Shown here piece by piece: positions 1-64,000 of a stretch of 64,000 bases of DNA. The notes beneath the pieces are model-generated. The model did not search any database, was not told the origin of the DNA, and saw nothing but the letters and a program-made list of their open reading frames with translations. Every line of letters begins with the position of its first letter. Within the stretch, counting starts at the first letter, position 1. The position numbers and the translations under genes were made by a program. This DNA is from Candidatus Nitrotoga sp. MKT (GTDB lineage Bacteria > Pseudomonadota > Gammaproteobacteria > Burkholderiales > Gallionellaceae). Where the stretch lies: positions 1-64,000 of the forward strand of contig QFXH01000005.1 of assembly GCA_003402345.1 (NCBI GenBank), given 5' to 3'.

Positions 1-393
1 CTAGATTCTTCATCGACGTTCGGGGTGTGGGTGGGAGAGTTCTCACTGAGTCTGTCCGCTGCACGGCAGAGGCTTGTCGATGTCCCTCCACCCCGGCTCC
101 TTCCAGTCTCTCAAGAAGGAGACAGAAACACCATACAAGCTTGTCGAAGCATAAGAAGCCATTCACATTTCGACAAGCTCAATGCGAACGGCTTTTTGGA
201 TAAACTGTGCCGGATTAATAAATGCGATACTTTCGGTGGTCTTGTGTTCAAGACCGTGAAGCAGTTGTCAATGCGCGGTGATGTTAAAGCTTGCTTGCAG
301 TGTGTGTACCCATGTGGCTGGCAGTGTTTTTGTCCTTGGCTAACGTGATAAAATCCGCACCCATCTCCTTCTCTGACTTATTGGAAATCCATC
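1..393. other. Intergenic region upstream of glyA
   Basis: No convincing gene is seen; the open frame covering much of it resembles no family and runs through a repeat. It contains a half copy of a palindromic element (137-219, listed separately). The last ~60 bases before glyA must carry its leader, but I cannot point to a clear promoter or riboswitch. Confidence 0.5.
137..219 (+). repeat. Half copy of a dispersed palindromic element
   Basis: This 83-base stretch matches 6327-6409 at all but three positions. It contains the inverted pair AGCTTGTCGAA / TTCGACAAGCT and ends in the same GTGCCGGAT-type terminus. The left half and left terminal inverted repeat present at 6287-6326 are missing here, so this is a truncated copy. 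REP-like palindromes with a TTCGACAAGCTC core are common in proteobacteria; linking it to a particular transposase is not possible from this window. Confidence 0.8.
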
Positions 394-1662
394 ATGTTCT
401 CTAGCAAAAACACTATCGCTCATACTGACCCTGAATTATGGGCAGCGATTCAAGATGAAAGTCGCCGTCAGGAGGATCATATTGAGTTGATCGCTTCAGA
501 AAATTACACCAGCCCGGCGGTAATGGAAGCGCAGGGCAGCAAATTGACCAACAAATATGCCGAAGGGTATCCCGGCAAGCGCTACTACGGCGGCTGCGAA
601 TACGTAGATGTGGCGGAGCAATTGGCAATTGACCGCGTAAAGGCTTTATTTGGCGCTGAATATGCCAATGTTCAGCCGCACTCCGGCTCGCAAGCCAATC
701 AAGCGGTATATCTGTCGGTGCTCAAGCCGGGCGACACCATCCTCGGCATGTCGTTGGCACACGGCGGCCATCTGACTCATGGCGCTTCTGTAAATCTGAG
801 TGGCAAGCTTTATCACGCCGTTGTTTATGGCCTCAACGAAAAAGAAGAGATTGACTACGATGCAGTGGAAAAGTTGGCTCAGGAACATAAGCCCAGGATG
901 ATCGTCGCCGGTGCTTCCGCCTATGCGCTGGTGATCGACTGGAAGCGTTTCCGCGCCATCGCTGACAGCGTAGGGGCGTATTTGTTCGTGGATATGGCCC
1001 ATTATGCAGGACTGGTGGCGGCCGGTTATTATCCCAGCCCAGTGGGCATCGCTGATTTTGTCACCAGCACCACCCACAAGACGTTGCGTGGCCCACGTGG
1101 CGGCATTATCCTGGCTAAGGCGGAATTTGAAAAAATGCTTAATTCCGCGATATTCCCTGGTGTACAGGGCGGTCCCTTGATGCATGTAATTGCTGCCAAA
1201 GCCGTGGCGTTTAAAGAGGCAATGGGCAAGGAGTTCAAGGAATGCCAGAAACAGGTGATTGATAATGCCCGTGTGATGGCCAAGGTATTGCAGGAGCGCG
1301 GCTTGCGCATCGTATCAGGACGCACAGATTGCCACATGTTTCTGGTAGACCTGCAATCCAAGCAAATCACCGGCAAGGACGCCGAGACGGCGCTAGGGCG
1401 TGCGCATATTACGGTGAACAAAAACGCCATCCCTAACGACCCACAAAAACCGTTCGTTACCAGCGGAATTCGCATCGGCAGTCCGGCGATGACTACGCGC
1501 GGCTTTAAAGAGTTAGAAGCGGAGAAGCTGGCACACCTGATTGCGGATGTACTGGATGCGCCGCATGATGATGTGGTGATTAACCGCGTGGCTGCAGATG
1601 TGAAGCAGCTATGCGCAAAATTTCCAGTTTATAGTCACAGTAACAGAAGGAAAGAGGATTAA
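394..1662 (+). CDS. glyA: Serine hydroxymethyltransferase
   Basis: Cytosolic PLP enzyme that interconverts serine plus tetrahydrofolate with glycine plus 5,10-methylene-THF, feeding one-carbon units to purine, thymidylate and methionine synthesis. The 422-residue length is normal. The substrate-site stretch SENYTSPAV lies at about 35-43, YPGKRYYGG at 59-67, and the PLP Schiff-base lysine is K229 in [13 protein letters not shown]. The C-terminus carries a slightly extended polar tail after CAKFPVY. The ATG start matches the family N-terminus. It is followed by nrdR, the usual betaproteobacterial order, and is probably the first gene of the run into the riboflavin genes. Confidence 0.98.
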
Positions 1663-1755
1663 GAAAAATCGAGCTACTATGATTTTTTGTTTGTTTTGTT
1701 ACGCCGCAATTTCCGTTTTTCGATTGCCGTTTTCCGCTTTTTGTTCTTCAAGCCT

Positions 1756-2235
1756 ATGAAATGCCCATTTTGCAAAGGCCCTGACACCCAAGTGGTGGAT
1801 ACCCGCGAAAGCGAGGAGGGCGATAGTATCCGCCGCCGCCGCCGCTGCCTGTCTTGCGAAAAACGTTTCACCACTTATGAAACAGTCGAGCAGCGTATGC
1901 CGCAGGTGGTCAAGCAGAATGGCATGCGCGCTGAGTTCGATGAAGAAAAGTTGAGCACCAGTTTTAATCGCGCATTGCATAAACGACCGGTTCCGACAGA
2001 GCTGGTAGATGCGGCCATAGATCATGTAAAACAAAGAGTGTTTGCCCTTGGCGAACGTGAGATCGGCACCCGGCAAATCGGCGAGATGGTGATGAAGGAA
2101 TTGTTGAAGCTGGACAAGGTAGCCTACATTCGTTTCGCTTCGGTGTACAAAAGCTTCCAGGATGTGAGAGATTTTTCTGAGGCGGTCGAAGCGGTGCGTA
2201 AATCGCCTGTAAAGTCCAAACCGCGAGCGGGTTAA
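1756..2235 (+). CDS. nrdR: Transcriptional repressor NrdR
   Basis: Represses ribonucleotide reductase operons by binding NrdR boxes, sensing ATP/dATP through an ATP-cone domain. The protein is 159 residues when started at MKCPFC, which is the family N-terminus; the open frame extends upstream only through a TTG start with an unlikely leader. A zinc ribbon is visible (C3, C6, C31, C34), followed by the basic SIRRRRR stretch used in DNA contact and an ATP-cone from about residue 49. The C-terminus ends in a short lysine/arginine-rich tail. It lies between glyA and ribD, the common proteobacterial context. The Shine-Dalgarno sequence is weak. Confidence 0.96.
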
Positions 2236-2237
2236 AC

Positions 2238-3371
2238 ATGCTGTCCACGCAAGATAGTTTGTGGATGGCTAAGGCGTTGCACTTGGCGGAGCGCGGTCTA
2301 TATACCACCAGCCCCAATCCGAGAGTCGGTTGCGTGTTGGTACGCGATGACAAGATCGTGGGTGAGGGCTGGCACCAATATGCGGGTGAACCTCATGCGG
2401 AAGCGCATGCATTGCGCGCAGCCGGGGACGCGGCGCGCGGTGCAACTGTTTACGTTACGCTCGAGCCTTGCAGCCATCAGGGCAGAACTCCGCCCTGTGC
2501 TGACGCGTTGATTGGTGCAGGTGTGACACGCGTGGTAGCGGCAATGCAAGACCCTAATCCGCAAGTGGCAGGACGAGGTATGGAAAAATTGCGCGCTGTA
2601 GGGATCGAGGCCGAGTGCGGATTGATGGAAGTTGCGGCGCGTGAACTGAACATTGGATTTTTCTCACGAATGACGCGCGGTTTACCGTGGCTACGCAGCA
2701 AGATCGCCATGAGTCTGGATGGACGCACAGCATTGAATAATGGAATGAGCCAGTGGATTACTGGTGCAGCAGCGCGGCAAGATGTGCAATATTGGCGCGG
2801 GCGCTCATGCGCGGTGCTTACCGGCATCGGAACGGTGCTGGCTGATGATCCGCAGCTTAACGTGCGTGAACCGCAAGTAGCCATTCATGAGCCGCCATTG
2901 AGTGCCCACGGGATTAAAGCCATACGACAGCCATTGCGTGCGGTGTTGGATAGCCAGCTGCAATTGCCGCTAACGGCACGCATCCTGTGCGGTGGTAATG
3001 TGGTGGTTTACACTGCCACATCAGATTTTCAAAAAAAGGCCGCACTCGAAAAATTGGGTGTGCGCGTTGTTGTGTTGCCAGGTGGGTGTGGGCGTGTAGA
3101 TTTAATTGCGATGCTACGCGACCTGGCTGCAAGCGGCTGCAACGAAGTGCTGGTGGAAGCGGGCAGTATTTTGAATGGCGCGCTGTTCCAAGCGGGGCTG
3201 GTGGATGAGTTGGTGCTGTATTTAGCGTCGCAGTTGCTCGGTGATAGGGCGCGCGGCATGGCACAATTGGGGGAATTAACGATGCTAGACCAGCGCGTAG
3301 AACTGGAATGGCAGGATGTACGCCATGTCGGTAAGGATTTACGTATCGTGGCACGGGTGCGTCATAAATGA
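2238..3371 (+). CDS. ribD: Bifunctional diaminohydroxyphosphoribosylaminopyrimidine deaminase / 5-amino-6-(5-phosphoribosylamino)uracil reductase
   Basis: Catalyses the second and third steps of riboflavin synthesis from the GTP cyclohydrolase II product. The N-terminal deaminase zinc site is visible as HAE (H53, E55) and PCSHQGRTPPC (C78, C87). The C-terminal reductase domain begins near residue 150 (LPWLRSKIAMSLDGR) and includes LVEAGSILNGALF. Length 377 residues, normal for RibD. It starts 2 bases after the nrdR stop, suggesting translational coupling, and leads a ribD-ribE-ribBX-ribH-nusB run. Confidence 0.97.
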   Translation: MLSTQDSLWMAKALHLAERGLYTTSPNPRVGCVLVRDDKIVGEGWHQYAGEPHAEAHALRAAGDAARGATVYVTLEPCSHQGRTPPCADALIGAGVTRVVAAMQDPNPQVAGRGMEKLRAVGIEAECGLMEVAARELNIGFFSRMTRGLPWLRSKIAMSLDGRTALNNGMSQWITGAAARQDVQYWRGRSCAVLTGIGTVLADDPQLNVREPQVAIHEPPLSAHGIKAIRQPLRAVLDSQLQLPLTARILCGGNVVVYTATSDFQKKAALEKLGVRVVVLPGGCGRVDLIAMLRDLAASGCNEVLVEAGSILNGALFQAGLVDELVLYLASQLLGDRARGMAQLGELTMLDQRVELEWQDVRHVGKDLRIVARVRHK

Positions 3372-3431
3372 ATATTTATTTGGCCACAAATCATGGAAAG
3401 TTATATGCACCCGACGAAATCGGAATGCAGC

Positions 3432-4028
3432 ATGTTTAGTGGCATCATCGCAGACGTGGGCATCATTGAACGCGCGGAAGGCCGTGATGGGGGTCTGGAT
3501 CTCTCCATAGCCACTCATGCGCTCGGCATGGAGGACGTACAACTTGGCGACAGCATCGCAGTGAACGGCGTGTGTCTGACTGTCGTAAAAATTGATGGCA
3601 ATCGTTTCAGTGTGAATGTGTCGCGAGAGACGTTGAATTGTACGGTCGGGCTGGAAGTGCAGGGTGTTTGTGTCAACTTGGAAAAAGCGTTGCGCCTGGC
3701 TGACCGGCTGGGCGGGCATCTGGTGAGTGGCCATGTGGATGGCGTCGGTGAGGTGGTGGAGTTCACCGATCTCGAAGAAAGCTGGAAACTTAGCGTGCGT
3801 GTGCCGCAATCATTGGCAAAATACATCGCGGTAAAGGGTTCCATCACAATTAATGGGGTGAGCCTGACAGTGAATCAGGTTGAAAGTGATGTGTTCAGCG
3901 TGAATTTAATTCCGTACACATTAGAGGTGACCACACTGAAAGAATTGCGTGCTGGCGTTAAGGTTAATGTGGAAATTGACCTTATCGCGCGTTACGTTGA
4001 GCGCATTATGCAGGCGAGGAGTGATTGA
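3432..4028 (+). CDS. ribE: Riboflavin synthase, alpha subunit
   Basis: Dismutates two molecules of 6,7-dimethyl-8-ribityllumazine to riboflavin and the ribitylamino-pyrimidine. The family N-terminus MFSGII fixes the start at 3432; a longer frame from 3393 adds 13 residues without support. Two lumazine-binding repeats are visible: about residues 1-90 ([13 protein letters not shown] in the first) and 98-190 ([15 protein letters not shown] in the second). Length 198 residues. The stop overlaps the leader of the next gene by a few bases. In some naming schemes this gene is called ribC. Confidence 0.96.
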
Positions 4029-4030
4029 AC

Positions 4031-5116
4031 ATGACAGACATTGCACCGATACAAGAAATTATTGCCGAAATCCGCGCTGGACACATGGTAGTGCTGGTGG
4101 ACGAGGAAGACCGTGAGAACGAGGGCGACCTGTTGTTTGCCGCCGAATTTGTTACGCCTGAGAAAATAAATTTCATGGCCAAGCATGGGCGTGGACTGAT
4201 TTGCCTTACCTTGACCGACGCACATTGCAAGCAACTTAACCTACCGTTAATGGTGCGCGACAATGGTTCGCCGTTGGGAACCAATTTCACACTTTCCATC
4301 GAAGCGGCGAGCGGTGTGACGACGGGGATTTCTGCAACCGATCGTGCGCGCACCGTGCAGGTTTCCGTGAATAAAAATGCCAAGCCTGCCGACATCGTTC
4401 AGCCGGGACATATTTTTCCGCTAATGGCACAAAAAGGCGGTGTACTGGTGCGCGCTGGCCATACCGAAGCGGGTTGTGATTTGGCGCAATTGGCAGGACT
4501 AACCCCCGCCTCAGTTATCTGCGAAATTTTAAAAGATGATGGCGAGATGGCACGCTTGCCCGACCTGATAACCTTCGCGCAACTGCATGGCCTGAAAATC
4601 GGCACCATCGCCGACTTGATCGAACATCGTAGCCAGCATGAAAAGCTGGTCGAGCGCGTGGCAGAACGGTCAGTGCAAACTGCTTATGGCACATTCGATC
4701 TAATCAGCTATGTGGACAAAACAACGCAGCGCACCCATCTGGCCTTGGTTAAGGGTGACATCCAGCCGCAAATTGAGACACTGGTGCGCGTACATGAGCC
4801 GCTGTCAGTGCTGGATTTTCTGGAGCAGGCAAGTTTCAAGAATTCAATCAGCGTGCATGATGCGATGCTTAAAATTAGCCAGTCATCCGCCGGTGTATTG
4901 GTGTTATTGCATCGCAACGAAACTTCGAGCGACTTGTTAGCGCGGGCCGTCGCCAAGCCTGATGCACACCATATTTCCCAGTGGGATTTGCGCAGTTACG
5001 GCATTGGCGCGCAGATTCTGCGCGACCTGAATGTCGGCAAGATGCGCCTGCTCGCTACCCCGCGCAAGCTGCCGAGCATGGCGGGATTTGGTCTTGAAGT
5101 TGTTGGTTATGCATAA
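4031..5116 (+). CDS. ribBX: RibBX: 3,4-dihydroxy-2-butanone 4-phosphate synthase with a degenerate GTP cyclohydrolase II-like domain
   Basis: The N-terminal ~200 residues are a complete DHBP synthase, making the four-carbon unit of riboflavin from ribulose 5-phosphate; [11 protein letters not shown] (25-35) and HTEAGCDLA are its active-site stretches. The C-terminal ~160 residues resemble GTP cyclohydrolase II by position and by the ending [20 protein letters not shown], but the three zinc-binding cysteines and the EGRGIGL-type catalytic motif are absent. This matches the RibBX variant described in Proteobacteria, in which the second domain lacks cyclohydrolase activity. A true ribA should therefore lie elsewhere. 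Start chosen at ATG 4031; a TTG at 4025 is also in frame. Confidence 0.92.
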
Positions 5117-5213
5117 CACGAATAAACCACGGCATTTTCAATTAATCGTCACATTACAAGCGTTTCCAGCATCCCCTGACAATGGCAAACTGGGCGGGCT
5201 ATCAGGATAAATA

Positions 5214-5666
5214 ATGAAAGAAATCGAAAAGAATCTGAACGGCGCAGGAATGCGCATTGGCATCGTACAAAGCCGTTTTAACCCAGTGATTTGCGAAGGC
5301 CTTCTGGCTGCCTGCCGAGCGCAGCTTGCCCAGCAAGGGGTGATTGATGCGGACATCACGTTGGCGAGTGTGCCTGGCGCATTAGAAATTCCATTGGTGT
5401 TGCAGCGGATGGCGCAAAGCGGAAAGTTCGACGCCCTTATAGCCCTGGGCGCGGTAATTCGCGGGGATACTTACCACTTTGAAATTGTGGCGAATGAATC
5501 CGCACGCGGGGTGAGCGAAGTACAACTGCGTGGCGGCTTGCCCATCGCCAATGCCATTCTTACAACCGATGTCGATGAACAGGCAGAGGAACGCATGAAT
5601 ACCAAAGGCGCGGAAGCTGCCTTAGTGGCAATTGAGATGGCAAATCTATTGAAGGAACTGGCATGA
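5214..5666 (+). CDS. ribH: 6,7-dimethyl-8-ribityllumazine synthase
   Basis: Condenses the ribitylaminopyrimidine with dihydroxybutanone phosphate to form lumazine, the substrate of riboflavin synthase; the family assembles into icosahedral or pentameric shells. At 150 residues it has normal length. Visible motifs are [13 protein letters not shown] near the N-terminus, VPGALEIPL in the middle, and [14 protein letters not shown] containing the catalytic histidine. The 97-base gap after ribBX holds no evident gene. The stop codon overlaps the nusB start as ATGA. Confidence 0.97.
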
Positions 5667-6139
5667 GCGAACCAACTATCAAGGCAAAAGGACTTCCAAA
5701 AAGTTCGCGCCGTCGCTCACGCGAACTAGCTTTGCAAGGCATCTATCAATGGCGCTTGACTAGCGACGACCGAGAGCAAATTGAAAAACAAATTCTTTCT
5801 GACAAGGGAATGGGCCGCTGCGATGTGGAATTTTTCAGCAAATTGTTGCGTGGCGTACTGACACAACATGCAGAACTTGAGACGGTTGTTGCCACGCACC
5901 TTGACCGTGCCCTGGATGAACTCAGTCCGGTTGAGTTTGCTGTCTTGATGATTGGTGTATACGAGTTAACATTTCACCCAGAAATCCCCTATCGCGTGGT
6001 TATTAACGAAGCGGTAGAACTTGCCAAAACGTTTGGTGGTACAGACGGACACAAGTTCGTTAATGGCGTGCTGGACAAAGTGGCGGCGCAAGTTCGTGCA
6101 GTTGAAGTACACGGGGATAGCGGTAAAGTTGTTGCGTGA
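5663..6139 (+). CDS. nusB: Transcription antitermination factor NusB
   Basis: RNA-binding helical protein that, with NusE (S10), loads on boxA of rRNA leaders to prevent premature termination. The 158-residue protein has the typical basic N-terminus ([17 protein letters not shown]) and the conserved [14 protein letters not shown] and [12 protein letters not shown] stretches. It overlaps ribH by 4 bases, the usual ribH-nusB arrangement. The normal follower thiL is absent; an intergenic stretch with a mobile palindrome begins here instead. Confidence 0.97.
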
Positions 6140-7330
<1,191 letters not shown>

Positions 7331-7520
7331 TTTTCTCAAATGCTTAGGCGGATTCAAGAACCAACCACAATAGTTAATGTTTAATCGCAGCTTTTACAAG
7401 CTCCACCATGCACACGGAACAACCTTAAAATTTGGGACGCGTCGTTTTTGGCACATCCCACTTGAATGCAGAGTTAATCAAAAAATGGGACATTAAGACT
7501 TAACTCCGTTGCTCATGAAT

Positions 7521-9923
7521 TTACTTGGCATAGAACGCAATTCGCTCCAGTATCATCGGCTTGCTCCCGGCTGCCTTCCAATTAAATCGGATACGTTTAA
7601 ATTCTGTATCGGCATACTGGCCCGTCAACGGCAGCATTAAACCAGCGCTGACTCGTTGCAGCCTGGACAACTCAGTGGTGGCGACCAAGGTGATCCATGC
7701 TCCATTCGACGTTTGTCCTTCCACCCCGACCTCCGTAACCGTTTCAGGTTCGGTAATTTTTATGACAATCGCTTGATAACTGGCTGGTTGAAAAGCGATG
7801 TCATCCGGTGATTCAAGTGAACTTTGTGCACCACGAACGGTGCTTAAGGTAAATTTTCCCGGAGCGATTTGACCCTGTGTATTTCCAGAAGGAAGCCAGC
7901 CGTCTCCATCCGCGTGCTCCCCTGCACCAAAAGTCCACAAGCGCGATCGGCGGGGCAGATTAGCGTGCGAGATCATAAACGTCTTTATCGCATCTTCCAA
8001 AGGCGTATCACGCAGAGCTGTATAAGAAATAAAGCCTGCTTGATCGGCAAATATGCCTCGGCTACCGTTCCATGCCATCGGTGAAATAAAGCGTGCACCA
8101 TAATTATGGATGTCCCTCAATGACCGGTAAGCCTCAGCAAAATTCGCTAGACGTTTCGGATTGCGTAAATCGGCAGTATTGTGTTCGACCACTGCCCAAT
8201 CAGAGTCGAGTTTGCGGAATACTGAAAACAACGAGCGAGATTCTTCCATCCTGACCTGATTGGCGGCACTTGATCCATAGAGAATTGCACCGAGATGTCC
8301 ATTGGATGGCATCGCCCCATCAACTGACATGCCGCCCATATCAGTGTTTTTCACGGGGCTGTTCAAATAGATAGGGAATGGCATACCGAGCGTATCCGGT
8401 GCCATGAAACCTTGAGCGGAATATATAAACTCCTTACCTATTCCGACTTCGCCAATCCATTGCGAAAGTTCATCGTAATGCAGTTTAACCAGATGACGGC
8501 GAAAGTGCTCCCACTCTGTTACCCATGCATCTTTCCAGAACGGATTAATATGCGTTGGAAATATTCGAGGTGGATCAACATCTTCCCAACGCTTGAACTG
8601 ACGTCCGCTCAACGCATTCACGTCATCCAGCGTTAGCGGCCTTTCTTTTTTGTAATGGGAAAGGTCAGGCCCGCCCGCAATGATTCGACCGGAGTATGGC
8701 CCACTTCCCTGCAACCATTCGCGAAACTGGCGCAAGGTACCGGGGTTATAGTCGTACCATTGCCGACCCTCAAAAAAAGGATTCAAGTACACATCTGGGT
8801 CAGTGGTTATGCCGATAAAAAGTGCCGGGTGTTGAGCCGCAAATTTACGGATGATGGACGCGGCATGCTGCAAATTACGTTTTTTGTAATGTCGATTTTT
8901 TGTAGCGTAAATGTTAAAGGCTAGGGAGCGGCCGAGTTCGGGTGAATCCATGGAACCGGAGAGATTCTTCAGATAATCATCCGCCATCACTTGATTTTTT
9001 TCATTCCACTGCAAATTGGCAACATCTTGTTCGAGCACGTCATTGATGTCCCATTCCGGTGCGTCGCACGCGGCATCGGCCCAAATTCCGCCATTCAGCG
9101 TGAACAATACAGGTAACTGGTGTTTGACCGCGTAATCGATAACGCCGTTCAGACTGTCTTCGGCGATCGTCCGCGTGCCACATTTGCGACTGGACGGGAA
9201 GTCGGCATCGAAAGCGTAATCGCTGGCCCTGCCTTTGGTTGTGCGCAAATAGAGAATGGGAACTCGAATGCCGACCTTAACGGTATCACTTTCGTAAGGC
9301 CGAAATATAGTATCAACATCCGTTGCGCCCCCGCTGGCAATATTGCTGGTGGCCATGATGAAATAGAACACGTCATCACGCTTCAACCCGCGTAACTTGA
9401 GAAGATCGGACCATGTCTGTTTGGCATTTAATGCCGGTAGCGTGCGCCGAGTGAGAACACTTTCTCCACCCTGTTTGTCAGTGACGACCAGTTCCAACGT
9501 TTGCAACTCAATAGGCCGGTTTGAAATGTCGACTTTACCTTCAAACCCTGCTTTACCCGAGTCCGGATAGCCTGGGAAGGTTTGAGCTACGTCCGCACGC
9601 GGCACGGCAATGGTAAGAGGTATTCTAAGCTTGCCGTTCAAAACCAACTCTACACGTGCAATACCCGCTTTACTCACAGCCCATCCGAGCACGGAAATTT
9701 TTCCGCCGTCAGTAGATTCTTCATTCAATTTGTCGACGAACCCTAAAATTGGCGTTGTTGCAGGATTCGTAGCGATTGCTGGGGTGTGAAGCCATTGTGG
9801 GCGGTATGCTTTTATCAATACGTAACTACCGCTACACAGCAATAGCACGAGAGTAAATAGCAGCAAAATTATCGATAGCCGCTTCGTGCTAAAGGAAGTT
9901 TTCATGTTCTGTTCAATACTCAT
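7521..9923 (-). CDS. Membrane-anchored glycoside-hydrolase-like protein of unknown function
   Basis: About 800 residues from the ATG at 9923 (alternative ATG at 9905; neither has a good ribosome-binding site, and the frame runs on to a TTG at 9971). One N-terminal membrane segment (about residues 16-38) predicts a signal-anchor with the body outside the cytoplasm. Residues ~75-160 look like a beta-sandwich (VLGWAVSKAGIARVELVLNG). The centre (~200-620) has the feel of a TIM-barrel polysaccharide enzyme, with TLRQFREWLQG and many aromatic and acidic residues. The C-terminal ~130 residues resemble a discoidin/carbohydrate-binding fold. I do not recognise a named family and cannot assign a catalytic pair. 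Convergent with cld; its upstream neighbour is a transposon remnant. Confidence 0.7.
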   Translation of the reverse strand: MSIEQNMKTSFSTKRLSIILLLFTLVLLLCSGSYVLIKAYRPQWLHTPAIATNPATTPILGFVDKLNEESTDGGKISVLGWAVSKAGIARVELVLNGKLRIPLTIAVPRADVAQTFPGYPDSGKAGFEGKVDISNRPIELQTLELVVTDKQGGESVLTRRTLPALNAKQTWSDLLKLRGLKRDDVFYFIMATSNIASGGATDVDTIFRPYESDTVKVGIRVPILYLRTTKGRASDYAFDADFPSSRKCGTRTIAEDSLNGVIDYAVKHQLPVLFTLNGGIWADAACDAPEWDINDVLEQDVANLQWNEKNQVMADDYLKNLSGSMDSPELGRSLAFNIYATKNRHYKKRNLQHAASIIRKFAAQHPALFIGITTDPDVYLNPFFEGRQWYDYNPGTLRQFREWLQGSGPYSGRIIAGGPDLSHYKKERPLTLDDVNALSGRQFKRWEDVDPPRIFPTHINPFWKDAWVTEWEHFRRHLVKLHYDELSQWIGEVGIGKEFIYSAQGFMAPDTLGMPFPIYLNSPVKNTDMGGMSVDGAMPSNGHLGAILYGSSAANQVRMEESRSLFSVFRKLDSDWAVVEHNTADLRNPKRLANFAEAYRSLRDIHNYGARFISPMAWNGSRGIFADQAGFISYTALRDTPLEDAIKTFMISHANLPRRSRLWTFGAGEHADGDGWLPSGNTQGQIAPGKFTLSTVRGAQSSLESPDDIAFQPASYQAIVIKITEPETVTEVGVEGQTSNGAWITLVATTELSRLQRVSAGLMLPLTGQYADTEFKRIRFNWKAAGSKPMILERIAFYAK

Positions 9924-10078
9924 AGAGATAATTAAAAATGTCCAATCGTTCGCTACAAAAAACGTATACAAAGTCGCTCATTGTCGTTGTGTAAACGTTC
10001 AGCAACAAGAGATAACAGATACCCTCATCGTATGCGACGTTCCTCGCTAGACGCCAATAGCTGGCACACGTCAATATT

Positions 10079-10252
10079 ATGGGGCAGGATGTTTCTGGTT
10101 ACGATGGTAATTGTGTATTGATAAGGGAAAACGATGTCAAGGGTATCGAGCTGGCTATTCGGGTAGTAGACAACTATTTGGCACGTTGGGGCTTTAAACC
10201 AAAAAAACCATTAAAAATATACGAGCAGTGTTTTAAAACCTTCCAGACTTAA
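10079..10252 (+). pseudogene. IS630-family transposase remnant fused to a ghost gene leader
   Basis: A 57-codon frame. Its C-terminal half (GIELAIRVVDNYLARWGF, KPKKPLKIYEQ) resembles the DNA-binding domain of IS630-type transposases, whose usual form is YLKRWGFTPQKP..RAYEQ. The DDE catalytic domain is missing and the frame stops at 10252. The first part (10086-10140) is instead similar to the leader and start codon of the gene at 12069, so the frame is a chimera, not an intact gene. No terminal inverted repeats were identified. Confidence 0.6.
10086..10140 (+). repeat. Degenerate copy of the 12022-12077 gene leader
   Basis: Reading 10086-10140 against 12022-12077 gives shared blocks GTTTCTGGTT, ATTGATAAGGGAAAA and GATGTCAAG, with one small gap. 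The shared part includes the ribosome-binding site and the start codon of the downstream propeller gene. In this copy the frame from that ATG closes after ten codons. It looks like the remains of a duplicated gene start. Confidence 0.65.
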
Positions 10253-10335
10253 CTTAACGAACAGTATCCAGCCATTGTGACCGCACATACATTGTTATAA
10301 CGAAACCAGATAATATGAACCGAATAGCATAATCA

Positions 10336-11880
10336 ATGGATAAAATTTATGAATCGAGCGATGGCGCGATGAAAGTACTTGTAATCTTAGGACATCCACG
10401 TAGCCCCAGCCTATGTTCCGCACTTGCAAACGCCTATGAAAATGGCGCGTTAGCGGCTGGTATGGAAATTGAGAAGATAGATTTGGGGGCGATAGACTTC
10501 GACCTTGACGTACACCCGGTCTCGCCTCGGGATCAACCTTTGGAACCTGATTTGGAACGCGCTTTACAACTCATCAAGTGGGCAGATCATATAACTGTTA
10601 TCTATCCTGCCTGGTGGGGAGTAGGGCCAGCTCGACTTAAAGGATTTCTCGACCGAATACTGTTGCCGGGATTTACTTTCAGAGAGCGTGACGACGGCCA
10701 CTTCGAGGGACTGCTGACCGGCAAGACAGCTCATCTCATCACCACGTTAGATATGCCAGCTTGGGTATATCGATTCATCTACCGCGCCCCGGGTCACAAT
10801 GCCATGAAGCGATCCGCGCTAGGCTTTTGTGGAATCACTACTACGCGTATTCTTGCACTGGGCCCAGTAAAGGACTCCGAGCCGGTTCAGCGGGCCCAAT
10901 GGTTGGAGCAAGCTCGGGGGCTTGGTTTTTCCCTAAGAAATGGTGCCTCAAGCCATATCGATCGTGTTACCACTAAGCTAAAAGCTTGGCTCAAGGCGTT
11001 GCGGCTCCAATTTTATCCTATGACCTGGATGGCCTATACGGTAGGCGCATTGGGAGCGGCCGCGGCGAGTGGAGACTGGAACCTATCGGTCTACTGGCTG
11101 GGATATGCCTGCCTGTTTTTCCTGGAAGCAGCCACGGTATTTACCAATGATTGGTTCGACTATGAAAGTGACCGGTGCAACCGTCATTTCGGCCCCTTTA
11201 CGGGCGGCTCTCGGGTACTTGTGGATAAAAATCTAAGTTTCAGTGAACTACGTGTAGGCATCGTGATGTCATTGATGGCCGCTGCGGCTTGTACCGGCTT
11301 GCTCATGGATTATCTTGCAGGCAATAGTGCTGTACCTATCGTTATACTCATAATGACAGTGTTAGGGCTGGGTTATACGGCGCCTCCCCTGAAGCTTGCC
11401 TGGCGTGGGTTGGGGGAACTCAATGTGGCTGCCACCCACAGCTTTGGCGTAATACTGTGCGGCTATATATTCCAGGGTGGAGAATGGAACAACCCCTTTC
11501 CTTGGCTCATTAGCCTGCCGCTGCTCCTGGCGGTAATGCCGGCTATCATCCTCTCGGCTATCCCGGACTTCGAGGCAGATAAACAAGCTGGCAAGCGCAC
11601 CTTGGCGGTACGCTTGGGATTAGGCCGGGCAACGCTACTAGCTCTAGCACTGGCTGCGGCGGCACCCTTGGCCGTGATATTCATCAAGGATCAGCCAGCT
11701 TTGCGCGGTAGCTTCCAAGGATTGCTACCGTGGGTGCTTCCCCATGTTTGTCTGCTCGGATTTCTGATTTACCGTGCCTGGAGACAACAACGGCTATGCG
11801 GCCGCATTGATGGGCTGATGGTGGCATCGCTAACCTATATCATTTGGTTTGGATGGATTCCCTTGTTGCATTTAAAATGA
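10336..11880 (+). CDS. Fusion of NAD(P)H:quinone oxidoreductase (flavodoxin fold) and UbiA-family prenyltransferase
   Basis: Residues 12-200 are an NQO1/MdaB-like flavodoxin-fold domain: VLVILGHPRSPS at the N-terminus (FMN/FAD phosphate site) and YPAWWGVGPARLKGFLDR at 90-107. Residues ~225-514 are a polytopic UbiA-type prenyltransferase with both aspartate motifs intact, NDWFDYESD (271-279) and DFEADKQAGKR (411-421), plus PFTGGSRVL as in MenA-like members. Such enzymes attach isoprenoid chains to quinone-type rings in the membrane. The fusion suggests reduction and prenylation, or redox control, of the same aromatic substrate, but the substrate is unknown. Start at 10336 is uncertain; ATG 10369 is an alternative. 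It stands alone between a transposon remnant and a propeller protein gene. Confidence 0.85.
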   Translation: MDKIYESSDGAMKVLVILGHPRSPSLCSALANAYENGALAAGMEIEKIDLGAIDFDLDVHPVSPRDQPLEPDLERALQLIKWADHITVIYPAWWGVGPARLKGFLDRILLPGFTFRERDDGHFEGLLTGKTAHLITTLDMPAWVYRFIYRAPGHNAMKRSALGFCGITTTRILALGPVKDSEPVQRAQWLEQARGLGFSLRNGASSHIDRVTTKLKAWLKALRLQFYPMTWMAYTVGALGAAAASGDWNLSVYWLGYACLFFLEAATVFTNDWFDYESDRCNRHFGPFTGGSRVLVDKNLSFSELRVGIVMSLMAAAACTGLLMDYLAGNSAVPIVILIMTVLGLGYTAPPLKLAWRGLGELNVAATHSFGVILCGYIFQGGEWNNPFPWLISLPLLLAVMPAIILSAIPDFEADKQAGKRTLAVRLGLGRATLLALALAAAAPLAVIFIKDQPALRGSFQGLLPWVLPHVCLLGFLIYRAWRQQRLCGRIDGLMVASLTYIIWFGWIPLLHLK

Positions 11881-12021
11881 GCCAGAAGTAACATCAAAAA
11901 TGCATTAATTGCGCAGCGCTATAAAACAATAAAGCTCAGCTCAGCATTGCGTTGAACGCCATAAAAAACTGGACGTTCACAACCTCTCCGCCATTTATTC
12001 CTTTCTAAAGCCCCCTCATAA

Positions 12022-12077
12022 AGGACGTTTCTGGTTTCGACTGTGTGCATATTGATAAGGGAAAAAAGATGTCAAGC
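12022..12077 (+). promoter_or_regulatory. Leader with ribosome-binding site of the propeller gene
   Basis: Contains AAGGGAA 6 bases before ATG 12069 and is the better-preserved copy of the duplicated segment at 10086-10140. The ribosome-binding site decides the start in favour of ATG 12069 over ATG 12045. Confidence 0.6.
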
Positions 12078-15000
12078 TTACTGAAGGTATCAGGGACGGT
12101 GGCAACTAAAAAAATATTCGCGATACTTTTTGTGCTCATCGCATTACATGTCACGATGTTTAAAACGCACGCAGCGCCGGCACTCGACAGTTCGTTTGGC
12201 AACAGTGGCATCGTGCGCATCGGGGTACCCTCCGGCGCGGAAGATACGCCCTCCGCGTCCGTTCTGCAGCGCGACGGCAAATTGCTGCTGGCCGGTGGGA
12301 CGGCGAGGCGGCCATCGCACGCATTTGTTCTCCGACTACTTCCGAACGGTGTTCCTGATACCACGTTCGGCCAGAATGGCGTTGCCCTGTTTAATCTGCC
12401 CAATGGAGACCATTACGCGATCCAACAACTCGAGCAGGGTGCCGATGGATCCATACTGATAAATGGATCTAACGGGAACGGCCTTGTACTGACCCGGCTC
12501 ACGGCGACCGGCATTCTCGACACCAGCTTTGGCACGCAAGGTTTCTTCAGTGTGAGAGGAGCCCCGGCGAGCTTCGTGCAACAGCCGGACGGCGGTCTGC
12601 TGATCGTCTCGGATGCTACGCAAGGGTCGCAATTTGCATTACGACTCACACGCCTTAACCCAGCCGGCGTCCTTGATTCGACCTATGCACCGAATGGCGA
12701 AAAAATACTTAGTGGCCTGCCTTCGTATTTTGAGATGGCCCCGGGCGTTTCAGTTGTCGCTGAGCCGAATGGCGGGTTTACAGTTATGGCAAAAACGACC
12801 ATTAGCGGCAGCAGTAGCACTTATCTACTTGTTCGCTTGACGGCCGCTGGCACGCTCAATTTTGGCTTTGGAGACGGTGGTTTTGTCAGGGGGTACGCCG
12901 TTGACAATCACTTCGATCGCCCAGTCACGATGGTGCGCACCGCTAATGGCGGATTGCTTCTGATGGGCGATTCAGTGACCCTCCCGTCCTATCCCTTCGA
13001 TGCTACATATGCGAACAGTAAGGTTGTATTGTGGCGAGTCACTGCCGACGGCTTAGCCGATGCGTCTCTCGGTACTGCCGGTCGACTTGAGCTCGGCAGC
13101 ATCGACTCCTACATCTACAGCTACAGCCTCCGCTTCGATTTTAAATTAGCAGCGCTGAGTGATGGCAGTATCGCATTGGTCAACGCCGTCGACGCCACCA
13201 CTGCGCGTGTGAGTCACTTCGATGCCAGCGGAGTCCTGGATAGTGCTTTTGGCGCTGCCGGCAGCTCGACGATTGCACTTGTCGGCTATAGTACGCTCTC
13301 CGCCATAAGCATCCTGCCAAATGGCGTAGGCGGCTTGTTGATACCGGCAGTGGCCGGACTGACCTTGGAATGTAGCCCCCTCAGCGATTGCGTTCCTCGC
13401 GGCGTGGATGCTGCCGTCGCAAGCCTCAATGGCAGCGGTCATCTCCAAACCAGCTATGGCCGCGGCGATGGCTTCGCTGTCGTGAACACTGCCGAATACA
13501 GCAACGACAAGGTTGACGCGATACTGGTTGAAACTTCGGGCAAAGTTGTACTTGCAGGTAGTTCAGATGTAGACGCGACCTTTGATTATTTTCTTGAACG
13601 CCTGACGGCAAATGGTTCCCCCGATATTGCATTCGGGACGAACGGGCGCGTGGCACCGGGGAAAAACACGCGCTTCATGGGCAAGGCGCGTGTAGCTGAA
13701 CAAGCAAGCGGTGCGATAACGGTCGTGGCTGGAACCGGGAGCGGGTCTATTCTCCCATTCGGCACCATTACAGCGTTTCAACTTGACGCAGCCGGAATGC
13801 TCAACGCCGGATTCGCCCCCAGTCTTGCAGCACCATCGTGGTCGAATACGGATATTGCGTTGGGCATTCGTCCAGATGGGCGCTTGCTTTACGGAACGAC
13901 AACGGGTGGAAGTGCTATTTTGCAGCAGACAATGTCGGATGGCACACCTGACCTGAGTTTCAGCACAGACGGTAAAACCGAATTCCCGTTGCCTGCCGGA
14001 GAGAATTCATTCTATGCGGACATGGCTTTACTTGGCGACGGTTCTGTAGTCTTTGCTGTGCAAACGGAATATAACCTACATCTCTATAAGGTCGATTCGC
14101 ATGGGTTGCCGGTAGCTTCGTTTGGGACGGTCGGTCAGTTTACCTATGCTTCTACCGATCCATTTTCCTTTGGCGGAGCACCATTCTCCTTGCTCTCACT
14201 GAGCGATGGCTCCCTGCTGGCTGGCATTGGTATTAACCAATACGCACCATCTTCTAATTCGTTTAGCGGATCGCTGCTCGCGATTCGGGTTTCCAGCAAT
14301 GGCATGCTGCTCGGAGCGAACAATTTGTTGGCGGGTCAGGGTGAATTCACTTGGAACTTTGCTGCACTGCCCGACGCCAGCGTGGTGGTAGCACGTAGCT
14401 ATAGCAATGGACAAACGAAATCGACAGCGCTATATCGCCTGCTTCCGAATAACAGTTTTGATATGAGTTTTGGCATCAATGGGGCGTATTCGCTACCCGG
14501 CATGTTTAGTGTTGATGCGCTGGCGCTCGATGCCCATTCCCGTTTGCTCGTTGCGGGACAGGATGCAACGAGTGCCGTTCTGGCTCGCTATGAGCTGAAC
14601 GGAACGATCGCTAGCACACCTATCGTTGAGTTTTACAACACCCATCTGGATCATTATTTCATCACCGCCGACGCCAATGAAGCTGCGGGCATTGATGGAG
14701 GGAGCGCGGGGCCCGGCTGGATTCGCACCGGAAATAGTTTCAAGTCGGGCGGCAGTACGCCCGTTTGCCGGTTCTACGGTAGCCAGGTTCCTGGCCCCAA
14801 TTCGCATTTCTATACTGTAGCAGGCGCTGAATGTGATGGCCTTAAGCAGCTTCAGGCCATTACACCCTCCACGCAGAAGCGCTGGAATTTTGAAAGCCTG
14901 GATTTTATTTCAACTCCGCCAACCAATGGCACATGTCCGACCGGTACAACGCCGGTCTATCGAGCCTATAACAATGGGTTTGCCCGCGGTGTCGACAGCA

Positions 15001-15092
15001 ACCATCGTTTTTCTAGTGATGCGGCAGCCATCCAGGAAGTCGTCGCGCGCGGCTGGATCAATGAGGGTGTGGCTATGTGCGCTCCGATTTGA
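12069..15092 (+). CDS. Secreted delta-60-repeat beta-propeller protein with C-terminal DUF5648-type module
   Basis: 1007 residues. A signal peptide (about 1-35, hydrophobic IFAILFVLIALHV, ending THA) predicts export. Residues ~36-845 carry about 13-14 divergent delta-60 (DUF5122) units, each with a core such as LDSSFGNSGI, PDTTFGQNGV, LDTSFGTQGF and PDIAFGTNGR; this number would suit two seven-bladed propellers. From ~850 to the end is a 157-residue module (VEFYNTHLDHYFITA, GWIRTGNSFKSGG, CRFYG, HFYT, KRWNFESLDF, ending VAMCAPI) of the DUF5648 type. The same module ends the protein encoded at 57398-59152. Ligand and role are unknown; an extracellular binding or adhesion role is inference. Confidence 0.85.
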   Translation: MSSLLKVSGTVATKKIFAILFVLIALHVTMFKTHAAPALDSSFGNSGIVRIGVPSGAEDTPSASVLQRDGKLLLAGGTARRPSHAFVLRLLPNGVPDTTFGQNGVALFNLPNGDHYAIQQLEQGADGSILINGSNGNGLVLTRLTATGILDTSFGTQGFFSVRGAPASFVQQPDGGLLIVSDATQGSQFALRLTRLNPAGVLDSTYAPNGEKILSGLPSYFEMAPGVSVVAEPNGGFTVMAKTTISGSSSTYLLVRLTAAGTLNFGFGDGGFVRGYAVDNHFDRPVTMVRTANGGLLLMGDSVTLPSYPFDATYANSKVVLWRVTADGLADASLGTAGRLELGSIDSYIYSYSLRFDFKLAALSDGSIALVNAVDATTARVSHFDASGVLDSAFGAAGSSTIALVGYSTLSAISILPNGVGGLLIPAVAGLTLECSPLSDCVPRGVDAAVASLNGSGHLQTSYGRGDGFAVVNTAEYSNDKVDAILVETSGKVVLAGSSDVDATFDYFLERLTANGSPDIAFGTNGRVAPGKNTRFMGKARVAEQASGAITVVAGTGSGSILPFGTITAFQLDAAGMLNAGFAPSLAAPSWSNTDIALGIRPDGRLLYGTTTGGSAILQQTMSDGTPDLSFSTDGKTEFPLPAGENSFYADMALLGDGSVVFAVQTEYNLHLYKVDSHGLPVASFGTVGQFTYASTDPFSFGGAPFSLLSLSDGSLLAGIGINQYAPSSNSFSGSLLAIRVSSNGMLLGANNLLAGQGEFTWNFAALPDASVVVARSYSNGQTKSTALYRLLPNNSFDMSFGINGAYSLPGMFSVDALALDAHSRLLVAGQDATSAVLARYELNGTIASTPIVEFYNTHLDHYFITADANEAAGIDGGSAGPGWIRTGNSFKSGGSTPVCRFYGSQVPGPNSHFYTVAGAECDGLKQLQAITPSTQKRWNFESLDFISTPPTNGTCPTGTTPVYRAYNNGFARGVDSNHRFSSDAAAIQEVVARGWINEGVAMCAPI

Positions 15093-15112
15093 TTTGACCT
15101 AAAGTTTTGGTC
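14617..15112 (+). repeat. DUF5648-type module, copy 1 (nucleotide-level match to copy 2)
   Basis: The DNA encoding the C-terminal module and about 15 bases past the stop is closely similar to the complement of 57388-57880. Near the end, the stretch GATTTGATTTGACCTA covering the stop codon is identical in both. Similarity reaching into non-coding sequence argues for recent duplication or gene conversion, not only selection on the protein. Confidence 0.8.
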
Positions 15113-15207
15113 ACGCCTCCCTAATTCCTCAAGGCGGGCCATTCGCGCGCCACGGCGTTAAAAGTGGTTTGTGAGGTGTCAGGAAGCGAAGGAAAACGAC
15201 AAGAATA

Positions 15208-15235
15208 AAAAACCCCGCATTACCGGGGTTTTTTA
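15208..15235. terminator. Bidirectional rho-independent terminator
   Basis: The stem AAACCCCG / CGGGGTTT with a short loop is flanked by an A-run on the left and a T-run on the right, so it can end both the plus-strand propeller gene and the minus-strand ychF transcript. Confidence 0.85.
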
Positions 15236-15280
15236 TTTGTTGTGTTGTCTCATGCCATGTCATGAAACATCAAAAATGGT

Positions 15281-16372
15281 TTAGACGTTGAAGCGGAAGT
15301 GCATCACATCGCCATCTTGTACCAAATAATCCTTGCCTTCCAACCGCATCTTTCCTTTTTCTTTTGCGCCCGCCTCACCCTTGCAAGCGACGAAATCCTC
15401 ATAACTGATCACTTCGGCGCGAATAAAGCCATGCTCGAAATCATTATGAATGACGCCCGCTGCCTGCGGTGCGGTATCGCCTATGTGTATCGTCCAGGCG
15501 CGCACTTCTTTCACTCCAGCGGTAAAGTAGGTTTGCAAGCCCAACAGCTTGTAGGCCACGCGAATCAGCCGATTTAGACCGGGCTCTTCCAAACCAATGT
15601 CGGCCAGGAATTCTTTTTTATCTTCATCTGAAAGCTCTGAAATTTCTGACTCCAGCGCTGCACAAATTGCCACTACCGGCGCGCCTTCACGTGCGGCGAA
15701 TTCTTCCAGCCGCGCCAATAATGGATTATCTTTGAAACCATCTTCAGCCACGTTAGCCACGTACATGGCAGGTTTAATCGTGAGCAGGCACAGCGGCTTA
15801 AGCGAGGCGATCTGTGCCGCGTCCAGCTTCATCATGCGCGCAGGTTTGCCTTGGTTTAAATGTGCGGCAACCTGATCCAGCAATTCACCGAACTTAGCGG
15901 CTTCTTTGTCGCCGGAGCGAGCAGCCTTGGAGTTACGCAATTGGGCTTTTTCTACCGTTGTCATATCCGCCAGCGCCAGTTCCGTTACGATCGTTTCAAT
16001 ATCTGAAATTGGATCGACCTTGCCCGCTACGTGAATGACGTTGTCGTCCTCGAAACAGCGCACCACATTTAAAATACCATCGGTCTCACGAATGTTGGCG
16101 AGGAATTGGTTGCCCAAGCCTTCGCCCTTGGATGCCCCAGCCACCAACCCGGCGATGTCTACAAACTCTGTGATGGCATATTGCATTTTCTGCGGCTTGA
16201 CGATATCGGCCAGCGCCTGCATCCGCGCATCCGGAACTTCCACAATGCCGACATTGGGCTCAATGGTGCAGAACGGATAGTTCTCCGCCGCTATACCGGC
16301 CTTGGTAAGTGCATTGAACAGGGTGGACTTGCCTACATTGGGCAGACCGACGATTCCGCATTTCAGGCTCAT
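15281..16372 (-). CDS. ychF: Redox-regulated ATPase YchF (Obg-like GTPase family)
   Basis: Cytosolic P-loop NTPase of the Obg superfamily that prefers ATP and associates with ribosomes. The 363-residue protein shows the P-loop [12 protein letters not shown] (8-19), the switch/G3 stretch [17 protein letters not shown], the YchF-specific coiled-coil insertion in the middle, and the C-terminal TGS domain ([13 protein letters not shown]). Sixteen bases separate it from the upstream pth, a conserved pth-ychF pairing, so the two are probably cotranscribed. Confidence 0.97.
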
Positions 16373-16387
16373 GAATATTCCTTAAAA

Positions 16388-16963
16388 TTAATTACTGTGC
16401 AATTTCAGCATTGCCGCTTCCAGCTTGCCCTCGACTATCAGGGGAACTACATCCAGCGCACGCTGCATGGCGTGTTCGATTAACTCCATCTCTTCACGGC
16501 GCGGGGCATTCAGCACATAGTTAACTACGTCCGCACGTTCGCCAGGATGACCAATGCCGATGCGCAGCCGCCAAAAATCGCGCGTGCCAAGATGCGCAAA
16601 AATGTCCTTCAAGCCGTTGTGTCCGCCGTGGCCACCACCGAGTTTAAGCTTGACGCTTCCCGGCGGCAAATCGAGTTCATCATGCACTACCAAGATGTGT
16701 CGAGGTTCGATTTTGTGGAATTGGGCCAGTGCCCCCACTGCACGGCCACTGATATTCATAAAGGTTTGCGGCTTGAGCAGGAATAATTCACGGCCATCCA
16801 CTTGGCCGCGCGCAACCAAACCGTGGAATTTGTTTTCGGCCTTGAACATGAATTGGCGCATGCGCGCAAACGTGTCGACCCACCAAAATCCAGCGTTGTG
16901 CCGGGTGAAATCATATTCACGACCGGGGTTACCCAGCCCGACAATTAATTTGATTTCACTCAT
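16388..16963 (-). CDS. pth: Peptidyl-tRNA hydrolase
   Basis: Releases peptides from prematurely dropped peptidyl-tRNA. The 191-residue protein has the family motifs LIVGLGNPGREYDFTRHNAG (catalytic His in TRHN), LLKPQTFMNISG, HDELDLPPG and GGHGGHNGLKDI. It lies between rplY and ychF on the same strand, the standard rplY-pth-ychF order, although a strong terminator separates it from rplY. Confidence 0.98.
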   Translation of the reverse strand: MSEIKLIVGLGNPGREYDFTRHNAGFWWVDTFARMRQFMFKAENKFHGLVARGQVDGRELFLLKPQTFMNISGRAVGALAQFHKIEPRHILVVHDELDLPPGSVKLKLGGGHGGHNGLKDIFAHLGTRDFWRLRIGIGHPGERADVVNYVLNAPRREEMELIEHAMQRALDVVPLIVEGKLEAAMLKLHSN

Positions 16964-17003
16964 TTTTAGTTTACACCATGTGAAAAACCGTTCACGACAT
17001 GCT

Positions 17004-17044
17004 AAAAACCCGCCATGCCCTCAAAGGGTGCATGGCGGGTTTTT
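17004..17044. terminator. Rho-independent terminator after rplY
   Basis: A 15-base perfect stem (AAAAACCCGCCATGC / GCATGGCGGGTTTTT) with a small internal loop lies between the rplY stop and pth. The symmetrical A and T runs make it able to work in both directions; the rplY-prs side is the natural customer. pth would then need readthrough or its own promoter. Confidence 0.88.
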
Positions 17045-17060
17045 AATGGTAATACTTATG

Positions 17061-17714
17061 CTATTTAGATTTCGCCGCAGGTTTTGCTGCAGCTTTCGCA
17101 TCAGCAGGTGCGGCGGCAGCCGCTGCCGCCAATGCTTCGGCTTCAACCGCACCACGTGGTACTTGGACGGTGGCCACTACGGCCTCTCCAATGTGGACAC
17201 CTGCCGCTTCTACGCCTTTAGGTAGATTAAGGTCGGACACATGGATGGAATGGTTTAGTGCCAGAGTGGACAGATCGACCTCGATAAATTCGGGCAAATC
17301 AGCCGGCAAGCAAGCGACATTCAGATCATTCATCACGTGGGAGACGATACCTCCGTTCAGCTTCACCCCAGGGGCGATATCGGCATTTACAAAGTGCAAT
17401 GGCACTTTCATATGGATCTTTTTATTTGATTCCACGCGCTGAAAATCGATATGTTGTACTTGCTGACGAAATGGATGCATCTGGAAATCGCGCAATAGTA
17501 CTTGTTCTTTTTTGCCATCCAAATCCAGTGTCAGGATGGAAGCATGAAACGCTTCCTTACGCAGGCTGTAATACAGATTGTTGTGATCAAGATCAATCAA
17601 CGTAGGCTCAACGCCACCATACACGATGCCAGGCACGCGGCCAGATTTGCGCAGACGGCGGCTCGCACCCGTTCCTTGCGCTTTGCGGGATATTGCACTT
17701 AGTTCGATTTTCAT
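17061..17714 (-). CDS. rplY: 50S ribosomal protein L25/general stress protein Ctc
   Basis: Binds 5S rRNA in the large subunit. Started at MKIELSA, the product has 217 residues, the long Ctc-type form with an N-terminal L25 domain (~1-95, [16 protein letters not shown]) and a C-terminal TL5-type domain ([17 protein letters not shown]). The last ~35 residues are alanine/lysine-rich low-complexity sequence ([15 protein letters not shown]). A longer frame upstream adds ten residues without a ribosome-binding site. It follows prs, the usual prs-rplY-pth order. Confidence 0.96.
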
Positions 17715-17797
17715 TTTGTTTCTCCACTTCAAATTCGGAATCACCCGCGACCAGGCAATCCCAGGTTACGCGGCAGTCAAAATGACTGCCACAAAAA

Positions 17798-18751
17798 TTA
17801 TTCCATAAATAATGAGCTGACGGACTCTTCCGCATGGATGCGGCGAATTGTTTCAGCCAACAACTCAGCCACACTCAACTGGCGAATACGTTTGCAAGCT
17901 GTCGCCTCAGTGCTCAGCGGGATAGTGTCGGTCACGACCAGTTCATCTATTGCGGAACTCTTTATACGCTCAATCGCCGAGCCAGACAGCACCGGGTGTG
18001 TGCAATACGCCACTACCTTTTCCGCGCCTTTGGCTTTCAGCGCATCAGCAGCTTCGCACAAGGTATTTCCGGTATCGACCAAGTCATCCATGATCAAACA
18101 GGTTCGGTCTACCACTTCACCAATGATGTTCATCACTTTGGCCACGTTGGGCTTGGGGCGACGCTTGTCGATGATGGTGAGATCCGCTTCCAAACGCTTG
18201 GCTAATGCCCGTGCGCGGACTACGCCGCCCACGTCTGGCGAGACTACCACCAGATTTTTGTAATCATGCTTCCACACATCTGCCAACAAAATTGGGCTAG
18301 CATAAATGTTGTCCACAGGAATATCGAAAAACCCCTGGATCTGGTCTGAATGCAAATCCATGGTCAGAACGCGGTCTACGCCAACACCAGTAAGCATATT
18401 CGCTACCACCTTGGCAGTAATCGCCACACGCGCGGAACGTGGACGCCGATCCTGCCGGGCATAGCCAAAATAGGGTAGTGCGGCGATGATACGTCCAGCG
18501 GAAGCGCGTTTAAGCGCATCCACCATGACCAGCACTTCCATTAGGCTATCGTTGGTTGGGGCGCATGTTGATTGCAGAACGAATACGTCTTTACCGCGCA
18601 CGTTGTCGAGAATTTCTATCATCACCTCGCCGTCTGAAAAACGGCCAACGGTGGCTCGCCCAAGTTGAATATTAAGGTGCTGCGCTACATATTGTGCAAG
18701 CTTAGGATTGGCATTGCCGGTGAACACCATCAAGCTGTCGTCGGACACCAT
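17798..18751 (-). CDS. prs: Ribose-phosphate pyrophosphokinase
   Basis: Makes PRPP from ribose 5-phosphate and ATP for nucleotide, histidine, tryptophan and NAD synthesis. The start at [10 protein letters not shown] (ATG 18751) is preceded by AAGGGGAG; the longer frame upstream is only a read-through of the tRNA-Gln gene. The 317-residue product shows [13 protein letters not shown], the flexible-loop region [24 protein letters not shown], and the PRPP-binding loop [13 protein letters not shown]. Transcribed with tRNA-Gln and ispE upstream, a conserved arrangement. Confidence 0.97.
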
Positions 18752-18809
18752 GCTCCCCTTAAATAAAAACGGGCGCAAGCGCCCCAAACAAGCAACATCC
18801 TTCAAAAAC

Positions 18810-18884
18810 TGGCTGGGGAGGTAGGGATCGAACCTACGAATGCCGGAATCAAAATCCGGTGCCTTACCACTTGGCGACTCCCCA
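18810..18884 (-). tRNA. tRNA-Gln (anticodon TTG)
   Basis: The minus strand folds as a 75-base tRNA with acceptor TGGGGAG / CTCCCCA, an encoded CCA end, a T-loop GTTCGATC, and an anticodon stem CCGGA / TCCGG around TTTTGAT, which gives TTG. It sits between ispE and prs, the common proteobacterial context. Confidence 0.96.
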
Positions 18885-18897
18885 ATAATCTTGCATT

Positions 18898-19764
18898 TCA
18901 CACTACGGTAAAGTCCCGTAGTGGATGCTGCGGTAAACCACGCGCTACAATACCCTTCATGTCTGGCGGCAAGCTTTCTATAACTGCTTGCGCCTGTGCC
19001 TCAGTAACAAATTCAGCAAACACACAGGCACCAGAGCCACTCATCCGGGCTTGCGTAAATTGCTCAAGCCAAACAAGGTGCCGCGCCACTTCCGGGTATA
19101 AACTACATACCACCGATTGTAAATCGTTGCGTGGTAGCCGTAGCGGAAGGCCGCGAATTCTGAGGGAAATCGCATCCTGTGTCAATTCCAAGTTAGCAAT
19201 ATCCAAGTGTGCAAATACCTTTGCCGTAGCGACATGCACTGGCGGGAACAACACCACATACCAAGCATCCGGCACATCGTAGGCCTGTAACTGCTCGCCT
19301 ATGCCTTCTGCATAGGCGTTTTTTCCGAACACAAATACCGGTACGTCCGCACCCAAAGATAAGCCTATCTCCATCAACCGCTCACGCGACAACCCCAAGT
19401 TCCATAGGTTATTCAGAGCAAGAAGTGTAGTAGCTGCATCCGAACTACCGCCGCCTAAACCTCCGCCCATAGGGATACGTTTCTCTAGCGTTATGTCTAC
19501 ACCTAACCTGCAACCGCATTCCTTTTGCAGCAGACGTGCGGCACGCACGCATAAATCCTGTTCCTGTGGTACGCCATCAAGCGCATTGATACGGCGCACC
19601 TCATTATTTTTGTTCAACGAAAAATGTAATATGTCGCTGAAATCGATGAAACGAAACAGGGTTTGCAGTAGGTGATAGCCGTCCATCCTACGCCCTACCA
19701 CATGCAAAAAAAGGTTAAGCTTGGCGGGTGCCGGAAAGGTTAGAGTGTTTGTTATATTTCCCAT
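18898..19764 (-). CDS. ispE: 4-diphosphocytidyl-2-C-methyl-D-erythritol kinase
   Basis: GHMP kinase of the non-mevalonate isoprenoid pathway, phosphorylating CDP-ME at the 2-hydroxyl. The 288-residue protein shows [13 protein letters not shown] (10-22), the ATP-binding glycine-rich loop [13 protein letters not shown] (98-110), and the C-terminal [12 protein letters not shown] motif. It overlaps lolB by 13 bases, so the two are translationally linked. The isoprenoids made here would also supply the prenyl donor of the UbiA-type enzyme in this window. Confidence 0.97.
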
Positions 19765-20315
19765 TCATCGATCAGCAATTGGATTTCCAGTCCGTCGCGT
19801 TGTAAAGCGAGACGTAATGGTAAGCTATCTAGTGTTTGTGCGGCATAACGTGTATAGCGTATTGTCCAGTTATCCTGGCTTAGCAGCATTATTTGCCCGT
19901 TGGTATCATGCTCAGTGTTAAATGCGTTATTGGGTGCTGGCAACGCCAGCACCCAATAGCGTAAGCCAGACAATGGCAAACGCCAGCCCAGTACTTGCTG
20001 GGTTAATTCGTCAACGTCTTTTGCTGCGTAGTGTTTAAACGGCATATCCAGTACTGCCCCCCTCATATCGCTACGAATGCGGGCTACAGTCTGCCCAAAT
20101 GGCGCAAGCAGCAGGATTTCATCTGCCCCAGCATAATGCGTCCAGCGTACTCCAGATAAAGATCGATTTCCGCCATGCTTTATGGCGATCCGCCCAGACA
20201 GCACAAAAGGTGTATGTTCCGTCTGCGTGGGTCGTTTAATGGACTGGGGCTTTGGTGGCGCAGTTGCGCAACCAACCAGCAACAAGAGGCATAGCAGTAA
20301 AAATCGATGTGTCAA
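19752..20315 (-). CDS. lolB: Outer-membrane lipoprotein LolB
   Basis: Receives lipoproteins from the periplasmic carrier LolA and inserts them in the outer membrane. The 187-residue precursor has a lipoprotein signal LLLCLLLLVGC with the lipidated cysteine at 16. The mature part has the expected FVLSGRIAIKHGG and WTHYAGADEILLLAPFG strands. It overlaps both the upstream TPR gene (4 bases) and ispE (13 bases), the usual betaproteobacterial order. Confidence 0.94.
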   Translation of the reverse strand: MTHRFLLLCLLLLVGCATAPPKPQSIKRPTQTEHTPFVLSGRIAIKHGGNRSLSGVRWTHYAGADEILLLAPFGQTVARIRSDMRGAVLDMPFKHYAAKDVDELTQQVLGWRLPLSGLRYWVLALPAPNNAFNTEHDTNGQIMLLSQDNWTIRYTRYAAQTLDSLPLRLALQRDGLEIQLLIDEWEI

Positions 20316-22030
20316 GGCGTGAATTTCTTAATGACAAGCTGTAGTACTGTACTCTCAGGATTAGCTATCAGTGCATCACTCCACATTTTTTTTGCTTGCT
20401 CTTTTTCGCCCTGTACCCACAGCACTTCGCCAAGATGGGCAGCGATTTCCGGGTCTGGATTGGCGGCATAGGCACGGCGCAGGAACTCCAAGCTCTTGGA
20501 CAAATTGCCCGATCGATAATACCCAAAACCCATACTGTCAATGATGCCGGCGTCCTCTGGGGCAAGCTGGTATGCCTTCTCCACTAATTTCATTGCCTCC
20601 GGTACGCGCTCATTGCGCTCCAGTAGACCATAACCCAGCGCGTTATAGGCTTGCGCGTTGTCAGGCTCGATCTCGATCAATTTTCGCATCATCTGTTCAA
20701 ATGCATCATGCTTCCCGGCTTTATCCGCTAACATCGCCGCTTCATACATTAGGACTGGTTGGTTAGGTAACTTTTCCAGCCCTTGCATTAGCACCTGATA
20801 GGCAGATTCAAACTGCTTCGCATCACGCAGAATTTGCGCTTCAACCATGGCTAGTTGTACGCGTTGTTGATTGTTTTTCGTAACGGTTTTGTGCAGAATC
20901 TGCCGCGCTTCATTCAGCTTACCCGACTTATTGGTTAGGTAAGCCATGCGTAAGCGCGCGGAAAAGTTATATTCCCCATCCTTTACTTTGTTGTAATTCT
21001 GCATTGCCTCTTCATCATGCTTCTTTGCTTCACTTAATTGGCCAAGATAAAAATACACGACATTTTCATCTTTCTTTTTATTAGTGAGGGCCTGCTGCAA
21101 TTCTTTCTCGCCACGGTCCAGCTCACCCAAATCTAACGACAACAATCCCACCGCGAACGCCAGATCGGCGTTATCTGGATATGCATTAAGCAGTTGCTGA
21201 AATTCAGAGCGCGCTTCTTGATTCTGTTTCTGTTCCATCAGCGCACGGGCATAAAATAGACGCACCTCCTTGGTGTCAGGATAAGCTTCAAGATATTTTT
21301 TCAGCAATGTTAATGCCTGCTGTGGTGCCGTACCTTTCAGCAATTGGGCGTTAAGTAGTGCGGCACTGTCCCATTCCGGGCGTAAAGCATATGCTTGCTG
21401 GGCTTCTTCCAAGGCTAACTCGTGTTTACCTGCGGCTTCTGCTGCTTGCGCCAGCGCCCAACGCGCCTCCGCCACGCGTGGATAAGGTTGTGCCAGCTCA
21501 TGAAGTAAATTGAACGCAATACTTTTATCGGGATAACTTGTGATCATTGGAGAAATCCGCATAAAAATATTTCCAACATTTTCTGTCGTTGCGGCTAATA
21601 AACTCTTGAGATGTGGGCGTGATTCATCAAGTTTTCCGCCACTTATCAGCAAAGTGGCTAAAGCCTGTTTTGCCAGCAGTGAATTAGGTTCTATTTCCAG
21701 CCACAGATTGAACGCTGCCATCGCCTTATCCATTTGGCGCGTCTCAAAAGCTAAATGTGCAGCATAGCGCGCCAGGCGCGGATCACGCGTAGAATTGGCC
21801 AGCTTTAGATAAAGCTGCGCAGCCAACTCAGGCTGGTCACGCTGCAGTGCCATTTCACCCAGGAGGTACTCATAGAGTACCTCCTCAGTTAATTTCTGCT
21901 TCGGCAGCTCCGCTTGCTTTTCAGCTTCAAATCCTGGTTTCTCCGCTTGCCCCGTGTCTTGCTGCGACGCATGCGCACAAGAAATTAGCAATAATGCAAA
22001 AATAACTGTGCTACGTTTTAAATTCATCAT
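20312..22030 (-). CDS. Exported TPR-repeat protein
   Basis: 572 residues with a signal peptide (about 1-21, FALLLISCAHA; the cysteine at 18 could be lipidated but the lipobox is not ideal). The rest is a long array of tetratricopeptide repeats, for example LAKQALATLLISGGKLDESR and AYNALGYGLLERNERVPEAM, with acidic-rich sequence after the signal. TPR proteins in this position upstream of lolB are widespread in Betaproteobacteria and probably scaffold envelope or lipoprotein-related assemblies; the exact role is not known to me. First of an operon with lolB and ispE. Confidence 0.9.
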   Translation of the reverse strand: MMNLKRSTVIFALLLISCAHASQQDTGQAEKPGFEAEKQAELPKQKLTEEVLYEYLLGEMALQRDQPELAAQLYLKLANSTRDPRLARYAAHLAFETRQMDKAMAAFNLWLEIEPNSLLAKQALATLLISGGKLDESRPHLKSLLAATTENVGNIFMRISPMITSYPDKSIAFNLLHELAQPYPRVAEARWALAQAAEAAGKHELALEEAQQAYALRPEWDSAALLNAQLLKGTAPQQALTLLKKYLEAYPDTKEVRLFYARALMEQKQNQEARSEFQQLLNAYPDNADLAFAVGLLSLDLGELDRGEKELQQALTNKKKDENVVYFYLGQLSEAKKHDEEAMQNYNKVKDGEYNFSARLRMAYLTNKSGKLNEARQILHKTVTKNNQQRVQLAMVEAQILRDAKQFESAYQVLMQGLEKLPNQPVLMYEAAMLADKAGKHDAFEQMMRKLIEIEPDNAQAYNALGYGLLERNERVPEAMKLVEKAYQLAPEDAGIIDSMGFGYYRSGNLSKSLEFLRRAYAANPDPEIAAHLGEVLWVQGEKEQAKKMWSDALIANPESTVLQLVIKKFTP

Positions 22031-22249
22031 AATTTAATAGGTAGGTATTTTAAAAAATTCATGAAACTACTATATGTCCTTTGATTGAGCACTCGTCGCT
22101 ATTGAATTGCGTCAAAGCGAAGGGTAGCCCAGATTCGAAGAACGTCCAAATGCATCCTTTATTGCCTGACGCGACCGAACAATTTCATTTTGATGTGTAA
22201 CGACATATTAGGTTATATTCACCCTTCCATACAAACTGCATCAGCTCTA

Positions 22250-23188
22250 ATGTCAGTCACTGCACCAATCACCCTATCCGCACGCAACCTGATTCGCCGC
22301 TTCGGTCAACGCGAGGTCATTCATGGCATATCGTTAGAACTTCGGCATAGCGAGGTGCTTGGCCTGCTTGGGCATAATGGAGCTGGCAAAAGCACAACGT
22401 TACAAATGCTTACCGGGGCACTTTTGCCGCATTCGGGGGAAATTGAAATATGCGGTTTCGACCTAACACGCCAGTCCCAAAAAGCTAAGGCACAAACCGG
22501 ATTCCTGCCAGAAACGCCACCTTTATACCGCGAAATGAGCGTAAATGATTTCCTTATATTCGTCGCTAAGCTGCATCGTATACCCCGTGCGCAGATTGCG
22601 GATGCTTTGACCGAAACCAAGCGCCGTTGCGGTTTACAGGATAATGGAACAAAAATCATCGGGACACTTTCCAAAGGCTATCAGCAACGTGTTGGCATTG
22701 CACAAGCAATCATCCATCAACCAGAAGTAATCATTCTCGATGAGCCCACCGTTGGCCTTGATCCATCCCAGATCCGCGACATCCGCGCATTGATCCGCGA
22801 ATTGGGGAATATGCACAGCGTTATCCTTTCTACCCATCTGCTGGGCGAAGTGGAAAGCATTTGTGACCGCGTCGAAATTATGCATCACGGCCGCCTAATT
22901 TACGGTGACAGCAGCACAAAAATGCAACAATACGGCAGTCAATCAGGCTTTATCGTCACCCTGTTAGCGCCGCCTACACTCTCCGAATTGCAAGCCATTG
23001 CCGGAATACAGCAAGTAGACCCGCTTTCCACCACGCAGTTCCGCATTCTGCATACAGCTAACACAAACCCAAGCGCCGCGTTGCTCGCACTCGCCGCACA
23101 ACATGGCTGGCAAGCGGAGCAACTCGTCCCGCTACAAACGCGATTGGAAGATGTGTTTATGCAAATCACCCAAGATGAAAAATTATGA
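22250..23188 (+). CDS. ABC transporter ATP-binding protein (GldA/NatA-like)
   Basis: Cytosolic ATPase of an ABC-2 type exporter or gliding-like complex. From ATG 22250 the product has 312 residues; an upstream ATG at 22193 would add 19 without support. Walker A GHNGAGKST (41-49), signature LSKGYQQRVG (140-149), Walker B VIILDEPT (160-167) and the H-loop STHLLGEVE are all present. The stop overlaps the permease start by 4 bases. Confidence 0.93.
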   Translation: MSVTAPITLSARNLIRRFGQREVIHGISLELRHSEVLGLLGHNGAGKSTTLQMLTGALLPHSGEIEICGFDLTRQSQKAKAQTGFLPETPPLYREMSVNDFLIFVAKLHRIPRAQIADALTETKRRCGLQDNGTKIIGTLSKGYQQRVGIAQAIIHQPEVIILDEPTVGLDPSQIRDIRALIRELGNMHSVILSTHLLGEVESICDRVEIMHHGRLIYGDSSTKMQQYGSQSGFIVTLLAPPTLSELQAIAGIQQVDPLSTTQFRILHTANTNPSAALLALAAQHGWQAEQLVPLQTRLEDVFMQITQDEKL

Positions 23189-23928
23189 TTCTGACCATTG
23201 CGCATAAAGAATTCCGCAGCCTGTTCTCCATCCCTTCAACCTGGCTCATTCTGGGCGCTTTACAATTTATTTTCGCCTGGTTTTTTTTCGCACGCCTTGA
23301 TGTTTTTTTACAGGTACAGTCACAATTGGCGCAGCTTGCCAATGCGCCCGGCGCCACATTAGCCGTGGCGGCTCCATTATTCGGCACCATCGCGCTGATT
23401 TTGATGATGCTAATACCAATATTTACCATGCGCTTGATCGCCGAGGAACGACGCAACCAAACCTTAACACTATTAATGAGCGCACCGGTTTCTGATATCC
23501 ACATTGTGGTTGGGAAATTCATCGGCCTGATGCTATTTCTGCTGCTCATCATCGCAAGCTGCATGTTGATGGTGCTAACGCTGGCCGCAGGTACGCAACT
23601 TGACACCGGCCTTCTTTTCACCAATGCGCTAGGACTGATACTGCTTGCTGCCAGCTATACTGCATTGGGGCTATACATTTCCTCGCTTACCAAACAACCA
23701 GTGGTGGCTGCCATTGGTGCATTGGCCATATTTTTCGGTCTGTGGCTAGCAGATGTCAGCGCGGTGGACAATAACAACACTTTGCGTGCACTCGCCCCTA
23801 CCAGCCATTTTCAAAACTTCAATATCGGCTTGTTGAATAGTACAGATCTGATGTTTTTTCTGCTGTTTTGTACCGTTTTTTTATTGCTAACGATACGGCA
23901 GCTGTACAACAACCGCATTTATAGCTGA
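23185..23928 (+). CDS. ABC-2 type permease (GldF-like)
   Basis: A 247-residue integral membrane protein with about six hydrophobic segments and the ABC-2 feature of a conserved AEERRNQTLTLLMSAPVSD stretch after the second segment. It is translationally coupled to the ATPase before it and is followed 10 bases later by the GldG-like subunit. Substrate is unknown. In Proteobacteria this set is annotated as an uncharacterised Gld-like ABC system, not as a motility system. Confidence 0.9.
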   Translation: MILTIAHKEFRSLFSIPSTWLILGALQFIFAWFFFARLDVFLQVQSQLAQLANAPGATLAVAAPLFGTIALILMMLIPIFTMRLIAEERRNQTLTLLMSAPVSDIHIVVGKFIGLMLFLLLIIASCMLMVLTLAAGTQLDTGLLFTNALGLILLAASYTALGLYISSLTKQPVVAAIGALAIFFGLWLADVSAVDNNNTLRALAPTSHFQNFNIGLLNSTDLMFFLLFCTVFLLLTIRQLYNNRIYS

Positions 23929-23938
23929 GCCTTCCAGC

Positions 23939-25276
23939 ATGAAATTCCCCCAACCTAGTCTGCTCATTAAAAACCTTGCCTTCACTGCGTTGCTGCTCGC
24001 CGCTATCGTTTCCTTGTATCAATTCGCTGCACGCCACTCCGCACAATGGGATATGACACAAAATGCCAGCAACAGTTTGGCAGATAGCAGTGTCAATGTA
24101 CTGAAACAGCTACAAAATGAAATAAAATTAACGATGTATGTAACCGGGCAGGATGCCAACTTAGGCGATATGCACAGGCTGACCCGTGATTTTGTCGCTC
24201 TCTATCAGCGTTATAAACCCAATATTTCGCTCACCTTTATCGACCCGGTGAAGCAACCGGAGGAAGCGCGCAAGGTCAATATTCGTGTCAATGGCGAAAT
24301 GTTGGTGGAATATGGCGGCAAGCGTGAGCATCTCACCATGTTGAACGAGCAAGCGCTTACCAGCGTGTTGTTACGCATGGCCCACACAAAAAATCAACTA
24401 CTGGTATATCTTGATGGACATGGCGAGCGCAATCTGGAAGGTATCGCAAACCACGATCTTGGCGAATTCGGCAAACGGTTGCAACAAAATGGCTTTCGGC
24501 TTAACAGCCTTAATTTAACACTGGCACAGGATGTGCCAGGCAATGCCAGCATGTTGATCATCACTCAGCCACAAATCGACCTATTGCAGGGCGAAATAGA
24601 TAAATTACTGCGCTATATTGCCAAGGGCGGTAACCTATTGTGGCTAGTAGACGCCGAGCCATTGCGTGGATTGGAGCGTTTGACTGAAAAATTGGGCATA
24701 ATCCTCACGCCTGGCATCGTGGTTGACCCGGCAGCAGAAGAAATGAACATTCCTGCGACGTGGGCGCTGGGTGCAGGTTACCCGCCGCACGCCGTTACAC
24801 AAAATTTCAACTTGACCACGGTTTTCCCCTTCGCCCGTGCCATTGACTGGGAGGAAAATGCTGCATGGCAACACACCACGCTGGTAGAGGCCGCGCCACG
24901 GGGCTGGATTAGCCGCGACATACCGCAAGGTAAACCACATTTCAACAAAACCTCTGATATCCCCGGCCCAGTAACCATCGCACTCGCCTTGCAACGCCAC
25001 ATAAACGATCGTGAGCAACGTATTATCGTGGGGAGCGGTTCGTTTCTTGCTAACGCCTATTCCGGCAACGGTGGCAATCTTGATCTCGGCGTCAACATGA
25101 TAAACTGGCTAGGCAACGAAGAGAGACTCGTCACCGCTCAACCCCGCGCAGTGAAAGATGGCGCGGTTTCCTTGAGCAAGATCCATCTGACTATAATCAG
25201 CGGTAGCTTCTTGATCGCCATGCCTATGTTGTTAATGCTGGTGGGTGCTATCCTGTGGTGGCGTAGAAGAAATTAA
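23939..25276 (+). CDS. GldG-like ABC-associated auxiliary protein
   Basis: 445 residues: an N-terminal membrane segment (~13-30), a large extracytoplasmic region with a DUF7088-like start (LADSSVNVLKQLQNEIKLTM), a GldG/ABC auxiliary core (LLVYLDGHGERNLEG, LWLVDAEPL), and a C-terminal membrane segment before WWRRRN. The domain between the two anchors probably senses or binds something in the periplasm. The DUF4340 protein that normally forms the fourth gene of such operons is not found downstream. Confidence 0.9.
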   Translation: MKFPQPSLLIKNLAFTALLLAAIVSLYQFAARHSAQWDMTQNASNSLADSSVNVLKQLQNEIKLTMYVTGQDANLGDMHRLTRDFVALYQRYKPNISLTFIDPVKQPEEARKVNIRVNGEMLVEYGGKREHLTMLNEQALTSVLLRMAHTKNQLLVYLDGHGERNLEGIANHDLGEFGKRLQQNGFRLNSLNLTLAQDVPGNASMLIITQPQIDLLQGEIDKLLRYIAKGGNLLWLVDAEPLRGLERLTEKLGIILTPGIVVDPAAEEMNIPATWALGAGYPPHAVTQNFNLTTVFPFARAIDWEENAAWQHTTLVEAAPRGWISRDIPQGKPHFNKTSDIPGPVTIALALQRHINDREQRIIVGSGSFLANAYSGNGGNLDLGVNMINWLGNEERLVTAQPRAVKDGAVSLSKIHLTIISGSFLIAMPMLLMLVGAILWWRRRN

Positions 25277-25359
25277 GCCAGTTCTTAGTGCAAAATTGTT
25301 ACATGTAAAACATGTTTTTATTTGATTTAGTATGGCTATTGTTTAACAAAATTTGCTCA

Positions 25360-25566
25360 ATGCTTCAACCCAAAAGGCTCCATGTCCACCTTCTGTACGT
25401 CTTAATCAGTATTTTTTGTACCAGCTGCGCAGTGGTTGCTGTCACTGATGCTGCGGTTACCGTAGTTGCAACAACTGTTAAGGTTAGTGCTGCAGTGGTT
25501 GGTACGACCGTCGATGTTGCAGCGGCAGGCGTAAAGGCAGTAGCTGGAAGCTCTGATAAAAAATAA
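25360..25566 (+). CDS. Small valine/alanine-rich lipoprotein
   Basis: Started at ATG 25360 the product is 68 residues; an in-frame ATG at 25312 would add 16. A hydrophobic stretch (HLLYVLISIFCTSC) ends in cysteines suitable for lipidation. The mature part is a low-complexity run of V, A and T (VTDAAVTVVATTVKVSAAVV) ending in a short charged tail. It resembles the small NF038104-type lipoproteins of proteobacteria as I remember them; the function is unknown. It lies 83 bases after the gld-like genes and 92 before mutM. Confidence 0.6.
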   Translation: MLQPKRLHVHLLYVLISIFCTSCAVVAVTDAAVTVVATTVKVSAAVVGTTVDVAAAGVKAVAGSSDKK

Positions 25567-25658
25567 AACGACAAAGGCAAGTACCAAATTATCCAAGCCA
25601 TCACTTTGTGCTTAAATGTGTAGTCGATTTTTAACTATTTTCCAATGTAGAAAATCTA

Positions 25659-26474
25659 ATGCCTGAACTGCCGGAGGTTGAAACTACACTGCGCGGACTT
25701 GAGCCGCATTTGATTGGACAGCGCATCACGGGCGTAGTCATTCGGACGTCTCATTTGCGCTGGGCTATCCCCAAGCAATTGCCCGCCATCCTACATAACC
25801 AGATAATTCACGCACTACATCGCCGTGCCAAATATTTGTTAATCAAATGTGACAGCGGTACGCTCATCCTCCACCTCGGTATGTCCGGTAGCTTACGTAT
25901 TTTGTCCGCAGACATCGCTGCAGAAAAGCACGATCATTTCGATTTAACGCTGGCAAATGGAATGCTTATGCGGCTACGTGATCCGCGCCGTTTTGGCGCG
26001 GTACTGTGGCATGAAGGTGACTCCGCACAGCATCCATTGTTATTGAAGCTTGGGGTGGAACCGCTAGAGCATGGATTTAATGCCGAATATCTTTATCGTG
26101 CGATACGCAACCGCAATGCCGCAATTAAGTTGGTCATAATGGATCATCATCTAGTCGTAGGCGTGGGCAACATCTATGCCAATGAAGCCCTTTTCCGTGC
26201 AGGTATCCGTCCGCAATTACCCGCCGCAAAACTTAGTCGACCGCGCTGCGCCCTATTGGTAAAAGCGATACAAGAAACGTTGGCGGAAGCCATTGCATTA
26301 GGCGGCAGTAGCCTGCGTGATTTCGTGGGCAGCGATGGCAAGCCTGGCTATTTCCAGCAGCATTACTGGGTATATGGCCGTGCGACCGAAACTTGCCGTA
26401 AATGCAACACTATCATCAAGCAGATTCGGCAAGGGCAGCGATCAAGTTTTTACTGTTTACAATGCCAAAAATAA
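25659..26474 (+). CDS. mutM: Formamidopyrimidine-DNA glycosylase
   Basis: Bifunctional glycosylase/AP lyase that removes 8-oxoguanine and ring-opened purines. The 271-residue protein begins MPELPEVET, giving the catalytic P2 and E3 after removal of the methionine. It carries the LHLGMSG and DPRRFG motifs, the helix-two-turn-helix [18 protein letters not shown], and an intact C-terminal zinc finger (CRKC...YCLQC). Length and order are normal. Confidence 0.98.
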
Positions 26475-26880
26475 TCCATACCGTCCTTGTCTCTCCGTTG
26501 CCACCTAAAGTTTAAAGAAATTTTTTAAATTCTGAGTTTTAGACGAAAACGTACCAAAATTTCAATGTCACATTTAGCATTGCGGCGATTGTCAGTGCGT
26601 TACTAAGGGCATCTGGCTCTAGGTATAACACCAAAGGAAAATGAATAGTCGTAGCCTGGATTTCCTGACAGAATGTGTTCCCATGTCGAAATGCTACTTC
26701 GTAAATCATCGAAAAAATAGTCTGTATGAAGCACTTTTTGGATTGATGGATTAGTAATATATTGGTTGCTCTTAATAAAAATTGGAAATGTCACCTATAC
26801 CCAAGTCTTTTGTTAAGTGGCTCCAAAATTAATGGCATAGTTGACAGTGGCGTTATATATACAAAATAGGAGGGAAAATC
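26475..26880. other. Intergenic region between mutM and a small membrane protein gene
   Basis: About 400 AT-rich bases. I see no supportable gene; a 63-codon frame on the minus strand (26603-26794) resembles nothing I know. The last 20 bases carry the strong ribosome-binding site of the next gene. Confidence 0.5.
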
Positions 26881-26883
26881 TTG
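26868..26883 (+). promoter_or_regulatory. Ribosome-binding site for a TTG start
   Basis: AGGAGGG lies about 6 bases before TTG 26881. It is the strongest Shine-Dalgarno sequence in this part of the window and supports the unusual TTG start; no ATG lies near the beginning of this frame. Confidence 0.7.
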
Positions 26884-27279
26884 GCTATCGGTTGGATTAA
26901 CGCGCTAAAGTTCGTACCGTGGAAAGATGTATTAGACGCCGCACCGGGCATGGTTAAAAACGCAAAGCGGCTTTTTACTGCGGCAAAAAGTGAAGCAAGC
27001 AACCAGCCTGTTGCGGATAGCTCAACAACAGTCGCTTCATTTGATGCTGAAGGACTCGCAAATCTGGATAGTCGCGTTCGCCATCTTCAGGCGAAGGTAT
27101 TTGAACTAAATTCTGAACAAAATTCATCAGCTACGTTAATTAAATCACTTACCGAACAAAATGCTCACATAGTTAACGCGATCGAGATTTTTAGGGTTCG
27201 AATCAAGATTTTAATCTGTGTATGTTTTCTATTAGGCATCACCCTATCTATCCTGGCATTTGTGGTGATACTAAAATAA
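26881..27279 (+). CDS. Small membrane protein with coiled coil, unknown function
   Basis: 132 residues from a TTG start. The N-terminus (IGWINALKFVPWKDVLDAAP) is amphipathic; residues ~55-100 (LANLDSRVRHLQAKVFELNS) are predicted coiled coil; residues ~108-130 (ILICVCFLLGITLSILAFVV) form one membrane segment, so it is probably tail-anchored with the coil in the cytoplasm. I have a vague recollection of similar hypothetical proteins in Betaproteobacteria but no named family. It converges on cbbX, ending 140 bases from it. Confidence 0.7.
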   Translation: MAIGWINALKFVPWKDVLDAAPGMVKNAKRLFTAAKSEASNQPVADSSTTVASFDAEGLANLDSRVRHLQAKVFELNSEQNSSATLIKSLTEQNAHIVNAIEIFRVRIKILICVCFLLGITLSILAFVVILK

Positions 27280-27418
27280 TTCGATTTATACGCTAACAGT
27301 ATAATAATCACCTGTGGATTCAAGTTCGAAGTGCAATCCGTGTTGGATTTCAAACTTGAATCCGCTCAGAACGTTATTTACGCTCCCACACGTTTGAAAA
27401 GGTCGGGTCGAAGGAGCA

Positions 27419-28384
27419 TCAGACCTTCGCAAATTTATCACTATTTTCTTCCGCCAACTCATCCCCGTCCAGATCAACTTGTCCATCCTGAAATACGCGG
27501 CTGACATAGATTTCTTCGGCTTCGATGGTCATCAAATCAATTTTAGTTAGATTTTTCTTGGCACCAGCGAACAGGCGGTTGGCTTGGCGCATACGTGCGC
27601 GATCCAGTGCGTTGCGAATGGAACGCGCATTGGCAAAATGTTCCAGCTTCATCCGTAGCGGAATGTATTCCGCGAATGCTTTTTCCGCTTCCGGGCTGAA
27701 GCGATAATTTTGCTCGGCCAGCATTAGCTTTGCGATTATGAGCAATTCTTCTGCTGAGTAATCAGGGAAATCAATGTGATGAGCAATGCGCGAGCGCATG
27801 CCGGGGTTACTGTGGAAAAATTTGTCCATCCGGTCTTTATAACCAGCCAAAATAACGACTAGATCGTCACGGTTATTTTCCATCACTTGCAATAGGATTT
27901 CGATAGATTCAGCGCCATAATCCCGCTCGTTTTCTGGCTTGTAAAGGTAATAGGCTTCATCTATGAATAGCACGCCGCCCATTGCCTTTTTAATTATTTC
28001 TTTGGTTTTTGGTGCAGTGTGTCCGATGTATTGGCCGACTAGATCATCGCGTGTGACTGATATTAAATGGCCTTCGCGCACATAACCCAGACGATGCAGT
28101 ATTTCCGCCATACGCAGTGCTACCGTGGTTTTCCCGGTTCCGGGGTTGCCGGTAAAACTCATATGCAGCGTTGGTGAAAGTGCCGACAGATTGAGTTTCT
28201 TGCGGACGCGGTCTACCAGCAAAAGCGCTGCGGTTTCGCGGATGCGTGTTTTGACCGGCAATAGGCCGATTAATTCGCGATCAAGTTTAGCCAGCACTTC
28301 CTGAATATTGGAATCGCGAAATTCGGCGTCCAGGTCAATTGGAGTGTCGTCGGGAAGGATGATATCGTTTGAAATTTCGTTCAT
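27419..28384 (-). CDS. cbbX: RuBisCO activase CbbX (red type)
   Basis: AAA+ ATPase that threads the C-terminal tail of the red-type RuBisCO large subunit to remove inhibitory sugar phosphates. Started at MNEISND the product has 321 residues. Walker [10 protein letters not shown] (79-87), Walker [13 protein letters not shown], the pore-loop region YIGHTA and the arginine-finger area [12 protein letters not shown] are visible. The C-terminus adds a short acidic tail. It follows cbbS by ~200 bases, as in other form IC operons. Confidence 0.95.
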
Positions 28385-28552
28385 TTGTTTAACCTGTAAA
28401 GTCAATCGACTGTTGAAAGTTTCCGCCTCGTCATCTGCGTATTTTTGAATAAATTTATATCTGATTGAAACGGCAACTAAAGAAGTAAATTCGTTATTGT
28501 TAAGTCCTGAGGAAGATTATTTACAGAGCATTTCAACAGCCGGTTAAAAGAT

Positions 28553-28574
28553 GGGTACGGCATACACCGTACCC
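28553..28574 (-). terminator. Stem-loop between cbbS and cbbX
   Basis: A perfect 8-base stem (GGGTACGG / CCGTACCC) with a six-base loop lies just past the cbbS stop, and is followed on the minus strand by ATCTTTT. It could be a partial terminator or a 3' stabiliser that keeps cbbX expression below that of cbbL and cbbS. Confidence 0.55.
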
Positions 28575-28582
28575 GCAATTGC

Positions 28583-29017
28583 TTAGTAGCGCTCGCCTTC
28601 CGGTTTTTCGGTTGCGTAGGAATGGACGGTGTAGCGTATGCTACGGCCTTCCGCTTCTTCCCGAACCAACCTGAAACCAGGTTCATTTTTAGGGCGGTTA
28701 ACAATATAGGACATGGTTGGGCTTTCCACTCCACGTGCTGAACTAAAAGCCATCACACGGATGTAGTGATTTGGGAAAGTCTTACGGCAATTGTTGATCT
28801 CCATCAAGATTCCTGCAGGATCTTTAAGGTCGAACATCGGGTTGCCGAACATTTCCCAGTAGGTATTACGCGGGTGCGGGTCGTCAGTGTATTCAACGGC
28901 CAGCGACCAGCCGGATTTCAGCGCATATTTAATCTGTGCTGTGATTTGTACATCAGTCAACGGAGGCAGAAAAGAAAACTGCCCTTGCGTGATCTGACTT
29001 CCAGGATTGGTCATCAT
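28583..29017 (-). CDS. cbbS: RuBisCO small subunit, form IC
   Basis: 144 residues, with AAGGAG 8 bases before the first of two adjacent ATGs. The core begins [12 protein letters not shown] and contains [16 protein letters not shown]. The C-terminal extension [18 protein letters not shown]...PEGERY, which forms the beta-hairpin barrel at the fourfold axis, is the mark of red-type small subunits. The N-terminus is about seven residues longer than usual (MMTNPGSQ). It lies 22 bases downstream of cbbL. Confidence 0.97.
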
Positions 29018-29039
29018 AATCGATTCTCCTTGATATTAA

Positions 29040-30527
<1,488 letters not shown>

Positions 30528-30639
30528 TTATTGAAAAAACCGCACCGCGCCCGCCTGTGTAAGCTGGTGGGCAATACTCATTACGATTAATGGGTATTTG
30601 TTTCAGCGCGTGGGACGTACAGTACCTAATATTACTCAT

Positions 30640-30680
30640 ATATAAAAATCAATTGTATTGATACCCACTATAGGTATTGC
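30640..30680. promoter_or_regulatory. Putative CbbR operator in the cbbL-cbbR divergent region
   Basis: Two palindromes lie side by side: ATCAAT TGT ATTGAT (30648-30662) and ATACC CACTATA GGTAT (30661-30677), the second matching the T-N11-A form of LysR-type sites. They sit 17 bases before the cbbR start and about 135 before cbbL, the expected place for CbbR to repress itself and activate the cbb operon. Binding is inferred. Confidence 0.55.
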
Positions 30681-30693
30681 TTATAATAAAACG

Positions 30694-31626
30694 ATGCTAC
30701 ATTTAACCATTCGTCAACTTAGAATTTTTGATGCTGTAGCACGGCATTTAAGCCATTCTCGTGCGGCCAAAGAATTGTATTTAAGTCAGCCCGCCGTCTC
30801 CATGCAAATCAAGCAGCTTGAACAGAGTGTCGGCTTATCCTTGTTTGACCAAGTAGGCAAGCAAATGCACCTGACCGAAGCAGGGCAGGAAATGCTGCAC
30901 TACACTCGAAGTATTGCGCAGCAGCTAGAGGAAATGGACGCTATGTTGAGTGAGATGAAAGGGCTGGAATATGGTCGTTTGAATATTTCTGCAGTCAGCA
31001 CTGCCAGCTATTTCATAGCTCAGCTATTGGCAAAATTTATTCAGAAACACCCCAAGATCAAAGTAAGCCTCAATGTCGCCAACCGGGATTCGGTAATAAA
31101 ATTGCTCGCCGATAATAGCGCTGATCTTGCCATCATGGGTCAGCCACCGGAAGGTGCGGACACGCTGTCGCAACCGTTTATGCAGAACCCGCTGGTTGTT
31201 ATCGCTGCGCTCAACCATCCTTTGGCCGAGGTACGCAACATCAAACCCAGTCAATTGGCACAAGAAACTTTTTTGCTGCGCGAGCAAGGTTCGGGTACGC
31301 GCGGTGTGGTAGAGCGATATTTCGCCAGTCACCATTTGAAATTGCCAACCCATATGGAAATGGACACTAACGAAGCGATCAAACAATCAGTGCAAGCCGG
31401 CATGGGATTAGGCATCATCTCTATGCATTGCATTGAACTGGAATTGGAAATCAAGCGTCTGCAAGTACTAGATGTGGAACATTTTCCTATCATGCGTCAC
31501 TGGCATGTCGTACATCGTAGAAATAAGCGTCTTTCCACTGCTGCGAATGCATTCAATCAATTTTTACTGAATGATGCAGAGAGTCAGGTATCACCAACAA
31601 CGGGCAAGCGAAACTGCACCAAGTAA
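30694..31626 (+). CDS. cbbR: LysR-type transcriptional regulator CbbR
   Basis: Activator of the Calvin-cycle operon, usually responding to RuBP, PEP or NADPH. Started at ATG 30694 (MLHLTIRQL), 310 residues; the frame upstream uses a TTG through the operator. The N-terminal winged helix-turn-helix (RQLRIFDAVARHLSHSRAAKELYLSQPAVSMQIKQLE region, ~7-40) and the LysR substrate-binding domain (~90-295) are clear. Divergent to cbbL, which fixes its assignment beyond a generic LysR. Confidence 0.94.
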   Translation: MLHLTIRQLRIFDAVARHLSHSRAAKELYLSQPAVSMQIKQLEQSVGLSLFDQVGKQMHLTEAGQEMLHYTRSIAQQLEEMDAMLSEMKGLEYGRLNISAVSTASYFIAQLLAKFIQKHPKIKVSLNVANRDSVIKLLADNSADLAIMGQPPEGADTLSQPFMQNPLVVIAALNHPLAEVRNIKPSQLAQETFLLREQGSGTRGVVERYFASHHLKLPTHMEMDTNEAIKQSVQAGMGLGIISMHCIELELEIKRLQVLDVEHFPIMRHWHVVHRRNKRLSTAANAFNQFLLNDAESQVSPTTGKRNCTK

Positions 31627-31697
31627 ACTAGCGATACCCGGTGCTTGACAGTTTCTTTATGATGTCACTTTTGTGGATGATTCAGGTTGAAGGATTG

Positions 31698-32423
31698 TTA
31701 AATTTCACGTGCAGAAAAAACAACATTGGGGAATTCTTGAGGTGCATCTAGTATTTTCAAATATTTTTGTGCGACTTGTTCAGGAGTATCCAATGCATTG
31801 GTTTTATGTAAATCTATAAATCGATCTACCATAGAAAATGAATGTTTTGAAACAGTTCTAATTTTCGCTTGCATATGCGTATCTATAACCCCGGGTGCGA
31901 CGGAAAAAATATAAATATTTGCCATACCATTAAGCTCTATCTCTTTGGCTGCATGACGGGATGCGTGGTCGAGGGCTGCCTTAGATGAACCGTATAAAGA
32001 CCAACCATCGGTTACTTTTGACGCGGCGCCTGAAGATACATTTATAACGAGTTTCCTTTTTACGTCATGTGGAATTTTCAAAAAGGCATTCATTAATTGT
32101 ATTGGGCTTATCAGATTTACGTGCATAAGCAATGAAATATCTTCCGCTGTGAAGTCTCCAAGATACTTGATTGGATCAACCATGCCAGCATTATTAATCA
32201 GACATAAGGAATCCTGATTGGTGAATGGCGCTTCAAATAATTCAATGATGGGTGATAGCTGGGAAGGATTGCCCAAGTCTGCAAACATATGTTGGTAGTG
32301 ATTATGGGAGATGGAAGATGTTCGTGAAATTCCATATACAAAAACATCTTCGCGTTGCAACAATGCTTCCGCAATGGCCTTGCCCAAACCAAAAGATGTT
32401 CCTGTTATAAAATAATAATGCAT
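31698..32423 (-). CDS. Short-chain dehydrogenase/reductase family protein
   Basis: A 241-residue NAD(P)-binding oxidoreductase. Visible are the nucleotide motif TGTSFGLGKA (5-14 region), NNAGM, the catalytic Ser in VINVSSGAA, and YGSSKAALD with the YxxxK pair. It resembles benzil/sepiapterin-reductase-like SDRs; the substrate is unknown. Start placed at ATG 32423 (AGGA upstream and the family-like MHYYFITGT); ATG 32447 is possible. It follows cbbR convergently and does not look like part of the cbb unit. Base usage is AT-richer than its neighbours. Confidence 0.85.
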   Translation of the reverse strand: MHYYFITGTSFGLGKAIAEALLQREDVFVYGISRTSSISHNHYQHMFADLGNPSQLSPIIELFEAPFTNQDSLCLINNAGMVDPIKYLGDFTAEDISLLMHVNLISPIQLMNAFLKIPHDVKRKLVINVSSGAASKVTDGWSLYGSSKAALDHASRHAAKEIELNGMANIYIFSVAPGVIDTHMQAKIRTVSKHSFSMVDRFIDLHKTNALDTPEQVAQKYLKILDAPQEFPNVVFSAREI

Positions 32424-32447
32424 TATAAATATTTCCTGATTAGCCAT

Positions 32448-32771
32448 AATGTTTAGCGACGCGAATGAAGCGTTCAGGGTATGGCGAAGTTACTGATGAT
32501 GCTCGAAGCAGCCTGACTCTGAGGTGTCTCTAAAAATTCCTTCCTATTTCAATAAATTAAAGTATACCTTTCACTTCAAAATGGCACGTGCATGTCGGGC
32601 TTACTGCCTTGTTCAGTGACCAAACCCCGAAGGGGAACACGCCACGCATGCACTGATTATTTTAACAAGTTTGCCAGAGTTCATGCAAAACGGCTGATCA
32701 GCCTGAGCAGTCGAACCCACAAGCAAAAAAATGGAATGTTTGCAAATGAGAAAAAAATCTGTGTGCGGTTA
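32448..32771. other. Intergenic region
   Basis: No gene seen. Contains CTGACTCTGAGGTGTCTC at 32513-32530, which shares a 13-base core with the palindromic repeat at 57294-57367, and an imperfect inverted pair GTGCATG / CATGCAC further on (about 32588-32654). Confidence 0.45.
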
Positions 32772-34100
32772 TCATATCCCAGTCAAGCGGCGATAGACCG
32801 CGGCCAGTGCATCATCGTCACCGACATTGCCGGGAAAAATCACCACCAGCATCTCACTATAGCGCGGGTGATCGGACGGACAGCGCACCACTGAGCAGCC
32901 CGGCAGAATTTGCCCGAGTACCCGTGAAGCCTTGAGCGCAAGCCCATCGGACAGTACGTCGTTTGAAGTGATGCCGCCTTTGCTGATGAGAAAGCCCAGT
33001 GTGGTCGGCAGGCCGCGTACCACGTCCATTAAAAACGCGGAAACTTGTTCGCCAAATGCCAGACGCGCGGCTTTGTCGGCAAAGCCTCGTTCTGCGCGGC
33101 TGGTGTAGATCACCGATGTTGCGTTGGCAGCGTGGGCAAGTGCAGCTTGATGCAATACTTTCTGCAATAGGGCGGAGCGTTCCGTGGCGATGAGATCCAC
33201 GTCTACCTCGATGGCAATGATGTCCGGTTCTTTCAACAGCTTATTTAGTTGCGCCGTGGTCTTCTTGACATGCGAGCCGACAATCACTGCACCGGATTTA
33301 CCGTTGCGCACGTACTGGCGCATGGCGCTGGCAGCTACAGGCTGAGGCGGTAGTTGCGCCAGTGCGGCGAGAAGGCTAGCGGCAGAACGGAACAGGAAGC
33401 GCTTGCCGCTGGTAGTGGCAGTTTTTAATTGAGCGGCAAAGTAATTTAGATCAGCCTGGGTTTCCGCATCCACTACACAACACACGTTGTCGTGTAGTGC
33501 CATCAGGCGCGCCGAGACGTCACCGCGTATTTCGGCAAGCAGAAAACGCTCGACCTGGTTCGCCTTGATGCGTCCGGCGGTTTTTTCCTCAACATAATCG
33601 GGCAGGTAGCTGGTGGAATAGCCGAACACTGAGTCATGCGCGAATTCGGTCTGGTGTACCGGTGTGGCCATGCCATCGGCCATCAGGTACTGGATGCTGC
33701 CGCGAGTGACACGCCCGCCTTCAAAGAAGGCCGGAATCAGGAAGTGCGCGTCGAAACCCGTAGCGCCGCCCAACTCTTCGCTCATTACATCGATTTCCAC
33801 CGGGTAATGACTACGCAGCGTGGAGTCGAGACGGCTGATGAAAATCGGATTGAAATACAGCCCTTGCGCGGCCAGGCTGGTCAAGGTCAGATTGAGGTTG
33901 CGGCACACTTCGCGCGTCACCGTGGCGGCACGTGCTGCATTCATACCACGGGTGTTGGTGAGCACAAAAAAGAGCGGCGAGTTATCCAACAATGCGGTAC
34001 GCAGCGTGTCCTGATCCCAACGAGTCAGCAGCAGACAGGAATGTACCGTCTGCGAGCCGGTCGGACCATCGTCGAGTACGATAATCTTGGTTTCAGCCAT
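32772..34100 (-). CDS. Four-carbon acid sugar kinase family protein
   Basis: 442 residues of the DUF1537/OtnK-type family, whose characterised members phosphorylate four-carbon acid sugars such as erythronate or threonate. The N-terminal substrate domain begins IIVLDDGPTGSQTVH and includes SRLDSTLRSHYP and PAFFEGGRVT. The C-terminal nucleotide domain includes SGAVIVGSHVKKTT and LISKGGITSND. The usual partner dehydrogenase or aldolase is not adjacent, so the substrate stays open. Confidence 0.88.
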   Translation of the reverse strand: MAETKIIVLDDGPTGSQTVHSCLLLTRWDQDTLRTALLDNSPLFFVLTNTRGMNAARAATVTREVCRNLNLTLTSLAAQGLYFNPIFISRLDSTLRSHYPVEIDVMSEELGGATGFDAHFLIPAFFEGGRVTRGSIQYLMADGMATPVHQTEFAHDSVFGYSTSYLPDYVEEKTAGRIKANQVERFLLAEIRGDVSARLMALHDNVCCVVDAETQADLNYFAAQLKTATTSGKRFLFRSAASLLAALAQLPPQPVAASAMRQYVRNGKSGAVIVGSHVKKTTAQLNKLLKEPDIIAIEVDVDLIATERSALLQKVLHQAALAHAANATSVIYTSRAERGFADKAARLAFGEQVSAFLMDVVRGLPTTLGFLISKGGITSNDVLSDGLALKASRVLGQILPGCSVVRCPSDHPRYSEMLVVIFPGNVGDDDALAAVYRRLTGI

Positions 34101-34364
34101 TCTGGTTTTGCCCTTTCTAAAGGCTGGCGGGAGTTTTCATTCCAGATTGTCCATTGATCCTTATATTGGTTAAGCCTTCACAATTTGTGGGAGCCTTTTT
34201 TGTCGATATCCATTGTGCCAGCCTGATACGGGGCGCAAAATTCAGTCAAGGCGCGTGAAAAGATCAAATGCTTTTGCATCCTTGGTCAGTGGGCCGATAA
34301 GTTCTTTATTATGGTTCCGTCGGAAGTTTTCAGTTTGGCTTGTGGGATTTCATGCCAGGCACTG

Positions 34365-35249
34365 TCATAGCCAATAGTCATTGATGTACTTCTCGCCCTT
34401 ATCGCAGAAGAATGTGACGACATGTTCGATCTTGTGCCGTTCGCGTAATTTCCGTGCAGCAATCATGTGTGCGCCGGATGATGGCCCGACGAAGAGGCCA
34501 TGTTTCTGCGCCAGACGGCGCATCTCCTGCACAGCCTCTGCGGATTCGACCGTGATGACTTCATCCAGCAGCGCACGGTGGCGTTCAATAATGCCGGGTA
34601 CAAACCCGTCGGCGATTCCCTCAATCAGGTGTTTGCCGATCTCGCCACAGAGTATCGTGCATGACTCACTGGGTTCAAGCGCGACAACCTTGCACGCCGG
34701 GTTAACTGCCTTGAACGCTTGGCCTACGCCAACAATTGTGCCGCCGGTACCAACGCCACCGACAACCGCATCAGGGAGCACGCCCGTAGGGAGTTGCGCC
34801 AGAATTTCTGGCCCTAACCACTCACGGTTCTCGTCTACATTCCATTCGTTATCGAATTGTTGCGGGGCAAAATAACCGGGCAGACTGCCTAACTTTCTAA
34901 CTTCGGCCAGTGCATCAGTGACATGAAAATCACCGATAATGCGTACTTCCGCGCCATAGGCACGCGAGATCGCGGTGCGTTCACGGCTCAACCCATTGGG
35001 CATTAACACCAACATTTTGTAGCCTTTGACAGCGGCCACCATACTCATCGCGTTACCGGTATTGCCGCTGCTCGCTTCCACGATCGTATCGCCCGGTTTT
35101 AGCAGCCCCTCACTTTCGGCACGCTCTATCATATATTTTGCGATGCGCGCTTTGATGGATCCAGACGGGTTAAGATATTCCAGTTTGATCCAGATACCGT
35201 CAATCTGAATTAGTGGTGTTGAGCCGATAGCATCCAGAATAGTTTGCAT
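34365..35249 (-). CDS. cysM: Cysteine synthase family protein (CysM-like)
   Basis: PLP-dependent O-acetylserine (or phosphoserine) sulfhydrylase making cysteine. The 294-residue protein has the PLP lysine K33 in NPSGSIKARIA, the substrate loop EASSGNTGNA (58-67), the phosphate-binding GGVGTGGTIVGVG, and PSSGAH near the C-terminus. Ordinary CysK/CysM have NPxxSxKDR; the SIKARIA form here is typical of a CysM-like subgroup. It stands alone, with ~260 non-coding bases before the kinase gene. Confidence 0.9.
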   Translation of the reverse strand: MQTILDAIGSTPLIQIDGIWIKLEYLNPSGSIKARIAKYMIERAESEGLLKPGDTIVEASSGNTGNAMSMVAAVKGYKMLVLMPNGLSRERTAISRAYGAEVRIIGDFHVTDALAEVRKLGSLPGYFAPQQFDNEWNVDENREWLGPEILAQLPTGVLPDAVVGGVGTGGTIVGVGQAFKAVNPACKVVALEPSESCTILCGEIGKHLIEGIADGFVPGIIERHRALLDEVITVESAEAVQEMRRLAQKHGLFVGPSSGAHMIAARKLRERHKIEHVVTFFCDKGEKYINDYWL

Positions 35250-35459
35250 AATTATATTAATTCAAAAGGTTGGAAATATTTAAGGTGTGATCGGAACAAA
35301 TTAAAAGATTTTAGCGATATATACAGCTTGGCTAAAACAAGTGCTTCATAATCTGGCCGCCTGAATGCGGTTTGCTTAACGTTAATCAATGCATGCAAGA
35401 ACTACGACAAGAATTTATAAAATAAAAAAGCTTGTGTATTAGCACGTTTAAGTTATTTT

Positions 35460-35552
<93 letters not shown>

Positions 35553-35604
35553 GAAGGTCGCGCAGGATAAACTAGAAAGGGCTTTGTCGCAATCTAAAAT
35601 AGTT

Positions 35605-36369
35605 TTAGAAATTGTTTTTTAAGGTGCGTAGGGCAGTAAAGATATTGATTTCATCAGCCTCTTTAATTTGTGCCATGCGTAATGTGGTGGCGATAACGCC
35701 CGGCTCGGCGCAACGTAGAAAAGGGTTGGTGGCTTTTTCCAGGGCAATAGTCGAGGGTAACGTTGGACGCCCAGCAGCGCGTAATGCCTGTACGTCTGCC
35801 CGACGTTGTTTGAGGCGAGCATTGTTGGGGTCGCAGACTAGTGCAAAGCGGATGTTGGCCTCAGTATATTCATGTCCGCAATACACTTTTGTTTCATCGG
35901 GCAAGTTAGCTAACCGTTGCAGGGAATGGAACAACTGCGCAGCCGTTCCTTCAAATAACCTGCCGCAGCCACAACCGAACAGGGTGTCGCCGCAAAATAT
36001 GCCGCCGGCGCCCAGATAGGCAATATGCCCGTGGGTATGGCCAGGTATATCCATAACACTCAGTTTTATTTTTAATTCCGGGATTTCAATTATATCTCCG
36101 TCGCCGAGCATATGACTTACGCAGGGAATATTCTCAAGCTGTGGGCCGTACACGGGCACGTTGTATAATTCAACAAGTTTGCAGACGCCACCAACGTGAT
36201 CGTTGTGATGGTGCGTACATAGAATAGCGGCGAGTTTGAGCTTATGTAAATTGAGATAAGCCAGCACCGGCGCGGCGTCACCCGGATCGACCACTACCAC
36301 ATGTTTATAATCATGCAGCATCCAGATGTAGTTATCCTTGAATGCAGGGATGGGAATAATATTTAACAT
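35605..36369 (-). CDS. gloB: Hydroxyacylglutathione hydrolase (glyoxalase II)
   Basis: Hydrolyses S-lactoylglutathione from methylglyoxal detoxification. The 254-residue metallo-beta-lactamase-fold protein has the binuclear metal motif THHHNDHVGG (52-61), the GHTHGHIAYLG loop, FCGDTLFGCGCGRLFEG, and CGHEYTEANIRFA. It is divergent from the methyltransferase-rnhA-dnaQ run, a common order. Confidence 0.97.
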   Translation of the reverse strand: MLNIIPIPAFKDNYIWMLHDYKHVVVVDPGDAAPVLAYLNLHKLKLAAILCTHHHNDHVGGVCKLVELYNVPVYGPQLENIPCVSHMLGDGDIIEIPELKIKLSVMDIPGHTHGHIAYLGAGGIFCGDTLFGCGCGRLFEGTAAQLFHSLQRLANLPDETKVYCGHEYTEANIRFALVCDPNNARLKQRRADVQALRAAGRPTLPSTIALEKATNPFLRCAEPGVIATTLRMAQIKEADEINIFTALRTLKNNF

Positions 36370-36417
36370 GGAAATACCCGTTTTTTATTTGGTTATACTC
36401 GAATGAAAGAGTATTGC

Positions 36418-37179
36418 ATGTCAACCACAAATACGCTGAATGATTGGTTTGCCACGCCCCCAGGGAAATACTTGCTGGAGTGCGAGCAGGCATTGTTTGA
36501 TCACAGTGTGACTGATATTTTTGGCTTCAATGCCTTGCAACTTGGGCTTGCCGAGCATGATTTTCTGCGTGCCAGCCGTATGCCGCTACGCGCCATAGTG
36601 GGAAATGAGACCGAGGTGCAAGTACGGCTGGATATGGATGAATTACCGTTCGAATGCAGTAGCTTGGATTTGGTGCTTCTGCCGCATGTATTGGAATTCA
36701 ATGCCCACCCTCATCAGATTTTGCGTGAAGTTGAGCGTGTGTTAAGGCCGGAGGGAAATGTCATTATCAGCGGCTTCAATCCGCGTAGCCTATGGGGGGC
36801 TCGGCGCGTTTTGGGTTCGCAGACGAACTTCCCCTGGCGTGGAGATTTTATTGCTTTGCCGCGATTGAAGGATTGGCTGGCATTGCTGGGATTTGAGGTG
36901 GTAACGGGGCGTTTTGCCTGTTACGCACCACCGCTCACGAATCCAAATTGGCTTAACCGCTTTAATTTTATGGAGCCAGCGGGCGATCGTTGGTGGGCAG
37001 TGTGGGGCGGGGTGTATTTTTTGCAGGCGATTAAGCATGTGCCGGGAATGAACCTGATCAAGCCAAAATGGAACGAGCGATTGGTTGGCAAGCTGATACC
37101 GGCAACACCTAAGCTGAATAGGGAAATTTCGCAGTGTAAAAAATGGAACCCGAATGAGCGAACTTGTGACAATGAGTGA
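36418..37179 (+). CDS. SAM-dependent methyltransferase (gloB-rnhA neighbour family)
   Basis: 253 residues from ATG 36418, which follows AAAGAG; ATG 36403 would add five. A class I methyltransferase domain is recognisable by [20 protein letters not shown] and [14 protein letters not shown], although the first glycine-rich SAM motif is weak. This gene is regularly placed between gloB and rnhA in Beta- and Gammaproteobacteria; its substrate is unknown. It overlaps rnhA by up to 26 bases. Confidence 0.85.
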
Positions 37180-37627
37180 AGATATAGTAGAAATTTATAC
37201 TGACGGGGCGTGCAAGGGAAATCCCGGCGTGGGCGGCTGGGGCGCGCTGTTACAAATTATGGGCAAGGAGCGCGAGCTATGTGGTGGCGAGGCGCATACC
37301 ACCAACAATCGCATGGAGCTGCTGGCCGCGATCCGCGCACTGGAGGTGTTGAAGCGGCCGTGCCGGGTGGTTCTACATACCGATTCAAAGTATGTGCAGC
37401 AAGGCATTAGTGTATGGGTGCATAACTGGAAGCAGCGTGGCTGGAAGACTGCTGACAAGAAGCCGGTCAAAAATGAGGACTTGTGGCGCATGCTGGATGA
37501 GCTGGCAAGCAAGCATCATGTTGAGTGGGTGTGGATAAAAGGACATGCCGGGCATGATGGAAACGAGCGTGCGGATGAATTGGCCAATCGCGGGATTGAG
37601 CAACTATTGAATGAAGGCATGAAATGA
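37154..37627 (+). CDS. rnhA: Ribonuclease HI
   Basis: Cleaves the RNA strand of RNA-DNA hybrids. The carboxylate set is complete: D in [12 protein letters not shown] in [11 protein letters not shown] in HTDSKYV, and D in GNERADELA. The basic protrusion [20 protein letters not shown] is present. 157 residues from ATG 37154; ATG 37172 would give 151 and only an 8-base overlap with the previous gene, so the start is not certain. The stop overlaps dnaQ as ATGA. Confidence 0.97.
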
Positions 37628-38337
37628 GACAAATCGTGTTGGATACCGAAACCACCGGCCTAGATCCCGGGAAAGGGCATCGCATCATTGAATTGGCGGC
37701 TATCGAATTGTGCAACCGAAAAGTTTCTGATCGACGTTTTCACCGTTATCTCAACCCGGAACGCGAGATTGATGCGGGAGCAGCTGAGGTGCATGGCCTG
37801 ACGCTGGAGCGTCTTCAGGACGAACCGAAGTTTGCTGAAATTGCACCCGCGCTGCTCGAGTTTATCCGTGGTGCGGAACTCATCATTCACAATGCACCTT
37901 TTGATATTGGGTTTCTCAATAAAGAGTTAGAACTCACTGGGCTGCCTGCATTGAATAACTATTGTGTGAGCGTCATTGACACATTGAAGTTGGCCAAGGA
38001 ATTGCATCCTGGCAAGAAAAACAATCTGAACGCTTTGTGTGACCGTTACCAGATAGATAATTCTCACCGCACCTTGCATGGCGCGCTATTGGATACCGAG
38101 TTGTTGGCGGAGGTTTATCTGTCCATGACGCGCGGACAGAAAAGTTTGCTGGATGATGGTAGCAATGAACAGGAAGAAGAGCCGACCATGGTTTTTGCAG
38201 ACTTGTCGCGTTTGAAACTGCGTGTGCTGCCTGCTAACGATGATGAGTTGGCGCAGCACGCGCAGCAGTTGGCCGATATTGATAAAGCCAGCAAGGGCGC
38301 ATGTATGTGGAAACAATTAGAGCTTTTGGAAGTGTAG
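37624..38337 (+). CDS. dnaQ: DNA polymerase III epsilon subunit
   Basis: Proofreading 3'-5' exonuclease of the replicative polymerase. The 237-residue protein has Exo[11 protein letters not shown] (5-14), Exo[13 protein letters not shown], and Exo[21 protein letters not shown]. The C-terminal ~60 residues form the polymerase-binding tail. Translationally coupled to rnhA, the conserved rnhA-dnaQ pair. Confidence 0.97.
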
Positions 38338-38405
38338 CCGTGCGCATAATGTTAAAAGCATGGTTAAACTGATAGGCTATTAAAAGTGGTTAGCTGTCTG
38401 TTGCG

Positions 38406-39656
38406 ATGAGTATCAATGTGGATGTGTTGATTATCGGTGCCGGCGCGGCTGGTATGATGTGTGCTATTGAGGCCGCACGTCGGGGGCGCTCTGTGCAGTT
38501 GCTTGATCATTCTAAAAAATTGGCGGAGAAAATCCGCATCTCCGGTGGTGGCCGCTGCAATTTCACCAATTTGTACGCCAAGCCGGAAAATTACTTATCT
38601 AACAATCCGCATTTCTGTCGCTCCGCATTGGCGCGCTACACCCCCCAACATTTCATCACATGGCTTAACCAGAAAGGTATCGGCTATCACGAAAAAAAAC
38701 TTGGGCAACTGTTTTGTGACGAAGGATCGGCAGCCATTATTGCGATGCTGAAAAACGAATGCGATGCAGCGGGAGTACGTTGGCTTATGTCTTGCGAAGT
38801 GCATAAAATTGAGCGCCTCAGTCCCTCTTTTCCGCAAGCAGGAGAGGGGCAAGACGCAAGAGGCAATACACATCCATCAATCGAACAATTTAGTTGCAGT
38901 ACCAATCATGGCACATTTCGCGCGCAGTCTTTGGTGATTGCCAGCGGTGGTCTGTCTATTCCCAAGATTGGCGCAACACCGTTTGGTTACCAACTCGCGC
39001 AGCAATTCGACATTCCCGTGACCAAACTCAAACCGGGGTTGGTGCCATTGAGTTTTCATCCAGATGATTGGGCACCTTATGTTGATCTCGCCGGAATTTC
39101 TGTGGATGCGGTAGTAAGTTATGGGAAACAAATTTTTCGCGAAAACCTCCTTTTTACCCATCGCGGCCTCAGTGGCCCCGCCATCTTGCAAATCTCCTCT
39201 TATTGGGAACCGGGCCAGCCGCTGCGCATTAATTTGCTGCCGGATTATGACACTCTGCAATTGTTCGCGCAGCAGCGGGATAGCCGCATGTTGCTAAACA
39301 ATTTTTTTGCGCAATATTTGCCCAAGCGATTTATTGAAACATGGTGCACCCAATTGGCCGGAACTAATTTTTCCGGCAATAAGCCAATTAACCAATATTC
39401 GAATAAAGAGATCGCTGCACTTGCCGCTAAACTGCATAACTGGCAAATTACACCTAGTGGCACATTGGGCTATGCCAAGGCAGAAGTCACTTGCGGGGGT
39501 GTTGATACCCATGCCTTGTCGTCTAAAAGCATGCAAGCCAATGAAGTGGACGGTCTGTACTTTATCGGTGAGGTGGTTGATGTAACAGGCCAACTGGGCG
39601 GCTACAACTTTCAGTGGGCATGGTCATCTGGTTATGCCGCTGGGCAATGCTGTTGA
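38406..39656 (+). CDS. NAD(P)/FAD-dependent oxidoreductase, HI0933/YhiN family
   Basis: 416-residue flavoprotein with the FAD-binding GAGAAGMMCAIEAARRG (11-27), the family signature KIRISGGGRCNFTN, ASGGLSIPKIGATPFGY, and the C-terminal GEVVDVTGQLGGYNFQWAW. Physiological substrate unknown. Residues around 140-156 (SPSFPQAGEGQDARG) are an unusual insertion, coded by a REP-like palindrome at 38823-38849 that keeps the frame open. Confidence 0.92.
   Translation: MSINVDVLIIGAGAAGMMCAIEAARRGRSVQLLDHSKKLAEKIRISGGGRCNFTNLYAKPENYLSNNPHFCRSALARYTPQHFITWLNQKGIGYHEKKLGQLFCDEGSAAIIAMLKNECDAAGVRWLMSCEVHKIERLSPSFPQAGEGQDARGNTHPSIEQFSCSTNHGTFRAQSLVIASGGLSIPKIGATPFGYQLAQQFDIPVTKLKPGLVPLSFHPDDWAPYVDLAGISVDAVVSYGKQIFRENLLFTHRGLSGPAILQISSYWEPGQPLRINLLPDYDTLQLFAQQRDSRMLLNNFFAQYLPKRFIETWCTQLAGTNFSGNKPINQYSNKEIAALAAKLHNWQITPSGTLGYAKAEVTCGGVDTHALSSKSMQANEVDGLYFIGEVVDVTGQLGGYNFQWAWSSGYAAGQCC
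38823..38849. repeat. REP-like palindrome inside a coding sequence
   Basis: CCCTCTTTTCCGCAAGCAGG followed by AGAGGGG forms an imperfect hairpin of the widely dispersed CCCTCTCC-CGCAAGCG-GGAGAGGG type. It is in frame in the HI0933-family gene and adds residues between two conserved parts of the protein. Confidence 0.55.
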
Positions 39657-39752
39657 GCTTTTCTAAGCATTTAAAATAATTTAAATTATAATTTTTTTCA
39701 GGTCGTTAGATTAAATTTTCGATACAGAATATTCTATGGTAAGGGGAACCAA

Positions 39753-40469
39753 GTGTTTCATAAAATAAATATGTCTATGGCACTAACAATATCTGGCTTA
39801 TTGCTTTCTGGCCCAGTTATTGCCGCAAAAGACATTAATGATTTCCAAACATGGGGCAATGCAACGGCGGTTGGTAGCCTAGAGAATGTCAATCCGGCAT
39901 TAAAAAATTTCAAATACTGGGCGGAATTCCAAGGGCGTTTTGGCGATGACACGTCGCGCTTTTCTCAGGCTATCATTCGTCCAGGGATAGGATATGCAAT
40001 TAACACCACCACAAGTGCCTGGGTGGGTTATGCATTGATTTCTACTGCAGAACCATTTTCAAAAACGACATTTAACGAGCGGCGATTTTGGCAACAATTA
40101 CTGTGGAGCGATAAATTTGCGTTTGGATCAGCCAGCAGCCGAAGTCGCTTGGAAGAACGTTTAGCCCCTCGTTTGGGTGATGATACCGCCATGCGCTTTC
40201 GGCAAATGTTTAAAATATCTGTACCACTGACTGCTGCTCCCGCTTACAGTGTAGTGGCTAGCAATGAATACTTTCTAAACCTCAACAATAACGATTGGGG
40301 ACCTCGTAGAGGTTTCGATCAAAATAGAGCATTCATAGGATTGGGCTATAATTTTAATAAAGAAATAAAATCTGAAATCGGCTATATGAATCAGTATATT
40401 AACCGGTCACTGACTTCAGTAAACCGGAACGATCATATTTTATCGATTAATTTTTATTTCAATTATTAA
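39753..40469 (+). CDS. DUF2490-type outer-membrane beta-barrel protein
   Basis: 238 residues from a GTG start that has AAGGGG 6 bases upstream (an ATG at 39771 is the alternative). Signal peptide ~1-24 ending VIAA. The rest is alternating polar/hydrophobic strands with aromatic girdles (YWAEFQGRFGDDTSRFSQ, AWVGYALIST, RAFIGLGYNF), ending in FYFNY, the C-terminal phenylalanine/tyrosine pattern of BAM-assembled barrels. It resembles the DUF2490 family; role unknown. Monocistronic. Confidence 0.8.
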   Translation: MFHKINMSMALTISGLLLSGPVIAAKDINDFQTWGNATAVGSLENVNPALKNFKYWAEFQGRFGDDTSRFSQAIIRPGIGYAINTTTSAWVGYALISTAEPFSKTTFNERRFWQQLLWSDKFAFGSASSRSRLEERLAPRLGDDTAMRFRQMFKISVPLTAAPAYSVVASNEYFLNLNNNDWGPRRGFDQNRAFIGLGYNFNKEIKSEIGYMNQYINRSLTSVNRNDHILSINFYFNY

Positions 40470-40573
40470 CTTCGGTAGTTTTAAGCGCCCTATACAAAAA
40501 GTACAGCTAAATGCCGCTTAAAGTCAAAAATATTCCGTGTGGCGTGAGGTATTTTCAACTCAAGAAACTCGCA

Positions 40574-41950
40574 TCAGAATGGTAATTGTAGTTCTGGATT
40601 GGCATTCAGTAGTACACGGCGAAAATCTTGCTTAATTCTGGTTAGTGCTGTCTCATTATCTGCTTCAAAGCGCAATACAACTACCGGCGTTGTATTGCTG
40701 GATCGTATTAAGCCAAAACCGTCGGCATATTCCACGCGCAGGCCATCTATGGTGATAATGTCCTTTGCATCGGTAAATGTGGCATCCTTCAGCAGTTGTG
40801 TGATCAGTGCGTAATTTTCTCCTTCCTTTAGCTTAATTTGCAGTTCCGGTGTATTAATTGAATTGGGTAGGCCATTCAATAAGCTATTGGCATCTGACTG
40901 TTTGCTCAAGTATTCGAGCAAACGGGCACCTGCGTACAGGCCGTCATCGAAGCCATACCATCGTTCCTTGAAGAATACATGGCCACTCATTTCGCCTGCC
41001 AGCAATGCGCCACATTCCTTCATTTTTGCCTTGATGAAGGAATGGCCGGTTTTCCAGAGTGTAGGTTTACCACCGTGTTGTGTGATCCAGCCAAACAGCT
41101 TGCGCGTGGATTTAACGTCGAAGATAATTTCTGCGCCAGGATTGCGTGCCAATACATCGGCGGCGAACAGCATTAACTGCCTGTCCGGAAAAATAATATT
41201 GCCATTTTTAGTGACGACGCCCAAGCGGTCACCGTCACCGTCGAAGGCTAAGCCCAGTTCGCTATCATTGCTGGAGAGTGCATGAATCAAATCATGCAAA
41301 TTTTCCGGTTGTGAAGGATCAGGATGATGGTTAGGGAAGTTGCCATCCACTTCGCAAAACAGTTCCGTAACAGTACAGCCCAACTGGCGATACAAAGTGG
41401 CGGCAAAATCCCCAGCCACGCCATTGCCGCAATCGACCGTGATCTTCATGGGTCGTGCCAATTTGATGTCAGAAACGATGCGGGCAATATATACGGGGCC
41501 TATATCATATTGCGAATAAGCGCCCGCACCATGGCTCAGATTATTTTGCTCGATACGTGTCCGTAAAGCTTGTATGGTGTCACCGGAGAGCGTCTCGCCG
41601 CCCAGTACCATTTTTAGTCCATTGTAGTCGGGGGGATTGTGGCTACCGGTGATCATAACCGCAGAATGCGTGTCCAGGTGATAAGCCGCAAAATACACCA
41701 TGGGCGTGGCAACACGCCCAACATCAATGACGTTGATGCCGCTCTTCTGAATGCCACGTGCTAAAGCGGTGGCAAATTCCACACCAGACAGGCGTCCGTC
41801 GCGACCGATTGCGATCGTGTGCTGGCCGCGTGCTTTGGCTTCCGAGCCGATAGCGTGGCCAATAATCTCGATAATTTCCTGGGTCAGTGATTTACCGACA
41901 ATGCCGCGAATATCGTAGGCCTTGAAAATTTCTTTAGGTAAGTTTTGCAT
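40574..41950 (-). CDS. Phosphomannomutase/phosphoglucomutase
   Basis: Interconverts hexose 6- and 1-phosphates for exopolysaccharide and LPS precursors. The 458-residue protein has the phosphoserine loop TGSHNPPDYNG (S103), the metal loop DGDGDRLG, the sugar loop GEMSGHVFF, and a phosphate-binding RSSNTTPVVVLR near the C-terminus. This is the AlgC/ManB-type enzyme. No polysaccharide genes are adjacent. Confidence 0.94.
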   Translation of the reverse strand: MQNLPKEIFKAYDIRGIVGKSLTQEIIEIIGHAIGSEAKARGQHTIAIGRDGRLSGVEFATALARGIQKSGINVIDVGRVATPMVYFAAYHLDTHSAVMITGSHNPPDYNGLKMVLGGETLSGDTIQALRTRIEQNNLSHGAGAYSQYDIGPVYIARIVSDIKLARPMKITVDCGNGVAGDFAATLYRQLGCTVTELFCEVDGNFPNHHPDPSQPENLHDLIHALSSNDSELGLAFDGDGDRLGVVTKNGNIIFPDRQLMLFAADVLARNPGAEIIFDVKSTRKLFGWITQHGGKPTLWKTGHSFIKAKMKECGALLAGEMSGHVFFKERWYGFDDGLYAGARLLEYLSKQSDANSLLNGLPNSINTPELQIKLKEGENYALITQLLKDATFTDAKDIITIDGLRVEYADGFGLIRSSNTTPVVVLRFEADNETALTRIKQDFRRVLLNANPELQLPF

Positions 41951-42082
41951 GGTTTTACTCCATGGATTGGATAAGAATGTGGCATGACTCTACCAAGGGT
42001 CACGGAACAGAGTGAGAGAAAATGCTTGATCCTGATGTGATCAACTTAAAGCGCGCCATGATTTTGCGCCTAGCGGGAATTT

Positions 42083-42283
42083 TTAATGATGTCCTTTAGG
42101 TAACTCACCCTTGAACTTGTATAAAGTACCGCAATAGGGGCAGCGCGCTTCACCGACCTTCTCGACTGGGATGGCCACTCGGGGATGTGCATTCCATAGG
42201 CTCGTATTAGGCATGGGGCAATAAAGCGGCAAATCTGTGGCAGTCACTTCGATATAGCGTAGCTTGGCATGTTCGGTTTGCAT
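42083..42283 (-). CDS. Zinc-finger domain protein (zf-CHCC type)
   Basis: 66 residues from ATG 42283, which has AGGGAG 6 bases upstream; longer frames run into ilvE in another phase. The C-terminal half holds the CHCC finger (HPRVAIPVEKVGEARCPYC, with further conserved GTLYKFKG). Such proteins resemble the NDUFS6/zf-CHCC family. It starts 10 bases after the ilvE stop, a pairing frequent in Betaproteobacteria. Confidence 0.88.
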   Translation of the reverse strand: MQTEHAKLRYIEVTATDLPLYCPMPNTSLWNAHPRVAIPVEKVGEARCPYCGTLYKFKGELPKGHH

Positions 42284-42293
42284 ATAACTCCCT

Positions 42294-43214
42294 TTAAACG
42301 TGTGCCAACCAATCGGCATATTGCGGATTTTTTCCACTGACACAATCAAAAAACAGTGCTTGCAGGCGCGTTGTGATCGGACCGCGCGTACCATTGCCTA
42401 TAGTACGGTTATCTAGCTCACAGATCGGCGTAACTTCGGCCGCAGTACCCGTAAAGAAAGCCTCGTCAGCACAATATACTTCATCGCGTGTGATGCGTTT
42501 TTCGATCAGTTCTATACCAAGATCAGCCGCTAGCGTGATGATAGAGTCACGCGTGATGCCTTCCAGGCAGGAAGTCAGGTCTGGGGTATACAGCTTGCCT
42601 TTTTTCACAATGAAGATGTTCTCGCCCGCTCCTTCCGCCACATAACCATCCACGTCCAATAGCAGCGCCTCATCATAGCCATCGTGCGCTACTTCTTGAT
42701 GTGCCAGAATGGAATTGGTGTAAGTACCGACTGATTTTGAACGGCACATATTAATGTTTACGTGGTGGCGGGTGAAACTGGAGGTTTTTACACGAATACC
42801 TTTTTCCATTCCCTCTGCACCAAGATATGCGCCCCATGGCCAAGCCGCAACGGCAACGTGGGTACTAATAGCAGTGGCGGCGATACCCATAGCTTCCGAA
42901 CCATAAAACACAATGGGCCGAATATAACAGGACTCCAGATTGTTGGCGCGTACTACTTCACGTTGCGCCTCCATCAGGGTTTCTTTGTCGAAAGGCATCT
43001 TCATCTTGAAGATATAGGCTGAATTGAACAGGCGGTCGGTATGATCCTTAAGGCGGAAAATTGCCGTACCTTGTGTAGTCTTGTATGCACGCACACCTTC
43101 AAACACTCCCATGCCGTAGTGCAGTGTATGCGTCAATACGTGTGTTGTGGCATCTCGCCAAGGTACGAGTTTGCCGTCATACCAGATAAAGCCGTCGCGG
43201 TCAGCCATGGACAT
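42294..43214 (-). CDS. ilvE: Branched-chain amino acid aminotransferase
   Basis: Last step of valine, leucine and isoleucine synthesis. The 306-residue fold-type IV PLP enzyme has the HTLHYGMGVFEGVRAY start region, K160 in NMCRSKSVGTYTNSIL as the PLP lysine, and the EGAGENIFIV and EGITRDSI motifs that hold the cofactor. Two nearby ATGs (43214, 43208) are possible starts. Followed by the zinc-finger gene. Confidence 0.96.
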   Translation of the reverse strand: MSMADRDGFIWYDGKLVPWRDATTHVLTHTLHYGMGVFEGVRAYKTTQGTAIFRLKDHTDRLFNSAYIFKMKMPFDKETLMEAQREVVRANNLESCYIRPIVFYGSEAMGIAATAISTHVAVAAWPWGAYLGAEGMEKGIRVKTSSFTRHHVNINMCRSKSVGTYTNSILAHQEVAHDGYDEALLLDVDGYVAEGAGENIFIVKKGKLYTPDLTSCLEGITRDSIITLAADLGIELIEKRITRDEVYCADEAFFTGTAAEVTPICELDNRTIGNGTRGPITTRLQALFFDCVSGKNPQYADWLAHV

Positions 43215-43407
43215 GGTTGAATTTCCTTAAGAGTATTACAAAAACCGCAATTCTAACGTTTTCCGTGTACTTTATGAAGCAATAGTATTTTTCAAAAATG
43301 AAATTCAAAAAACGAGATTTCAGATGGTATTTTGAATTTGGCGAGCTTTCTACCATGCTGTAAGTTTAAAGATGGCTATAAATTGCCCCAAATTGACCTA
43401 ATGCATC

Positions 43408-44436
43408 CTAAGGCAGCAAAGGAATGTTGGTTAGCGCTGTCGTTTCGGGTAGGCCGAACATAATGTTCATATTTTGTATTGCCTGGCCGGCCGCACCTTT
43501 GACCAGATTGTCAATGACTGACAATACAACCACAGTATTACCTTGTTGTGGCCGGTGTACCGCGATACGGCAGCAATTTGCACCGCGTACAGTACGCGTT
43601 TCCGGATGGCTGCCGGCTGGCATTACATCCACAAATGTCTCATTGGCATAACGCTGCTCATATAGCGCTTGTAGGTCGGCATCACATTGTATGCGCGCAT
43701 ACAATGTGGCATGGATGCCACGTATCATTGGGGTAAGGTGTGGCACAAAGGTCAGCCCAATGTTCTGTTGTGCCGCTCGCGCGAGTCCTTGACTAATTTC
43801 TGGTAAATGGCGATGCCCAGATACACCATAAGCTTTGAAATTGTCCGCTACCTCGGAAAACATGATGCTAACCTCTGCCTTTCGCCCGGCGCCAGATACA
43901 CCTGATTTCGCGTCGGCAATCAAGCTGTTGCAATCTACAATCCCTGCTTCCAATAATGGAAGAAAACCGAGCTGCACAGCCGTTGGATAGCAACCTGGGT
44001 TGGCCACTAGCCGTGCATGCTTTATCTGCTCGCGGTTGCTCTCTGGCAAACCATATATTGCTTTAGGAATCAGATCGGGGCAGGCGTGGCTCATACCATA
44101 CCATTTTTCCCAAACCGCTACGTCTTGAATACGAAAGTCCGCCGCTAAATCTATTATCCGTACCCCTGCGTCGAGTAAAGCGCGGGCATGATGCATGGCA
44201 ATGCCATTGGGTGTGGCAAAAAATACCAGGTCACATTGGTCCAGATGTGCTTCATCTTGGTGGGTAAAACATAAATCTACATGGCCACGCAAGCTGGGAA
44301 ACATCTGGCTGACTGGCATTCCTTGGTCGGCACGCGAGGTAATGGCGGACAACTCTACTTGTGGATGTTGTGCTAGTAGCCGCAACAGCTCGACTCCCGT
44401 ATAACCTGTTCCTCCGACGATGCCAACTTTGATCAC
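43408..44436 (-). CDS. argC: N-acetyl-gamma-glutamyl-phosphate reductase
   Basis: NADPH-dependent third step of arginine synthesis. The 342-residue protein has the nucleotide motif [17 protein letters not shown] (5-21) and the catalytic cysteine C149 in [14 protein letters not shown], with the HRHLPEI histidine later. It lies downstream of rplM-rpsI as in many Betaproteobacteria, but a terminator and ~340 non-coding bases separate them. Confidence 0.97.
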
Positions 44437-44778
44437 TTCTTTCCCCTATTTTGCGTTATCTATGGCAAATACATCGCAACAGCTATTCTTCCCATGAAGG
44501 CGGTCTATAGTGCCGTACCCATTCAGGATGCGACGAATCTAACCGCTTTATGGAAATTGAACCATGCCAGACTACTTTTTTCCAAATCAATTGAAATTTC
44601 GCCGCCACGAGGATGGAGGGTCAAAGATTGCAGCCTGTTCCGCGCGCACTCAAAATGTCAGGGCATTATTCCGGTTTATGAAGTGCTCAATTGTTTGCCA
44701 ACTATTTGTTTGATGAAATAATACAACGAAAATGAAAAACCGCCCAAAAGGCGGCTTTTCCAAACACTCCAAATATGC
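44437..44778. other. Intergenic region between argC and rpsI
   Basis: Apart from the terminator at 44735-44760, I see nothing certain. A 75-codon frame on the plus strand (44494-44721) has no recognisable motifs or good ribosome-binding site. Confidence 0.5.
44735..44760 (-). terminator. Terminator of the rplM-rpsI operon
   Basis: On the minus strand a GCCGCC / GGCGGT stem around a T-rich loop is followed by TTTTT, 19 bases past the rpsI stop. Confidence 0.82.
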
Positions 44779-45171
44779 TTAACGCTTGGAGAATTGCTTG
44801 CGGCGGCGCGCCTTGCGTAAACCAACTTTTTTACGCTCAACTTCACGCGCATCGCGGGTAACGAATCCAGCTTTACTCAACACCGGCTTGAAGCTTGCGT
44901 CAAAATCTATTAGGGCACGGGTGATACCATGGCGTACCGCCCCAGCCTGGCCAGATTCACCACCGCCACACACGTTTATCATAATGTCGAATTTGTTAAG
45001 CATGTCGGTCAGCTCTAGTGGCTGACGCACTATCATGCGGCCAGTTTCTCTCGAAAAAAATATATCAAGTGGTTTATCGTTGACCACGATATCGCCTTTG
45101 CCTGGTTTAATGAATACACGCGCTATCGCGCTCTTGCGGCGACCGGTGCCATAGTTGTAAGTCACACTCAT
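44779..45171 (-). CDS. rpsI: 30S ribosomal protein S9
   Basis: 130 residues with the family N-terminus [16 protein letters not shown] and the basic C-terminal tail [14 protein letters not shown] that reaches into the P site. Two bases separate it from rplM; the pair forms a conserved operon closed by a terminator. Confidence 0.98.
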
Positions 45172-45173
45172 GA

Positions 45174-45611
45174 TTAAGCTTTCAATAGATCAATAGGTTT
45201 AGGTTGCTGCGCCGCATGTGGATGATCAGCACCCCCATAAATCTTAAGCTTACGCAACATAGCATAGCCTAAAGGGCCTTTTGGCAGCATACCTTTAACC
45301 GCTTTTTGCAGCACGCGGTCTGGGTGACGTTCTTGTAACTTGATAAAATTAGTTGTGTAAATCCCGCCAGGATAGCCAGTGTGACGGTGATAGACTTTGT
45401 CTTCCGCCTTGTTACCGGTAACACGCAGTTTTTCAGCGTTAACCACGACGATGAAATCACCCGTATCCACGTGCGGTGTATATATTGCCTTATGCTTACC
45501 GCGAAGACGGGCTGCAATTTGGCTAGCTAAACGACCTAAAATTTTGTCGGCAGCATCTACCAAATACCAGTCATGCTGGACTTCATGGGGCTTAGCTGAA
45601 AATGTTTTCAT
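45174..45611 (-). CDS. rplM: 50S ribosomal protein L13
   Basis: Early-assembly large-subunit protein. Started at MKTFSAKP (ATG 45611), which matches the family; the frame extends 21 residues further up without cause. Motifs: [25 protein letters not shown] and [10 protein letters not shown]. The leader upstream (45612-45800) may carry the operon promoter, but I cannot mark it. Confidence 0.97.
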
Positions 45612-45818
45612 GGCACTTCCTAAAACAAAAATTAGTAAACTTCGAAGGGCGCGAATTTTATGCCAAAAGATCAACTTCTGTCAAATACATTCAATTCTTG
45701 GTTCCGGTACTAAGAATGGAGTGTTGTTTACATGACATGCTTTTTTTGGCGTTTTAAACTCAATCAAATCAATCGGCCAGGCAATTGATAATCTTGGTCT
45801 CTTAACAATAAAGCATTA

Positions 45819-47339
45819 TTACGGGTTAGCGGCTAGATCAAGGTCGAGCTGACTGACGTCATCGTCCGTATTTACCTTGCCATTTTCACGCGCCGTTTCA
45901 ATTGCATCGAGATACTCTAATGTAATATCTCCGGTGATGTAATCTCCATCAAAACATGAAGCGTCAAAATACTGAATATCCCGATTTGTCTTACGCACTG
46001 CCGTTTTGAGGTCATCGAGATCCTGATAAATCAATCTATCGGCACCGATTTCACGGCAAATTTCCTCATCACTGCGGCCGGTGGCAATCAGCTCTTTGCG
46101 GCTCGGCATGTCTATACCATACACATTAGGAAAACGCACCGGGGGTGCGGCGGAGGCGAAGTACACTTTGCGCGCCCCGGCATCACGCGCCATTTGAACA
46201 ATTTCACGGCTAGTGGTACCGCGTACGATGGAATCGTCTACCAACAAGACATTCTTACCCTTAAATTCCACGCTAATTGCATTTAATTTCTGGCGGACCG
46301 ATTTTTTCCGCATTGCCTGTCCCGGCATGATAAAGGTACGCCCAATATAACGATTTTTCACGAAACCTTCGCGAAACGAGATACCTAAACGATTAGCCAA
46401 TTGCAAGGCACTAGGACGGCTGGAATCGGGAATGGGAATAACGACATCAATGTCATGTTGCTGCCATTCGCGGGTAATTTTGTCGGCCAGGTTTTCACCC
46501 ATATTCAAGCGTGTCTCATATACCGAAATCCCATTAATTACCGAATCCGGACGCGCCAGATAAACATATTCAAAAATACATGGATTAAGTGTCGGATTTT
46601 CTGCACATTGTTGGCTATGAAGATTTCCATCAAAGTCAACAAATACCGATTCACCTGGTGCAATATCGCGGAGAAACTTAAAACCTAGCGTATCCAATGC
46701 CACACTTTCTGAAGCAATCAAATATTCCGTGCCATTTTCAGTTTGATGGCTACCTAATACCAGTGGCCGAATACCATAAACATCGCGGAACGCTAGCAGG
46801 CCATAACCCGCAATCATCGCCACCACTGCGTAAGCACCACGGCAACGACGATGTACCCCGGATACGGCGTCAAAGATGTTCTTAATGTCAAGACGATAAC
46901 GCATTGTGGAATTGGCTTGCAACTCGTGCGCAAGCACATTGAGTAGCACTTCCGAATCGGAATTGGTGTTTACGTGTCGCCTGTCTTCAAGAAATAATTC
47001 TTGCTGCAATTGTTCGGTATTGGTCAAGTTGCCGTTATGTCCAAGCACAATGCCGAATGGCGAGTTGACATAAAATGGCTGCGCTTCATTATGATCGATG
47101 GCGGAACCCGCAGTAGGGTAGCGTACATGGGCTATGCCCGCATTGCCGCGCAGTGCCCGCATGTTACGCGTCCGGAACACATCGCGTACTAGGCCATTAC
47201 CCTTGTGTAAGTGAAAGGTATTGCCTTCAATAGTGGCAATACCTGCGGCATCCTGCCCGCGATGCTGCAATACTAATAAGCCATCATATAGAACTTGATT
47301 GGCCGATGTTTGCGCGACAATGCCTAGAATGCCACACAT
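45819..47339 (-). CDS. purF: Amidophosphoribosyltransferase
   Basis: First committed step of purine synthesis. The 506-residue precursor starts MCGILGIV, giving the nucleophilic N-terminal cysteine of the glutaminase domain; no propeptide. The PRPP-binding loop [14 protein letters not shown] and the [13 protein letters not shown] region are in the C-terminal half. It follows cvpA by 16 bases in the standard folC-dedD-cvpA-purF operon. Confidence 0.98.
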
Positions 47340-47355
47340 GTTTTAACCCCAATAT

Positions 47356-47856
47356 TCATTTTTTCAATCCAAAATGCACACGGCGTGCCACGCTATCTGG
47401 CAACCATACTAAGCTAGCTAGAGCTATGCTTTCCAACGGTTTACTCAGCTTCGCTTCACGCCAAAATGGTTTCTGCGGCAAGTCAGTTACTCCCGCCAAC
47501 AGAACTAACATTAGCACTAACAACATGCCACGTAGCATGCCAAATAAACTGCCAAATAAACTGTCTATCCAACCGAGGCCAGTCGATTTGATTAATTTCG
47601 AAATCAACCATACCACGACACCACTGACGATTAAGGTAGCCACAAACAGTAAAACAAAAGCAACCGTGATTTTGATCGCATCCATTCCCAGCTCTATCGG
47701 CATTAACGCCGCTACATTAACTGCCTGCCAACGTGCCACTACATAAGCTACCACCCAACCGAACAGTGACAACACCTCATACACAAAACCGCGCCACCAT
47801 CCCAGCAACACCGACCATACGGCAATTATAATGACAGTATAATCAAACCAGGTCAT
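47356..47856 (-). CDS. cvpA: CvpA family membrane protein
   Basis: 166 residues with four membrane segments (for example FDYTVIIIAVWSVLLGWWRG and LLVLMLVLLAGV) and the family motif at the N-terminus. First linked to colicin V production, the family is more generally tied to envelope homeostasis. Two bases follow the stop of the SPOR protein gene. Confidence 0.93.
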   Translation of the reverse strand: MTWFDYTVIIIAVWSVLLGWWRGFVYEVLSLFGWVVAYVVARWQAVNVAALMPIELGMDAIKITVAFVLLFVATLIVSGVVVWLISKLIKSTGLGWIDSLFGSLFGMLRGMLLVLMLVLLAGVTDLPQKPFWREAKLSKPLESIALASLVWLPDSVARRVHFGLKK

Positions 47857-47858
47857 AC

Positions 47859-48479
47859 CTAATACGCTGGACTTACCGTCGGTTTCAGCCCTTGCGCTTC
47901 CAAGTTTTTGTACACATTATCCGCAGCTTCACGCGTCGCATAAGGACCGGCACGGACACGGGTTTTCTCGCCTACTTTCTCGGTGTAAACCTTGATATTT
48001 TGTTTGCTCAATTTTTTTTGCCATTGGTGCGCGGTGTCAGCATTGGCAAATGCGCCGACCTGCACCACAAAACCAGAGTGTGGTGGGGGCTGCTTATTCT
48101 CTCTGTGAATATCCCCAACTGACTTAACTTCAGGCTTGACTGGAGCAATTTTACTTTCAATCACTTGCGATGCCGTGACCACCCGATCTGTAACGACAGG
48201 CTGGCTGGGTATTGTTGAATCAGGAATAGCAACCGGTGAAGACGCCGCGGGAACGGAGACAGGCGCTGACGGCATATGCATATTAGGCATGAACTCACCT
48301 ACCTTATCTTTGTCCGGAATGCGCAACTCAATATCCTGGCCCCCTAATTTGGGTTCGCTATCCAACACCATGGGCAGCAGCACCACAATTACGATGACGA
48401 GTGCCACTGCGCCAATCAACCGACGTCTTGCCCGACGCTTCAGATTGATTTCGTCATCCATGAGTTGCTTTGTCATCAT
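47859..48479 (-). CDS. dedD: SPOR-domain protein, DedD-like
   Basis: 206 residues: short cytoplasmic N-terminus, one membrane segment (~21-41, LIGAVALVIVIVVLLPMVL), a proline/valine-rich linker, and a C-terminal SPOR domain (~130-206, FVVQVGAFANADTAHQWQKK ... RVRAGPYATREAADN) that binds denuded septal peptidoglycan. Start overlaps the folC stop by four bases. Helps recruit it to the division site in known family members. Confidence 0.93.
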   Translation of the reverse strand: MMTKQLMDDEINLKRRARRRLIGAVALVIVIVVLLPMVLDSEPKLGGQDIELRIPDKDKVGEFMPNMHMPSAPVSVPAASSPVAIPDSTIPSQPVVTDRVVTASQVIESKIAPVKPEVKSVGDIHRENKQPPPHSGFVVQVGAFANADTAHQWQKKLSKQNIKVYTEKVGEKTRVRAGPYATREAADNVYKNLEAQGLKPTVSPAY

Positions 48480-49825
48480 GATTCTCCGTGCAAATCAAAG
48501 CGTAGCGCAGACTGCGCACGCATCACCTCTGCTACTGTATAAAATGAACCAAACGCTATAATTCTATCATTTTCGACGGCCTCATTACAGGCATGCTGTA
48601 GCGCATCTGTTACCGTGACAAACGTCAACACAGCACTTTTCACCCCCTCGGCATATAACACTTTGGATAATTCCGTGGCCGTTGCACCGCGCGGCGCGGC
48701 TATGCCAGCCACTAGCCAGACATCCACTTGCTCCTTGAGCGCACGCGCAACACTGGCCATATCCTTGTCCTTAAGCATGGCGAACACGGCGAAAGTTTTG
48801 TGGCACGGCGGCAAATCGGCTAAATTTTGTGCCAGTGAGCGTGCCGCTTGGGGATTGTGTGCCACATCCAAAATCAGCATCGGCCTGCCGGGCACAATCT
48901 GAAAACGACCTGGCAGTACCACCTCGACCAAGCCGCGCCGCACCGCCGCCATATTCACTGGCAATTTATTCTTAAGCGCATCCAGCGCCGCTAATGCGGT
49001 ACTGGCATTGTGCAATTGGAATGCGCCACGCAAAGCAGGATAGGGCAAAGCACTGCGAGTGCCGCTCATACCATGATAATTCCACTGTTGCGCGCCTGCC
49101 GTAAAACTGAATTGCTCGCCCAGACACCACAACTGCGCGCCAATATGCTGCGCCTGCGCGCGAATTGTAGTGGGCACATCCCTATCGCCAAATACTGCTA
49201 CTTGCCCAACACGAAAAATCCCCGCCTTCTCAAATGCAATTTGTTCACGCGTATCACCAAGATATTCCATATGGTCCAAGTCTATGCTGGTAACCACCGC
49301 ACAATCATGGTCGAACACATTAACCGCATCCAGCCGTCCACCCAGACCCACTTCCAGTATCGCCACCTCTACCGCTTGATCGATAAAACATTGCATCGCA
49401 GCCAACGTCCCGAACTCAAAATAGGTTAACGAAATTTCTGATAATTCATCATTATCCAGCAAGCTGGCATTCCTATTTTGCAAGGGCAGAATAGCACGCG
49501 CCTGCTCTACCCGCTCGAATGCTGCGCACAGCATCGCATCACTGGCCTGTCGCTGGCCGATACGGACGCGCTCGTTGTAATCCAGCAAATGCGGCGAGGT
49601 ATAGCAGCCAACGCGATAACCCGCCGCGTGCAGCATGCTTTCAAGCATTGCGCACACTGAACCTTTACCGTTAGTACCGCCGACAACAATAACCGGAAAA
49701 GTTGGGTTAAATCCCAGCCGCTGTTTAACTTTTGCAACGCGCTCAAGACCCAGTTCAATAGCTTTGGGATGCTTGGTCTCAAGATAGGCGAGCCAGTCGC
49801 TCAATGCGCTATACTCACCTAACAT
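48476..49825 (-). CDS. folC: Bifunctional folylpolyglutamate/dihydrofolate synthase
   Basis: Adds glutamate to dihydropteroate and folates. From ATG 49825 (MLGEYSALSDWL) the product has 449 residues; a TTG at 49834 is also in frame. The P-loop VGGTNGKGSVCAMLE, the Mur-ligase-type EVGLGGRLDAVN, and DVAHNPQAARSLAQNL are present. First gene of folC-dedD-cvpA-purF. The accD gene that commonly precedes it is missing; SelO is upstream instead. Confidence 0.96.
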   Translation of the reverse strand: MLGEYSALSDWLAYLETKHPKAIELGLERVAKVKQRLGFNPTFPVIVVGGTNGKGSVCAMLESMLHAAGYRVGCYTSPHLLDYNERVRIGQRQASDAMLCAAFERVEQARAILPLQNRNASLLDNDELSEISLTYFEFGTLAAMQCFIDQAVEVAILEVGLGGRLDAVNVFDHDCAVVTSIDLDHMEYLGDTREQIAFEKAGIFRVGQVAVFGDRDVPTTIRAQAQHIGAQLWCLGEQFSFTAGAQQWNYHGMSGTRSALPYPALRGAFQLHNASTALAALDALKNKLPVNMAAVRRGLVEVVLPGRFQIVPGRPMLILDVAHNPQAARSLAQNLADLPPCHKTFAVFAMLKDKDMASVARALKEQVDVWLVAGIAAPRGATATELSKVLYAEGVKSAVLTFVTVTDALQHACNEAVENDRIIAFGSFYTVAEVMRAQSALRFDLHGES

Positions 49826-50020
49826 GGCGACCAACCTTTTGTTTTTTTGTGGATTTGTCTGGGAAATTTCTCATGCCGATATACGTGTGAACAATTTTAG
49901 CCGCAAACATTCGTCATCAGAAAACACGAAATATCTACTCTATTGGCCAAGCTTAAATTTCGGCTAAACTTCATGGTGTTGTTTTGGTAAGCTCAAAGCT
50001 GTGCGGGCAGCATCCATTCA

Positions 50021-51490
50021 TCAGGATGAACAGCTTACTACGACATGACGCGCCCAATCCGGTGCTGGCGCGGCATAATCTTCCATTTCTGGCTGCTCAT
50101 CGAAGGGTCTGCTAAGCAATGCGAGCAAGCGATCTACTTCCGAAAAATCGCGTTCCCGCTCAGCCAGGGCAATCGCACTTTGCGCCATGGAATTGCGCAG
50201 GATATATTTCGGGTTGGCCTTGTCCATGCGTGTTTTTCGCTCTTCGTCCGTTCCTGGCTCGCTTTGCAGGCGTGTACGATAAACATCGGCCCAAGCGTCG
50301 AACGCCGCCCGGTCGATGAATTGGTCGCGTAACTCGCTGTTTTTCTCATCCGGCGCGAATTTGAACAGGCCTAAACTGCGAAACAAATTGGTGTAATCCA
50401 GCTGGCTTGCGCGCATCATTTCCAGTAGTGGTGTAACGAGAGAAGCATCTTCTTTGCTGACGTTGGTTAGTCCCAGCTTCTTGCCCATTAATTCAGTATA
50501 GTATTTAAAGTATGTCGGCTCGTAATTTTCCAGGGCCGCTTGCGCTTCCTCTACTGCGATAATAGGCGTCAAAGCCTGCGCCAGACAAGCCAGGTTCCAC
50601 AAGCCGATTTGCGGCTGCTGATCAAAGGCGTAGCGTCCGCCATGGTCCGAGTGATTACAAACAAAAGCTGGGTCGTAGGTTTCCATGAAACCGAATGGGC
50701 CATAATCGAAAGTCAGCCCGAGGATCGACATATTGTCCGTATTCATTACGCCATGTGCGAAGCCGACAGCTTGCCATTTAGCCATCAGACTTGCGGTGCG
50801 CGTGATGACCTCATTCAAGAAACGCAAATACTTGTCCGGCGCATCGCTGATGTCCGGGAAATGCTTGGCAATAACATAATCAGCGAGCAAGGCGATCGGT
50901 TCGTGCTGATCCCTATAGGCGAAAACCTCAAACGAACCGAAACGCACATGCGACGGTGATAAACGCGTCACCACAGCGGCACTTTCGATAGTCTCACGGT
51001 ACACCTCTGCATCGCTGCCCACAATGCACAGAGCGCGGGAAGTAGGAATGCCCAAGCCATGCATCGCTTCTGAGCACAAATACTCACGAATGCTGGATCG
51101 CAGCACGGCACGTCCATCGCCTTCGCGCGAAAATGGTGTGATACCGGCCCCTTTTAATTGAATATCCCAATATTCTCCATCGCTGTTTTTTATCTCGCCA
51201 AGCAAAATTGCGCGTCCATCTCCCAGCTGTGGCACGAAGTAACCAAATTGGTGCCCGGCGTAGAGCATTGATAATGGTTCGCTACCGAGCAATAAACGGT
51301 TGCCGATAAAATACTCGGCAAAATCTGAGCGCTCACTTTCAGTTACATCCAAATTAATTAATTCGGCGGCACTCGCATTAAAACTAACCAAATAGGGGTG
51401 GGGCAAAGGTGTAGGGTTCAGGCGGCTATGAAAAATATCTGGTAGCCGAGAAAAGGTGTTGTCAAAATTCAATTGGTCAAGCTTGCCCAT
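50021..51490 (-). CDS. selO: Protein adenylyltransferase SelO (YdiU family)
   Basis: Pseudokinase-fold enzyme that transfers AMP from ATP to protein hydroxyls, linked to redox stress. The 489-residue protein has the GHQFGYFVPQLGDGRAILLG and QLKGAGITPFSREGDGRAVLRSS (split here: LKGAGITPFSR, EGDGRAVLRSS) stretches, HGVMNTDNMSI as catalytic-loop equivalent, and FDYGPFGFME for metal binding. It ends in VVVSCSS, so the redox-active C-terminal position is cysteine, not selenocysteine. Confidence 0.95.
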   Translation of the reverse strand: MGKLDQLNFDNTFSRLPDIFHSRLNPTPLPHPYLVSFNASAAELINLDVTESERSDFAEYFIGNRLLLGSEPLSMLYAGHQFGYFVPQLGDGRAILLGEIKNSDGEYWDIQLKGAGITPFSREGDGRAVLRSSIREYLCSEAMHGLGIPTSRALCIVGSDAEVYRETIESAAVVTRLSPSHVRFGSFEVFAYRDQHEPIALLADYVIAKHFPDISDAPDKYLRFLNEVITRTASLMAKWQAVGFAHGVMNTDNMSILGLTFDYGPFGFMETYDPAFVCNHSDHGGRYAFDQQPQIGLWNLACLAQALTPIIAVEEAQAALENYEPTYFKYYTELMGKKLGLTNVSKEDASLVTPLLEMMRASQLDYTNLFRSLGLFKFAPDEKNSELRDQFIDRAAFDAWADVYRTRLQSEPGTDEERKTRMDKANPKYILRNSMAQSAIALAERERDFSEVDRLLALLSRPFDEQPEMEDYAAPAPDWARHVVVSCSS

Positions 51491-51567
51491 AGTAATATTT
51501 TTATATTTAGTCGGCTAATTCAGTTTACTGTAACTCAGTGGCGTATGTGTGCCGTCCATGGAAAGCA

Positions 51568-52116
51568 TCAGCGCCGCCGTGATGCACGCTTGCGCCATTC
51601 CCATACCACAATCGCATACCACAGCATGCGCACACTAAAATAACCCACAATAGCAAAACTTAACGCCAAAAGCGGCAAGCCAGCAGCAAGGGGTTTGCCC
51701 AATGACACAACCCAATCCAGCATGACGGTAGGCCAGTTAACCCAAGTCATTTCCGGCAAGGAAAGATTAGCGGACGACTGGCCATTATTATGTCCGGTAA
51801 CAAATGCGCCAAGCTGATATGCCAATGCGTAGAGAGGCACGATAGTGAATGGATTAGTGTATAGCGTAGTGACCGCAGCTACCGGCAAATTAACGCGTAA
51901 CAGCACTGCCAGCAAAACTGCGCCTATCATTTGCAGCGGGCCAGGAATCAATCCGGTAAATAAGCCGATGGCTACGCCGCCCGACACGGAATGGCGGTTA
52001 AGATGCCACAGATTGGGATGATGTAGCCAGCCGCCAAACCAGCGCGCCCAACGGCTTTGTGTGAATGCTTCATGGCTCGGCAGGAATTTTCTGAAATATT
52101 TTTTCGGCACGGGCAT
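51568..52116 (-). CDS. DUF2062 membrane protein
   Basis: 182 residues with a basic N-terminus and about three or four membrane segments (SGGVAIGLFTGLIPGPLQMIG, LPVAAVTTLYTNPFTIVPLY). The GLFxGxxP and TNPxT motifs mark the DUF2062 family, whose function is unknown. It is divergent from the P-type ATPase gene with only ~100 bases between. Confidence 0.88.
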   Translation of the reverse strand: MPVPKKYFRKFLPSHEAFTQSRWARWFGGWLHHPNLWHLNRHSVSGGVAIGLFTGLIPGPLQMIGAVLLAVLLRVNLPVAAVTTLYTNPFTIVPLYALAYQLGAFVTGHNNGQSSANLSLPEMTWVNWPTVMLDWVVSLGKPLAAGLPLLALSFAIVGYFSVRMLWYAIVVWEWRKRASRRR

Positions 52117-52241
52117 TCGTTAATCAGGCAGAATCATTGCTAGGCAAAATCGGGGTAGTAGATTACCTGATTTTATTGAATATACCAGCCCTCTTTGGGA
52201 AATTTGCACACGTGAGCCAGAAAATACTCGCCCCAACTGAT

Positions 52242-54755
52242 ATGCGCGGCCTGACGCATGCCGAAGCACGTGGGCGACTGCAAGCTGAAGGTGTGAATGA
52301 ATTGCCCGCAGCCAGGAGCCGCGACATCCCGGCGATTGTACTGGAAGTAGTGCGCGAACCAATGTTTTTGCTGTTGTTGGTGGCTGGAGTGATTTATCTG
52401 TTGTTGGGCGATGTCAGCGATGCGCTGATGTTGTTGGGCTTTGTGTGCATGGTGATGGGGATCACCATTTATCAGGAACGCAAGACGGAACGGGTGTTGG
52501 AGGCATTGCGCGACATCAGCAGCCCACGCGCGCTCGTGGTGCGTGAAGGTATCGCGCAACGCATCGCCGGACGTGACGTGGTGCGCGGCGATATCCTGAT
52601 TCTGGCCGAAGGTGACCGGGTGCCGGCGGACGCGGCGCTGATTTCCTGCAATGATTTTGCGACGGATGAATCAATGCTCACTGGCGAATCGTTGCCGGTA
52701 CGCAAGATCGGCCAACCTGATGCCCATAAGCTGCATCCGCCCGGCGGCGATGATTTGCCGTTTGTATATTCCGGTACGCTGGTGGTGCAAGGACGCGGCA
52801 CCGCGCGCGTGCTGGCGACCGGACCGTACACCGAACTCGGCAAGATTGGCAAGGCATTGCAAGTCTTGGATAACGAAACCACGCCGTTACAAAAAGAGAT
52901 CAACAGGCTGGTGCGCAACCTCGCCATTGTCGGCACCCTGCTAAGCTTGCTATTGGTAATGGTCTATGGCTTGAGCCGTGATGATTGGCTGCACGGGTTT
53001 CTGGCTGGCATCACGCTGGCGATGTCGATTTTGCCGGAGGAGTATCCATTTGTGTTGATCGTGTTCATGGCGATGGGGGCATGGCGCATTTCGCGCCATC
53101 AGGTGTTGACCCGCCGCATGCCTACGGTGGAAACGCTGGGTTCGGCCACTGTGCTGTGTGTAGACAAGACCGGCACACTTACGCTCAATCAAATGACAGT
53201 ACAGCAATTAATTGCTGGCGATGCATCGTTCGTAGTGGCTGCATCGCACGCTCCACTACCCGAGACATTTCATGAGTTGGTCGAATTCAGCATTTTGGCG
53301 AGCAAAACCGATCCCTTTGACCCAATGGAAAAAGCCATCCACACGCTCGGCGAATATTATCTGACCGACACAGAACATCTGCACCATGATTGGTCGCTGG
53401 TACATGAGTATTCATTGTCACCGGAACTACTCGCACTCTCGCACGTATGGCGGGCAAGCGACCGCAATGAATACGTAGTGGCAACCAAAGGCGCGCCGGA
53501 AGCAGTGGCCGATTTGTGCCATCTGGATGAGCATCAATTATCTAAACTTTCTACCCAAGTAAATATACTCGCTGCACAAGGTATGCGCGTATTGGGAGTA
53601 GCCAAGGCCAGTTATCGCGGCCGTGAATGGCCAAGCATTCAACATGACTTCAAATTCGAGTTTATCGGCCTGGTCGGATTGGCTGATCCAGTCCGCCCTA
53701 CCGTTGCAGCGGCGCTCAAGGAGTGCACTGCGGCAGGCATCCGAGTGGTGATGATTACCGGCGATTATCCCGCTACCGCTGCCGCAATTGCCCAACAGAT
53801 CTGCTTGCCCGGTGGACGCGACAACATTATTAGTGGTATGGAACTTAATCAAATGGATGATGCAACATTGCGCGAACGCATCCGCCACAACAATATTTTC
53901 GCGCGTATGGTACCGGAGCAAAAACTGCGACTGGTGAACGCGCTCAAGGCAAACGGCGATATAGTGGCGATGACCGGCGACGGGGTAAATGACGCCCCCG
54001 CGTTAAAAGCGGCGCACATCGGCATCGCCATGGGTGGGCGTGGCACCGATGTGGCGCGCGAAGCGGCCGCACTGGTATTGCTGGATGATGATTTTGCCTC
54101 AATCGTGCGCGCCGTGCGTATCGGGCGCAGTATCTTCGATAACCTGCGCAAAGCGATGGCTTATATTCTTGCGGTACACATACCCATCGCCGGTTTGTCA
54201 CTTATCCCCCTGTTATTGGGCTGGCCAACGGTATTCGCTCCGGTCCATATCGTGTTTTTGGAAATGATCATCAACCCGGCCTGCTCGATTGCCTTCGAAG
54301 CGGAACCAGCAGAGCGCAATGTCATGCGGCGTCCGCCGCGCAGCCCGCAAGAGCCGCTGTTCGGAAGACAGGTCATCCTGCTCAGCCTGTTACAGGGTAC
54401 GTTGCTGTTGCTAACCACACTTGTAGTACTGGGCTATGCGTTGCACCAGGGCGCAGCGGAAGAGGAGGCCCGTGCACTGGCTTTTTCCACGCTAGTCATC
54501 GGTAATATTGGACTGATTTTGGTCAACCGTTCCTGGCAACTTAACATCTTCAGTTCGCTCAAAAACCGCAATTCTGCACTGTGGTGGGTAGTAGGCGGTG
54601 CATTTTCCTTCCTTCTGCTGACCCTGTATTTACCCTTGTTACGTGAAATATTTCACTTCGCGCCTCTCACGCCCTATCAACTCGCGTTGAGTTTTGCTGC
54701 CGGTCTGTGCAGCGTGCTCTGGTTCGAATTGCTCAAGCTCGTTCGGCGGCACTAA
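52242..54755 (+). CDS. Cation-transporting P-type ATPase (P2-like)
   Basis: Product of 837 residues from ATG 52242 (MRGLTHAEARGRL); GTG 52212 is a possible earlier start. Visible are the actuator TGES motif (DESMLTGESLPV), membrane helix 4 with ILPEEYPF, the phosphorylation site DKTGTLTLNQ, the KGAPEAV nucleotide site, and TGDGVNDAPALKAAHIGIAMG. The PEEYP helix-4 motif points to a Ca2+/Mn2+-type or related subgroup, but ion selectivity cannot be decided here. There are about ten membrane segments. comEC begins 7 bases after the stop. Confidence 0.92.
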   Translation: MRGLTHAEARGRLQAEGVNELPAARSRDIPAIVLEVVREPMFLLLLVAGVIYLLLGDVSDALMLLGFVCMVMGITIYQERKTERVLEALRDISSPRALVVREGIAQRIAGRDVVRGDILILAEGDRVPADAALISCNDFATDESMLTGESLPVRKIGQPDAHKLHPPGGDDLPFVYSGTLVVQGRGTARVLATGPYTELGKIGKALQVLDNETTPLQKEINRLVRNLAIVGTLLSLLLVMVYGLSRDDWLHGFLAGITLAMSILPEEYPFVLIVFMAMGAWRISRHQVLTRRMPTVETLGSATVLCVDKTGTLTLNQMTVQQLIAGDASFVVAASHAPLPETFHELVEFSILASKTDPFDPMEKAIHTLGEYYLTDTEHLHHDWSLVHEYSLSPELLALSHVWRASDRNEYVVATKGAPEAVADLCHLDEHQLSKLSTQVNILAAQGMRVLGVAKASYRGREWPSIQHDFKFEFIGLVGLADPVRPTVAAALKECTAAGIRVVMITGDYPATAAAIAQQICLPGGRDNIISGMELNQMDDATLRERIRHNNIFARMVPEQKLRLVNALKANGDIVAMTGDGVNDAPALKAAHIGIAMGGRGTDVAREAAALVLLDDDFASIVRAVRIGRSIFDNLRKAMAYILAVHIPIAGLSLIPLLLGWPTVFAPVHIVFLEMIINPACSIAFEAEPAERNVMRRPPRSPQEPLFGRQVILLSLLQGTLLLLTTLVVLGYALHQGAAEEEARALAFSTLVIGNIGLILVNRSWQLNIFSSLKNRNSALWWVVGGAFSFLLLTLYLPLLREIFHFAPLTPYQLALSFAAGLCSVLWFELLKLVRRH

Positions 54756-54762
54756 AAAAGCC

Positions 54763-57237
54763 ATGCGCTATGCCGTTTTATTTTTTGCATTGGGCGTATG
54801 GTTGCTGCAACAACAGGCCGTGCTTCCCAACCCCGTTTGGAGTGGGTTGACCTTATTGTTTGCTATTGCTTGGATGCTATCGCGTAACACTCTTGTGCAG
54901 CGTAAAGTATCCCCTGTTCTTCTTGCGGCTTTTGCCTGTACCTTTGGTTTTTTCTACGCTGCATTTTTTGCGCAGCAACGTTTGTCCGATGCTCTGCCTG
55001 CCGAATGGCAGGGCAAAGATATTCAAGTCATCGGTGTGGTGGGAAAGCTTCCCATACAGCATGAACGCGGACTTCGTTTTGTCTTCGATGTGGAGCAGGT
55101 GCTCACCCCCAATGCCATTGTTCCGCCACATATCTTGCTTGCCAGTTACGACGGTGCACGGGAAGAGCCTCTCGACATCCATGCCGGTGAACGCTGGCGA
55201 TTCACAGTACGCTTGAAGCAACCGCACGGCAGCAGCAATCCCCACGATTTTGATTTTGAAGCATGGATGCTGGAAAATAAGTTGCGCGCCAACGGCTATA
55301 TTCGTCGAGCACAAGATAACTCACGACTGGATGCGTTAGTGAAATCACCTGATTACTATATCCAGAGCCTACGCGAAAAAGTACGCGACCACATCCAGAA
55401 AACGCTAAACCCCCTTGCCAATCAGCTTCATCCTTTACAAATTTCACCCGCCGCAAGCGGGAAAAAAATTTTCGATAGCGCTGAGATGAGTGTCGTCGAA
55501 AAAAATAATTACATCGGCGTGTTAACCGCACTTGCTATCGGTGACCAGGCCGGCATCCCAGCGGCGCAGTGGCAGGTTTTTACGCGAACTGGAGTCAATC
55601 ATTTGATGAGTATTTCAGGCTTGCACATCACCATGCTGTCAGGGCTGGCGTTTGCCGCAAGCTATTGGTTATGGCGGCGCAGTGCGCGCCTCACGCGCGC
55701 GCTACCGGCACGCAAAGTTGCTGCGCTCATCGGTTTGCTGGTGGCACTCGGTTATGCGCTACTGGCAGGCTACGGTGTACCGGCGCAACGTACGGTGTAT
55801 ATGCTGGCGACGATCGCTACCGTATTGTGGCTCTCACGCACTGTCGCACCGTCGCAAATTCTTGCGGCCGCCTTGCTCGTTGTATTGTTACTCGACCCAT
55901 GGGCGGTGCTGTCGCCGGGATTTTGGCTCTCTTTCGGCGCGGTGGCATTGATTTTTTATGTGACCGCGCATCGGTTGCGCCCTCCGCACTGGTTAGTAAC
56001 CTATGGCCGCGTTCAATGGGCAATGAGCATCGGGCTGATTCCGCCGCTGTTGGCGATGTTCCAGCAAGTTTCATTGGTGTCGCCCATCGCCAATGTTTTT
56101 GCCATTCCGTTGGTCAGCTTCGTGGTGGTGCCGCTCACCCTCCTGGGCACTGTACTTCCCTTCGATTGGCCGCTGTGGCTGGCGCATCAGGCCATGGGAG
56201 TGTGCGGCAACCTGCTGAAGTGGCTGAATGACCTGCCAGAGGTGGTATGGACACAGCACGCCCCGCCCACATGGAGCATAGCTATCGGCATGTTTGGTGT
56301 GCTATGGATGCTATTGCCGCGCGGATTCCCCGCGCGCTGGCTGGGACTGATCGCCCTGCTACCGATGTTTTTAGTACTGCCTGCAGTACCGCCAGAAGGT
56401 TCACTACGCTTGGTAATTTTCGATGTCGGGCAAGGCTTGGCGGTCGCCGCGCAGACACACGACCACGCACTGCTCTATGATGCCGGCCCTAATTTTAATA
56501 GCGAGGCCAACAGTGGCAACCGCATCCTCATCCCGGCGCTGCGGGGCATGGGCATCGCGCGACTCGACGGCCTGATTCTTAGCCATGATGACAACGATCA
56601 TACCGGCGGCGCATTATCTATTTTGCAAGGGTTGCCGGTAGGTTGGCTCTCATCTTCGCTGGCAACAAATCATCCCCTATTGCAACATGCTTCGAACACC
56701 CAGCGCTGCATGGATGGGCAAACTTGGGAATGGGACGGCGTGCACTTTGAAGTGCTACACCCGACAGCGGAAAGTTATGCGGAAGAAAAAATCCGCGACA
56801 ATAATCGCAGCTGTGTATTGAAAATCAGCACGGGCAAAAACAGCGTGTTGCTTGCCGCCGACATTGAAAAAGATTCCGAATGGCGGTTACTGAAACAACA
56901 TGAGGAAGAGCTCCCCGCCACGATTTTAGTGGTGCCACACCACGGCAGCAAGACCTCGTCAGTGAATGCCTTCGTAGCGGCCGTGCAACCACGCTATGCT
57001 GTATTCACCGTGGGTTACCGCAATCGCTTTGGCCATCCCAAGGAAGAAATTGTCGAGCGTTATCGCGCAATGGGCAGCGAACTATTGCGCTCCGACAAGG
57101 ACGGTGCAATTGTGGTGGAAATGGATACGCAGAATGTTAGCGTGGAACGATATCGCAAAAGCCACGCACGTTATTGGCAACAAGCAATTGATGATGCACC
57201 TTTAAATGAAAAAGATTTGGCATCGAGCGCTTGGTAA
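54763..57237 (+). CDS. comEC: DNA internalisation-related competence protein ComEC/Rec2
   Basis: Channel for transformed DNA. Started at MRYAVLFF the product has 824 residues. Order: N-terminal membrane pair, an OB/DUF4131-type soluble domain (~30-170), the competence domain with ~8 membrane segments (GVNHLMSISGLHITMLSG), and the C-terminal metallo-beta-lactamase-like nuclease domain (DVGQGLAV, LSHDDNDHTGGAL, VPHHGSKTSS). All parts are present, so the protein looks functional. The ATPase gene before it is coupled by position only. Confidence 0.93.
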   Translation: MRYAVLFFALGVWLLQQQAVLPNPVWSGLTLLFAIAWMLSRNTLVQRKVSPVLLAAFACTFGFFYAAFFAQQRLSDALPAEWQGKDIQVIGVVGKLPIQHERGLRFVFDVEQVLTPNAIVPPHILLASYDGAREEPLDIHAGERWRFTVRLKQPHGSSNPHDFDFEAWMLENKLRANGYIRRAQDNSRLDALVKSPDYYIQSLREKVRDHIQKTLNPLANQLHPLQISPAASGKKIFDSAEMSVVEKNNYIGVLTALAIGDQAGIPAAQWQVFTRTGVNHLMSISGLHITMLSGLAFAASYWLWRRSARLTRALPARKVAALIGLLVALGYALLAGYGVPAQRTVYMLATIATVLWLSRTVAPSQILAAALLVVLLLDPWAVLSPGFWLSFGAVALIFYVTAHRLRPPHWLVTYGRVQWAMSIGLIPPLLAMFQQVSLVSPIANVFAIPLVSFVVVPLTLLGTVLPFDWPLWLAHQAMGVCGNLLKWLNDLPEVVWTQHAPPTWSIAIGMFGVLWMLLPRGFPARWLGLIALLPMFLVLPAVPPEGSLRLVIFDVGQGLAVAAQTHDHALLYDAGPNFNSEANSGNRILIPALRGMGIARLDGLILSHDDNDHTGGALSILQGLPVGWLSSSLATNHPLLQHASNTQRCMDGQTWEWDGVHFEVLHPTAESYAEEKIRDNNRSCVLKISTGKNSVLLAADIEKDSEWRLLKQHEEELPATILVVPHHGSKTSSVNAFVAAVQPRYAVFTVGYRNRFGHPKEEIVERYRAMGSELLRSDKDGAIVVEMDTQNVSVERYRKSHARYWQQAIDDAPLNEKDLASSAW

Positions 57238-57293
57238 AAGAATGGTGTTGTTTACAAAAAAATATCAATGGGATTAGACTTAATAGATAAATC

Positions 57294-57367
57294 GAGTCTG
57301 ACCCTGAGGTCTCACTGAGGTCTCCTCTGCGCTGCAATTTTGAGGGGAGACCTCAGAGTCAGACCCC
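57294..57367. repeat. Nested palindromic repeat (REP-like)
   Basis: GAGTCTGACCCTGAGGTCTC on the left and GAGACCTCAGAGTCAGACCC on the right pair as a long imperfect hairpin. Inside lie further copies of the GAGGTCTC/GAGACCTC unit. Sequences with a GGGTCTGACTC core resemble elements found around REP-associated (Y1) transposases; that link is from memory. It lies between convergent comEC and the propeller gene, where it may also act as a terminator. Confidence 0.7.
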
Positions 57368-57387
57368 ATTCATTGATTCCTCTAACT

Positions 57388-57880
57388 CTAGGTCAAATCA
57401 AATCGGAGCGCACATGACTATACCTTCATCGATCCAGCCGCGCGCGACGACTTCCTGAATAGCTGCTGTAGCACTGGAAATGCGATGATTGCTGTCGACA
57501 CCGCGGGCAAACCCGTTGTTATAGGCCCGGTAGACCGGTGCTGTCCCGGTCGGACATATACCATTGATCGGTGGAGTCGAAATAAAATCCAGGCTTTCGA
57601 AATTCCAGCGCTTCTGCGTGGCTGGCGTGGTAGCCTGAAGCTGCTTAAGGCCATTACATTCAGAAGTCGATGATGTGTAGAAATGCGAATTGGGGCCAGG
57701 GATCTGGCTACCATAGAAGCGGCAAACGGCCGTACTGCCGCCCGACTTGAAGCTATTTCCGGTTCGTATCCAGCCTGGCCCTGCGCTACCTCCGTCGATG
57801 CCCGCAGCCTCACCGGCGTTGGCGGTAATGAAATAATGATCCAGGTTGGTGTTATAGAACTCAACGACGGGCAGACTGGC
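57388..57880 (-). repeat. DUF5648-type module, copy 2
   Basis: The complement of this stretch is closely similar to 14617-15112, including the bases around and just past the stop codon. See the propeller genes for the protein comparison. Confidence 0.8.
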
Positions 57881-59152
57881 GAATGCCCCGTTTGCACCTA
57901 TCCGCTGGGCATAGATGTCCTGATTTGTACCGCTGCGAAAATCCTGCCAGGTGATAATCGCCCCGCCGCTGCCGTCGCTTATTATGGTTTGATTAAATTG
58001 GTCATTTGCATCCGTGGATATCGCGACTCCGTCTGCGCCCCATTGCACCACCCCGCTCGAGCTTATCCGCTGGGCATAGATGTCCTGATTTGTGCCGCTG
58101 CGAAAATCCCACCAGGTGATAATCGCCCCGCCGCTGCCGTCGCTTGTTATGTCTGGACTAAATTGGTCATTTGCGGCCTTGGATATCCCGACTCCGTTTG
58201 CGGTCCATTGCACCACTCCGCTCGCGTCTAGCCGCTGGGCATAGATGTCAGAGCCACCTCGCAAATCCCACCAGGTGATGATTGCCCCGCCGCTGCCGTC
58301 GCTTATTATGGTTGGATTTAATTGATAACTTACGTCCGTGAATATCGGGACTCCGTTTGCGAGCCATTGCACCACTCCGCTCGCGTTTATCCGCTGGACA
58401 TAGATGTCCTTATATGTACCGCTGCGAAAATCCTGCCAGATGATAATCGCCCCACCGCTGCCGTCACTTATTAGGGTTGGATCAGATTGGTGATTTGCGG
58501 CCGTGGATATCGCGATTCCGTCTGCGGCCCATTGCACCACCCCGCTCGCGTTTATCCGCTGGGCATAGATGTCAGTACTGCCGATGCGAGGACCAGTAAA
58601 GGGGATAGGGCCAAAGTTACGACTATCCTGCCAGGTGATAATCGCCCCGCCGCTGCCGTCGCTTGTTAGGGTTGGATTTACTTGGTCTTCTGCGGCCGTG
58701 GATATCGCGACTCCGTCTGCGGTCCATTGCGCCACTCCGCTCGCGTTTATCCGCTGGGCATAGATGTCCCAACTTGCGCCGCTGCGACTATCCTGCCAGG
58801 TGATAATCGCCCCGCCGCTGCCGTCGCTTATTAGGGTTGGATTATAACTTCCGTTCGTGGATATCTTGACTCCGTCTGCGGTCCATTGCACCACTCCGCT
58901 CGCGTTTATCCGCTGGGCATAGATGTCATTAGTGCCGCTGCGAGCATCCTGCCAGGTGATAATCGCCCCGCCGCTGCCGTCGCTTATTATGATTGGATAA
59001 GATTGGTAATTTGCGGCCGTGGATATCGCATTGTTGACCGCCGGGTTGGTTGACCAGGCGGCAACGGCATTGCCGGACAACAGGCCGGCAAACAGAACAA
59101 CAAGCGGTGCAATAAAACAGGACATCCGAGGTACTGCGCTAAAATTTTCCAT
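57398..59152 (-). CDS. Secreted seven-repeat beta-propeller protein with C-terminal DUF5648-type module
   Basis: 584 residues from ATG 59152 (AGGGAG 5 bases upstream). A signal peptide (~1-31, IAPLVVLFAGLLSG, ending AVA) predicts export. Residues ~40-420 are seven units of ~50-65 residues, each with SDGSGGAIITWQD, DIYAQRINASGVVQW and a DG(V/I)xIST end: a likely seven-bladed propeller. The third unit has an extra ~14 residues (NFGPIPFTGPRIGS). From ~427 the 158-residue C-terminal module is nearly the same as that of the 12069 gene (EFYNTNLDHYFITA, GWIRTGNSFKSGGS, ending IVMCAPI). Role and ligand unknown. Confidence 0.87.
   Translation of the reverse strand: MENFSAVPRMSCFIAPLVVLFAGLLSGNAVAAWSTNPAVNNAISTAANYQSYPIIISDGSGGAIITWQDARSGTNDIYAQRINASGVVQWTADGVKISTNGSYNPTLISDGSGGAIITWQDSRSGASWDIYAQRINASGVAQWTADGVAISTAAEDQVNPTLTSDGSGGAIITWQDSRNFGPIPFTGPRIGSTDIYAQRINASGVVQWAADGIAISTAANHQSDPTLISDGSGGAIIIWQDFRSGTYKDIYVQRINASGVVQWLANGVPIFTDVSYQLNPTIISDGSGGAIITWWDLRGGSDIYAQRLDASGVVQWTANGVGISKAANDQFSPDITSDGSGGAIITWWDFRSGTNQDIYAQRISSSGVVQWGADGVAISTDANDQFNQTIISDGSGGAIITWQDFRSGTNQDIYAQRIGANGAFASLPVVEFYNTNLDHYFITANAGEAAGIDGGSAGPGWIRTGNSFKSGGSTAVCRFYGSQIPGPNSHFYTSSTSECNGLKQLQATTPATQKRWNFESLDFISTPPINGICPTGTAPVYRAYNNGFARGVDSNHRISSATAAIQEVVARGWIDEGIVMCAPI
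57890..59040 (-). repeat. Seven tandem DNA repeats coding for propeller blades
   Basis: Units of about 155-165 bases (one near 197) repeat the core GCCCCGCCGCTGCCGTCGCT at about 57959, 58127, 58285, 58447, 58644, 58810 and 58967, with only scattered substitutions. The DNA-level likeness indicates recent unit amplification, and makes the locus prone to changes in repeat number. Confidence 0.85.
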
Positions 59153-59603
59153 AGTGCTCCCTTTTTGTAGATATTTTTGTTCACTTCGTTTCTGAGCCAA
59201 AAAGCAAAACCCGCATGTCCTTAAAATGGATGCACACGCTTATCTGCTTAGGAAGTAAGAGTAGGAATTTCAAACACAGAAGTTAAAGTATCCATGAGCC
59301 ACCGCTCTCCTGTCAATGAGATAGGCTGGAGGAAATAGACACCTCCGTTTTGTGAAACTTAAAACGGTACATTATCAGGTCCGCGTCCGTAACCAATCAC
59401 CCCTGTCAGGAAACGTAGCATTGATCTCTTGATGAAGCGACGGTTGGCGTTCTCGTCATGACGGGGAGATCATCGGTCCCTGCTGTCATTTTGGGGCAGA
59501 ATTTTGAATGATCATTTCTGGCTACCATTCGACATTTTCCTGCGTGGGCGGTAGCATCGCGCTCCATTTTTTATCGGTTCGGTTTCATACCTCTCTCCTG
59601 ACC
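59153..59603. other. Intergenic region between the propeller gene and the Hsp70-like gene
   Basis: No supportable gene. It must hold two divergent promoters. A 36-codon stop-to-stop stretch on the minus strand (59359-59469) reads like part of a protein but cannot be assigned. Confidence 0.5.
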
Positions 59604-60869
59604 ATGTTTGTTGAAACTCCCGCCCGCGCCTGCGGCATCGATTTCGGTACGTCCAACTCCACCGTAGGCTGGTTGCGTCCTGGCCAGCCTAGCCTGCTGG
59701 CACTGGAAAACGGCAAGCCCATTCTGCCCTCCGTAGTTTTTTTCAATGCCGAAGAAAACACCGTAAGCTTCGGCCAAGCAGGTCTCAAGGAATATCTGGA
59801 TGGCTACGAAGGCCGCTTGATGCGCGCCTTGAAGAGCCTCCTCGGCAGCAGCTTGATGGAAGGCAAAACCGAAATCCAGGGCCGCTCGCTGCCCTACAAG
59901 GAATTACTGACCCAATTCATCACCGAACTCAAGCACCGCGCCGAAACGGCGGCGGATCGCTCTTTCGACCAAGCCGTGTTTGGTCGGCCAGTGTTTTTTG
60001 TGGATGACGATACGGCGGCCGACGATAAAGCTGAGGTGACGCTGGAAGCCATCGCCCGCACCGCCGGCTTCCGTGAGGTGAGCTTTCAGTACGAGCCCAT
60101 CGCCGCAGCCTATCACTACGAACGCCAGATTAACCACGAGGAATTGGTGCTGATCGCCGACATCGGCGGCGGCACCTCCGATTTCTCCCTGATCCGGCTC
60201 TCGCCGCAACGTGCACTGGCAGCCGACAGGCGCGACGATCTGTTGGCCAATAGCGGCGTGCACATCGGCGGCACCAACTTTGACCGACAATTGAGCCTGG
60301 AAGGCGTGATGCCCCTGCTGGGCTATGGCAGCCTGCTCAAGCGCGGCCTGACCATGCCCTCCAGCTACTACATGAATCTTGCCACTTGGCACACCATCAA
60401 CCAGGCCTATACCAGCCGCACCTGGGCCGATCTGCAGGAGCTGTACTTGGACACCCAAGCGCCTGAAGCCATGGACCGTCTGCTCAAGCTGATCCGCGAC
60501 CGCGCCGGCCATTGGTTGGCCGTGCAGGTGGAAGAAGCCAAGATCGTCCTGTCCACCGGCAATAGCGCAGCCCTACATTTGGATAGACTCGCACCCGGCA
60601 TGCGCCACACGCTGACCCGCATTGAGTTTGAAAAAGCGTCGGCAGAGCTGGTAGAACAAATCGGCAATACTCTGGGCACTTTGCTGGCAAAGGCTGGCGT
60701 GCGTAGCGAGGCGGTAGATACGATATTTTTCACCGGCGGTGCCAGCGGCGTGCCCATGCTGCGCGAACGCATTGCCGCAATTTTACCTACGGCCCGGCGT
60801 ATGGAAGGCGACTTGTACGGTAGCGTTGGCGCCGGTCTTGCGGTAGAGGCAAAACGGCGCTTCGGCTGA
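59604..60869 (+). CDS. Hsp70-family protein, YegD-like
   Basis: 421 residues from MFVETPARA, with no substrate-binding domain of the DnaK kind after the ATPase core. Actin-fold motifs: GIDFGTSNSTVG (11-22), VLIADIGGGTSDFSLI, and FFTGGASGVPMLRE near the end; FQYEPIAAAYHYE is the connector. It matches the YegD group of truncated Hsp70-like ATPases, whose client is unknown. Monocistronic; the frame upstream of ATG 59604 is not supported. G+C is higher than that of its neighbours. Confidence 0.92.
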   Translation: MFVETPARACGIDFGTSNSTVGWLRPGQPSLLALENGKPILPSVVFFNAEENTVSFGQAGLKEYLDGYEGRLMRALKSLLGSSLMEGKTEIQGRSLPYKELLTQFITELKHRAETAADRSFDQAVFGRPVFFVDDDTAADDKAEVTLEAIARTAGFREVSFQYEPIAAAYHYERQINHEELVLIADIGGGTSDFSLIRLSPQRALAADRRDDLLANSGVHIGGTNFDRQLSLEGVMPLLGYGSLLKRGLTMPSSYYMNLATWHTINQAYTSRTWADLQELYLDTQAPEAMDRLLKLIRDRAGHWLAVQVEEAKIVLSTGNSAALHLDRLAPGMRHTLTRIEFEKASAELVEQIGNTLGTLLAKAGVRSEAVDTIFFTGGASGVPMLRERIAAILPTARRMEGDLYGSVGAGLAVEAKRRFG

Positions 60870-60950
60870 TAACGCGGCAATTCGTAGTCCATCCCACGCA
60901 TCACTACTCGCGCTTTGAAAAAGCTGTAAGAAGATCGATCAAAAAAAATT

Positions 60951-61835
60951 TTAAAATCTCTTACCCAACCTCTGTTCAAACAGGGTAACGATGGCAGATG
61001 AATCTTCTTCATCCATTCCCCCTTCAACAAGGACATTGATATAAGTAGCCGCCATATTGGTACCCGGCAATTCAATAGCCAGTTCATCTGCAAATTGCCG
61101 CACGATGCACAGGTCTTTCTGATGCAGCTTGGCTTTGAAACCAGGCGTGAAATTATGCGTGAGCATGCGTTGTCCCTGCACTTCAAGTATTCGGCTGCCT
61201 GCAGATCCTCCCAGCAAAGCTTGCCTTACTTTTGCAGGGTCCACACCGGACGCAACAGCCAGCGTAAAGGCTTCGGCAATCGCGGTGAGCGTTTGTGTTA
61301 TCACAACCTGATTGCACGCTTTGCTCACTTGCCCAGCACCATGATCGCCGATATGAACAATGTTTTTTCCCATCACTTGCAGCACAGCCAATGCGTGCTG
61401 GAATATGTCGGCCTTACCACCCACCATGATGGAGAGCGTGCCATCGATGGCTCCCTGGCTGCCACCCGAAACCGGTGCATCAAGCATGTTGATTTTTTTC
61501 TGCGCCAGCGCTGATGCTATTTGACGGGTGACTGAAGGTGAGATGGTGCTCATGTCGATTACCGTGCTGCCGGTTTGTGCGCCGTGAATGATGCCCTGCT
61601 CGCCGAGGATAACTTCCCGTACATCTTCGGTATCAGAGACATTGGTAAAAATCAGGTCGCAATGTTTTGCCAGTGCTTGCGGGGTGTTGCATGCCTGCGC
61701 ACCGGCTTGCACCAGCTGCTGCATTTGTTCGGGGCGACGCGCATACACCCACAGCGGATAATCCGCTTTGAGCAAGTTATTGGCGCAGGCATGTCCCATC
61801 ACGCCCAGGCCGATGTAACCAATATTGGGTTTCAT
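60951..61835 (-). CDS. 3-hydroxyisobutyrate dehydrogenase/2-hydroxy-3-oxopropionate reductase family protein
   Basis: 294 residues from ATG 61835 (MKPNIGYIGLGVMG), the family start. The Rossmann motif GLGVMGHACANNL (8-20), the substrate-binding DAPVSGGSQGAIDGTLSIMV, and the catalytic lysine in GQVSKACNQ are present. Members reduce tartronate semialdehyde or succinic semialdehyde or oxidise hydroxyisobutyrate; the exact substrate is not set by the sequence. No glyoxylate genes adjoin it. Confidence 0.9.
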   Translation of the reverse strand: MKPNIGYIGLGVMGHACANNLLKADYPLWVYARRPEQMQQLVQAGAQACNTPQALAKHCDLIFTNVSDTEDVREVILGEQGIIHGAQTGSTVIDMSTISPSVTRQIASALAQKKINMLDAPVSGGSQGAIDGTLSIMVGGKADIFQHALAVLQVMGKNIVHIGDHGAGQVSKACNQVVITQTLTAIAEAFTLAVASGVDPAKVRQALLGGSAGSRILEVQGQRMLTHNFTPGFKAKLHQKDLCIVRQFADELAIELPGTNMAATYINVLVEGGMDEEDSSAIVTLFEQRLGKRF

Positions 61836-62197
61836 AAGGTCTCGCAGTTCAAAAATCAGAAAAAACAGGCTACAGCATTGCAATCATTTTGGCGAGAAGC
61901 TTAAATAGAAAAGCTGTCGTAGCACCCTATTGTTTCAAATAGGAATTTTTGGTCTGCCCGCCGCACCTAGGCTATATTATTACTCGCTTTTATCATCAAT
62001 CTTTTTGCTGGTTGATACATCGGACATTTTTGTAGAGCGCGCGCACGGTCGTGATTGTGACTCACAATCTTTAACCTCTTTAGTTTTGCCTTTATTTTTA
62101 ATAAAAATAGCATACCTGCTTAATTATTCATGAAAGCAATTTCAGTCAAGACGCACGCAGCTCAAACACGTATATTTCCTCTCAAGGAGAAGTAACG
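61836..62197. other. Intergenic region
   Basis: About 360 bases, no gene that I can support; AAGGAG at its end is the ribosome-binding site of the following GTG-started gene. Confidence 0.5.
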
Positions 62198-63064
62198 GTG
62201 AAAACTATGAGAGAACAGATATATGCTGAGAGGTTTCACAGGGTATTCGACTACATCGACAAACACCTTGAAGAAGAACTGAGCGTAGATTTGCTGAGTC
62301 AGTTTGCAAATTTCTCGAAATTTCATTTTCACCGGCAATTCTCCGAATACTGCGGCATCAGCGTCATTAGATATATCCAGTTAATGCGGTTCAAACGTGC
62401 CTCTTACAGGCTGGCGTTCAACCCTCTTGAACGGATTATCGACATAGCGCTAGATGCTGGATTTGAAAATCCGGAATCGTTTTCACGTGCGTTCAAAAAC
62501 ACGATAGGACAAACCCCGTCTGACTTCAGAAAGAAACCGGAATGGGAACCGTGGATTGAACGCTATCAATTTCCCAACAAAAAAAGGAATGCAAATATGG
62601 AGGTCAAAATCATCAATTTCGAACACACGAAAGTGGCTGCGCTTGAGCATCGTGGCGACCCAAAGTTAGTCAATAACTCGGTCAAAACATTTATTGAATG
62701 GCGCAAGGAATGTGGCTTGTCGCCTATCACTTCAAGCAAAACCATAGGCATCGTCTACGACAACCCTGAAACTACCGCGCCTGATCAATTCCGTTTCGAT
62801 ATCTGCGGCTCAGTAACGGAAGTGGTTCCGGAAAACCAGCAGGGCATCATCAACAAACAGATACCTGAGGGTCGCTGTGCTGTCGTTTGCCATGTGGGTC
62901 CATATGACAACATTGGAGAGGCAGCGTATTACTTGTACAGAGATTGGCTACCCGGCAGTGGCGAAGAGTTGCGCGATTTCCCCTTGTTTTTTCACTACCT
63001 GAATCTGAATTCAGATACACCAGAACACGAACTGAGGACAGATGTTTATCTTCCGTTGAAATAA
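62198..63064 (+). CDS. AraC-type regulator with GyrI-like effector domain
   Basis: 288 residues from GTG 62198, preceded by CAAGGAGA; ATG 62207 is a weaker alternative. Residues ~10-115 are an AraC/XylS double helix-turn-helix (LLSQFANFSKFHFHRQF and IIDIALDAGFENPESFSRAF). Residues ~128-288 are a GyrI/SbmC-like ligand domain (EVKIINFEHTKVAALEHRG, VCHVGPYDNIGEAAYYLY). The layout matches Rob/MarA-type multidrug- or stress-sensing regulators. No target operon is adjacent. Confidence 0.93.
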   Translation: MKTMREQIYAERFHRVFDYIDKHLEEELSVDLLSQFANFSKFHFHRQFSEYCGISVIRYIQLMRFKRASYRLAFNPLERIIDIALDAGFENPESFSRAFKNTIGQTPSDFRKKPEWEPWIERYQFPNKKRNANMEVKIINFEHTKVAALEHRGDPKLVNNSVKTFIEWRKECGLSPITSSKTIGIVYDNPETTAPDQFRFDICGSVTEVVPENQQGIINKQIPEGRCAVVCHVGPYDNIGEAAYYLYRDWLPGSGEELRDFPLFFHYLNLNSDTPEHELRTDVYLPLK

Positions 63065-63475
63065 CCAGTTCATTCTATCAATATGCCTGAACTCATTGCG
63101 TATTTATTTTTTATATAATAAACAGTATCTTGCCGCCTATTTTTTAATATATATTTCAAGATAAAGTGTATAGGAGTATTTACTTTTATTGACTCGCCCA
63201 TTAAATGGTTTTAAGCGGCATATTTATGTGTGGGTCTTGAAAGTAGTAGCGATACATTCGCTGTTGCTCTCCAGCATCGTCATGTGATCGTTAGCAGCAG
63301 GCACACCATTTCTTCTTGGTACGACGCGCCTGTACTTTCAATCCGATGCTTGCCTCAGGTTTGAATTTAACCGCTCTTTCGGATTCAATTCAGAACTATC
63401 GTTGGGCAAATCAAAGCATTCCATTTTTCCTTGTTTTTCCCCAATATCTTTGATCAGTAGTTCAAGGAATTCAAT
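63065..63475. other. Intergenic region between the AraC-type gene and alr
   Basis: AT-rich, about 410 bases. Nothing that I can identify as a gene or RNA. Confidence 0.5.
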
Positions 63476-64000
63476 CTAGACAGTGACGATTGGTACCCGT
63501 TCGGCCAGCGCGCACAGCAGCTCATAGCTGATGGTACCTGCCGCATGAGCTACCTGTTCCACTGGCAAACCTTCCCCCCACAACGTCACATGACTACCCA
63601 CATCAGCAGCGGGTAACGTACTTAAATCCACACTCAGCATGTCCATAGAGATGCGTCCCAAAATGCGCGTACGCTGACCTTCTACCAGCACTGGCGTACC
63701 AGTTGGTGCGTGACGCGGATAGCCATCTGCATATCCGCAGGCGACCACACCAACGCGCGTGGGCGCCTCAGTACGGAATAACCCGCCATAGCCGATATTT
63801 TCGCCCGCCCGCAACTCTTGCACCGCAATGATGCGGCTTTGCAGTGTCATCACTGGCTGCAAGCCGAGTTGTTGCGCGCTGACTTCCGCAAACGGCGATG
63901 CGCCATATAACATGATGCCAGGGCGCACCCAGTCGGCATGGGTTGCGGGATAGCGCAGCAGGGCGGCGGAATTGGCCAGCGAGCGCGCCATGCGATAGGG
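63476..64000 (-). CDS. alr: Alanine racemase, C-terminal part (runs off the window)
   Basis: PLP enzyme making D-alanine for peptidoglycan. Only the C-terminal ~174 residues lie in the window; the N-terminal barrel with the PLP lysine is beyond 64000. Seen here are [12 protein letters not shown], the second catalytic base Y in [20 protein letters not shown], and [11 protein letters not shown]. The end ([14 protein letters not shown]) is normal. Confidence 0.95.

Follow-up and report, generated by a model that had tools for sequence, protein, structure and literature searches.

Comparison of silent sites and of phylogenies indicates that the DUF5648 module at the end of delta-60 repeat proteins of Candidatus Nitrotoga is homogenised within genomes by gene conversion, and that the N-terminal part of the same proteins is hardly homogenised at all. 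The module was analysed at two loci of one window, a stretch of 64,000 nucleotides from Candidatus Nitrotoga sp. MKT (contig QFXH01000005.1, C5 below), in which a delta-60 gene and a gene with different repeats end in the same module. For these two loci the comparisons point to one old DNA-level joining of the module to the second gene. An exchangeable tether module, an old joining and conversion among delta-60 paralogues together form the best explanation, which we consider likely as a whole; the evolutionary history, taken separately, is held with high confidence.

When the window was compared with itself by blastn, positions 14623-15106 matched the complement of 57384-57867 with 85.95% identity over 484 bp (E=5.8e-162), and a chance origin of this match is negligible. 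The match stopped 14 nt past the stop codon in both genes (the stops end at 15092 and 57398), in agreement with the original prediction of paired modules whose DNA match continues past the stop. The two modules had also been called nearly identical. Both genes do end in the same module of about 157 aa, but a protein identity of 86% over 157 aa makes this wording too strong. The N-terminal parts had been assigned to different repeat families, and they were found in separate BLASTP clusters, with delta-60 repeats in the first gene only. In several genomes, the bases just 5' of the module and about 14 nt after the stop were alike in both protein types, which indicates that the module moved as DNA. 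The shared 3' flank was absent from the delta-60 copy on contig C10 of the same genome.

Features of the two module-bearing loci and their neighbours in the window
Feature	Positions	Strand	Basis or occurrence
Flavodoxin/FMN-reductase and UbiA gene, upstream neighbour of first locus	10336..11880	+	Adjacent to a delta-60 gene in five further genomes
Probably secreted delta-60 repeat protein with C-terminal DUF5648, 1007 aa	12069..15092	+	Pfam/NCBIfam profiles
Putative signal peptide, residues 1-36	12069..12176	+	By eye and home-made rule
DUF5648 module, 157 aa, three predicted beta-beta-alpha-beta units	14619..15089	+	Pfam; AlphaFold2 pLDDT 92.3
Tract identical to C10 delta-60 paralogue, 329 bp (putative gene-conversion tract)	14637..14965	+	DNA comparison
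3' flank common to the first and the 57-kb gene; similar in other Nitrotoga delta-60 genes	15093..15106	+	DNA comparison
YchF GTPase gene, downstream neighbour of first locus	15281..16372	-	Adjacent to a delta-60 gene in eight further genomes
ComEC-like competence gene, neighbour of second locus	54694..57237	+	JAIOPT and HW29; absent from the compared stretch of G008
3' flank also shared by the 14.6-kb gene and the HW29, JAIOPT and G008 counterparts	57384..57397	-	DNA comparison
Probably secreted repeat protein with C-terminal DUF5648, 584 aa	57398..59152	-	Pfam; AlphaFold2
DUF5648 module of second protein	57401..57871	-	Pfam
Tandem array of 159-165-nt units; probable beta-propeller with seven blades	57899..59029	-	Repeats; AlphaFold2; Foldseek
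HSP70-like gene, neighbour of second locus	59508..60869	+	In JAIOPT, HW29 and G008

Both window modules belonged to Pfam DUF5648 (PF18885), with scores of 50.7 and 46.0 bits against the curated cut-off of 25. The AlphaFold2 model of the module, calculated from 46 sequences, reached a pLDDT of 92.3 and displayed the elements E-E-H-E, E-E-H-E and E-H-E-H-E; its three beta-beta-alpha-beta units were recognised from the order of these elements. DUF5648 is predicted to be a small three-bladed beta-alpha propeller. Over 46 diverse modules, 30 alignment columns were invariant, including four cysteines. No solved relative of the module was detected by sequence search or Foldseek.

The N-terminal part of the first gene matched TIGR02608 (E=1e-49; 166.1 bits, cut-off 76.5) and PF17164 (DUF5122; E=3e-23). 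It is therefore a member of the delta-60 repeat proteins, but one that carries DUF5648. The repeats of the second gene had no Pfam or NCBIfam match over the cut-off, and none to the delta-60 families. In its AlphaFold2 model, built from an alignment of 3 sequences, residues 50-418 were arranged as seven groups, each of 3-4 strands; the overall pLDDT was 60.9 (local values mostly 65-89, and 41-60 in places). Foldseek returned matches with a probability of 1.00 and E-values to 1e-8, which we take to be propellers (peptidases, lectins and glycosidases), but no TM-score exceeded 0.40 by query or 0.58 by target. Because these scores are modest, the seven-bladed propeller is a probable, not a settled, reading of the model. 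The 3' flank of this gene contains an inverted repeat at 57282-57378. The flank has 12 matches in the genome including itself, and several of these are incomplete copies close to the ends of contigs, as would be seen for a dispersed repeat.

A search of the MKT genome (2.7 Mb, 23 contigs) for further copies of the module, as had been proposed, detected seven DUF5648 copies. The copy closest to that at 14.6 kb was located on contig C10 (98% DNA identity, compared with 86% to the 57-kb copy). In a Pfam search of 61 genomes, DUF5648 was identified in 14 of 19 genomes of the genus (MKT included), in none of 18 from the rest of the family and in two of 24 from the rest of the order; two of 14 well-known control genomes also encoded it. 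Among the matches listed in a scan of named genomes, DUF5648 was also present in assemblies labelled Gallionella, Sulfuricellaceae, Lysobacterales and others.

The N-terminal parts of the carriers fell into 30 BLASTP clusters; clustering was by single linkage, and cluster 0 contains protease-like proteins together with RCC1 and InlB-like repeat proteins. Among 22 scanned carriers, delta-60, RCC1, Kelch and NHL repeats, cyclophilin, subtilase, M23 peptidase, multihaem cytochrome, InlB-like repeats, BACON and a marginal PAF-acetylhydrolase were named by Pfam above the cut-off, and a trypsin-like match was found below it. A constant module joined to variable N-terminal parts, as the original prediction had it, is therefore borne out by DUF5648 on unrelated partners. 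By a home-made rule, a signal-peptide-like start was present in 76 of 83 carriers, compared with eight of 39 control ORFs. The position of the module was determined for 91 modules (seven partial matches among 98 were left out): 81 ended at most 15 residues from the protein end, one protein was merely longer, and nine modules were followed by 78-652 residues. Three carriers may be of interest for extracellular electron transfer: DUF5648 was attached to a multihaem cytochrome (L114:3279-5486), a cytochrome-like protein with a match below the cut-off (L107:4092-5480) and a cyclophilin (L119:4248-5471), in assemblies labelled Gallionella and Sulfuricellaceae.

Judging from its carriers, DUF5648 is probably an interchangeable, mostly C-terminal attachment on exported proteins. 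According to the accessible part of one paper, its fold has been described and linked to proteins that target O-antigen, glycan binding has been suggested for the family, and the domain is present in Bacteroidales lipoproteins (PMC12853789). The accessible parts of two others place DUF5648 in GH70 enzymes (PMC11299179) and in one enterococcal prophage endolysin (PMC13379245). The module may thus bind a surface or extracellular glycan and would thereby keep the N-terminal part of each exported carrier on the cell surface or within the matrix; we regard such glycan binding as equally likely to prove right or wrong. One common ligand for all MKT modules is not suggested, because their pairwise protein identity falls to 42% and modules this unlike need not share a ligand. 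It is conceivable, though rather improbable, that the modules act as an adjustable surface attachment which recognises the strain's own glycan, with conversion spreading changes among paralogues, so that the exported proteins would keep matching a changing glycan coat.

Alternatively, the module could be a signal for export or sorting that a secretion system, for example type II, recognises, and not a glycan-binding domain. The mostly C-terminal position and the unrelated, probably exported partners would fit such a signal, as would the gene for the type II secretin GspD in the MKT genome. On the other hand, the module is predicted to be a compact folded domain, and the nine internal modules mentioned above do not stand at the protein end. 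GH70 enzymes, prophage endolysins and Bacteroidales lipoproteins exit the cell by other routes. Since DUF5648 is also reported from these three groups in the accessible text of the papers, we consider a sorting signal unlikely, though still worth weighing.

The delta-60 gene of the window and its paralogue on C10 were about 83% identical in their N-terminal part. They were identical over 329 bp within the module and differed again between 14965 and the gene end. None of 10000 shuffles of the 566 differing columns (of 3090) reached a run of this length, the longest being 77. At silent sites, these two genes were 80.6% identical in the N-terminal part and 90.1% in the module.

The same pattern was found in the three genomes of the set with at least two delta-60 copies. 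Delta-60 modules from the same genome showed 90.4% silent identity (10 pairs: one in MKT, six in strain 1052 and three in strain BS) compared with 73.9% between genomes (126 pairs). This excess gave p=5e-5 in 20000 label shuffles, a value which serves as a guide only since the copies are related. For the N-terminal parts, the corresponding values were 77.9% and 75.4%. Silent identity of the module exceeded that of the N-terminal part in all 10 same-genome pairs (+0.8 to +26.5, with one pair at only +0.8), compared with 55 of the 126 between-genome pairs, where the mean difference was -1.5. Calculated per analysis window along the genes, the excess was largest in the two module windows (+17.3 and +15.7), and three N-terminal windows were also in excess (+9.6, n=5; +8.9, n=4; +6.7, n=10).

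The N-terminal part of the C5 copy was nearest to the syntenic gene of genome G008 (88.9% silent identity), with the module at 73.0% to the same gene. When the strain BS copy located beside YchF was compared with its G007 counterpart, the values were 87.6% for the N-terminal part and 59.7% for the module. N-terminal trees rejected same-genome clades for MKT (p=2.5e-5), BS (p=5e-31) and 1052 (p=0.02). In the module trees, the MKT copies formed a clade with support 100/100 and the BS copies one with 99/96. The best module tree did not unite the four 1052 modules, but a clade of the four was not rejected either (AU p=0.26); the silent-site excess was present in 1052 as well. The comparison of strains for swapped N-terminal parts that had been suggested thus revealed crossed relationships in the C5/G008 and BS/G007 comparisons, together with conflicting N-terminal and module trees. 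These results indicate that delta-60 modules of one genome overwrite one another by gene conversion and that the N-terminal parts do not. The high DNA identity of the modules would favour homologous recombination there over the diverged N-terminal parts, and so would keep the modules alike. The recombination step is supported by these sequence comparisons.

The tandem copies in BS and 1052 would also be expected if the delta-60 paralogues were recent whole-gene duplicates with fast-changing N-terminal parts. The N-terminal parts differ at silent sites, however, and not in protein alone; moreover, the C5 copy and one BS copy have N-terminal parts that cluster with the positional counterpart from a different genome. 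Recent whole-gene duplication is therefore ruled out by the silent sites and by the N-terminal trees that reject same-genome clades, and we give it very little weight. Protein-level constraint alone, with no DNA exchange, is very unlikely as well. Constraint on the module is real, as the invariant columns indicate, but it is ruled out as the sole cause by silent sites homogenised within genomes mainly in the module, by a tract without any difference, and by a shared flank that is untranslated. That the identical tract is an assembly artefact of a draft genome in 23 contigs is extremely unlikely, since it lies inside contigs of 202 and 83 kb with differing flanks and a comparable pattern occurs in two other genomes.

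For the two window loci, 21 modules were compared, comprising 17 delta-60 copies from 11 genomes and four of the second type. Not included among the 17 were L092, L093, L099 and L111, which belong to other lineages (L092 and L093 were used as tree outgroups only), L102, a divergent copy from Ca. N. fabula, and two fragments, one in L094 and one in L150, whose 3' ends are similar; the delta-60 copies L081_2356 and L083_2333 were truncated where their loci begin. At 4-fold sites, the two types were 72.7% identical within one genome (n=4) and 77.1% identical across genomes (n=64). The second-type modules of all four genomes formed a single clade (100/99) that lay within or next to the delta-60 modules. 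The 57-kb module was 94% identical to that of G008, 91.5% to HW29 and 90.9% to JAIOPT, compared with 85.4% to the 14.6-kb copy of MKT.

The original prediction had proposed module shuffling or gene conversion between these two loci and had taken comparable similarity across genomes as an argument against recent exchange. In MKT, family members do undergo conversion, as the C5 and C10 delta-60 genes demonstrate, but a recent event between this pair is not supported. A swap of the module between the two loci by recent conversion in this strain would explain 86% DNA identity through the stop codon. However, silent identity is no higher within genomes than between them, a clade of the three MKT copies was rejected (AU p=2.35e-5), and the 57-kb module is nearer to its HW29, JAIOPT and G008 counterparts than to the 14.6-kb copy. 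Recent exchange is thus ruled out for the module as a whole, although a short converted patch might be too small for these comparisons to resolve, and we see scarcely any chance that it accounts for the likeness of this pair.

The conserved neighbourhood is in agreement with this result. At other delta-60 genes, YchF was found in eight loci and the UbiA-flavodoxin gene in five. Because both window loci keep their neighbours in other genomes, the arrangement predates the split of the strains. The second-type clade, the absence of raised identity within genomes, the conserved neighbours and the shared flank together point to one old joining. In an ancestor of these Nitrotoga strains, a delta-60-type module with linker bases and about 14 nt of 3' flank was most likely joined to a different repeat-protein gene by DNA-level recombination, after which the two loci evolved separately.

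Within-genome likeness across unrelated carriers was mixed in the seven genomes compared, out of 18 with at least two modules. At silent sites, pairs on different carriers were more alike within the genome in four of them (nzgw563, C21, CAMCFJ and palsa) and less alike in three (MKT, 1052 and JAIOPT). In nzgw563, the modules on an RCC1, a cytochrome-like and a hydrolase-like carrier (the last assigned by eye) showed about 92% DNA and 82-90% silent identity to their best partner, compared with 54-75% to the best match in another genome. For six of the 11 modules of nzgw563, the best DNA match was in another genome. This likeness, compared without syntenic counterparts, may reflect duplication or conversion. 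Four loci of Gallionella sp. nzgw563 with unrelated carriers (L093, L096, L107 and L110) displayed 89-92% DNA and 77-90% silent identity to their best partner, above other-genome matches.

The nearest described case is from Helicobacter pylori. According to the accessible part of the paper, homA/homB and babA/babB paralogues of the same strain cluster in the 3' but not in the 5' segment, which is attributed to intragenomic gene conversion (PMC2795765). As in that system, paralogues of one genome (MKT and BS) cluster in one segment only. In H. pylori the segment lies within one outer-membrane protein family, whereas here it is a separate domain that also occurs on unrelated proteins, in a free-living bacterium. 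Nitrotoga DUF5648 is thus a new case of a known 3'-segment concerted evolution with a known domain. The accessible text of the papers found places DUF5648 in antibacterial proteins of Bacteroidales, endolysins of enterococcal prophages and GH70 enzymes, whereas in the nitrite-oxidising Nitrotoga and its relatives a genome carries several copies, attached to unrelated proteins that are probably exported.

C-terminal sorting domains include the T9SS CTD and PEP-CTERM. By description, these resemble DUF5648 as a constant C-terminal part on diverse exported proteins, but here the part is a folded domain of 157 aa which is sometimes internal. In the open-licence literature, no paper on Nitrotoga with DUF5648 or PF18885 was found by title and none on a Nitrotoga gene family with a propeller; the sole match for Nitrotoga with gene conversion concerns Campylobacteria, and delta-60 was absent among the matches listed for Nitrotoga genomes. 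The case adds an exchangeable domain whose history can be separated from that of its carriers at silent sites, and a bacterium other than the pathogen with the described case. If the module binds glycans, DUF5648 would gain a testable role, and the module would illustrate how bacteria that oxidise nitrite or iron retain a variety of exported proteins, cytochromes included, at the cell surface.

Several smaller observations were made upstream of the first locus. The single ORF at 10336-11880 encodes a flavodoxin/FMN-reductase domain fused to a UbiA prenyltransferase domain and has DNA matches in five other Nitrotoga loci. Positions 9811-10138 are a 74% copy of the sequence upstream of the C10 delta-60 gene (C10:15299-15638), and the last approximately 52 bp of this copy recur at 12022-12073, just before the window delta-60 gene. 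The ORF at 7521-9971 (816 aa) had no Pfam match at E<=0.001 and showed DNA matches in several delta-60-bearing Nitrotoga loci. Because this gene directly precedes a delta-60 gene in strains 1052 (L082) and M5 (L084), a delta-60 copy may have been lost at this place in MKT. Finally, two 86-bp copies with 95% identity are located at 137-222 and 6327-6412, with short inverted parts recognised by eye.
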